A DNA stretch of 35,395 nucleotides, taken from contig CANPWM010000017.1 in assembly GCA_947584295.1 (NCBI GenBank), positions 1 to 35,395 of the forward strand. The letters run 5' to 3'. A program made the translations under genes and the position numbers. This document shows, one piece after another, positions 1 to 35,395 of the stretch (positions within the stretch are counted from its first letter, which is position 1; the number at the start of each line of letters is the position of its first letter). The notes under the pieces were generated by a model that saw only the letters and a program-made list of their open reading frames with translations, had not been told where the DNA came from and ran no database searches. The DNA is from an uncultured Oscillospiraceae bacterium (GTDB lineage Bacteria; Bacillota; Clostridia; Oscillospirales; Oscillospiraceae).

Positions 1-993
1 GGTGTTACCGTTGGGGCAGTCTACAAATGGGAGGCGAACTTATCCGCGCCTGATTTGACGCTGCTCGTTGAACTTGCCGACTTGTTTGATACATCGGTGG
101 ATGTCCTGCTCGGCTATCATGTGAAAAGCAACAAGCAGGCCGACACGGCCGCCCGGCTCAGGGAGTGTTTACAAAACAGGGATACGGACGGACTTGCCGA
201 GGCGGAAAAAGCGCTGCTGCGCTATCCAAACTGCTTTGACATCGTGTATCAAAGCGCGATGCTCTACTACCTTTTTGGACTGATGGGCGGCGAAAAGCCG
301 CGGCTTCGGCGATCCATCGAGCTGATGGAACGCGCGGTCCTTTTGCTGGGGCAAAATACCGACCCGAAGATCAGCGAGCTATCCATCACATACGACATGG
401 CCGGCGCGTATTCCGAGCTTGGCGAGGAGGAAAAGGCCCTGGAGCTGCTGAAAAGCAACAACCCGCGGGGCATCAACGACGATGTGATTGGACAGTCTCT
501 CGCGGCCTTCTGCAACCGCCCCGAGGAGGCGGTGGAGTATCTCTCCACGGCGCTTATTTCCGTATCGGCCATGCTGATACGGATCGTGAGCGGCTTTATG
601 AACGTGTACTTCAAGCGGGACGACTATGCCTCGGGCGCCGCGATCCTCACGCTGGCGCTTGATTACTTCGCGGGGCTCAAGGCGGAGGGAAAGAACAATC
701 TTTTCGACAAGCCCTGCGCGGCCTTCTATGCCTGCCTTGCCCACGCGCAGCTGAAGTTGGGAAAACCAGACGACGCCCGCGCCGCCCTTCTGGCGGCAAA
801 AAAGCTGGCGGAGGAATTTGACCGGGATCCCGACTATTCCGCCGGCAGCCTGCGTTTTGTAAGTGCGGTAAACCAACAGACAGCCTTCGACAGCTTGGGC
901 AGCACCGCCGCGGAAACAGCCGCCAAAACGATAAGCTCTCTGGAAAATGAATCTCTCAGCCGGATGTGGGCGGAGATCACAAATGAAGAATAA
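1..993 (+). CDS. XRE-type HTH regulator with helical repeat C-terminus (5' end outside window)
   Basis: The frame is open from base 1, so the N-terminus lies outside the window and 330 residues are visible. The first residues (VTVGAVYKWEANLSAPDL) fit the end of a Cro/C1-type helix-turn-helix, followed by the usual 'L..LADLFDTSVDVLLGY' tail of that domain. The remaining 280 or so residues are alpha-helical with repeated A/L/E patterns (for example AKKLAEE and LGEEEKALELL), typical of TPR-like sensor regions in Firmicute XRE regulators. It probably controls the neighbouring transporter: its stop overlaps the ATG of the ABC transporter relic at 983 by 11 bases, so the two were translationally coupled. 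The ligand cannot be told from sequence. Family assignment is firm; the target is inferred. Confidence 0.8.
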   Translation, partial: GVTVGAVYKWEANLSAPDLTLLVELADLFDTSVDVLLGYHVKSNKQADTAARLRECLQNRDTDGLAEAEKALLRYPNCFDIVYQSAMLYYLFGLMGGEKPRLRRSIELMERAVLLLGQNTDPKISELSITYDMAGAYSELGEEEKALELLKSNNPRGINDDVIGQSLAAFCNRPEEAVEYLSTALISVSAMLIRIVSGFMNVYFKRDDYASGAAILTLALDYFAGLKAEGKNNLFDKPCAAFYACLAHAQLKLGKPDDARAALLAAKKLAEEFDRDPDYSAGSLRFVSAVNQQTAFDSLGSTAAETAAKTISSLENESLSRMWAEITNEE

Positions 994-1225
994 GACCTTG
1001 CGCCGGGAATATCTTTCCACGTTTTTCAGAGGGAATAAACTGGCGTATTGCTCCATGCTCCTTACTTCCATCTTGTTCAGCGCGCTGAATCTGGCGGCAC
1101 ACGGCTGTTGAGGAATCCAAGTGCCGGAGCTGTTGGATTCAAGGCGGGCGGCGCTCGGCCTGGTTGATAAAACGGCGCGGACGTTAGCGTTTTTAGATGG
1201 CGTCACCCGCGTCGTCGTAACTCAC
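983..1225 (+). pseudogene. ABC transporter (permease-ATPase) reduced to its two ends
   Basis: An ATG at 983 overlaps the regulator's stop and starts 42 codons (MKNKTLRREYLSTFFRGNKL, then a hydrophobic stretch) that look like the cytoplasmic lead and first membrane helix of an exporter-type ABC protein, ending at TGA 1109-1111. The same frame continues past this stop as LLDSRRAALGLVD..., ending in GVTRVVVTHSL. That ending matches the beta-strand and H-loop at the end of an ABC ATPase domain. The roughly 500 codons expected between these ends (TM domain, Walker A, signature) are absent. I infer a large internal deletion that left N- and C-terminal stubs. The right border is set where the convergent U32 gene ends. 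The 3' stub is less certain than the 5' stub. Confidence 0.55.
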
Positions 1226-3244
1226 TCACTTGATCTGCCGGTAGTAAAGGCCGCCTGTACGGGGCTTGTCCGAGGCCAGGTGTCCCCTGTACTCACAGGC
1301 CGCCCGCTCCACCTGCTCCGGAGTCTCCAGGGTGAACCGAAGGAGCAGAAAATCCAGCTTTGGCAGGGGTTTTTCCGCGATGTGGAGGGGGACGGAGTTG
1401 AGGAGCGTCCCGTACTGCCGGTCATGGCACACCACCGGGAATTCCACCCCCCGCCGGTCGGTGAGCTTCGACATGCCCCGGCAGCCGCCGCAGCCGTTTT
1501 TCCCCCGGACGGGGCAGGCCCGGAACCGCATCAGCGGCAGATACCCGTAGGCCACGATCCCCCGGGGCAATCCCCCGCCCAGCGCCCCGATCCGGCTCAT
1601 GGCCAGCTCAAAGGATACCGTGGCCGAGGCCAGCCCCAAAGCCTCAAACTCCTTCAGCGCCAAGGAGTTCAGGATATTCAGCCCCGAACCGCCCCGGGCC
1701 GTGAGTCCGGCGTTTTTCGCCAATTTCAGCGCGTATAAATTTTCACAAAATACGTCTTTTATGCCTAAAACGGCCAGTTTTTCCACAATTTTGCCGTTTT
1801 CGGTGTCGAAAAACAGGGAAGGAAGTTCTACGCTCAACTTATCCCCATATTTTTCCACAACCTGAGGCTGTTTTTCAACCTCCGACAAGGGGAGAACGAT
1901 CCTGTCAAAATCGCCCCGGATCTGGGAGATTTTTTCAAATCTCGCCCAAAGCTCCGGCTGTTCGGGGGCCGTGTGAGGCCCGATTTTTACGGGATTTTCA
2001 GTGATTTTCCAGGGTTTTGGCGTTCCCCGGGCCGCCGTCAGCTCCTCCAGGGCCTGACGGCGCATGGCGTTGAGAGCCGCCGGGGGCAGGGTCAGACGGG
2101 GGGCCGCGTCCAGTGTGATTTGGTTTACATAATAAGGCGTCCCGCCTGTCCGGGAGAGGCTTTTTTGGGCCGTTTCGGGGGTCATTGGGAGGGTCTTTAC
2201 CCCCTCCGCAGGGGGGCCTATGACCGTGGTGGAAACGTTTTCAGTCACCGCTTTCAGGGCGGTTCCGGCGGGTTGGACGGTGAGGAAAAAGCTCACCGGG
2301 ACGCTCTGGCGCTCGGCCCGGTAGAGGCCGGCCAGCCGTCCCAGCACCCCCTGGGCGGCGGTCACGTCCTCCCGCTGGCGGGTGCCGAACAGCTCCGTGT
2401 CCCGCCGTCCCGTGAGGTAGCCGTCGGTGAAGCCGCTCCGGGAGAACACCGCCCGCAGGGACTCCCTGTCGTAGTCCTCCCCCCTAAGGGCGGCCCGGGC
2501 GGCGGTGACGGCGGCGGCCACGTACTCCGGGCGCTTCATGCGGCCCTCGATCTTAAAGGAGGCGACGCCGGCCTCCGCCAAGGCCCTCAGATGGTCAAGG
2601 TGCGACATATCCTTCAGGCTCAGGGCGTAGTCCCGCTCCCCGTTGTGGAAGTCCAGCCGACAGGGCTGGGCGCAATAGCCCCGGTTGCCGCTGCGGCCCC
2701 CCAGCATGGCGCTGAGGGTACACTGGCCGGAGGCGCACATACAAAGCGCCCCGTGAATGAATACCTCCGTCTCGATGCCGCACCGGGCGGTGATATACTC
2801 GATCTCCTTGAGGGTCAGCTCCCGGGCCAGCACCACCCGGGAAAAGCCCAGGTCGGCGGCCAGCCTGGCCCCGTCTAAGTTATGGACGGTCATCTGGGTG
2901 GAGGCGTGGCGGGGAAGCGCGGGGCAGAGGTCCCGGAACCGGGCGTTCACCGCCAAATCCTGGACGATCACCGCGTCCGCGCCGGAGGCGGCGATCTCCC
3001 TAACGGCGTCGTCCAGGGCGAGCAGCTCCTGATCCATCACCAGGGTGTTCACCGTGACGTGAATCTTCACGCCCCGGACGTGGGCGTAGGAGACGGCCTC
3101 CGCCAGTCTTCCGCCGCCGAAGTTCTCCGCGCCCTGGCGGGCGTTGAAGCCGCCGATCCCCAGGTACACCGCGTCCGCGCCGCACCGGGCGGCGGCCATG
3201 AGCTGCTCCATGCCGCCGGCGGGGGCCAATATCTCAGGCTCCAT
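1226..3244 (-). CDS. Peptidase U32 family protein, long form (RNA hydroxylation type)
   Basis: This 672-residue protein has the U32 signature ExFxHGxxCxxxxGxC at residues 160-175 and the cysteine pair CAQPC at 191-195. The N-terminal barrel motif 'ILAPAGGMEQL..A..CGADAVYLG' is typical of the family. After residue 300 there is a long extra region with a second cysteine cluster (ACPVRGKNGCGGC, about residue 580), which the short U32 proteins lack. Members named as peptidases include RlhA (23S rRNA C2501 hydroxylation) and TrhP (tRNA wobble-uridine hydroxylation), where conserved cysteines are thought to hold an iron-sulfur cluster. RNA modification is therefore likelier than proteolysis, but which RNA is not shown. 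Its ATG overlaps the stop of the upstream U32 gene by 11 bases, so it is the second gene of a two-gene operon. Confidence 0.85.
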   Translation of the reverse strand: MEPEILAPAGGMEQLMAAARCGADAVYLGIGGFNARQGAENFGGGRLAEAVSYAHVRGVKIHVTVNTLVMDQELLALDDAVREIAASGADAVIVQDLAVNARFRDLCPALPRHASTQMTVHNLDGARLAADLGFSRVVLARELTLKEIEYITARCGIETEVFIHGALCMCASGQCTLSAMLGGRSGNRGYCAQPCRLDFHNGERDYALSLKDMSHLDHLRALAEAGVASFKIEGRMKRPEYVAAAVTAARAALRGEDYDRESLRAVFSRSGFTDGYLTGRRDTELFGTRQREDVTAAQGVLGRLAGLYRAERQSVPVSFFLTVQPAGTALKAVTENVSTTVIGPPAEGVKTLPMTPETAQKSLSRTGGTPYYVNQITLDAAPRLTLPPAALNAMRRQALEELTAARGTPKPWKITENPVKIGPHTAPEQPELWARFEKISQIRGDFDRIVLPLSEVEKQPQVVEKYGDKLSVELPSLFFDTENGKIVEKLAVLGIKDVFCENLYALKLAKNAGLTARGGSGLNILNSLALKEFEALGLASATVSFELAMSRIGALGGGLPRGIVAYGYLPLMRFRACPVRGKNGCGGCRGMSKLTDRRGVEFPVVCHDRQYGTLLNSVPLHIAEKPLPKLDFLLLRFTLETPEQVERAACEYRGHLASDKPRTGGLYYRQIK

Positions 3245-4433
3245 CGCTCTCCCTCCTTCTGAGGAAATCGCCAGCCTCCGCCCTTACCGGGCAGGGCAGG
3301 TATAAAATCTCGTTGGGGTGGGGCGCGGCCTCCCGGTTTTCCCCCGCTTCGGTGAAGATGGCGGTGACGGGGAAGCTGCGGATTTCCCTACCCGGCGCTA
3401 AAATCTCCAGCTCCTGGCCCACCCGGAAGTGGTTGCGCTGGCGCACCCGGAGCAGTCCGTCATGCCAGCCCAGGACGTTCCCCACGAACACGGCCCCGTG
3501 GCTGTAAGTGCCGGAGTTGAAGTGGTTCTCCTTTACATAGCCGTGGTAGAAGCCCTGGGCGTAGGGCCGGTGCTTCACCAGCTCCAGCTGGGCGGCGCAG
3601 TTGTCCACCGTGTCCGTCCCGTCCAGGGCCATACGGTAGGCCCGGGTGACGGAGGCCACGTAGTAGGCGGTCTTCATGCGGCCCTCGATCTTGAAGGAGG
3701 TGATCCCGGCGGCCTGAAGCTCCCCCAGCAGGCGGATACAGTTGAGGTCGTGGGAGCTGAGGAGATAGCTGCGTCCGTCCTCCTCCCTCAAGGGGAAGAC
3801 CTCGCCGGGGCGCTTTTCCTCCACCAAGGCGTAGCTCCAGCGGCAGGGCTGGGCGCACTCCCCCCGGTTGCCGCTGCGGCCGGAGAGATAGGAGCTTAAA
3901 AGGCACCGCCCGGAGTAGGCCATACACATGGCCCCGTGGACGAAGGCCTCCAGCTCCAGGGAGGGCGGGGTCTTGGCCCGGAGCTGGGCTATGTCGTCAA
4001 CGCTCATCTCCCGGGCCAGGACGATGCGCTTCACGCCCAAATCGTGCCAGGCCCGGGCGGCGGCGTAGTTCATGCAGCTTGCCTGGGTGGACAGGTGGAG
4101 CTCCAGCCCGGGCGCGCTTTCGCGCACCGCCGTTAAAACGCCGATGTCGGAGAGGATCGCCGCGTCCACCCCCGCGTCCCGCAAAAAGCGGGCGTACTCC
4201 CGGGCGTGGGGGATCTCCTCATTTTTCGCCAGGGAATTCATGGCCACATAGAGCCTTTTTCCGGCGCTGTGCGCCAGCTTCACGGCCTCAAGGAGCGTTT
4301 CCCGGTCAAACCCGGCGGATTTTGCCCGAAGCTGCAGCGTCTCGCCGCCGATATACACCGCGTCCGCGCCGAAACGCAGGGCGGCTAGTAGGCTCTCCCT
4401 GTCCCCCGCGGGGGCAAGAAGCTCTGTGGACAT
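3234..4433 (-). CDS. Peptidase U32 family protein, short form (TrhP/RlhA-like)
   Basis: This 399-residue U32 protein starts MSTELLAPAGDRESL. It carries the signature EAFVHGAMCMAYSGRC at residues 162-177 and CAQPC at 193-197, followed by the 'SFKIEGRMKTAYYVA' segment common to the family. A C-terminal small beta-barrel (about 300-395, with GAVFVGNVLGW and VGQELEI) resembles the domain found in TrhP-like members. The length fits TrhP/YrrO-type proteins of about 420 residues. Those act with prephenate in making 5-hydroxyuridine in tRNA; applying that here is inference. It is the first gene of the operon, has a consensus promoter 31 bases upstream of its ATG and overlaps the long U32 gene. A tandem U32 pair recalls yrrN-yrrO of Bacillus, though the long partner here is of another subtype. 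Confidence 0.85.
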   Translation of the reverse strand: MSTELLAPAGDRESLLAALRFGADAVYIGGETLQLRAKSAGFDRETLLEAVKLAHSAGKRLYVAMNSLAKNEEIPHAREYARFLRDAGVDAAILSDIGVLTAVRESAPGLELHLSTQASCMNYAAARAWHDLGVKRIVLAREMSVDDIAQLRAKTPPSLELEAFVHGAMCMAYSGRCLLSSYLSGRSGNRGECAQPCRWSYALVEEKRPGEVFPLREEDGRSYLLSSHDLNCIRLLGELQAAGITSFKIEGRMKTAYYVASVTRAYRMALDGTDTVDNCAAQLELVKHRPYAQGFYHGYVKENHFNSGTYSHGAVFVGNVLGWHDGLLRVRQRNHFRVGQELEILAPGREIRSFPVTAIFTEAGENREAAPHPNEILYLPCPVRAEAGDFLRRRESDGA

Positions 4434-4463
4434 AGAGGATCACCTGTTTCCTGTTCAAGTGGG

Positions 4464-4492
4464 ATTATACCATACGGTTGGTTATTTGTCAA
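4464..4492 (-). promoter_or_regulatory. Consensus sigma-A promoter of the U32 operon
   Basis: On the minus strand TTGACA (4492-4487) and TATAAT (4469-4464) are separated by exactly 17 bases, a perfect match to the vegetative consensus, 31 bases before the ATG at 4433. The -35 box lies inside the conserved edge of a dispersed repeat (4485-4633), so the repeat supplies half of the promoter. Confidence 0.9.
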
Positions 4493-4633
4493 GTAAAAAT
4501 ATAATAAATTTAATTAATTTTTTGTGAACGGGGGGGTGGGCCGCCGTGGGCGGCGGCCCGTACGGCGTTTAAATCAGATTTCCGGGAATTCGGCGGGCCG
4601 CCAAGAGAGGCGGCCCCTACAAGCTCTAACGAA
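4485..4633. repeat. Dispersed palindromic repeat, copy A
   Basis: This stretch matches copy B at 10723-10888 along its length: an AT-rich arm starting TGTCAAGTA and running to AATTAATTTTTTGTGAA, then a hairpin of GGGCCGCC and GGCGGCCC (4539-4560), GTACGGCG, a spacer, and a second hairpin GGGCCGCC-AAGAGA-GGCGGCCC ending in CCTAC. The last 27 bases of the second hairpin (4594-4620) recur exactly, inverted, at 10981-11007. No reading frame is shared between the copies. It separates the MATE gene from the U32 operon. Confidence 0.85.
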
Positions 4634-4650
4634 ACAGTTCAAATTGACCT

Positions 4651-5982
4651 TTATATCAGCCCTTTGTGGCGGCGAATGAAGTAGACGGTAAACTCGAAGG
4701 CCACCATGCACAGCCAGCCGGCGGCGCAGGCGTAGGCCTCGGCCACGATGCCGTATCGGGGGACGAAGATCAGCACCAAAACGGTGCGGACGGAGATCTG
4801 AATGAGGGTGGAGATCAGCACCACGGTCATGGAGCCCAGGCCCCGGAAGAAGCCCTGGATAGCGTTGGTGACGCCGGGGAGGATAAAGAAGAACGCCTTG
4901 ACGGTGAGGTACTCCACCCCCAGGGAGACGATGGCGGGGCTGTTGTCCGGGGCCAGCAGGCGCATGGCGGGGGCCTTCAGGAGCTGTACGATAAGGAAGA
5001 TGATGGGGTAATAGACGAAGGCGATGAGCAGGCCCTGGCGGAAGGATTCCCGCACCCGCTCAGGTTTGCCCGCGCCCCGGTTCTGGGCGGCGCAGGTCAT
5101 GATGGCGCTGCCGTTTGACTGGGTGGGGATCCGGGCGTAGTCGTCCACGCGGCAGGCGTTATTGAAGGCGTCGATGGCGGTGACGCCCTGGAGGTTGATA
5201 GTGCTTTGGATCAGCACCTTGCCCACGGGCTGGGCGGCCTGCTGGAGCGCGGTCAGCGCGCCGTTTTTCACCGTCTCCTTCAAAAGCGCCCTGTCCACCT
5301 TCAGATCCTCCCGCCGGAGGGACAGGTCGGGGACGCGCCTCTCGATCCACCACACGCACAGCAGCACGGAGACGGCCTCGGCGATCACCGTGGCCAGGCC
5401 CGCTCCGGCCACGCCCATGCGCAGAAGCACCACGAACAGCACATCGAGGCAGATATTGACGGCGCAGGAGACGCCCAAAAACCACACGGGGGCCCGGGAA
5501 TCGCCGATGGCGCGCAGGGCGGAGGAGAGGATATTATACTGGAATGTAAAAAGGAAGCCCACGAAGATGACGCGCAGGTAGGTGAGGGCCTGGGGGAAGG
5601 AGCTGGCGGGGGTTTTGATGAGGCGGAGAAGCCCCGGGGCGAAAAGGAACCCCAGCAGGAACACCGCCAGGGAGAAGACGACACCGAACAGGAGGGTGGT
5701 GGAGAACTCCCGCCGCAGCTTCTCCCGCTCCCTGGCCCCGTAAAAGCGGCTCATCAGCACCGAGGCGCCGATGCCCATGCCGGAGGCCCCCAGCACCATA
5801 ACGGTCATGATGGGGTCGCAGACGCTGACCGCCGCCAGGGCGTCCTGGCCCAGATTTTTGCTGATGATGACGGAGTCGGCGGCGTTGTAGGTGAGCTGCA
5901 TGATGTTGCCCAAAACCATGGGTACCGCGTAGCTCAGCAGGTGGCGGGTCACGGAGCCGCCGGTCATATCGCGTTTTGCCAT
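4651..5982 (-). CDS. MATE family multidrug/Na+ (H+) antiporter
   Basis: This 443-residue protein is almost wholly hydrophobic and fits the usual twelve-helix MATE length of about 440-460 residues. The N-terminus (MTGGSVTRHLLSYAVPMVLGNIMQLTYNAADSVI, in part) is the standard 'G.....L..FALPM.....Q..YN..D..I' opening, and 'ALAAVSVCDPIM', 'RAIGDSRAPVWF' and 'FRGLGSMTVVLISTLIQI' are the matching elements of the two half-barrels. It exports cationic drugs or metabolites across the cytoplasmic membrane using an ion gradient. The substrate cannot be predicted. It starts only 19 bases after the uvrA stop on the same strand and has no promoter of its own that I can see, so it is probably cotranscribed with uvrA. 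Confidence 0.92.
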   Translation of the reverse strand: MAKRDMTGGSVTRHLLSYAVPMVLGNIMQLTYNAADSVIISKNLGQDALAAVSVCDPIMTVMVLGASGMGIGASVLMSRFYGAREREKLRREFSTTLLFGVVFSLAVFLLGFLFAPGLLRLIKTPASSFPQALTYLRVIFVGFLFTFQYNILSSALRAIGDSRAPVWFLGVSCAVNICLDVLFVVLLRMGVAGAGLATVIAEAVSVLLCVWWIERRVPDLSLRREDLKVDRALLKETVKNGALTALQQAAQPVGKVLIQSTINLQGVTAIDAFNNACRVDDYARIPTQSNGSAIMTCAAQNRGAGKPERVRESFRQGLLIAFVYYPIIFLIVQLLKAPAMRLLAPDNSPAIVSLGVEYLTVKAFFFILPGVTNAIQGFFRGLGSMTVVLISTLIQISVRTVLVLIFVPRYGIVAEAYACAAGWLCMVAFEFTVYFIRRHKGLI

Positions 5983-6001
5983 ACTGCGCCTCCTGACGGG
6001 C

Positions 6002-8854
<2,853 letters not shown>

Positions 8855-8899
8855 AAAATTCGCCTCGCAGGAAAAAAGATAAAATAAAAGGGTACGCCG

Positions 8900-8929
8900 C
8901 GGCTGATTTCAGCCGTAAATTTTATTATA
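8900..8929 (-). promoter_or_regulatory. uvrA -10 box and 5' leader hairpin
   Basis: On the minus strand TGATATAAT gives a TATAAT -10 box (8929-8924) with an extended TGn motif; the -35 is weak (TTTATT). Just downstream a perfect 7-bp inverted repeat, CGGCTGA-TT-TCAGCCG (8900-8915), would form a hairpin near the 5' end of the uvrA transcript. Whether it is regulatory or only stabilising is unknown. Confidence 0.5.
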
Positions 8930-8974
8930 TCATATAAGAGAGGAAAAATAAAGTTCTTATTCCGAGAAGATTTT

Positions 8975-9003
8975 TTGCCTGATTTTTAGAATATTCTTAT
9001 TTT
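8975..9003 (+). promoter_or_regulatory. Candidate htrA promoter
   Basis: TTGCCT (8975-8980) and TATTTT (8998-9003) lie 17 bases apart, 81 bases before the htrA ATG. Each box matches the consensus in four of six positions. A small inverted repeat TTGGGG...CCCCAA (9052-9069) then overlaps the start of the AAAGGAGAG ribosome binding site and could limit its access. The promoter is a best guess. Confidence 0.35.
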
Positions 9004-9083
9004 TGTCATGAAATGGACATAAAATCAGTTTAAGATAGCAGAAGAATCAAATTGGGGGCAAAGCCCCAAAGGAGAGACCCTAT

Positions 9084-10622
9084 ATGACCTTTGAAGAAAA
9101 CGAAAATCCCACCGGGCAGGACCCTGTTTACGGCGCGGAGAACCGGCCTGACGCGGCGCCGGAGGAACAGCCCTCCGTCCAGCCCCAGGACGCGGCCCCG
9201 TCCCGCGTGCCGCCGGTGCAGTCCTATGTGGATCAGCGGGAGAGCTGGCGGGACCCCTCCTATGAGGCGGCCTCCAGCGGCGAGGGGGCCTACTCCCCCG
9301 GCCGGTACGCCTACGGCGCCCAGAGCTGGCAGCAGCCCGCCCAGAAGCCGGAAAAGCCCAAAAAGCCCAGGAAAAAGCACGGCTTTTTGAAGGCCGTCTG
9401 CCTTGTCATCATCTGCGCCCTTGTCTCCGGACTTTGCAGCTGGGCCGTGGTGGACTATATGCTGGACCACAACCAGCTCCAGGGCGGCGGAAAGCAGGTG
9501 GTCATCAACCAGGCCAGCTCCATCTCCGGCACCCAGTCCGACGTGCCCGCCGCCAACCCCGACGGCGGGGCGCTGACGGGCAACCAAATCTATGAGCTGG
9601 GCCGGAAGCAGGTGGTGGGCGTCAACACCAGCCAGACCATCAACATCTTCGGCCAGACCACCACCCGCGCCGTGTCCGGCTCCGGGTTCATCATCAGTGA
9701 GGACGGCTATATCCTCACCAACTACCACGTCATCAGCTACGCCGTGGTCTACGGCGGGGAGCTGACCGTCCTCATGGAGAACGGCACCAAATATCCCGCC
9801 GAGGTGGTGGGCTTTATGGAGTCCAACGACGTGGCCGTCATCAAGATCGACGCCAACGGCCTGTCCCCCGTGACCCTGGGCGACTCCGACAAGATGCTGG
9901 TGGGCGAGTGGGTCTACGCCATCGGCAACCCCCTGGGGGAGCTGGAGTACACCATGACCCCCGGTATCGTCAGCGCCCGTGACAGGGTGATCACCACCAA
10001 CGACGACATCACCGGCAACGCCACGTCCATCAATATGTTCCAGATCTCCGCCGCCGTCAACCACGGCAACTCCGGCGGCCCGGTGTATAACGCCCGGGGC
10101 GAGGTCATCGGCATCGTCACCGCCAAGTACGCCGACGCGGAGGAGGGCATCGAGAGTTTGGGCTTCGCCATTCCCATCAATGACGCCATCAACATCGCCA
10201 CGCAGCTTATCGAGACGGGCTATGTAGCCGGGGCAGGCCTGGGGATCCAGGGCACCGACACCGACCAGCTTTACAGGCCCTTTGCCATTGAGACCTATAA
10301 CATTCCCAGCGGGTGCTGCGTCACTACGGTGGATCCCGGCTCCGCCGCCGAGGCCGCCGGGCTGAAGGTGGGCGACATCATCACCGCCTTTGGCGATAAG
10401 CCCGTCACCAGCATGAGCGACTTGAAGCTGGCCCTCCGGCGGTACGCCCCCGGCGACGTGGAGAAGATGACCGTCTACCGCCTGGGCGCCAACCTGACCG
10501 GGGAGACGCTGGAGCTGACCGTCACCCTCCAGGAGCGCGTGGAGGAGACGACCTCCGACCAGCAGCAGAACAACCAGAATCAGGGCGGCTCCACGAACCC
10601 CCTGTGGCCCTGGTGGAACTGA
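9084..10622 (+). CDS. Membrane-anchored HtrA/DegP-type serine protease
   Basis: This 512-residue protease belongs to the trypsin-like S1C family that degrades or checks misfolded proteins outside the membrane. A charged, proline-rich cytoplasmic head (1-100, ending PKKPRKKHG) leads into one membrane helix (about 102-124). The catalytic triad is visible as H215 in TNYHVI, D249 in SNDVAVIKI and S330 in NHGNSGGP. A PDZ domain follows at about 385-485 (GLGIQG... AAEAAGLKVGDIITAFGDKPV), then a Gln/Asn-rich tail ending in WPWWN. This layout is that of HtrA/YyxA-type proteins of Firmicutes. Divergent from uvrA, it is monocistronic and closed by a hairpin terminator. No two-component system of the CssRS kind is adjacent; control is not shown beyond a weak promoter candidate. 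Confidence 0.95.
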   Translation: MTFEENENPTGQDPVYGAENRPDAAPEEQPSVQPQDAAPSRVPPVQSYVDQRESWRDPSYEAASSGEGAYSPGRYAYGAQSWQQPAQKPEKPKKPRKKHGFLKAVCLVIICALVSGLCSWAVVDYMLDHNQLQGGGKQVVINQASSISGTQSDVPAANPDGGALTGNQIYELGRKQVVGVNTSQTINIFGQTTTRAVSGSGFIISEDGYILTNYHVISYAVVYGGELTVLMENGTKYPAEVVGFMESNDVAVIKIDANGLSPVTLGDSDKMLVGEWVYAIGNPLGELEYTMTPGIVSARDRVITTNDDITGNATSINMFQISAAVNHGNSGGPVYNARGEVIGIVTAKYADAEEGIESLGFAIPINDAINIATQLIETGYVAGAGLGIQGTDTDQLYRPFAIETYNIPSGCCVTTVDPGSAAEAAGLKVGDIITAFGDKPVTSMSDLKLALRRYAPGDVEKMTVYRLGANLTGETLELTVTLQERVEETTSDQQQNNQNQGGSTNPLWPWWN

Positions 10623-10646
10623 GAAACAAAGCAATACGACAGTTGG

Positions 10647-10686
10647 ATACCCGGTTTGAAGCGGATTCAGGCCGGGTATTCTTTTT
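10647..10686 (+). terminator. Terminator of htrA
   Basis: ATACCCGG (10647-10654) pairs with CCGGGTAT (10672-10679), and the stem is followed by TCTTTTT. It lies 25 bases after the htrA stop. Confidence 0.8.
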
Positions 10687-10701
10687 GGGGGAGTGGTTTG
10701 A

Positions 10702-10730
10702 ATTATATCATATTATTGAGGGTCTGTCAA
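10702..10730 (-). promoter_or_regulatory. Consensus promoter at the edge of repeat copy B, antisense to htrA
   Basis: On the minus strand TTGACA (10730-10725) and TATAAT (10707-10702) are exactly 17 bases apart. No gene starts downstream on this strand; transcription would run through the htrA terminator region and then antisense to htrA. The -35 box belongs to the repeat, as it does at the U32 promoter. Activity is untested. Confidence 0.65.
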
Positions 10731-10888
10731 GTATAAATGTGATAAAAATAATTAATTTTTTGTGAATGGGGGATTGTGCGTTGGGGGTGGGCCGCCGTGG
10801 GCGGCGGCCCGTACGGCGGTTAAATTAAATTCCCCGGAAATACGGCGGGCCGCCTGGAGAGGCGGCCCCTACAAGCCCTGATGAAAGA
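10723..10888. repeat. Dispersed palindromic repeat, copy B
   Basis: It has the same layout as copy A (4485-4633): TGTCAAGTA start, AT-rich arm AATTAATTTTTTGTGAA, hairpin GGGCCGCC/GGCGGCCC, GTACGGCGGTTAAA, then GGGCCGCC-TGGAGA-GGCGGCCCC ending in CTACAAG. Differences from A are an insertion of about 13 bases after GGGG and scattered substitutions. It has no coding frame in common with A. Confidence 0.85.
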
Positions 10889-10925
10889 TTTTGCGAAAAT
10901 AACGCATAAATTCCCCTTAAAAACC

Positions 10926-10953
10926 GTAGGGGCGGGTTCAAAACCCGCCCGCG
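10926..10953. repeat. Short GTAGGGGC hairpin unit
   Basis: GTAGGGGCGGGTT-CAA-AACCCGCCC forms a tight hairpin. It shares the GTAGGGGC word with the larger repeats around it, but its stem sequence differs (GGGCGGGTT instead of GGCCGCC), so it is a separate member of the same family. Confidence 0.65.
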
Positions 10954-10980
10954 ATTTTACGAAAAGCTTTCCTATAAGTT

Positions 10981-11007
10981 GTAGGGGCCGCCTCTCTTGG
11001 CGGCCCG
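10981..11007. repeat. Inverted half-copy of the palindromic repeat
   Basis: These 27 bases (GTAGGGGCCGCC-TCTCTT-GGCGGCCCG) are the exact reverse complement of 4594-4620 in copy A. Only the right hairpin of the larger repeat is present. Confidence 0.8.
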
Positions 11008-11067
11008 GCATTTTTCAATACGCGGCGAAGCCGCAACCTTTTTGGGGGAGGCGGAATCGAAATTCGA

Positions 11068-11157
11068 TTGGCGGGCCGGCCGGGTGTCCGGCCCGTACGG
11101 CGGTTAAGGGAAGATTGCCGGGAATACGGCGGGACGCCTGGAGAGGCGGCCCCTACT
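11068..11157. repeat. Dispersed palindromic repeat, partial copy D
   Basis: This copy lacks the AT-rich arm. It starts with a GGGCCGGCC...GGCCC hairpin, then GTACGGCGGTTAAG, a spacer with CCGGGAATACGGCGGG, and ends GCCTGGAGAGGCGGCCCCTAC, as in copy B. It abuts the stop codon of the histidine kinase gene at 11158-11160. Confidence 0.75.
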
Positions 11158-12231
11158 TTATAGTAAATCCCGGCGGACGTAGACCTGGGCGGGGAGGATA
11201 TCGGATAGCTGGATCAGGAAGGCGGAGACGTCGTTTTTATAATCGGCCCGGAGGCGGGTGGAGGGGGGCGGCGTGACCCGGGGGAGGCTGACGGTGACGG
11301 AGGCCCCGTGGCCCCAGACGCTCTCCATCACGGCGCTGCCGCCGTGCATGGCGGCCACCCGCCGGACGATGCCCAGGCCCAGGCCAGCGCCGGCCTGGGG
11401 CTCCAGCTCCCGGGACGGGGAGGCGTAGGCGTTGAACACGTCCCCCAGAAGCTCGGGCCGGACGCCCCGGCCGTCGTCGGCGACGGTGATCCACAGGCTC
11501 GTTTTGCCCTGCCGCACGGAGACGGTGACGGTACTGCCGGGGCCGGCGTATTTCAGGGCGTTGGAAAAAAGCTGCATCAGCGCAAGCTCAATGAGCCGCC
11601 CGTCGGCCATGACGGGGATTAGCTCCGGGCCGCAGTCGCAGACGATGCTGGGGCGCTCCGGGGCCATCAGCTCCGTCACCGTGGCGGCCACGTCCTCCAC
11701 CAAGCGGCGCAGATCCAGGGCGGCGGGTTGGGGTTCGCTGTCCAGGCCGCAGAACACCCGGGCGAAGTTGTCGGCCATACGGGCCATGATGCAGGCGGAT
11801 TTGTCGCTTCTGGCCACGCTCATGGCGAAGGCCGGGGGGACGCTGTCCAGGCGGTCGTACATCAGGGAGATGGCGGTCAGGGCCGTGCCTACGCCGGAAC
11901 GGATATGGGCCGTGAACAGGCCCAGGGCCCGGCGGGAGGCGTCGCTGTCCGGCGGCTGGGGCCTCAGCGTGACGATCCGCCGCTCCCCCTGGCCGGAGGC
12001 CAGGACGGTGTAGAGGCCCCGGCCCAGTCTGACGGCTCCGGCGGCCTGGCCGGAGGCGGGGGCCAGCAGGCCCGGGTCGAAGATCTCCGCCGCCGGACGG
12101 CCGGTGAGATCCTCCATCAAAGCCCGCCGGGCGGCCTGGTTCTCATAGGCGACGATCCCGTTCTCCACCGCCAGCACCGGCTCCGGCAGGGCGTCCAGCA
12201 GGGTATATTCCTGTTTTTCGATACTATCCAT
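11158..12231 (-). CDS. Orphan sensor histidine kinase with PAS-like N-terminus
   Basis: The 357-residue protein has an N-terminal PAS-like segment (about 8-90; 'LLDALPEPVLAVENGIVAYENQAARRAL'), a helical dimerisation region (about 100-165) and a complete HATPase_c domain: N-box LFSNALKYA (N224), G1 box ADDGRGV (D252) and G2 box GAGLGLGIV (281-289). There are no membrane segments, so it senses something cytoplasmic or through a partner. The phosphoacceptor region is odd: H109 sits in FTAHIRSGVGTALTAI, without the usual HE(L/I)R.P order and with three extra residues. Autophosphorylation is therefore not assured. No response regulator is adjacent. A ribosome site GGGGGA lies right before the ATG. 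Kinase family is sure; signal and partner are unknown. Confidence 0.85.
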   Translation of the reverse strand: MDSIEKQEYTLLDALPEPVLAVENGIVAYENQAARRALMEDLTGRPAAEIFDPGLLAPASGQAAGAVRLGRGLYTVLASGQGERRIVTLRPQPPDSDASRRALGLFTAHIRSGVGTALTAISLMYDRLDSVPPAFAMSVARSDKSACIMARMADNFARVFCGLDSEPQPAALDLRRLVEDVAATVTELMAPERPSIVCDCGPELIPVMADGRLIELALMQLFSNALKYAGPGSTVTVSVRQGKTSLWITVADDGRGVRPELLGDVFNAYASPSRELEPQAGAGLGLGIVRRVAAMHGGSAVMESVWGHGASVTVSLPRVTPPPSTRLRADYKNDVSAFLIQLSDILPAQVYVRRDLL

Positions 12232-12319
12232 TCCCCCACGCCCCTTCCTCGGGGCTCCTCCCGCTTATTTATCTATACATAGTATGCCACTCGCCGCCGC
12301 GCTGATTCCCATATGGCGC

Positions 12320-12381
12320 GGGGCGGCGGGCCGGGGCCGCTTTACGCGGGCTTTTCCGGGCGGGGCGGCCCGCGCCGCCCC
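12320..12381. other. GC-rich inverted repeat between histidine kinase and gap
   Basis: GGGGCGGCGGGCC (12320-12332) pairs with GGCCCGCGCCGCCCC (12367-12381), one bulged base apart. The 366-base gap 12232-12597 otherwise holds only the gap promoter region and leader. It resembles the GGCCGCC palindromes of the dispersed repeats but is not a clear copy. No T-run follows on either strand. Confidence 0.5.
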
Positions 12382-12474
12382 CCGGGGCCTCTTGCCATGA
12401 TAACAGAAAATCCCCCCGATTGCAACGCGGATTTGGCATTTTTGAAAAAGTTCGCCTTATCTTAGAAAAAACTC

Positions 12475-12552
12475 TTTATTTTTTCCGCGGACGGGTTTAT
12501 AATAATATCGTTAAAAAAGTGCCAAAGGAAAGACGGGTATCCGGCACTTTTT
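12475..12552 (+). promoter_or_regulatory. gap promoter candidate and leader hairpin
   Basis: A TATAAT at 12498-12503 has only a weak -35 (TTTATT, 12475-12480, 17 bases away). Directly downstream, AAAAAGTGCC (12514-12523) is the exact complement of GGCACTTTTT (12543-12552). This 10-bp stem ending in five T's would form in the 5' leader, 45 bases before the gap ATG. It has the form of an intrinsic terminator or a transcript-stabilising hairpin. Confidence 0.55.
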
Positions 12553-12570
12553 GCCACGAATTACCTATGA

Positions 12571-13611
<1,041 letters not shown>

Positions 13612-13632
13612 GCTTCCCCCAATAAGCAGCGA

Positions 13633-13664
13633 CCCCCGGAGCGAAAGCTCCGGGGGATTTTTTT
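13633..13664 (+). terminator. Terminator of gap
   Basis: CCCCCGGAGC-GAAA-GCTCCGGGGG followed by ATTTTTTT, about 20 bases after the gap stop. A tetraloop stem of ten pairs with a T-run is a textbook intrinsic terminator. Confidence 0.95.
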
Positions 13665-13705
13665 GGTTTAGGATTGTGTTTTGCAAAAAGATGTGATAAC
13701 ATAGG

Positions 13706-13885
13706 GTTGCCACACAAATCAAATAACGCCCAAGGAATAACTGTACCCATTTGGGAGAAAGAATAACTGCGGTAAAAACGCGGCCCTTACTTCTTTCTCC
13801 CTCTGGGCGTTGAAGATTTGTGTGGCAACAAATGGGATCACGCGTTTTTCGGTGTGTGGTTCCGTTTGGAGCCACACACTTTTTT
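13706..13885 (+). promoter_or_regulatory. Long structured leader plus terminator-like hairpin before the coiled-coil gene
   Basis: Three nested perfect stems make one long hairpin: GTTGCCACACAAATC (13706-13720) with GATTTGTGTGGCAAC (13815-13829); AACGCCCA (13725-13732) with TGGGCGTT (13804-13811); GGGAGAAAGAA with TTCTTTCTCCC (13791-13801). A second hairpin GTGTGTGG (13852-13859)/CCACACAC (13872-13879) with a run of seven T's follows, 18 bases before the ATG at 13903. The layout is that of a cis-acting RNA controlling read-through. The piece between them, TGGGATCACGCG then TTTTTCG, faintly resembles a T-box antiterminator, but stem I landmarks are missing. It could also be a terminal-inverted-repeat insertion. 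Confidence 0.55.
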
Positions 13886-13902
13886 ATTTTGGAGGGATAA
13901 AG

Positions 13903-14829
13903 ATGACACCGGAGGAGATCAAAGAGTATTTGGGTACGATGGTGGAGGTTGAAAAGGAGTGTTATCTGCACGAAAGGCTGTTGCAGACGCTGAAAAAGCG
14001 AATTGCCTCATTGGGGCAACCCAAAAAATTTACTGCTCCTGTCAAAAGAAAAAAGCCTAGTGGAGAGTCACTTACACTTTCGACCGGCTTTGGGGGCGCT
14101 ATGTTAGGTTTAGTGGGCGGATTTGTCGTTGGAGTCATTTCAGATATTACTATTGATGATGGAATGACCTGGGGGGTTATTATCTTGGGCATTTTAGGTC
14201 TCGTAATAGGCTTTATTTCTGATGCTTCCGATGACAAGAAAAAAGAAGAACAAATTCAACTTGAATATGATTCTGCTATTCAAAATTATAACCAACTGGT
14301 TGAAGCAGATAAAATTCGAACCGACAAAGAGAATAAGGCATTAGTCTATTTGAATCATGAATACACCACACTTCAGAAAAGCTATAACACATTGAAAGAT
14401 ACACGGGCCAAATTGTACGGTATGAATATAATCTTCGAAAAGTACCGGTGCTTTACCGCTGTTTCGTCCCTTTACGAATACTTCTGTGCCGGCCGGTACA
14501 CCACGCTCGGTGAGGCGTATAATCAGCTGGAGCTGGAGGCGAGGCTCGACAGAATATCCCTTCAGCTCAATGTGGTCATCGCCAAGCTTGAGCAAATCAA
14601 GGAAAACCAATATACGATATATTCCGCAATCACCGACGCGAATACCAGGCTTAATTCCCTCATCCAATCAAGCAGCCGCATAGAGGCCGGGGTCAGGAAT
14701 TTGCAGCTGCAGGGCGAGGAATTGAACGCGCGAGTTGCCGGATTGCAGGCCACATCGGATCTGAACCTCTACATCAACGCTATGAACAACCAGGAGCTTT
14801 CGTATATGAGGCGCTGGATGACATATTAA
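13903..14829 (+). CDS. Unknown two-TM coiled-coil protein
   Basis: I do not recognise this 308-residue protein. It starts at ATG 13903 behind GGAGGG. A charged helix (1-50) leads into two adjacent membrane helices, about 62-80 (GFGGAMLGLVGGFVVGVIS) and 88-106 (TWGVIILGILGLVIGFISD), with only a short acidic link (DITIDDGM), so both ends face the cytoplasm. The rest is hydrophilic and helical, with coiled-coil-like stretches at about 112-195 and 235-290 and many Q/N residues. The first half of the gene is richer in A+T than gap or metY, whereas the last third looks like host DNA, which hints at acquisition or mosaic origin. The gene stands alone between terminators, with a structured leader. 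A tethering or membrane-scaffold role would be a guess. Confidence 0.75.
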   Translation: MTPEEIKEYLGTMVEVEKECYLHERLLQTLKKRIASLGQPKKFTAPVKRKKPSGESLTLSTGFGGAMLGLVGGFVVGVISDITIDDGMTWGVIILGILGLVIGFISDASDDKKKEEQIQLEYDSAIQNYNQLVEADKIRTDKENKALVYLNHEYTTLQKSYNTLKDTRAKLYGMNIIFEKYRCFTAVSSLYEYFCAGRYTTLGEAYNQLELEARLDRISLQLNVVIAKLEQIKENQYTIYSAITDANTRLNSLIQSSSRIEAGVRNLQLQGEELNARVAGLQATSDLNLYINAMNNQELSYMRRWMTY

Positions 14830-14912
14830 TTTGACTTGCGTAGAATCGTTCCACCGCATTTTATGATGTAACCGCTTTTTCAATCGCGCAGGTACACCGT
14901 GGACAAAAAATT

Positions 14913-14943
14913 AAAAATCCCGCCCGGTGGGCGGGATTTTTTG
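14913..14943. terminator. Bidirectional terminator between coiled-coil gene and metY
   Basis: AAAATCCCGCCC-GGT-GGGCGGGATTTTTT: a nine-pair GC stem flanked by A's on one side and T's on the other, placed between two convergent genes (stops at 14829 and 14974). It can serve both. Confidence 0.9.
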
Positions 14944-14973
14944 GAAGGCCGCTTGTCAGTTCAAAAGGAGACG

Positions 14974-16254
14974 TCAGACGGCGGCGAAGCCGGTCTCCAG
15001 GTCGGCGATGATGTCGTCGATATGCTCCGTGCCGATACTGAGGCGTATGGTACCCTGGGTGATGCCCTGGTCGGCAAGCTCCTCATCGTTCAGCTGGCTG
15101 TGGGTGGTGGAGGCCGGGTGGATCACCAGGCTCTTCACGTCCGCCACGTTGGCCAGGAGGGAGAAAATCTTCAGGCTGTCGATGAATCGGAACGCCGCCT
15201 CCTTGCCGCCCTTGATCTCAAAGGTGAAGATGGAGCCGCCGCCGTTGGGGAAGTATTTCTCATAAAGGGCGTGCTGGGGGTGGTCGGGAAGGCTGGGGTG
15301 ATTTACCTTGGCTACCTTCGGGTGCTTTGAAAGGTACTCCACCACCTTCTTGGTGTTCTCGGCGTGGCGCTCCAGCCGCAGGGACAGAGTCTCCACGCCC
15401 TGGAGGAGCAGGAAGGCGTTGAACGGGCTGATGGTGGCGCCGGTGTCCCGCAGGAGGATCGCCCGGATATAGGTGACGAAGGCGGCGGGGCCCACCGCGT
15501 CGGCGAAGGATATGCCGTGGTAGCTGGGGTTGGGGGCGGCGATGGGGGCGTAGTTTCCGCTGGCCTTCCAGTCGAACTTGCCGCTGTCCACGATGATGCC
15601 GCCCAGGGTGGTGCCGTGGCCGCCCAGGAACTTGGTGGCGGAGTGGACCACGATATCCGCGCCGTGTTCGATGGGGCGAATGAGGTAGGGGGTGCCGAAG
15701 GTGTTGTCGATGACCAGGGGCAGGCCGTGGGCGTGGGCGATGAGGGCCAGGGCGTCGATATCGGGGATATCGGAGTTGGGGTTGCCCAAAGTCTCGATGA
15801 AGATGGCGCGGGTGTTGGGCCTGATGGCGGCGGTGACCTGGTTGAGATCGTGGATATCCACGAAGGTGGCCGTCACGCCGTAGAGGGGGAGGGTGTGGGC
15901 CAGCAGGTTGTAGCTGCCGCCGTAGATGGTCTTTTGGGCCACGATATGGCCGCCCTGCTGGGCCAGGGCCTCCAGGGTGTAGGTGATGGCCGCCGCGCCG
16001 GAGGCCACCGCCAGAGCCGCCACGCCGCCCTCCAGGGCCGCTACGCGCTTTTCCAGCACGTCCTGGGTGGAGTTGGTGAGCCGGCCGTAGATGTTGCCGG
16101 GGTCGGCCAGACCGAAGCGGTCGGCGGCGTGCTGGCAGTTGTGGAACACGTAAGAAGTGGTCTGGTAGATGGGGACGGCGCGGGAATCGGTGGCGGGGTC
16201 GGCCTGCTCCTGGCCCACGTGGAGCTGGAGCGTCTCGAATTTATAGTCAGACAT
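14974..16254 (-). CDS. metY: O-acetylhomoserine sulfhydrylase
   Basis: This PLP enzyme of the Cys/Met metabolism family makes homocysteine from O-acetylhomoserine and sulfide (or methionine with methanethiol). The 426-residue length is that of MetY rather than the 380-400 of MetB/MetC. Features are the start [28 protein letters not shown] (in part), IYGRLTNST (55-63), the cofactor aspartate D183 in VIDNTFGTP, and the Schiff-base lysine K208 in [12 protein letters not shown]. It begins 21 bases after a 29-codon leader peptide and shares its perfect promoter with a palindromic operator. It ends at a bidirectional terminator, so the unit is leader peptide plus metY alone. Regulation by sulfur or cysteine status is plausible from this layout but not shown. 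Confidence 0.95.
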
Positions 16255-16275
16255 GATATGTACCTCTCTTAAAGC

Positions 16276-16365
16276 TTATTTTTTCAGGGTGGAAGGGCGC
16301 GGAGGGGTACACATTCGCCCGAAGCGGAAATTGGCCCGAAGCTGGGACTCCAGCGTAAAGGTCAT
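16276..16365 (-). CDS. 29-residue leader peptide upstream of metY
   Basis: Between promoter and metY lies a short frame with its own AGGAG site: MTFTLESQLRANFRFGRM, then CTPPRPSTLKK and TAA, 21 bases before the metY ATG. An in-frame ATG three codons earlier overlaps the ribosome site, so I chose the second ATG. It has one cysteine and two methionines (one being the start), two RF/FR steps and a PP pair, which can slow ribosomes. A leader peptide that senses translation of a scarce charged tRNA, or couples translation into metY, is a reasonable reading. No alternative terminator hairpin is obvious between peptide and metY, so the mechanism is open. Confidence 0.6.
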   Translation of the reverse strand: MTFTLESQLRANFRFGRMCTPPRPSTLKK

Positions 16366-16387
16366 GGCTGTCATCTCCTGTTAATTT

Positions 16388-16441
16388 CCTACTTGTTCGG
16401 TAGGTTAGTATGATTATAGTACGGCGGCAGGGCGTTGTCAA
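16388..16441 (-). promoter_or_regulatory. metY promoter with palindromic operator
   Basis: On the minus strand TTGACA (16441-16436), 17 bases, TATAAT (16418-16413) is a perfect vegetative promoter. About nine bases past the -10, CCTAC-CGAACAA-GTAGG (16404-16388) is an inverted repeat over the expected start site, a position fit for a repressor. CCTAC/GTAGG half-sites recall operators of Rrf2-family (CymR-like) sulfur regulators; that link is inference. Confidence 0.8.
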
Positions 16442-16466
16442 GGGGGCGGGAGAAAAAATTTTCACA

Positions 16467-16498
16467 AAAAACGCCTCCCTTTTCGGGGAGGCGTTTTT
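16467..16498 (-). terminator. Terminator of the CBS-domain gene
   Basis: AAAAACGCCTCCC pairs with GGGAGGCGTTTTT across a six-base loop, 20 bases beyond the CBS gene stop on the minus strand, with a T-run on that strand. It also insulates the metY promoter just downstream. Confidence 0.9.
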
Positions 16499-16517
16499 GC
16501 GCTGGTATGGCGGCGGG

Positions 16518-16946
16518 TTATCGGCCCTGGATCTGCCCGGAGATCTCCCCCAGGGCGCGGGCGGTCTCCACGGTCAGGGCGGCGGTTTGGGCGATGTCCC
16601 CCAGGGAGATCATGCCCACCAGCCGGCCGCTTTCGGTGACGGGGAGGCGGCGCACCTGGCCCCGGCCCATCAGCTCGGCGGCACGCTCCGCGTCCTCGCC
16701 GGGGTTCACGGAGATGACGCCCCTGGTCATCAGGTCGCCCACCGGCGTATTCTCCGGGTCGTCCCCCGCCGCGACGCATCGGGTGACGATGTCACGGTCG
16801 GTGATGACGCCGTGGACACGGCCGTTCTCGTCGCACACGGGGAGCGAGCCGATGTTGTGGCGGCTGAGCAGCCGCGCGGCCAGGCCGGCGCTCTCCTCCG
16901 GCGTGACGGAGACGGTGGAATCGGTCATAAGCTCGGATACCTTCAT
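16518..16946 (-). CDS. Tandem CBS-domain protein
   Basis: The 142-residue protein consists of two CBS domains and nothing else. CBS1 covers about 1-62 (MKVSELMTDSTVSVTPEESAGLAARLL and GSLPVCDENGRVHGVITDRDIV, in part) and CBS2 about 67-125 (VGDLMTRGVISVNPGEDAERAAELM, RRLPVTESGRLVGMISLGDIA). The 'LPV.D..G...G.I...D' pattern is intact in both. Such stand-alone pairs (the YhcV/Hrp1 type) bind adenine nucleotides and act as energy-state sensors, but no partner enzyme is adjacent. A GGAGGG site lies 9 bases ahead of the ATG. It is divergent from tadA, with whose promoter it shares a short upstream region. Its target is unknown. Confidence 0.92.
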   Translation of the reverse strand: MKVSELMTDSTVSVTPEESAGLAARLLSRHNIGSLPVCDENGRVHGVITDRDIVTRCVAAGDDPENTPVGDLMTRGVISVNPGEDAERAAELMGRGQVRRLPVTESGRLVGMISLGDIAQTAALTVETARALGEISGQIQGR

Positions 16947-17027
16947 ATGTTTACCCTCCTATATCCCTTATTATGGCCGGGACGGCGGGAAATTATAATA
17001 CTAAAAGCCCGGGGCGGGGAAAATCGG

Positions 17028-17056
17028 TTGCCACCGGGGAGATTCCGCTGTATAAT
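17028..17056 (+). promoter_or_regulatory. tadA promoter
   Basis: TTGCCA (17028-17033), 17 bases, TATAAT (17051-17056). Transcription would start near 17063, which rules out the upstream in-frame ATG at 16973 as the start of tadA and points to ATG 17102. Confidence 0.8.
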
Positions 17057-17101
17057 AGAAAAAACGCAAAGGAGGCGGCGGAGACGGAGGCGGAGAGGTA
17101 T

Positions 17102-17530
17102 ATGCGGGAGGCCCTGGCGCTGGCGCGGGAGGCCGCCCTGGCCGGGGAAACGCCTGTGGGGGCGGTGGTCGTGGACGCTCAGGGGCGGATCGTGGGCCGG
17201 GGGCGCAACCGCACGGAGGAAATAGACGCCACCTGCCACGCGGAGACGGAGGCGATCCGGGACGCCTCCGCCAAGCTGGGCTGGCGGCTGGGGGGCTGCT
17301 GCCTGGTGGTCACCATGGAGCCATGCCCCATGTGCGCCGGGGCGATCCTGAACGCCCGGTTGGACGCCGTCTATTACGGCGCCCGAGACAGCCGGGCCGG
17401 GGCCTGCGGAGGGGTGTTTAACCTGTTCATGGAGCCGCTGGACCGGCGCGTGAGGGTCTACGGGGGGATCCTGGAGGCGGAGTGCCGGGAGCTTCTGGGG
17501 GACTTCTTCAGGCAAAAGCGACAAGCTTGA
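17102..17530 (+). CDS. tadA: tRNA-specific adenosine deaminase
   Basis: TadA converts adenosine to inosine at the wobble position of tRNA-Arg(ACG). The zinc deaminase motifs are complete: H46-A-E48 in ATCHAETEAI and P-C75-P-M-C78 in MEPCPMCAGAI, plus the conserved NARLDAVYYGARD and GACGGVFNLF segments. From ATG 17102, behind GGAGAGG, the protein has 142 residues, close to the usual 150-165, and starts MREALALAREAALAGETPVGA as family members do. An upstream ATG at 16973 is in frame but lies before the promoter. The gene is transcribed alone and is followed by a hairpin. Guanine deaminases share the fold, but the TPVGAVVV and GARD patterns favour TadA. Confidence 0.95.
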   Translation: MREALALAREAALAGETPVGAVVVDAQGRIVGRGRNRTEEIDATCHAETEAIRDASAKLGWRLGGCCLVVTMEPCPMCAGAILNARLDAVYYGARDSRAGACGGVFNLFMEPLDRRVRVYGGILEAECRELLGDFFRQKRQA

Positions 17531-17534
17531 AACG

Positions 17535-17567
17535 ACGGGAGGCGAACCCGCGTGGGTCGCCTCCCGT
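17535..17567 (+). terminator. Terminator of tadA
   Basis: ACGGGAGGCG-ACCC pairs with GGGT-CGCCTCCCGT in a long stem right after the tadA stop; only a weak T-rich tail (ACCTTATTATT) follows. Confidence 0.7.
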
Positions 17568-17603
17568 ACCTTATTATTAATTCTAAGATCGTAAGGAAAA
17601 AGG

Positions 17604-17635
17604 TTCCCCCGCCGGACGAAAGTCCGGCGGGGGAA
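17604..17635 (-). terminator. Terminator of the dus-sigma-anti-sigma operon
   Basis: TTCCCCCGCCGGAC-GAAA-GTCCGGCGGGGGAA is a perfect 14-bp stem with a GAAA loop; on the minus strand it is followed by CCTTTTTCC. It lies 33 bases beyond the anti-sigma stop. Confidence 0.85.
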
Positions 17636-17667
17636 GGGTAGAGAAAAGGGAAAGGAAAAAATCGGTT

Positions 17668-18318
17668 TTACTCGGCGGCCAGCTCTACCGCCAGGAAGGC
17701 CTCGCCTGTGGGGTCGGGGGCGTCGAGCCTGACGGCCTCGACCCGGTGGGCTTCAAAAAGGGCCTCCGGCACGTCATAGCCCCGGTCGCCGTTGGAGAAG
17801 ATATAGTCCGGGGCGGTCTCCGCGATGTCGGCGGGAAGCTCCCGGAAGTAGGCCACGGCCCGGAGGCCGGTGAGGTCTGCAACGCTGTCAAGGGCGGCGG
17901 GCTGGCCGGGGAGGCCGATCTTGGTGTCGGGGAAGAGGCTGACGGGCGTGCCAGTATCGTTGGTGTAGGCGGCGATGCCGCCGTCGGGAGCCGGCGTTTT
18001 CCCGCCGTGGGGCAGGAAGGCCACGGCCAATGCCGCGGCGGCGGCCAGGAAGGCCGCCATGACGCCGGTGCGGCGGGTCTTCGACCTCCTTCGCGCGCGC
18101 TCCGCCCGCTCCACGCCCTCCATGACGCCCCGCAACAGGGCCTCCGGGGGGGCTTTTTCCAGGCTCAGCGTATCGTGGACGCCGGTGAGAACGTCCAGAA
18201 GCTCCCGGCAGGACTCACATTCCTCCAGGTGGCCGCGAAGCCGCTCCTCGCCGGCTTCGTCCAGCGCGCCGTCAAGATGCAGGCTGATAAGCTCCTCAAA
18301 GTGTTCATGGTCACTCAT
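17668..18318 (-). CDS. Anti-sigma factor with zinc finger and one TM helix
   Basis: This is the 216-residue partner of the ECF sigma factor encoded just upstream. The N-terminal zf-HC2 anti-sigma domain (MSDHEHFEELISLHLDGALDE, in part) carries H30-x3-C34-x2-C37 in GHLEECESCREL. A basic stretch (RARRRSKTRR) then leads to one membrane helix at about 85-103 and an outside domain of about 110 residues with no motif I know, rich in D, P and T. The longer frame starting at 18381 is rejected: AAAAGGAGG stands in front of ATG 18318, and that ATG overlaps the sigma stop by 8 bases (ATGAGTGA), the typical coupling. It should hold the sigma factor at the membrane until an envelope signal releases it. 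The extracellular signal is not evident. Confidence 0.88.
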   Translation of the reverse strand: MSDHEHFEELISLHLDGALDEAGEERLRGHLEECESCRELLDVLTGVHDTLSLEKAPPEALLRGVMEGVERAERARRRSKTRRTGVMAAFLAAAAALAVAFLPHGGKTPAPDGGIAAYTNDTGTPVSLFPDTKIGLPGQPAALDSVADLTGLRAVAYFRELPADIAETAPDYIFSNGDRGYDVPEALFEAHRVEAVRLDAPDPTGEAFLAVELAAE

Positions 18319-18934
18319 GACGCCGCGCCTCCTTTTCACTGTTCTGCCATTTTGACTGTGTATCAAAGGAAATTGTTCCACGTTTTTTCAAAATTTCCGC
18401 CAGCGCCGCCCTGGCCCTGGCCAGGCGGGATTTGACGGTACCCTCCTCCAGCCTCAGCGCCACGGCGATGTCCGCGTAGCTCATCTGCCGGTACTCCCGC
18501 ATCAGGAGGATCCGGCGCTTGTCCTCGTCCAGCGCCAGCACCGCCTCCCGCACGGCCTCCAGCCGCTCCCGCCGCTCCACCTGCTCGTCCGGCGTGGGGC
18601 CGTCGTCGGGCATATCCGGCACGGCTCCGTCCCCGTCCGCAGACAGGGACACCAGCCGGCCCCGGTGGGATTTTTTGATGATGTCCATGCTGGCGTTGTA
18701 GGTGAGCCGGTACAGCCACACCGACAGGCGGCTCTCGCCCCGGAAGGTGCGGAGGTTCTGGTACGCCTTCAGGAAAGCGTCCTGGGAGGCGTCCAGGGCG
18801 TCCTGCTCGCTGCCCGTCAGCTTGTAGGCCAGGTTGTAGACGTTCTTCTGATGCTCCCGCACGATCCGCTCGAAGGCGGCGGCGTCCCCTGACGACGCGG
18901 CCCGCACGGTCCGCAGCTCCTCCTCAACCGTCAC
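18311..18934 (-). CDS. ECF-type RNA polymerase sigma factor
   Basis: This 207-residue sigma-70 family protein has region 2 (VYNLAYKLTGSEQDALDASQDAFLKAY, in part, then FRGESRLSVWLYRLTYNASMD) and region 4 (LALDEDKRRILLMREYRQMSYADIA and EGTVKSRLARAR, in part) joined by a variable linker rich in acidic residues. Regions 1 and 3 are absent, as in ECF factors. I start it at GTG 18934 because a GAGGGG site precedes it and the longer frame would be antisense-like junk inside dus. It overlaps the dus stop by 11 bases and the anti-sigma ATG by 8 bases, so the three genes are translationally linked. The regulon is unknown; autoregulation is common for such pairs, but the only promoter I see is the vegetative one before dus. 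Confidence 0.9.
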   Translation of the reverse strand: MTVEEELRTVRAASSGDAAAFERIVREHQKNVYNLAYKLTGSEQDALDASQDAFLKAYQNLRTFRGESRLSVWLYRLTYNASMDIIKKSHRGRLVSLSADGDGAVPDMPDDGPTPDEQVERRERLEAVREAVLALDEDKRRILLMREYRQMSYADIAVALRLEEGTVKSRLARARAALAEILKKRGTISFDTQSKWQNSEKEARRHE

Positions 18935-19922
18935 GCTCTCCCCTCCTCTCCTGATCCCGCAGGAAGTCAAGCACGTCCCGCGCGGCGGCCTCCACGTCCG
19001 CAAGCGTCTCCACGGACATGATCTGCCGGCGGAAAAAGGCCGCCCGGGGCATCCCGTGGAGGTACCAGGCCAGGTGCTTTCTGGCCTCCAGGCAGGCGGA
19101 CTTCTCCCCCACATGGGCGCTGGCCGTCCTGACCTGCTCCAAGGCGGTCAATATACGCTGGGCGTAGTCCGGCGGCGCGGGGATCTCCCGGCCCTCCAGG
19201 GCCGCTTTCGCCTGGGCGAAAAGCCAGGGATAGCCCTGACAGCCCCGGCCGATCATCACCCCGGCTGCCCCGGTGACCTTTAGTATGCGCACGGCGTCCT
19301 GGGCCGTAAACACGTCGCCGTTGGCAAATACAGGGATCGACACGGCCTCCGCCACCTGCCTGATGGCCTCCCAGTCGGCGCGGCCGGAGTACATCTGCTG
19401 GCGCGTCCTGCCGTGGACCGTGACGGCGGCGGCCCCGGCGGCCTCGCACATTTTGGCAAATTCCACGCAGTTGACGCTCCCCGCGTCCCAGCCCTTGCGG
19501 AGCTTCACCGTTACGGGCCGGTCGGAATTCCTTACCACCGATTCGATGATTTTTTGCGCCAGCTCCGGCGTTTTCATCAGCGCAGAGCCGTCCCCGGCGT
19601 TGACGATCTTCCCCATGGGACAGCCCATGTTGATGTCGATAACGTCACAGCCGGAGAGCCGCCCCGCCTTGTCCGCCGCCTCGCCCATGCAGACGGGATC
19701 GGAGCCGAAGATCTGCACGGCGGCGGGGTGTTCCCCGGGGCCAAGCTCCAAAAGGCGGAGGGATTTTTTGTCCTGGTGCATCAGCGCCATGGCGGAGACC
19801 ATCTCCGTGACGGTGTAGCCCGCGCCCTGGGCGCGGCATATGCCCCGGAAGGCCACGTCCGTGACCCCGGCCATAGGCGCCAGCGCCAGCCGGGTATGGA
19901 CGGGTACAGCGCCTATGTTCAC
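18924..19922 (-). CDS. tRNA-dihydrouridine synthase (DusB-like)
   Basis: This FMN-dependent enzyme reduces uridine to dihydrouridine in tRNA D-loops. From GTG 19922, behind AAAGGGGAGGG, it has 332 residues, normal for DusB-like proteins. The motifs APMAGVTDVAFR (15-26), the proton-donor cysteine C101 in DINMGCPMGKIV, LRKGWD, TVHGRTRQQMYSG, and phosphate-binding IPVFANGDV and GVMIGRGCQGYPWLF are all present. The much longer frame upstream (to 20213) is excluded because the promoter lies between. It is the first gene of the operon with the ECF sigma pair, an arrangement seen in clostridia whose meaning is unclear. A second start at an internal ATG is unlikely given the conserved N-terminus. Confidence 0.94.
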   Translation of the reverse strand: MNIGAVPVHTRLALAPMAGVTDVAFRGICRAQGAGYTVTEMVSAMALMHQDKKSLRLLELGPGEHPAAVQIFGSDPVCMGEAADKAGRLSGCDVIDINMGCPMGKIVNAGDGSALMKTPELAQKIIESVVRNSDRPVTVKLRKGWDAGSVNCVEFAKMCEAAGAAAVTVHGRTRQQMYSGRADWEAIRQVAEAVSIPVFANGDVFTAQDAVRILKVTGAAGVMIGRGCQGYPWLFAQAKAALEGREIPAPPDYAQRILTALEQVRTASAHVGEKSACLEARKHLAWYLHGMPRAAFFRRQIMSVETLADVEAAARDVLDFLRDQERRGERDG

Positions 19923-19953
19923 GGTCAACCCTCCCCTTTGGATCGTATAGCGT

Positions 19954-19982
19954 ATTGTACGAAATTTTGGGGCAAATGTCAA
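19954..19982 (-). promoter_or_regulatory. Promoter of the dus-sigma-anti-sigma operon
   Basis: On the minus strand TTGACA (19982-19977), 17 bases, TACAAT (19959-19954), 32 bases upstream of the GTG start of dus. Eleven of twelve positions match the vegetative consensus. Confidence 0.88.
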
Positions 19983-20094
19983 GGGCGGGGGCCTTGGGGC
20001 ATGGAGAAAAAGGGGCGGATCGCGCGGGATTTTCCGGGCCGCCGCGCCGGGGGAGCGGACTTGATTTTCAGGCGGGATTTTTCGTGATTTCCGC

Positions 20095-20141
20095 TTGCAA
20101 TTTAGGCTGTGGTATGGTATCTTAAAATAAGAATCATTCCT
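20095..20141 (+). promoter_or_regulatory. Promoter and likely PerR/Fur-type operator of the Fur-family gene
   Basis: TTGCAA (20095-20100), 17 bases, TATCTT (20118-20123). Just after the -10, AAGAAT-C-ATTCCT (20129-20141) is a palindrome with one mismatch around a central base, of the 7-1-7 type used by Fur/PerR proteins, placed over the start site. This fits autorepression. Confidence 0.6.
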
Positions 20142-20157
20142 GATAGGGGGGACAGCC

Positions 20158-20550
20158 TTGAGCGCCGCGAGAAAGAGCGTAAAGCGTGACGCCATTCTGG
20201 CCCTTTTGCGCAAGGTACACTGTCACCCCACGGCGGAGTGGGTACACAGCGAGCTTCGCAAGACCTATCCCGATCTGAGCCTGGGAACCGTCTATCGGAA
20301 CCTCCGTCTTTTGGCCGGCGCGGGCCTTATCCGCAGTGTCGGCGTGGTGGACGGGCAGGAGCGGTTTGACGGGGATCTCTCCGCCCACGGGCATTTTGTG
20401 TGCAGTGGCTGCGGCGCCGTGCTGGACGTGGCGCTGCCGGAGATGGATCTGGAGCGGCTCGCCGACGGCCCCCACGGCCACATGACGGGGGTGGAGGTGC
20501 GCATGACCGGCCTGTGCCGGGAGTGCCTTGACAGGGATATACAGCCCTGA
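20158..20550 (+). CDS. Fur-family regulator, PerR-like
   Basis: This 130-residue winged-helix repressor starts at TTG 20158 behind GGGGGG; the start is set by the family N-terminus. The DNA-binding part has HPTAEWVHSELRKTYPDLSLGTVYRNLRLL (in part), the usual Fur recognition motif. The C-terminal dimer domain has HGHFVC and two CxxC zinc pairs, CSGC and CREC. The small size, the position directly before a peroxide-reducing rubrerythrin (42 bases) and the Fur-type palindrome at its own promoter point to PerR, the peroxide sensor that derepresses by metal-catalysed histidine oxidation. Iron (Fur) or zinc (Zur) roles cannot be excluded from sequence. It is probably cotranscribed with rubrerythrin. 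Confidence 0.88.
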   Translation: MSAARKSVKRDAILALLRKVHCHPTAEWVHSELRKTYPDLSLGTVYRNLRLLAGAGLIRSVGVVDGQERFDGDLSAHGHFVCSGCGAVLDVALPEMDLERLADGPHGHMTGVEVRMTGLCRECLDRDIQP

Positions 20551-20592
20551 GCTGTATATATATTTTTCATTCTACAAATGGAGGTATATGTT

Positions 20593-21180
20593 ATGAAGAA
20601 GTGGGTTTGCCCCGTATGCGGTTACGTCTATGAGGGGGAGAATCCTCCCGAGTCCTGCCCGGTCTGCAAGGTTCCCGGCAGTAAGTTCACCGAGATGAAG
20701 AGCGACGCCAAGCTGGCCGCCGAGCATGAGTTTGGCATCTACGCCAAGACCGTGAAGAACAACCCCGACATCTCCGAGGCGGACAAGAAGTACATTCACG
20801 AGCAGCTCATGGCCAACTTCCAGGGCGAGTGCAGTGAGGTGGGTATGTATCTGTGCATGGCCCGCATCGCCCACAGGGAGGGCTACCCTGAGGTGGGCCT
20901 CTACTGGGAGAAGGCCGCCTTCGAGGAGGCGGAGCACGCCGCCAAGTTCGCCGAGCTTTTGGGCAGCGACCTGGAGCCCAACATGACCGACAGCACCAAG
21001 AAGAATCTGGCCTGGCGCGTGGACTGCGAGTTTGGCGCTACCCAGGGCAAGTTCGACCTGGCCGCCTGCGCCAAGAAGAACGGCCTTGACGCTATCCACG
21101 ACACCGTCCATGAGATGGCCCGTGACGAGGCCCGCCACGGCAAGGCCCTGAAGGGACTGCTGGAGCGGTATTTTAAATGA
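20593..21180 (+). CDS. Reverse rubrerythrin (N-terminal rubredoxin, C-terminal diiron)
   Basis: This 195-residue protein begins with a rubredoxin domain: C6-x2-C9 in [12 protein letters not shown] and C22-x2-C25 in [10 protein letters not shown] four-helix ferritin-like diiron domain follows, with ligands in [21 protein letters not shown] and [12 protein letters not shown]. The domain order is the reverse of classical rubrerythrin, as in the clostridial reverse rubrerythrins that reduce H2O2 to water with electrons from NADH via oxidoreductases. ATG 20593 is chosen because GGAGG (20580-20584) lies before it and the protein then starts directly with the rubredoxin fold; the in-frame ATG 20578 would place the ribosome site inside the gene. 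With the Fur-family gene upstream it makes an oxidative-stress operon closed by a terminator at 21190. Confidence 0.95.
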
Positions 21181-21189
21181 TTCCCGCAT

Positions 21190-21214
21190 GGCCCTCCGGG
21201 TGGAGGGCCTTTTT
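21190..21214 (+). terminator. Terminator of the PerR-rubrerythrin operon
   Basis: GGCCCTCC-GGGT-GGAGGGCC followed by TTTTTC, 9 bases after the rubrerythrin stop. Confidence 0.93.
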
Positions 21215-21270
21215 CGTAAAAGGCAATCCCGTCGGGCCGGACGGCCCCGGGGAACCTGAACAAACCTGTC

Positions 21271-21306
21271 GAAAATGGCTCGATCTGCGTTTTATGACAA
21301 ACTGAA
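21271..21306 (+). repeat. Short degenerate copy of the FFPTYMPP-type repeat
   Basis: GAAAATGGCTCGATCTGCG and TTTTATGACAAACTGAA parallel the tail of the longer copy at 22136-22199 (GAAAAACGCTCGATTTGAG, TTTTTTGACAAACTAAA). It lies in the leader of the SDR gene, ending 20 bases before its ATG. Confidence 0.6.
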
Positions 21307-21326
21307 TTTGCGAGGAGGATCTTTCT

Positions 21327-22127
21327 ATGGGAGAGCTTACAGGAAAAACCGTGATCATCACCGGCGGCGGCAGGGCCACCCTCAAAGACGGCTCCGCCGG
21401 ATCCATCGGCTACGGCATCGCCATCGCCTTCGCCAAGGAGGGGGCCAATCTGGTCATCACGGGCCGCAATGTGAAGAAGCTGACCGACGCCCAGGAGGAG
21501 CTGGAGCGGCTTTACGGCATCAAGGTTCTGCCTGTCCAGGCGGACATCAACGCCGGGGCCGACAACGAGGGGGCCGTGAAGAAGGTGGTGGACGCCGCCA
21601 TCGCGGCGTTTGGCCGCATCGACGTGCTGATCAACAACGCCCAGGCCTCCGCCTCCGGGGTGACGCTGGCCGACCACACCACGGAGCAGTTTGACCTGGC
21701 CATCTACTCCGGCCTTTACAGCGCCTTCTACTATATGAAGGCCTGCTACCCCTATCTCAAGGAGGCCAAGGGCAGCGTTATCAACTTCGCCTCCGGCGCG
21801 GGGCTTTTCGGCAACTACGGCCAGTGCGCCTACGCCGCCGCCAAGGAGGGCATACGGGGCCTGACCCGGGTGGCCGCCACCGAATGGGGCAAGGACGGCA
21901 TCAACGTCAACGTCATCTGCCCCCTGGCCTGGACGGCCCAGTTGGAGAACTTCCAGGACGCCTATCCCGAGGCCTTTAAGGCCAACGTCCATATGCCGCC
22001 CATGGGCCACTACGGCAACCCCGAGACGGAGATCGGGCGGGTGTGCGTACAGCTTTCAAAGCAGGACTTCAAGTACCTCTCCGGCGAGACCCTGACCCTG
22101 GAGGGCGGCATGGGCCTGAGGCCGTAA
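21327..22127 (+). CDS. Short-chain dehydrogenase/reductase with enlarged nucleotide loop
   Basis: This 266-residue classical-type SDR oxidoreductase starts at ATG 21327 behind GAGGAGG. The catalytic S156 (NFASGAG) and Y169-x3-K173 (YAAAK) are intact, as are the Rossmann strands. Two features are off pattern. The cofactor loop, normally TGxxxGIGxxIA, reads TGGGRATLKDGSAGSIGYGI (12-31), with about nine extra residues, and the NNAG motif is NNAQ (103-106). The loop may change cofactor or cap the site. T45-G46-R47 after beta-2 would suit NADP. Substrate is unknown; gut Clostridia use SDRs for bile acids, sugars and fatty acids. It is monocistronic between two terminators, with repeat copies on both sides. 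Confidence 0.88.
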   Translation: MGELTGKTVIITGGGRATLKDGSAGSIGYGIAIAFAKEGANLVITGRNVKKLTDAQEELERLYGIKVLPVQADINAGADNEGAVKKVVDAAIAAFGRIDVLINNAQASASGVTLADHTTEQFDLAIYSGLYSAFYYMKACYPYLKEAKGSVINFASGAGLFGNYGQCAYAAAKEGIRGLTRVAATEWGKDGINVNVICPLAWTAQLENFQDAYPEAFKANVHMPPMGHYGNPETEIGRVCVQLSKQDFKYLSGETLTLEGGMGLRP

Positions 22128-22135
22128 GGAATAAG

Positions 22136-22199
22136 GTGTTTTTTCCGACGTACATGCCGCCGGAAAAACGCTCGATTTGAGTTTTTTGACAAACTAAAT
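22136..22199 (+). repeat. Dispersed repeat, short copy (FFPTYMPP type)
   Basis: GTGTTTTTTCCGACGTACAT, GCCGCCGGAAAAACGCTCGA and TTTGAGTTTTTTGACAAACT match, inverted, the start of the long copy at 32785-32843 with few substitutions. Read in one frame both encode FFPTYMPP, but no start or ribosome site is present. The copy begins 9 bases after the SDR stop and leads straight into a terminator. Confidence 0.8.
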
Positions 22200-22229
22200 C
22201 ACCGGGCAGGACACTGCCCGGTGATTTTT
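22199..22229. terminator. Terminator between SDR and DUF5107 genes
   Basis: TCACCGGGCA-GGACAC-TGCCCGGTGA followed by TTTTTC; ten perfect pairs. The genes are convergent, and A's precede the stem so it may act in both directions. Confidence 0.9.
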
Positions 22230-22239
22230 CGTAATTCAG

Positions 22240-25200
22240 TCAGGTAAGCAGGCGGGAATAGACGGTTCCCATCTGGTGAGAAGGCTCGACGGCCAAGGTC
22301 TCCTTTAAGAACACGGCGGCTTTTGTGACGTTTCCAAGGCCCAGGTTCCCCAGGGCCATGAGGTAGTTGCAGTGGGCGCGGTTCCTGGCGGTGTAGTCCT
22401 CGTCGAAAATGAGGAAATCTGGCAGGGACACGGCGAAATACTCGATCTTCCCCTCGTCCTCCAGATGCCGCTCGCCGTAGTCGATGAGCCGGTAGAACCT
22501 GGAGCGGGCGGCCCGGATATTCCCCAGCTTCAACCACGCCAAGCCTTGGTAGAGGATCATGTCCGCCGGCTGGTCGTTGTAATACATGGCCCCCGCCGGT
22601 TCGTCGGTGCCGGTGGTGGCGCGCTGGTAGCATGACTGCGCCTCCCCGGTTTTCCCCTGCCCCTCCAGGGCCAGGCCCAGATGGTAATAAATGTGGTTGT
22701 CCTTTGTGCCTTCAAGCCTGCCCTCGCCGAGATTTTCGGGGTAGACAAGGGCTTCGCGCAGGAGCTTTTCGGCGTCGGCAAAACGCCGCTCCCCCAAAGC
22801 CTTCCGGGCCATCTGCAGCAGGGCCAGGGTATACTGGGCGGTGATCTTCCCCTCGCCGCCCTCCCAGGGGTGGAAGCGGCGGGACATCATGAGATCGTAG
22901 GCCCGCTCATGCTCCCCGCACAGATTCACCAGCGTCACGTACTCCACAAAGAGGTCGTCCCGGCCGCCGAGAAGGGCCTTGTGCGCTTCGTACTTTTTGA
23001 GCCTGTCCTCAAAGCTCCGGCCCAGCTTTTTATAGAGCTGGTCAAGCTCCAAAAACACCCGCGCGTCCGTCTCATCAAGGGAGAAGGCCCGCTCCATCGC
23101 CGCCTTTGCCTTTTCGGGGTCGTGGAGCTTGTTGTAATAGACCAGGGACAGATTCCGCCAGACCGTGGGGAAGTCCGGCGCGTTCTCCGCCGCCAGCTCC
23201 CAGCAGGCCAGGGCCTCCCGCCACTGGAGCCGGTCATACCAGAGGCACCCCAAATAGTAGGGGGCGCGGGCGCGGCAACCGTTTTCCATAGCGAAGCGGA
23301 GTACGGCGATGTCCTCCGGCTTGTTGGGGAAGCAGTAGTCCGTGGGCGCGGCCTCGGCGGAGGCTAAAAGCTCCCTCGCCGCGTCCCCTTTCCCAAGCCT
23401 GTCCGCGTAATAGGCCCGGTAGTACCACAGCATGGGGTAGTCCTCCCCACAACGCTCCAGCACCCCCAGCGCCTCCTCATACGCGCCCAACGCGGCGTAG
23501 TCGCGGGCGGTCATCAGGATATTTTCACGGAAACCGCGCATCCGATCGGCAAGCTCCGCGCCGTCCGCAAGCCCCAGGAGAACCTTCTCATAGCCGGAGA
23601 CGAAATCGAAGGGATCCAGCGCCAGATTCTCCTCCACCCACCGGGCGGCAGTCCCGGCGCGGCCCAGCTTTCGCAGAAGATACGCCTTCAGCCCGCGGGC
23701 CCTGACGTTGTGGGCGTTTTTCACCAGCGACCGCTCGATATGCTCCAAGGCCCGGTCAAGCCGCCCGCCCCGGGCGTCGATGGCCGCCAGCCAGTAGAAG
23801 CTCATCTCCTGCTGCTCGCTGGTCCAGACGGCCTTGTAGAAGGCGTCGTAGGCCTCGGCCTCCCGGCCCTGAACCAGCAGGTCAAGCCCCAGCAGGTAGT
23901 ATGTCTCGCTGTTGTACGGGTTGGGGTTCCGCTCCGTCAGCCGCTCCAGGGCCTTGCGGAAATAGGGTTCCGCCTTTTTAAACTGACCCCGCCGCAGGAG
24001 AAGCTGGCCGTAGGCGTTGTTCAGGCGGATATCGCCGGGGTCGCGCTTCAGGCCCTCCAGGTAGTAGGGATCCGGCAGATAAGTGGCGTGGCGGTACTGC
24101 TCGATGTGCTGTCCCGTCAGCAGAAGCTCCTCGTTGGTGCGGTATTCCTCCGGCTCCCTGGCCGCCCTGGCGGGTTCGGGGAGCTTGGGGATCTCCCGCT
24201 TTTCAGGCCGGTATTCCACCAGACAGCGCCCTTCCGCCAGAACGGCGAGGTGCAGCTCCTCCTCAGGCACGCCGCCCACGGGAACGGTTTTTTCGTAAAT
24301 ATCCGTCGGGGAGAGCCTCGCCGTCTCGTCCAGCACTGTTTTGTCCTTGGCCGTGAGGACGATCCGGGCGTTTTCAAAGGCCCGCGTGGCGTAGGCGACG
24401 ACCCGGGCCTCCCCGTTCTCCACCGACAAGTGAATCGCCGCGTCGGTGGTGGCGTTTTTGACCTGGCCCACGGCCTTGTAGGGCATGAAGTACTGCCGGA
24501 ACACCTTCTCCTCAAAGGGCTTGAGCCAGGTAAAATCCGGCTGGTTGTCGGTGTATACGCCGGTCATCAGCTCCACATAGGGGCCGTCGGAATCCGTCAG
24601 GTTCCGATCCCAGGCCTTTCCGAAATCCCCACAGCCCCAGGTCCACTGCTTCTTGCCCGGGGAGATGTGGTGATCCGCCACATGGAGGATACCCGCGCCC
24701 ACGCCGTAGTCATAGCCGCCCACGAAGTCGTACTTTGACTTCTCCGCCATGTAGGAGGTGGGGACGGGGATATTTTTATAGCGGGAGATGTCCACGCCCT
24801 CGCTGTAATCCTTCTTATAATAGACGCCTGTGGCGATGGGGAACCGGCTTACGTCCCGTTTGCCGTGATCCATCACCGCGTGGACATCCGGCGGGAACAC
24901 GGATTGGGTGTTGTCGTTGACGGCTACCGCGGGGTTTGCCCACCAGAGGAAAGTCTGGGGCAGGCCCGTCCCGTTATAGAGCTGGCCGGTGATCTCGATA
25001 TACGCCCGGCCCGGGTAGAGGGCGATCTTCGTCAGGGCGCTGGTGCCATACATGCGGTCGGTGTCGTGCAGCAGCACCGCCGCCGAGCCGTCCTCGCCGC
25101 TTGACGTGGTGAACTCCACCGGCAAAAAGGTGGTGGGACGGTGGTGCTGGGGCCAGTTGAACTCGATGCCGCCGGAGATCCACGGCCCCGTCAGGCCCAC

Positions 25201-25509
25201 CAGGGCCGGTTTTATGACGTGATTATAATAGACGAAATCATAGCCGTTGGTCTTGTCCAGCGCCCGCTGGATCCGCCCGCCCAGCTCCGGCAGGATCATC
25301 ACCCGCAGATATTCATTCTCCAGGAAAACGGCGGTATAGTCCCTGTCCCGCTTCGTGTCGCTGATGCTCTCCACGGTGGGATAGGGGTAGACCTTCCCGG
25401 AGCTGCCCTGATAAACACGCTTGTCCAGGAAAATGGGGTTCTTCTCCGCCGGGCCGATCTCATAGGTGGGGATCGTCACCTTTTCCGCCCAGACCTTTGC
25501 TGATTCCAT
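22240..25509 (-). CDS. DUF5107-TPR protein
   Basis: This 1089-residue cytoplasmic protein has no signal peptide. The N-terminal half (about 1-400) matches the DUF5107 type, with a mutarotase-like beta-sandwich feel: FLENEYLRVMILPELGGRIQ, GYDFVYYNHVIKPALVG, WISGGIEFNWPQHHRPTTF (in part) and VELMTGVYTDNQPDFTWL. The conserved E/N/W/H residues in GGIEFNWPQHH look like a sugar-binding or catalytic site. From about 470 to the end come many helical TPR-like repeats (AYGQLLLRRGQFKKAEPYFRKAL and others). ATG 25509 has GGAGG 9 bases ahead; the longer frame is not used. Proteins of this class often sit near glycan-use genes, but here it stands alone. Carbohydrate binding or processing is inferred; the reaction is unknown. 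Confidence 0.82.
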   Translation of the reverse strand: MESAKVWAEKVTIPTYEIGPAEKNPIFLDKRVYQGSSGKVYPYPTVESISDTKRDRDYTAVFLENEYLRVMILPELGGRIQRALDKTNGYDFVYYNHVIKPALVGLTGPWISGGIEFNWPQHHRPTTFLPVEFTTSSGEDGSAAVLLHDTDRMYGTSALTKIALYPGRAYIEITGQLYNGTGLPQTFLWWANPAVAVNDNTQSVFPPDVHAVMDHGKRDVSRFPIATGVYYKKDYSEGVDISRYKNIPVPTSYMAEKSKYDFVGGYDYGVGAGILHVADHHISPGKKQWTWGCGDFGKAWDRNLTDSDGPYVELMTGVYTDNQPDFTWLKPFEEKVFRQYFMPYKAVGQVKNATTDAAIHLSVENGEARVVAYATRAFENARIVLTAKDKTVLDETARLSPTDIYEKTVPVGGVPEEELHLAVLAEGRCLVEYRPEKREIPKLPEPARAAREPEEYRTNEELLLTGQHIEQYRHATYLPDPYYLEGLKRDPGDIRLNNAYGQLLLRRGQFKKAEPYFRKALERLTERNPNPYNSETYYLLGLDLLVQGREAEAYDAFYKAVWTSEQQEMSFYWLAAIDARGGRLDRALEHIERSLVKNAHNVRARGLKAYLLRKLGRAGTAARWVEENLALDPFDFVSGYEKVLLGLADGAELADRMRGFRENILMTARDYAALGAYEEALGVLERCGEDYPMLWYYRAYYADRLGKGDAARELLASAEAAPTDYCFPNKPEDIAVLRFAMENGCRARAPYYLGCLWYDRLQWREALACWELAAENAPDFPTVWRNLSLVYYNKLHDPEKAKAAMERAFSLDETDARVFLELDQLYKKLGRSFEDRLKKYEAHKALLGGRDDLFVEYVTLVNLCGEHERAYDLMMSRRFHPWEGGEGKITAQYTLALLQMARKALGERRFADAEKLLREALVYPENLGEGRLEGTKDNHIYYHLGLALEGQGKTGEAQSCYQRATTGTDEPAGAMYYNDQPADMILYQGLAWLKLGNIRAARSRFYRLIDYGERHLEDEGKIEYFAVSLPDFLIFDEDYTARNRAHCNYLMALGNLGLGNVTKAAVFLKETLAVEPSHQMGTVYSRLLT

Positions 25510-25661
25510 AAGCGCACCTCCACAGCGTTGCGTTTGGCTCCATACTGCCAATTATACACCAGGCGAGGGGAAAAAGCATTAGCCTCAGTTGCGAAAATAT
25601 ACATATTTTTTGCTCTCGTAAGACTCGCGGATTGGTACTCTTTTTGGAGTAAGCTGTACGT

Positions 25662-25701
25662 CCACAAGAAAAGACCGCCTTTCGGCGGTCTTTTCTTGTG
25701 G
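25662..25701 (-). terminator. Terminator of the tRNA-Thr transcription unit
   Basis: CCACAAGAAAAGACCGCC-TTTC-GGCGGTCTTTTCTTGTGG is a perfect 18-bp inverted repeat. On the minus strand it starts within the CCA end of the tRNA fragment and includes a T4-C-T2 tract. It is the native terminator of the former tRNA gene. Confidence 0.85.
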
Positions 25702-25744
25702 AGCTGCTACCCAGATTCGAACTGGGGACCTCATCCTTACCAAG
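25699..25744 (-). tRNA. 3' half of tRNA-Thr(GGU), an attachment-site remnant
   Basis: On the minus strand from 25744 the sequence can be laid out as a tRNA from position 32: anticodon loop TTGGTAA (anticodon GGT), 3' anticodon strand GGATG, variable AGGTC, T-stem CCCAG, T-loop TTCGAAT, CTGGG, acceptor strand TAGCAGC, discriminator T, CCA. All lengths are canonical. The 5' half is absent: instead of CATCC the anticodon stem is preceded by ACCAC and unrelated DNA, with no D-arm. This is not a working gene but the 46-base (to the CCA) duplicated core left when an element integrates into a tRNA gene at the anticodon loop. The intact tRNA should sit at the far end of the element. Confidence 0.88.
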
Positions 25745-25909
25745 TGGTTCGGAGCCTTAAATCCCTTGCGCCCCAACGGTTTTTGGCCCTTTCTGCTCCA
25801 AAAATACGGACCCAAAGGTGCTATTAAGTCCACTGCTTCCACCCGGTGATTTCCCCGTGTGGGTCAAAGTGTGGGTCAGCCCATCTCTGTTGGTGCCCAT
25901 TCAGAATCT

Positions 25910-25940
25910 GAATTTGTGTCATCACTGGTGACACAAATTC
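25910..25940. repeat. Perfect 12-bp inverted repeat near the element border
   Basis: GAATTTGTGTCA (25910-25921) and TGACACAAATTC (25929-25940) around a 7-base loop, without a T-run. Fourteen bases apart just upstream lie two copies of GTGTGGGTCA (25856-25865 and 25870-25879). The 300-base stretch 25745-26047 has no gene I can support; these repeats could be recombinase arm sites or an operator. Confidence 0.6.
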
Positions 25941-26047
25941 ATTGCCGGGAAAAAAGGGGAAGTAATTTTCTCCCTTCTGCCAAACAACTTCTTCTCGACT
26001 TTCCACCCCCTCTGCGGTATTGTGTGTTGCCAAAGGGGGAGACAAAA

Positions 26048-26323
26048 ATGGACAATATCATCAATGAACTCTACTACGGCAACATCCGCCCGGTTGAGCA
26101 AATGGGCGGGCTCACAGCAGAAGCGGCGGCTATTATGAAGCAGGTACACGAGAACGAGGACAAGCTTGAAGAGCGCCTCAACGAGCAGGAGAAGGAACTA
26201 CTTCACGCTATCCAGGATGACCGCTTCGATGCCGCCAGTATCATCGAGGAAAAACGCTTCCGCGAAGCCTTTATCCTTGGGGCAAAATTGATGGCTGAGA
26301 TTCTCACAGGAGGCCCTCAATAA
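26048..26323 (+). CDS. DUF6809-type small protein
   Basis: This 91-residue protein starts MDNIINELYYGNIRPVEQMG behind AAAGGGGGAGA. The opening 'LYYGNI.P.EQ', a charged helical middle (NEDKLEERLNEQEKELLHAI) and the closing 'RFREAFILGAKLMAEIL' are the pattern of DUF6809 family proteins, which are common on Clostridia elements and prophages. It is acidic, all-helical and has no catalytic motif. Function is unknown. The upstream in-frame extension to 25859 has no ribosome site and crosses the inverted repeat, so I leave it out. A GC-rich hairpin terminator follows immediately. Two decayed copies of this gene lie at 26437-26680 and 27656-27719, so the cassette was duplicated inside the element. 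The family name is from memory of its pattern and not searched. Confidence 0.75.
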   Translation: MDNIINELYYGNIRPVEQMGGLTAEAAAIMKQVHENEDKLEERLNEQEKELLHAIQDDRFDAASIIEEKRFREAFILGAKLMAEILTGGPQ

Positions 26324-26390
26324 TTGCGGGGGACCCCCTGCAATTTTTGGGAGGGGAATAGTATTAATAATACGAATGGCAATAAATATA
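26311..26390 (+). repeat. Direct repeat (copy 1) downstream of the DUF6809 gene, with terminator
   Basis: It includes the hairpin ATTGCGGGGG-A-CCCCCTGCAAT with following T's (26323-26348) and then GGGGAATAGTATTAATAATACGAATGGCAATAAATATA (given in part). The same order recurs at 27720-27799. The repeat marks the 3' flank of the duplicated DUF6809 cassette. Confidence 0.8.
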
Positions 26391-26436
26391 AAGCCCTTCC
26401 GAAAGACCGCTTCGCACGTGGTTTCTCCGTTTTGTC

Positions 26437-26680
26437 AATACGGTTTCGCTCAACTTTTCCGTCCAGTTGAACAGATGAGAGGGGTCACATCAGAAGGAAG
26501 GGAAATTCTGAAGTGGATACATCAAAATAAGAAAAAGCTGCGGGCGGCCCTCGATGGGGAGCGCCACCCTCTATGCAATAAGACTGTCTCGCCATATCTG
26601 TTTTAATGGGCAAGAGACGTTTTTGGGAGGCGCTTGGTTTGAGAGCGAGGCTGATGGTGGAGACATTTACGGATAAACGT
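26437..26680 (+). pseudogene. Decayed second copy of the DUF6809 gene
   Basis: The frame through 26606 reads LFRPVEQMRGVTSEGREILK and KWIHQNKKKLRAALDGE, parallel to IRPVEQMGGLTAEAAAIMKQ and VHENEDKLEERLNEQE of the intact gene. It then runs into unrelated codons and a stop (PLCNKTVSPYLF). A different frame resumes with GKRRFWEALGLRARLMVETF, parallel to EEKRFREAFILGAKLMAEIL. So the middle is lost and the frame broken, and the start region is also degraded. No terminator or ribosome site of the intact copy is kept. Confidence 0.75.
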
Positions 26681-26695
26681 CAATCACTCGTTAAT

Positions 26696-27022
26696 TTATT
26701 GCAGACAGTCGATGATTGCGTTCAGGAGAAAGACGACCTTTTCGCATTTTTCAGAGGAAAGAGTTTTGAGACGGCAGAGAATATATTCCTCAGGTGATTG
26801 TTCTGCCCCGAAGAGCAGGCTGTCGGAAGATACCTGCAGGGCGACGGAGAAAGCCCGGATGGACTCTGACGAAAGACCTGAGCGGCCGCGTTCGACTTCT
26901 TGAATGAAATTCGCACTGTACCCTGTCATGGCCGCTAACTTTTCCCGCGTCAGCTTTTTCTCTAACCTGTGTGCCTTGATTCGCCCACCTACTTCCACGT
27001 TGATATCCTTGACTTCACGCAT
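26696..27022 (-). CDS. XRE-family HTH repressor
   Basis: This 108-residue protein carries a Cro/C1-type helix-turn-helix at about 11-68: VGGRIKAHRLEKKLTREKLA, MTGYSANFIQEVERGRSGLS, SESIRAFSVALQVSSDSLLF. The C-terminal 40 residues are helical (PEEYILCRLKTLSSEKCEKVVFLLNAIIDCL), likely for dimerisation. It starts at ATG 27022 behind AAAGGTGG. Such small repressors typically control genes of the element they sit on. The stretch upstream (27023-27130) is AT-rich and bidirectional, with a TATAAT on the plus strand at 27122; I see no clear operator. Genes it controls are not evident, since its neighbours are pseudogenes. It appears intact. Confidence 0.88.
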   Translation of the reverse strand: MREVKDINVEVGGRIKAHRLEKKLTREKLAAMTGYSANFIQEVERGRSGLSSESIRAFSVALQVSSDSLLFGAEQSPEEYILCRLKTLSSEKCEKVVFLLNAIIDCLQ

Positions 27023-27180
27023 AGCGTCACACCACCTTTATACGTAGTGTAACCCATAAAAGATAATCAAAAAATACACACAAGTTTGTGAAAAAAATAG
27101 TAGCAATACGCCGGGCGATGTGTTATAATAAAAATTGTAAACTTAGTAAATCACTGCTTTATGTCCGAAAATACCAAAAA

Positions 27181-27268
27181 GAAGGGAGGCGCAATCCCAG
27201 CAATACCGCTGGAAGGCCTCCGTGTGCTCCAACAGCTTGCGCAGGACCCGGCGGTCTTAATCGTCCAT
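27181..27268 (-). pseudogene. Relic of a HepT-like (HEPN/DUF86) toxin start
   Basis: An ATG overlaps the end of the MntA-like relic: MDD, then a TAA stop (27259-27257), then in the same frame DRRVLRKLLEHTEAFQRYC before homology is lost. The 'ILxKLLEHxE' opening right after an MntA-type nucleotidyltransferase is that of HepT toxins. Both an early stop and truncation make it dead. The assignment rests on about 22 residues plus context. Confidence 0.45.
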
Positions 27269-27641
27269 AGATTGGCACCCCGCTTTCACGAATTTCACGG
27301 TCAATCCTGAAACCACTGTCGATTTGCCTGACGTCCAACAGATCGACCGGGGCCTCCAGAGATGAGGCCACGTCCTCCAAAAGCCCAAAAAACGCCAAGC
27401 CGCGAAGCCCACTGTCCACAAGGATGTCCACGTCACTGGGCGGCGTCGCGGTCCCTTTCGCGTAAGATCCGAAAAGCACGGCATGTTTGACATCGTTTCA
27501 CTCAAAAATAGGCATCAGGAGCTCCTTCAGCTCGGGGACGGTGTATACACCTTGCTTATGCGGATGCTCCTTCCTCCACGCTAATGCCGACGGCTGGATG
27601 TTTGCCTGCGATGTTATAGCATAAAGGCAAAAAAGCAACTT
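27261..27641 (-). pseudogene. MntA-like minimal nucleotidyltransferase antitoxin, interrupted by a stop
   Basis: In one minus-strand frame there is AITSQANIQPSALAWRKE, VYTVPELKELLMPIFE, a TGA at 27500-27498, then NDVKHAVLFGSYAKGTATPP, SDVDILVDSGLRGLAFFGLL, VASSLEAPVDLLDV and REIRESGVPIYG. GSYAKGTATPPSDVDILVD is the GSxxxGxxxxxSDxDLxV nucleotidyltransferase motif. The in-frame TGA right before the catalytic motif and the lack of a start for the 3' piece indicate a pseudogene. MntA proteins AMPylate and silence the HepT RNase; the partner remnant overlaps its end. An upstream HTH-like region belongs to the same frame. Confidence 0.7.
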
Positions 27642-27655
27642 ATGATCGTGACAGT

Positions 27656-27719
27656 GATGCTATCCAAACGAGCCGTTCCTCTCTGCCGTACATCATCGAG
27701 CAAATCAAAGCTTCAACCG
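27656..27719 (+). pseudogene. Third, fragmentary copy of the DUF6809 gene
   Basis: GCTATCCAAACGAGCCGTTC and CATCATCGAGCAAATCAAAG correspond to GCTATCCAGGATGACCGCTT and TATCATCGAGGAAAAACGCT of the intact gene at 26208 onward. Only about 60 bases of the gene's second half remain, but they are directly followed by the same downstream direct repeat, which supports shared descent. Confidence 0.55.
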
Positions 27720-27799
27720 TGGCCCCTCAAATTCTGCAGGGAGCCCTCTGCAATTTTCAGTAGGGAATAGTATTAACAAGACGAAAGGCAACAAATATA
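27720..27799 (+). repeat. Direct repeat (copy 2) downstream of the DUF6809 fragment
   Basis: GGCCCCTCAAATTCTGCAGG, GAGCCCTCTGCAATTTTCAG, TAGGGAATAGTATTAACAAG, ACGAAAGGCAACAAATATA track copy 1 at 26311-26390, including the terminator-like GCAGGG/CCCTCTGC hairpin. About 75-80 percent of positions appear to match by eye. Confidence 0.8.
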
Positions 27800-27918
27800 C
27801 GCAGGCTGCCGGATGAAGGAAGTCGCGCTGATTATTGCCTGTTCATGCACACAGCCTTGCCAAAAAAGTTGAAATATCCAAGAGTTCATAACATCATATT
27901 GGAGGTGATAGCCAAATC

Positions 27919-27983
27919 ATGAAATTAAATATATAACAGCAAGGGAAGTGATTAAACGAACTGTACAACATACCAAATTGTAA
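27919..27983 (+). pseudogene. Possible frameshifted start of a small HTH protein
   Basis: GGAGGTGAT stands 9 bases before an ATG that stops after five codons. With one base added after codon 3 the reading becomes MKLKYITAREVIKR, a common opening of small excisionase-like HTH proteins in Clostridia elements, ending after about 20 codons. This is suggestive only. Nothing else is coding in 27800-28252, a stretch of low GC that contains the promoter below. Confidence 0.3.
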
Positions 27984-28112
27984 TTATTGCTTTGATAATA
28001 TAACAATCTCAGAAGTAATAACATTTGATTTAAAAGCCATTTTACTCGCCCCTTGCAGGGCAACCGTAAACACAGTATTTATTTCTCCGGCAACACCAAA
28101 ACTGAGCAAACT

Positions 28113-28141
28113 TTCAAATGCGGTTTCAAAGGAACTATAAT
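28113..28141 (+). promoter_or_regulatory. Candidate promoter of the surface protein gene
   Basis: TTCAAA (28113-28118), 17 bases, TATAAT (28136-28141), 112 bases before the ATG at 28253. The -10 is perfect, the -35 fits in four of six. A weaker alternative is TATAAA near 28206. The leader would be about 105 bases, AT-rich, without evident structure. Confidence 0.55.
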
Positions 28142-28252
28142 ATAAGTGTATTTTGTGCTATGGCAATTCGCAGGAAAGTACACATTGATGCAACTAAAAT
28201 ATCTGTATAAAAAGCTCTTGTACAAGTACAATTCAAAAAAGGAGAGACGTGT

Positions 28253-31200
28253 ATGAAATCGAAAAAAGCAGCGCAATTCCTCAGCGTATTACTGGCAATT
28301 TGCATGGTTCTGGTTGTACTTCCGATTCAAGCCGCAGCGGCGGATGATGAAGGAAATAACCAGATCGGTCAGGCGGCGGAGTGGGTCTATACTCCCAACA
28401 CACAGACAAATCTTGTCGCTTCGGCAGGGGCGCCGCATGTTTCGGCATCGGCGGATACACGCTCAAGCATCGGCGGAGCCTCCGACACTGTGCGCGTGCA
28501 TGTAACGGCCACTGATAAGGCCACTGGAAATGAGGTGGATGTTGAAGGAGCCGTTGTAAATCTTTATGTAGGCGGCGACTATATCCGTTCTTCTGAACCA
28601 ACAAACAGCAACGGATATACGAATGTCTCCCTTGCAGGCTTATCAACGGAACAGCGTCTTAACGCGACTGTTTCAGCCAGCAAGGTGGTCGCACGGGGTA
28701 AGGCAATAGATGGTACCGCCCGAGACAAGCTTTTCAATCACTTCCCCAAGGACGATTCCGGCGATTACTACCGCTACACGCTTGAGTTACATTCCGAAAC
28801 AATCGACGAAAACGGAAACTGGATAGGGACCGAGATTCCTGTGGGCAAAGAGTCAGGCAAGACGGACATCGTTTTTGCAATTGACGCCACTGGTTCAATG
28901 GAAGATGAAATCAATAACGTTAAGAATAATATTGCCAATTTTTCGAAAAGTCTCGATGAGCGCGGATTAGATATCAGATTTGCTGTTATTGAGTACAGGG
29001 ATATCACTGAAGACGAGGAGACAATCGTACATAAGGTTTCCGGATCTCAATGGTTTTCCAACAGTGACGATGTTGTGGAAACGCTGACGGCGATCAACGT
29101 TGATGGAGGCGGAGATGCACCTGAAACCCTGATAGACGCTTTGGGATATATTGCGGATAACAACCTGATGCATTGGCGCAGTGATGCGGACCGTTTTGCG
29201 TTTGTCTTAACAGATGCCGATTATAAAGTTGACAACAATTACGGCTACACCAGTCTTGAGGATATTACAAAAAAGCTCAATGATATGCATATTGTGACCT
29301 CCGTTATAACCGACAGCGAAAACCGCTCTGTATACAGCGGCCTGTTTGAGGGCACCGGCGGAATATATGCCAACATCTACTCCTCTTCCTTTGACGACGA
29401 GATGCTGAATCTGGCAAACAGCGTAGTTGAAACCGTCGTCAGGGATGTGGAGTTGGAGCTTCACGAGCCGAGAATGCTTGTCAATATGTCGGTGTGCTAT
29501 TTTGCAGACGATAAGACTTCTAAGTCGGAATCCTATAGAGACTCACTTAAAAAGACTTTAAGCGAGTATGCACACAGACTGGCAGAAACAACAGACGGCC
29601 ATGTTATACTTGATAATGTGCTGCTGTTTTCTACTGACAGCAAAGTGAACTTCTATGATACAAATAATATTGCTTCTATGGCAGATATTCGAATAGAAAC
29701 CGAGGTAGTAGTAGATAACTTTAATGTTCCAATAGGCTCTAACGCTGACGCCAACGGATTTTACACAGATGAAACGGCTGCAGCAAGCAACTCATCTTTC
29801 TCAGTTTCTAATAATTTAGTTGGCAGGCAGGCATTTAAGAGAATTCAATTAAGTGGCACCACGTACAGCTGGAATTTTGATTTTATTGATGATGTATGGC
29901 AATATTCCGCTACAATCATGCATGAATCAGGTCATTATATTCTCGGCTTTTTTGATGAGTATATGGATGGTAATTCTGTTACATGGACTACTGCATATAA
30001 ACCGTATCCCAATTATAATCAGACAAAGAACCATTTTGGGATTATGGATGGATACCATTATGACAAAGACATTGAAATGTCGAGAACTAATACTGAATAT
30101 GCATATTTGTCCTCTGGGGGCATTCGCACATATCAATTTAACTCGTTTGAAGAATCCTGTGAAGACACTTTAGCCGATTTTCTTACAACCGGCACAAATG
30201 TTCTTTTCAGAAATTCTTTTATCGATGAAAAAGGAATAACTCACCGCTATTCATATTATTCGCTTCCGACTAACGGCATCTTTTCTAAAGATGGAGACTT
30301 CAATCGATATAAGATTACATACACAAAGGTGCCTGGCACAAAAGACCGTACAGCAAGTTATTCCTATGCAGGTTTGGGCGAAGGTGACTTTATTTACATT
30401 CCAGCATCCAGTAGCGGAGAAGGCGGTGGCACACGGAGCATAAACGGTGCGGGGCCGTTATCTGGAAGCGTTAACGCAGCCTCCGGAGCAGAGACATCCG
30501 ACGCCCTTGCCAATGTATCTTGGGCCAACGACAGTGAAACGGTTTCACTTACAATTACCCCCGTTGACGGCTATACTTACAGCGTGGAAATGCGTGAATC
30601 CGGAGAGGCATTTTCTGCGGTGGATCTGATTGATAGTTCGGACGTATTGACCGCAAATCTTCCTATTACTAAGGGCGGACTTGCTGAAGTGAGGATCATC
30701 GCAGAAAAGGCCGGGGAAACAAAATACAATACCTATTACGTAGACCGCTCGGTAGATACGGATGTTGGATATATGTATTCTTCTGCCGATAACGGAACAA
30801 TGGCTTATGTAATGGCCGACGAGATGAACTCCTACACGTTTGTCGCAGATAATACAAAATACACCAACGGCGATTACCGCTCTGTCAGCCAGGCAACTCA
30901 CATTATAAGCGACAGCGGGAAAACCATTGACAGCGGTGAGATATACTCTGTCGCCGCTTATCTTGCGGAAATCGACTACACAACCTTGAGCTGGTTCAAG
31001 TTTGCCAACGGTAGCTGGAAAAAACTTGATACTGATTACAGCGAAGAGGAGAACATGAACATTGGCGCCAGGGCTGATCTGGACGGCGCCGGTATGTACG
31101 TTCTTATGGCTAAGCCCGCCCCTGTTGGTGGAGCCGAACCGACAAAGGATCTTCACGTTGTCCCGTTCGATCCTGAAAACGACCTTGACGCCACTGCGAC

Positions 31201-32743
31201 CCTTGCGTTTACCGACCCGAATACCACCAGCAAGTTCTACAATGTTTATTACAGCGATAAATCGTTCACCGACAAAAACGCAGATGGTGTTATAGTACGG
31301 AGCTTCTACGCTGATTTCGGCACTGAGCTTACGCTCAATCTGATCGAACGGAACCGCACAGTATACGCCGCAGTCGAGATCGTCTTGGAGGACGGCAGCA
31401 GATCCCCGTTAAGCGAAGTGATACTTGTCTCAGGTGAGGCCGATTCCGATGGTGATGGGCTACCCGATTGGTATTGCGACAAGTATCTGCTGTGGGACGA
31501 AGGTGATACCTCCAAACCCGTAGCTGAACGCGATCCCGACGGTGATGGCCTCACTAACCTTGAGGAGTACAAGGGAAGCTCTGATCCTACCAATCCCAAT
31601 GATCCTGTGCATACCACCAATATTCCGGTAGCATCAATCAGCGTCACACCTGACGCTGTCGAAATCGCAGTTGGTAAAACTAAGGAAGTCACCGCAACGG
31701 TACTTCCTGAAAGCGCAACAAATAAAAAAGTTCAGTGGTCATCTGAGGATGAGCAAGTCGCTACGGTTTCTGAGACTGGAATAATTCTTGCTAAAGCGCT
31801 TGGAACCACTACTGTTTATGCCGTGACAGCAGACGGCGGTTACTCAGCAGCTGTTAAGGTGACAGTTGTTTCCGGTGTATCTGGTCCCGGCGGCAGCGGA
31901 ACAGTTCCCCCGGCCCCTTCTGCCTATCCCACAACCATCACAAAGCCGGAACACGGCACCGTGAAGGCAAGCCCCGTTTGGGCTGTGACCGGCGAAAAGG
32001 TAACTCTGACCGTGACGCCTGACGACGGCTATGTGCTGAATTCTCTCGTTGTCACCGATAACAGCGGCAAGATTGTAGCTATCAGCGACAACGGCGACGG
32101 GACATACTCTTTCACCATGCCCCAAGGCGGTGTAACTGTAAACGCTACGTTTACGCTCAAGCCCTGCGACGGCGGCGATGATTGTCCGTCCCGCAATTAC
32201 ACCGATGTGGATCATACCGCTTGGTATCACGAGGGCGTGGATTATGCCGTCGCGAACAAGCTGATGGGCGGCAAAGCCGATGGTATCTTCGATCCCAAAG
32301 GCATCACCACCCGCGCGGAAATGGTGACCATACTCTACCGTCTGGATAGTGAATCCACTGTGACAAAGGATGTCAAGTTCGACGACGTTCCCGGCGGACA
32401 GTGGTACTCCGACGCCATCAACTGGGCTGCCGCCAATGAGATCGTGGGCGGTTACGGCAATGGCAAGTTCGGTCCGGACGACACCATTACCCGTGAGCAG
32501 ATGGCCGCAATCCTTTATCGCTACGCCAGCTACAAGGGCTATGACATGACAAAGCTCGCTGATCTGACCGGCTACACCGACGCCGATACGGTGAGTGATT
32601 GGGCAGTCACCGCTATGAGGTGGGCTGTTGCCGAGGGCATCATCAATGGTACAAGCACTACCACCCTCAGCCCCTCCGGCGACTCCACCCGTGCACAGGT
32701 AGCAACCATCTTCATGCGATTCAGCGATAACATTGTAAAATAA
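28253..32743 (+). CDS. SLH-anchored VWA and metzincin-like (CLCA-type) surface protein
   Basis: A 1496-residue secreted protein with a signal peptide (MKSKKAAQFLSVLLAICMVL to AAA, 1-30). An Ig-like region (about 60-150) leads to a von Willebrand A domain (about 206-395) with MIDAS D211-A-T213-G-S215 and D321 in LTDAD. Next, H557-E-S-G-H561-xxx-G565-x-F-D568-E-Y and a Met-turn GIMDGY (M598) form a metzincin-type zinc site; the same HExxHxxxGxFDEY spacing marks the CLCA metallohydrolases, which also carry a VWA domain. Then come beta-sandwich repeats, two DxDGDGL calcium loops (about 1063-1110), a BIG2 Ig domain (about 1123-1205), a TITKPEHGTV-type repeat and three SLH domains (about 1315-1490) binding cell-wall polymer. 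AAAGGAGA precedes ATG 28253. The first two thirds are AT-rich, the SLH end host-like. Protease activity is inferred. Confidence 0.88.
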   Translation: MKSKKAAQFLSVLLAICMVLVVLPIQAAAADDEGNNQIGQAAEWVYTPNTQTNLVASAGAPHVSASADTRSSIGGASDTVRVHVTATDKATGNEVDVEGAVVNLYVGGDYIRSSEPTNSNGYTNVSLAGLSTEQRLNATVSASKVVARGKAIDGTARDKLFNHFPKDDSGDYYRYTLELHSETIDENGNWIGTEIPVGKESGKTDIVFAIDATGSMEDEINNVKNNIANFSKSLDERGLDIRFAVIEYRDITEDEETIVHKVSGSQWFSNSDDVVETLTAINVDGGGDAPETLIDALGYIADNNLMHWRSDADRFAFVLTDADYKVDNNYGYTSLEDITKKLNDMHIVTSVITDSENRSVYSGLFEGTGGIYANIYSSSFDDEMLNLANSVVETVVRDVELELHEPRMLVNMSVCYFADDKTSKSESYRDSLKKTLSEYAHRLAETTDGHVILDNVLLFSTDSKVNFYDTNNIASMADIRIETEVVVDNFNVPIGSNADANGFYTDETAAASNSSFSVSNNLVGRQAFKRIQLSGTTYSWNFDFIDDVWQYSATIMHESGHYILGFFDEYMDGNSVTWTTAYKPYPNYNQTKNHFGIMDGYHYDKDIEMSRTNTEYAYLSSGGIRTYQFNSFEESCEDTLADFLTTGTNVLFRNSFIDEKGITHRYSYYSLPTNGIFSKDGDFNRYKITYTKVPGTKDRTASYSYAGLGEGDFIYIPASSSGEGGGTRSINGAGPLSGSVNAASGAETSDALANVSWANDSETVSLTITPVDGYTYSVEMRESGEAFSAVDLIDSSDVLTANLPITKGGLAEVRIIAEKAGETKYNTYYVDRSVDTDVGYMYSSADNGTMAYVMADEMNSYTFVADNTKYTNGDYRSVSQATHIISDSGKTIDSGEIYSVAAYLAEIDYTTLSWFKFANGSWKKLDTDYSEEENMNIGARADLDGAGMYVLMAKPAPVGGAEPTKDLHVVPFDPENDLDATATLAFTDPNTTSKFYNVYYSDKSFTDKNADGVIVRSFYADFGTELTLNLIERNRTVYAAVEIVLEDGSRSPLSEVILVSGEADSDGDGLPDWYCDKYLLWDEGDTSKPVAERDPDGDGLTNLEEYKGSSDPTNPNDPVHTTNIPVASISVTPDAVEIAVGKTKEVTATVLPESATNKKVQWSSEDEQVATVSETGIILAKALGTTTVYAVTADGGYSAAVKVTVVSGVSGPGGSGTVPPAPSAYPTTITKPEHGTVKASPVWAVTGEKVTLTVTPDDGYVLNSLVVTDNSGKIVAISDNGDGTYSFTMPQGGVTVNATFTLKPCDGGDDCPSRNYTDVDHTAWYHEGVDYAVANKLMGGKADGIFDPKGITTRAEMVTILYRLDSESTVTKDVKFDDVPGGQWYSDAINWAAANEIVGGYGNGKFGPDDTITREQMAAILYRYASYKGYDMTKLADLTGYTDADTVSDWAVTAMRWAVAEGIINGTSTTTLSPSGDSTRAQVATIFMRFSDNIVK

Positions 32744-32754
32744 GACTACGCTTA

Positions 32755-32786
32755 CTGAAGGGCGGGGCTTCGGCCCCGCCCTTCAG
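32755..32786 (+). terminator. Terminator of the surface protein gene
   Basis: CTGAAGGGCGGGG-CTTCGG-CCCCGCCCTTCAG, thirteen pairs, 11 bases after the stop, followed by TTTGTC. Its last bases run into the dispersed repeat. Confidence 0.85.
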
Positions 32787-33030
32787 TTTGTCAAAAAACT
32801 CAAATTCAACGTTTTTCCCGGTGGCATGTACGTCGGGAAAAAGCCCCTTTGGGGCCCCGTGCAATCGAAGATTGCATGGGGAGAAGAGGAGCCGTGCCCG
32901 CGCCTGAGCCCGACCGAAGGAAGGGCGAGGCAAAGCGGCTCGTGTGACAACGATGCAGGGCGACAGCGAGGAAATTGCGCGCGTATTTCGCAAAATTCAC
33001 GCAGAGTTTCCCGCATGTCCCCTATTGTCG
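32785..33030 (-). repeat. Dispersed repeat, long copy (FFPTYMPP type)
   Basis: The first 60 bases (32785-32843), read on the minus strand, match 22136-22199. The rest extends the unit with GCAATC-GAA-GATTGC and GC-rich sequence up to a hairpin at 33032. A minus-strand frame of 77 codons (MRETLREFCEIRAQF... PTYMPPGKTLNLSFL) covers it, but lacks a ribosome site and its end is the repeat, so I treat it as non-coding. The 600 bases from 32787 to 33390 hold this repeat, the hairpin at 33032, and a DUF6076 relic; nothing else is seen. Confidence 0.65.
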
Positions 33031-33031
33031 G

Positions 33032-33068
33032 AAACTCCCGGCCAAGCTTTATGTTTGGCCGGGAGTTT
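33032..33068 (+). terminator. Hairpin with T-tail after the long repeat
   Basis: AAACTCCCGGCCAA (33032-33045) pairs perfectly with TTGGCCGGGAGTTT (33055-33068), then TGCG. It looks like an intrinsic terminator, but no gene precedes it on the plus strand except the repeat. Confidence 0.6.
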
Positions 33069-33190
33069 TGCGTTATTTCGCTACATTAGTCGGTGGCTAC
33101 TCTCTGAACATCTCCACCGTAAAATCTCACGGATGCTTTTCCTCTGCAACTGTCTGAACGCCCTTTCCCCTCTGCCACCGCCTGTTCCGC

Positions 33191-33286
33191 TCAAGCCTTA
33201 AGCTCCTCCAGTGTCATGGTGCTTTTCATGAGGCGGGCGTAGTATTTCTTGTACGTCTTTTTGTAAATCTTTTGGGAGTCATCGTT
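33191..33286 (-). pseudogene. C-terminal relic of a second DUF6076 gene
   Basis: A minus-strand frame ending at TGA 33193-33191 reads DDSQKIYKKTYKKYYARLMK, STMTLEELKA. Without gaps it parallels DDIFKAYRREYKKRFAWIKA, GKIEPSAFYA of the intact DUF6076 protein next door. A stop lies just before it (TAA at 33289-33287), so only about 31 codons are left. It shows that another, diverged DUF6076 copy once stood here. Confidence 0.6.
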
Positions 33287-33390
33287 TTAAGACCTTTTCC
33301 TGAACACCACACAGTTAGCACTGGCGTGACGAGATGCTGAGAGAATACAAATCTCCAGCTCCACAAAGAGGAAGTCACATAGAACAGTAT

Positions 33391-34353
33391 TCATTCTCCA
33401 CTCTTCCCAAGCCACTCCAAAAATTCTTCCTCCGAGATCACCCCCGCCTCGCAGGCGTCCTTCTTCCTCCGGGCCTCCTCGCCCCAAGCGTAGAAGGCGG
33501 ATGGCTCTATCTTCCCGGCCTTGATCCACGCAAAGCGTTTCTTGTACTCCCGGCGGTACGCCTTGAAGATGTCGTCCTCCCCGCGCCGCTTGGTCCACGC
33601 CATGATCGCGCCCACCTCCCGGCAGGTGCGGCCCTTCTTGTCGCAGACCCGGTCGCAATACTCCACGCCCCCGTGTCCCGTCACCGCGAAATACCGCCCG
33701 CAGTTCTTACAGACCCGCATCCGGACCTCACGCTTGACACACTCCCGGACGTGGTAGTCAATGATGTCGTACACCGTCTCTGGCACCAGCACCTCCGCGA
33801 AGTCACCTGAAGGAAGGAGCTCAAAGCTAAGCGGGTATGCCCTGAACCGAAACGCGCTCTCTCCGTCACGCAGATAGTAGTCCGCCATCTTCCGCATGAC
33901 GGGTCTCTGGTCACGGTCCATGTCGAGAACGTTGGCAAACAGCTCCCTGATCTGCTCCTGCATCTGTTTCAGATTCTCTGCCATCCGCAGCAGGGCACTG
34001 CGCTTCAACAGGTTCTCGCTGAAGTTCCCCAACGCCAGTGCCTGCCCGATCCGCCACGTCCAGTCTAAGCGAAGGTGTGAAAAATAGATGTGCCGCTCCT
34101 CCAGCTCCGCCAATTCAGACAGGGCCTCCTGCGCGAACCGCTTGTCCTGGGTCAAGGTCAGCGACCAGAGCTCGTCGGAAATCTTTTTAAGCAGAGGCGC
34201 GAGTGCCTCCGTATCCAAATCCAAAAAGGCAAGCAGACTGCCGGGGAACGGTGACTTCTTCTCGTGGTACTCCAGGGCATCCAAATTTTTTATCGACATG
34301 CCATAGAACTCGGTCCCCTCAGCGATGTAAGTTCTGAAATCGTAGTTGAGCAT
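33391..34353 (-). CDS. DUF6076-type zinc-cluster protein
   Basis: This 320-residue protein starts MLNYDFRTYIAEGTEFYGMS behind GGAGGGG. It is mostly helical, with a cysteine-rich knuckle at about 215-244: C215-x2-C218 (RVCKNCGRYFAVTGHGG), C233-x3-C237 (EYCDRVC) and C244 (GRTC), very likely a zinc site. The tail (WTKRRGEDDIFKAYRREYKK, RFAWIKAGKIEPSAFYAW, EEEFLEWL) is the recurrent ending of DUF6076 proteins, which are frequent on Clostridia integrative elements. Biochemical function is unknown; the zinc knuckle resembles those of nucleic-acid-binding proteins. It is divergent from the HTH gene at 34543 and separated by an iteron-like region. I see no strong promoter on its own strand. A relic of a second copy lies 100 bases beyond its 3' end. 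Confidence 0.82.
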   Translation of the reverse strand: MLNYDFRTYIAEGTEFYGMSIKNLDALEYHEKKSPFPGSLLAFLDLDTEALAPLLKKISDELWSLTLTQDKRFAQEALSELAELEERHIYFSHLRLDWTWRIGQALALGNFSENLLKRSALLRMAENLKQMQEQIRELFANVLDMDRDQRPVMRKMADYYLRDGESAFRFRAYPLSFELLPSGDFAEVLVPETVYDIIDYHVRECVKREVRMRVCKNCGRYFAVTGHGGVEYCDRVCDKKGRTCREVGAIMAWTKRRGEDDIFKAYRREYKKRFAWIKAGKIEPSAFYAWGEEARRKKDACEAGVISEEEFLEWLGKSGE

Positions 34354-34366
34354 GGACTACCCCTCC

Positions 34367-34480
34367 AAGCATATAGACTAATGAGAAAAATAAATATAGT
34401 AAGTCTTGACAAGATGTAACACTGGTGTTATACTCACAGCACAAAGACCAATAGACTAATCAGTTTACATCAGTCTATAC
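34367..34480 (+). promoter_or_regulatory. Promoter with internal operator and iterated TATAGACT boxes
   Basis: TTGACA (34406-34411), 17 bases, TATACT (34429-34434) drives the HTH gene. Inside the spacer and -10 lies TAACAC-TG-GTGTTA, a perfect inverted repeat well placed to block polymerase. Flanking it are ATAGACTAATGAG (34371), ATAGACTAATCAG (34453) and an inverted version CATCAGTCTATA (34469-34480). The three boxes look like iterons or multiple regulator sites. Confidence 0.75.
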
Positions 34481-34542
34481 CCGGATCAGAATAAAGTCAA
34501 GAACTTTTTTGAGCCGAGGGAAATTCAGAAAGGAGGGTACAC

Positions 34543-34920
34543 ATGATTTGGGGAGAACGATTTTATCAGATGAGCAACGCCATCTTCCACTACGACCTGA
34601 CGCCGACGGAGTTCATGGTCTACAACTATCTGGTCAGCTGCGCCGGTCAAAAGGATGTGTGCTGGCCGAGCATAGGCAGGATCGCGCTCAACTGCAACTG
34701 CTCGGAGAACACGGTCCGCAAGGCAATCGACGCGCTCGTCAAGAAGCGGTTCATCCGCAGGGTGGCGACATACGAAGACTGGCAGGACGGCCGGAGCCGT
34801 CAAACAAACAACACATATTACATCCTCGACCTGCCGCAGGTGCAAAGCGCCACCGTCTCCGCCCCCGTAAAGAGGTACCGGCAGGTCGAAAGCACCACGG
34901 CCTCACCACCTCCGCCGTGA
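34543..34920 (+). CDS. HTH-domain protein of integrative elements
   Basis: This 125-residue protein starts MIWGERFYQMSNAIFHYDLT behind AAAGGAGGG. It has a winged-helix domain at about 15-85 of the helix_turn_helix_36/replication-initiator kind: LTPTEFMVYNYLVSCAGQKD, VCWPSIGRIALNCNCSENTV, RKAIDALVKKRFIRRVATYE, followed by SRQTNNTYYILDLP. This opening is typical of the first gene in the transfer or replication block of Clostridia elements, ahead of RHH and relaxase genes. It is probably a regulator of that block or an initiator-like protein. The operator in its own promoter suggests autoregulation. The tail after residue 98 is low in complexity (SAPVKRYRQVESTTASPPPP) and may be worn. An RHH gene starts 309 bases downstream. 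Confidence 0.85.
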   Translation: MIWGERFYQMSNAIFHYDLTPTEFMVYNYLVSCAGQKDVCWPSIGRIALNCNCSENTVRKAIDALVKKRFIRRVATYEDWQDGRSRQTNNTYYILDLPQVQSATVSAPVKRYRQVESTTASPPPP

Positions 34921-35229
34921 GAGCGTGTGTCACGGCGTGTGCGGTTTTTGGACTCAACATGGGGTGCTTACACGTCAGAAAAACCCAGCCCCACGTGGGC
35001 CGCCTTTCGACGTTTTTCCAACCCTGGAGGGGTGGGAAAACGAGAAGCAGGATAAACACCTGACATCTAATCCGGTGCTGTTTCTCGCACATCTGCCCGC
35101 AGTGCGGGCAGTTTCGGGGGGACGGGAGTGACATCAAATTACAGAGGAATGAGAAAGAGTGACGTCATGGCACCGAAACGCTTACGGACACGGGCATTTT
35201 GCGATGTCAAACAAAAAAAGGAGGATAAT
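34921..35229. other. Non-coding stretch with hairpins between HTH and RHH genes, possible oriT
   Basis: No gene is visible in these 309 bases. It holds a palindrome CCCACGTGGG (34992-35001), a hairpin CTGCCCGC-AGT-GCGGGCAG (35092-35111) and, just before the RHH gene, a strand-asymmetric stretch with ACGCTTACGGACACGGGC. A hairpin-bearing gap immediately ahead of an RHH gene is where transfer origins often lie, but no nic sequence I know is matched. Confidence 0.35.
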
Positions 35230-35395
35230 ATGAGCAAGGAAGGACAAGAACGGATCACATTTCGGACAAGTGCGAAAACAAGGTCCGCCATCGAGCAGTT
35301 GATGGTGGATGAGGGTATCCGGAGCATGAACGAGTTCATCGAACACGCGGTCAACCACTACATCGATTACATCCTGATGACAAGAGCGACCACAC
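35230..35395 (+). CDS. Ribbon-helix-helix protein (3' end outside window)
   Basis: An open frame of 55 codons starts at ATG 35230 behind AAAGGAGG: MSKEGQERITFRTSAKTRSA, IEQLMVDEGIRSMNEFIEHA, VNHYIDYIL. The pattern beta strand (ERITFRTS), helix, SMNEFIEHAVNHYI second helix is the MetJ/Arc-type RHH fold. RHH proteins in this position of mobile elements are often relaxosome accessory proteins (MobC/TraY-like) or plasmid copy and partition regulators. Which one cannot be decided until the downstream gene, outside the window, is seen. Confidence 0.75.
   Translation, partial: MSKEGQERITFRTSAKTRSAIEQLMVDEGIRSMNEFIEHAVNHYIDYILMTRATT

Follow-up and report, generated by a model that had tools for sequence, protein, structure and literature searches.

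Organization of the locus

The window, meaning the whole 35,395-nucleotide stretch of DNA analyzed here, holds a gene for a large predicted surface protein that combines a VWA domain, a metzincin-like catalytic domain and SLH repeats. The gene and its neighbors are laid out as follows.

25699..25744, minus strand: 46 bp identical to the 3' end of tRNA-Thr(GGT), an attachment-site remnant at one end of the island (sequence identity)
25859..26323, plus strand: DUF6809 gene within the island (domain match)
26696..27022, minus strand: HTH_3 (Xre-type) regulator gene within the island (domain match)
28253..32743, plus strand: SLH-anchored VWA-metzincin gene (open reading frame, ATG start, 1496 amino acids)
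28253..28339, plus strand: putative signal peptide, residues 1 to ~29 (judged by eye from the sequence)
28865..29323, plus strand: VWA domain, residues 205-357, with MIDAS-like D211-A-T-G-S215 (Pfam)
29444..30388, plus strand: metzincin-like catalytic domain, residues 398-712 (homology and model)
29921..29962, plus strand: HESGHYILGFFDEY, residues 557-570, with putative ligands H557/H561/D568 and putative base E558 (motif; roles by analogy with IgAse)
30038..30055, plus strand: Met-turn GIMDGY with Met598 (motif, alignment)
31442..31549, plus strand: two DxDGDG calcium-loop-like motifs, residues 1064 and 1094 (motif)
31625..31861, plus strand: Big_2 Ig-like domain, residues 1125-1203 (Pfam)
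31868..31919, plus strand: head/tail junction, about residues 1206-1223 (limits of G266 and G012 homology)
31925..32161, plus strand: InlB-type repeat, Flg_new_2, residues 1225-1303 (Pfam)
32192..32719, plus strand: three SLH repeats, about residues 1314-1489 (Pfam)
33391..34353, minus strand: DUF6076 gene, first of the element backbone (domain match, comparison)
34543..34920, plus strand: HTH_36 gene, element backbone (domain match, comparison)

The VWA domain exceeds the cut-off of two Pfam models (PF25106, 39.5 bits against 27; PF00092, 35.0 bits against 23.8), and a predicted VWA fold, the MIDAS-like motif and the Pfam match are all present in this region. As the original prediction stated, the VWA domain is N-terminal to the protease site. 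The Big_2 domain, the InlB-type repeat and the SLH repeats are all C-terminal to it. The proposed SLH tether is borne out by three C-terminal stretches scoring 119.3 bits against a cut-off of 20.8, and the proposed calcium loops by the two DxDGDG motifs. In the homologue L041, the part corresponding to these loops matches TSP3_bac (PF18884) at an E-value of 0.0037, below the cut-off. The only cysteines of the whole protein are at positions 17, 415, 636, 1075, 1305 and 1311.

A chimeric gene carried as island cargo

The tRNA-Thr remnant at 25699 is identical in 46 of 46 bp, and the intact tRNA-Thr is found at the end of another contig (C75) of the same genome. The window holds no complete tRNA and has no Rfam match. 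The window contig ends at 35395, and related islands in two other genomes, G005 and G030, possess an integrase and a relaxase (labels assigned by eye). Backbone homology begins only at about 33388, which would allow the gene to lie outside the mobile element. This reading was dropped in view of the tRNA-Thr remnant and of the cargo slot seen in G005 and G006. Judged by sequence, the protease gene is cargo between the tRNA-Thr remnant and an integrative-element backbone, and its earlier placement on an integrated element holds.

Sequence comparison also indicates that the gene is chimeric, a protease head joined to an SLH tail. The head (residues 1-1205) matches a homologue from another family with 49% identity, and the tail matches a protein of the same genus with 79% identity. 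That second protein has a different head, made of leucine-rich repeats, between the same flanks. Homology to G266 stops at residue 1205, and homology to G012 begins at residue 1211 of the protein or at 31919 of the DNA.

The putative catalytic site and its predicted fold

The DNA pattern for HExxHxxxGxxDEY occurs a single time in the window, at 29921-29962, and in none of 100 dinucleotide shuffles. The match, HESGHYILGFFDEY, has the predicted HExxHxxxGxFDEY spacing at residues 557-570 and is an igalysin-like variant of the metzincin motif, with one extra residue ahead of the glycine. Met598, within FGIMDGY, lies 30 residues beyond Asp568, where a Met-turn had been placed. Loss of the motif in close homologues, named beforehand as a refuting observation, is not seen: the two strong homologues (50% and 40% identity), found by a protein search that did not use the motif, both keep HExGHYxxGxxDEY and GxMD. 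In alignment A4 the Met-turn methionine does not vary: all 48 rows have it. Of these rows, 47 were chosen from loci retrieved with the motif pattern, which does not include this methionine. Across a broader set of 101 rows it is at least 90% conserved. These sequence features support a metzincin-type site with the spacing of CLCA proteases.

Pfam gave no match to the metalloprotease region at E<1 with the whole protein or at E<0.01 with the segment alone, NCBIfam returned nothing but a chance photosystem match, and phmmer of the segment against PDB sequences gave chance matches only (E 0.26 or worse). A first structural model of 570 residues, with the VWA domain and protease together, was the weaker one (pLDDT 68.7, pTM 0.57). 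Its fold search had VWA matches alone among those listed, and a second model was therefore made of the catalytic domain by itself. This model has a predicted metzincin fold in which the active-site helix is confidently modelled, and its overall fold resembles that of adamalysin/ADAM metzincins. It bears only indirectly on the refuting condition named beforehand, that H557, H561 and D568 do not converge. In the six best Foldseek rows the TM-score by query is low (0.33-0.38), with an rmsd of 6.3-8.4. Sequence identity to the adamalysin/ADAM proteins is 8-16% among the rows listed. In contrast to them, the window protein has one more residue before the glycine and an aspartate, not a histidine, as its putative third ligand.

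Distribution of relatives

A search of 199 relatives matched the protein in its own genome only. Among 394 genomes of the order, its own and the two strong homologues were found, together with 20 weak matches (E 0.006 to 0.29) that we took for chance. A profile search of 391 genomes of the class again returned its own genome only. No relative turned up when viral contigs, plasmids and phages were searched with protein and profile queries. The motif pattern was present in 10 stretches of viral contigs, nine of them with an open reading frame (ORF) bearing such a motif or a truncation of it. A peptide scan of genome contigs gave no match, though close relatives occur there, which makes this empty scan weak as evidence of absence.

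The motif pattern retrieved at least 117 stretches spanning many phyla, and clostridia of the gut and rumen make up one branch. From the domain alignments, 18 of 118 motif ORFs were left out because they were cut short. Starting from eight sequences with the motif masked, hmmsearch recovered 20 of the 93 remaining sequences at E<1e-3, L143 and L087 not being among them. An unaltered motif between shuffled flanks gave 45 of 93 at the same threshold. Unmasked matches between subfamilies consequently prove little and were rejected as evidence. An iterative masked search reached all 101 members. One row with the VWA domain after the protease, L111, joined early, and the search was therefore redone without it.

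A CLCA-type catalytic domain

In animals, CLCA1 and its relatives combine a metalloprotease and a VWA domain in one secreted protein (PMC6851300). The window protein resembles them in motif spacing and in this pairing. HExxHxxxGxxDEY is given as the CLCA consensus in PMC3650047, and the same spacing is ascribed to M64/igalysin IgA peptidases in PMC12237041. Thus, the spacing read earlier as a sign of CLCA ancestry is the CLCA spacing, but by itself the motif is no pointer to CLCA. The proposed check against the CLCA_N family had a negative outcome: Pfam CLCA (PF08434) has no match in the protein at E<1, and none anywhere in its genome at E<=10. When ten relatives with the VWA domain after the protease were scanned singly, nine matched PF08434 at E<=1 and none scored above the 25.6-bit cut-off.

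The part of the CLCA link that stands is homology beyond the motif. With the motif masked, hhalign aligned the window-protein group with the bacterial CLCA-type set (17 of 22 proteins with the VWA domain after the protease) at 97.5%. Without the motif, the catalytic-domain homology still spans about 190 columns; shuffled and reversed controls accompanied the comparison. The bacterial CLCA-type proteases (CLCA_N), which occur in Shewanella, Pseudoalteromonas, Synergistota and others, share with the window protein the motif, the Met-turn and the presence of a VWA domain. We infer from architecture and genus that they correspond to the CLCAs of PMC3650047.

A diverged M64 (igalysin) enzyme would also account for the motif. 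The M64 igalysins (Thomasclavelia ramosa IgAse; 3p1v, 4df9) have the same zinc motif and a Met-turn. M64 IgA proteases are the best PDB matches (E 2.9e-6) of a profile built from the 101 domains that bear the motif, and PF09471 matches 13 of these 101 at E<=0.01. However, PF09471 does not match the window protein, and with the motif masked its similarity to seven M64 sequences falls to 0.1%, the level of shuffled controls, as opposed to the value for the CLCA-type set. L031 and L038, two of the viral-contig stretches, are also listed in that masked comparison. M64 enzymes are described with a three-cysteine zinc site, whereas C636 is the sole cysteine between the motif and residue 745. The accessory domains also differ. 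On the masked comparison, the lack of a PF09471 match and the cysteine pattern, an M64 origin is quite improbable, and a CLCA-related catalytic domain is preferred. M64 chains are absent from the 50 rows of each of two fold searches, which leaves room for lower-ranked matches. Judged from sequence, the protein is a CLCA-related metzincin and not CLCA proper, because it has no Pfam CLCA match, lacks the cysteine-rich region after the catalytic core and has its VWA domain on the other side. It differs from animal CLCA1 in these same respects and in its SLH anchor; its nearest relatives end in a transmembrane segment (by eye) or a dockerin.

The position of the VWA domain bears on a further reading, a true CLCA, transferred from animals or from other bacteria, in which the VWA domain was relocated from behind the protease to ahead of it. 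Transfer from animals has been proposed for bacterial CLCAs (PMC3650047). Here, both domain types occur together and the catalytic domains are related. Among 119 motif ORFs, the VWA domain is listed behind the protease in 22 and ahead in four, the window protein included; the other 93 are listed without a detected VWA domain, though many of them run off the ends of the 8-kb stretches and the VWA profile was built from five seeds. However, the VWA-before rows form one clade (100/85 support) whose sister, L126, has no VWA domain, and the L126 alignment closes cleanly at the VWA position. In addition, a profile of four VWA domains of this type (W-type) scores 43-159 bits on VWA domains of other proteins from the same bacterial family, as opposed to 17.1 bits at best on those of canonical CLCA-type proteins, with 20 of 22 unlisted; the CLCA-type VWA domains are of another type. 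Relocation is accordingly very hard to credit. The closeness to VWA domains of other surface proteins of its own bacterial family and the VWA-less sister suggest that the domain is probably an independent insertion. In the open-licence literature, we found no description of a VWA-before architecture.

Proposed function and evolution

Many adhesins contain VWA or SLH modules, and these two would be enough for binding if the metalloprotease domain were catalytically dead. The CLCA family is reported to include members with substituted active sites (PMC3650047). However, the putative ligands, general base and Met-turn are intact here and in both homologues found without the motif, which makes a dead enzyme unlikely.

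It is likely that the protein is a secreted cell-wall zinc protease with a CLCA-type metzincin domain, an independent VWA domain and a native SLH tail, encoded as island cargo. The sequence features, the motif-independent homology, the predicted fold, the chimera and the island geometry are shown here, and we infer zinc binding, activity, the role of the VWA domain, the substrate and mobility. The catalytic domain (~398-712) would belong to the bacterial CLCA-type superfamily. By analogy, H557, H561 and D568 would hold the zinc, E558 would activate the water and Met598 would form the Met-turn. The VWA domain, with its MIDAS-like site ahead of the protease, may hold protein ligands or substrates, or may regulate access to the site. 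Beta-sandwich and calcium-loop modules would form a stalk, and the SLH repeats would bind cell-wall polymer. The head (residues 1 to ~1205) appears common to clostridia of other families and the tail native to the genus, and the gene may travel as cargo on a mobilisable element that integrates at tRNA-Thr. The host bacterium is probably a gut-dweller, and the substrate would most likely be a surface or extracellular protein in the gut.

More tentatively, and at somewhat less than even likelihood, the gut-clostridial proteins may represent a second, convergent pairing of VWA and metzincin, in which a local VWA domain was inserted ahead of a VWA-less CLCA-type protease. The head would then be exchangeable on one SLH tail and between the same flanks, protease or BspA-type leucine-rich-repeat depending on the species, so that mobile islands could change the surface equipment of the cell wall.

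In PMC3650047, bacterial CLCA relatives are reported from Chloroflexi, Synergistetes, Proteobacteria and one archaeal genus; each is described as free-living and aquatic. The stretches retrieved here already extend over many phyla, and one of their branches belongs to clostridia of the gut and rumen, an environment in which mucus and IgA occur. If active, these proteins would be candidate enzymes for the cleavage of surface proteins, host or microbial, in the gut. A natural test of what a VWA domain contributes to a CLCA-type protease is offered by its apparently independent gain here. One SLH tail with different heads shows domain-level exchange of surface proteins at the cargo site of a mobile element.

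Protein architecture and proposed role

The open reading frame described here appears to encode a CLCA-related metzincin that gained its VWA domain independently and ends in an SLH tail, its gene lying in mobile cargo; we regard this as a real finding. The relevant features are as follows.

28253-32743 (+): open reading frame of 1496 residues
Residues 205-357: VWA (Pfam, above cut-off)
Residues 557-570: putative zinc-binding motif HESGHYILGFFDEY, inside a Pfam-blank region
Residue 598: Met of FGIMDGY, 30 residues beyond Asp568
Elsewhere in the protein: Big_2, an InlB-type repeat and three SLH repeats (Pfam, each above cut-off)

The Pfam scan found no domain from about residue 390 to 1120. The original prediction of a motif with HExxHxxxGxFDEY spacing, a Met-turn, a VWA preceding the protease site and SLH repeats agrees with these features. 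The codon pattern for HExxHxxxGxxDEY has a single match across the window, and none of 100 shuffles contains it.

The protein would act as a cell-wall-bound metzincin that cleaves proteins close to the cell, with the VWA as a holder or regulator. CLCA1 offers an analogy rather than support for this reading: according to PMC6851300, its more active fragment consists of the catalytic domain plus the VWA and cleaves MUC2 in a calcium-dependent manner. The host, judged by its relatives, is probably an Oscillospiraceae-like clostridium from gut or rumen.

Motif conservation and the catalytic domain

Searched at protein level, 394 genomes of the order yielded two strong homologues, in genomes G266 (50%) and G381 (40%); both retain the motif and GxMD. 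The DNA pattern for HExGHYxxGxxDEY was found in at least 117 stretches of genome_contigs from many phyla. Among the matches listed, the motif is present in 118 ORFs, of which 100 had sufficient length to enter the domain alignment. The Met-turn Met forms no part of the search pattern; its conservation is 90% or more over 101 rows and complete in the 48 rows of a second alignment. The matches listed (loci L043-L159) span many bacterial phyla plus one archaeal contig (Thermoplasmata, L054), and in many of their proteins a VWA is undetected. The contig of L108 (NZ_JAQVBV010000087.1) is labelled Bacteroides; its protein, with dockerin and Big_3, groups among clostridial homologues, and the contig is perhaps mis-binned.

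Because every compared sequence had been selected by the motif, the motif was masked in comparisons. A masked profile of eight sequences (window, L114, L147, L089, L108, L126, L080 and L045) matched 20 of 93 others at E<1e-3. A control with the motif retained and the flanks shuffled matched 45 of 93, and unmasked matches therefore carry little weight. With 25 rows, the masked profile reached E<1e-3 for 58 of 76 non-members, L143, L058 and L087 (Shewanella, Pseudoalteromonas) among them, and for none of 505 shuffled or 101 reversed sequences.

Masked hhalign of the eight sequences against 17 proteins with the VWA after the motif gave 97.5% over 192 columns (column-shuffled controls, n=5, 0.0 to 0.5%), versus 0.1%, as in controls, against seven M64 sequences. 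On this basis the domain is placed with the bacterial CLCA-type proteases. Unmasked, the M64 comparison gave 64%, and the likeness to M64 thus rests on the motif. The proposed CLCA link holds as kinship with these bacterial proteases. Similarity to the Pfam CLCA model itself is low in all sets: 24 of 101 members reach E<=0.01, and of proteins scanned singly 9 of 10 match at E<=1, none attaining the cut-off and several matching just in the surroundings of the motif. The link to animal CLCA therefore stands on Lenart et al. (2013; PMC3650047), who group bacterial CLCA_N proteins, one from Shewanella included, with human CLCA1.

Origin of the VWA

Among the matches listed, 119 motif ORFs were compared: 4 have a VWA ahead of the site, 22 have one behind it, and in 93, many of them incomplete at stretch ends, a VWA is undetected. 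The four (window, L114, L147 and L089) form one clade in the tree (100/85). Its sister, L126 from sheep rumen, has no VWA, and the alignment shuts cleanly at the VWA position; a VWA is also undetected in the neighbouring L108, L080 and L045. With a profile of the four VWAs, the VWAs in five further proteins of the same bacterial family score 43 to 159 bits, versus at best 17 bits for canonical CLCA-type VWAs. In one of the five the VWA is joined to a domain resembling a subtilase (by eye), in another to SLH repeats. The simplest reading is that a local VWA was inserted independently. In L208 (genome G090, contig C90, same family), a window-type VWA lies C-terminal to a subtilase-like domain (by eye).

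A chimeric gene on a probably mobile island

Residues 1-1205, the head, are 49% identical to the G266 protein, and residues 1211-1496, the tail, are 79% identical to a protein of G012, a genome of the same genus. G012 DNA matches both sides of the head, at 25967-27445 (87%) and 31919-32833 (85%). This locus (L176, contig C58) shares flanks and SLH tail with the window gene, and its head consists of BspA-type leucine-rich repeats, which points to heads having been swapped between species at a single site. Tails in G015 and G1111 are 63% and 55% identical, beneath two further heads. The head relatives L114 and L108 end in dockerin and that of G266 in a hydrophobic C-terminus (by eye), in contrast to the SLH repeats here. 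The head has a GC content of 46.4% and the tail one of 56.8%; among eight genes sampled to the left of 25.6 kb, the value is 64 to 66% in seven and 62% in the other. By these affinities the gene is a chimera of head and tail.

The predicted location on an integrated element is supported, with a tRNA 3'-end copy and a cargo position as in genomes G005 and G006.

25699-25744: final 46 bases of tRNA-Thr(GGT)
33.4-34.9 kb: DUF6076 and HTH_36 genes
35395: end of contig

The intact tRNA-Thr(GGT) of the same genome lies at the end of contig C75. In G005, tRNA-Thr precedes integrase-, relaxase- and small DNA-binding-protein-like genes (by eye); an HTH_36 homologue comes next, then cargo of some 7.5 kb that by eye resembles a sugar ABC transporter, and finally a second 46-bp copy. 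G006 has a 46-bp copy, an integrase-like gene, an HTH_36 homologue and cargo resembling restriction genes (by eye). Given the DUF6076 and HTH_36 genes and the contig end, the protease gene occupies the cargo position; no integrase or relaxase of this island copy lies within the window, whose contig stops there. In G030 a related backbone adjoins tRNA-Tyr.

Copies of the tRNA-Thr 3' end flank islands with differing cargo across several genomes of the genus, for example in two loci.

L222: 2893-2938 and 11448-11492
L223: 2483-2528 and 16412-16457

Just 3' of the protease gene, at 32782-33034, stretches of about 80 bases match many sites across genus genomes, its own included; these are putative dispersed repeats. 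A related repeat surrounds the DUF6809 gene (26310-26460 and 27722-27799) and is present in other islands of the genus.
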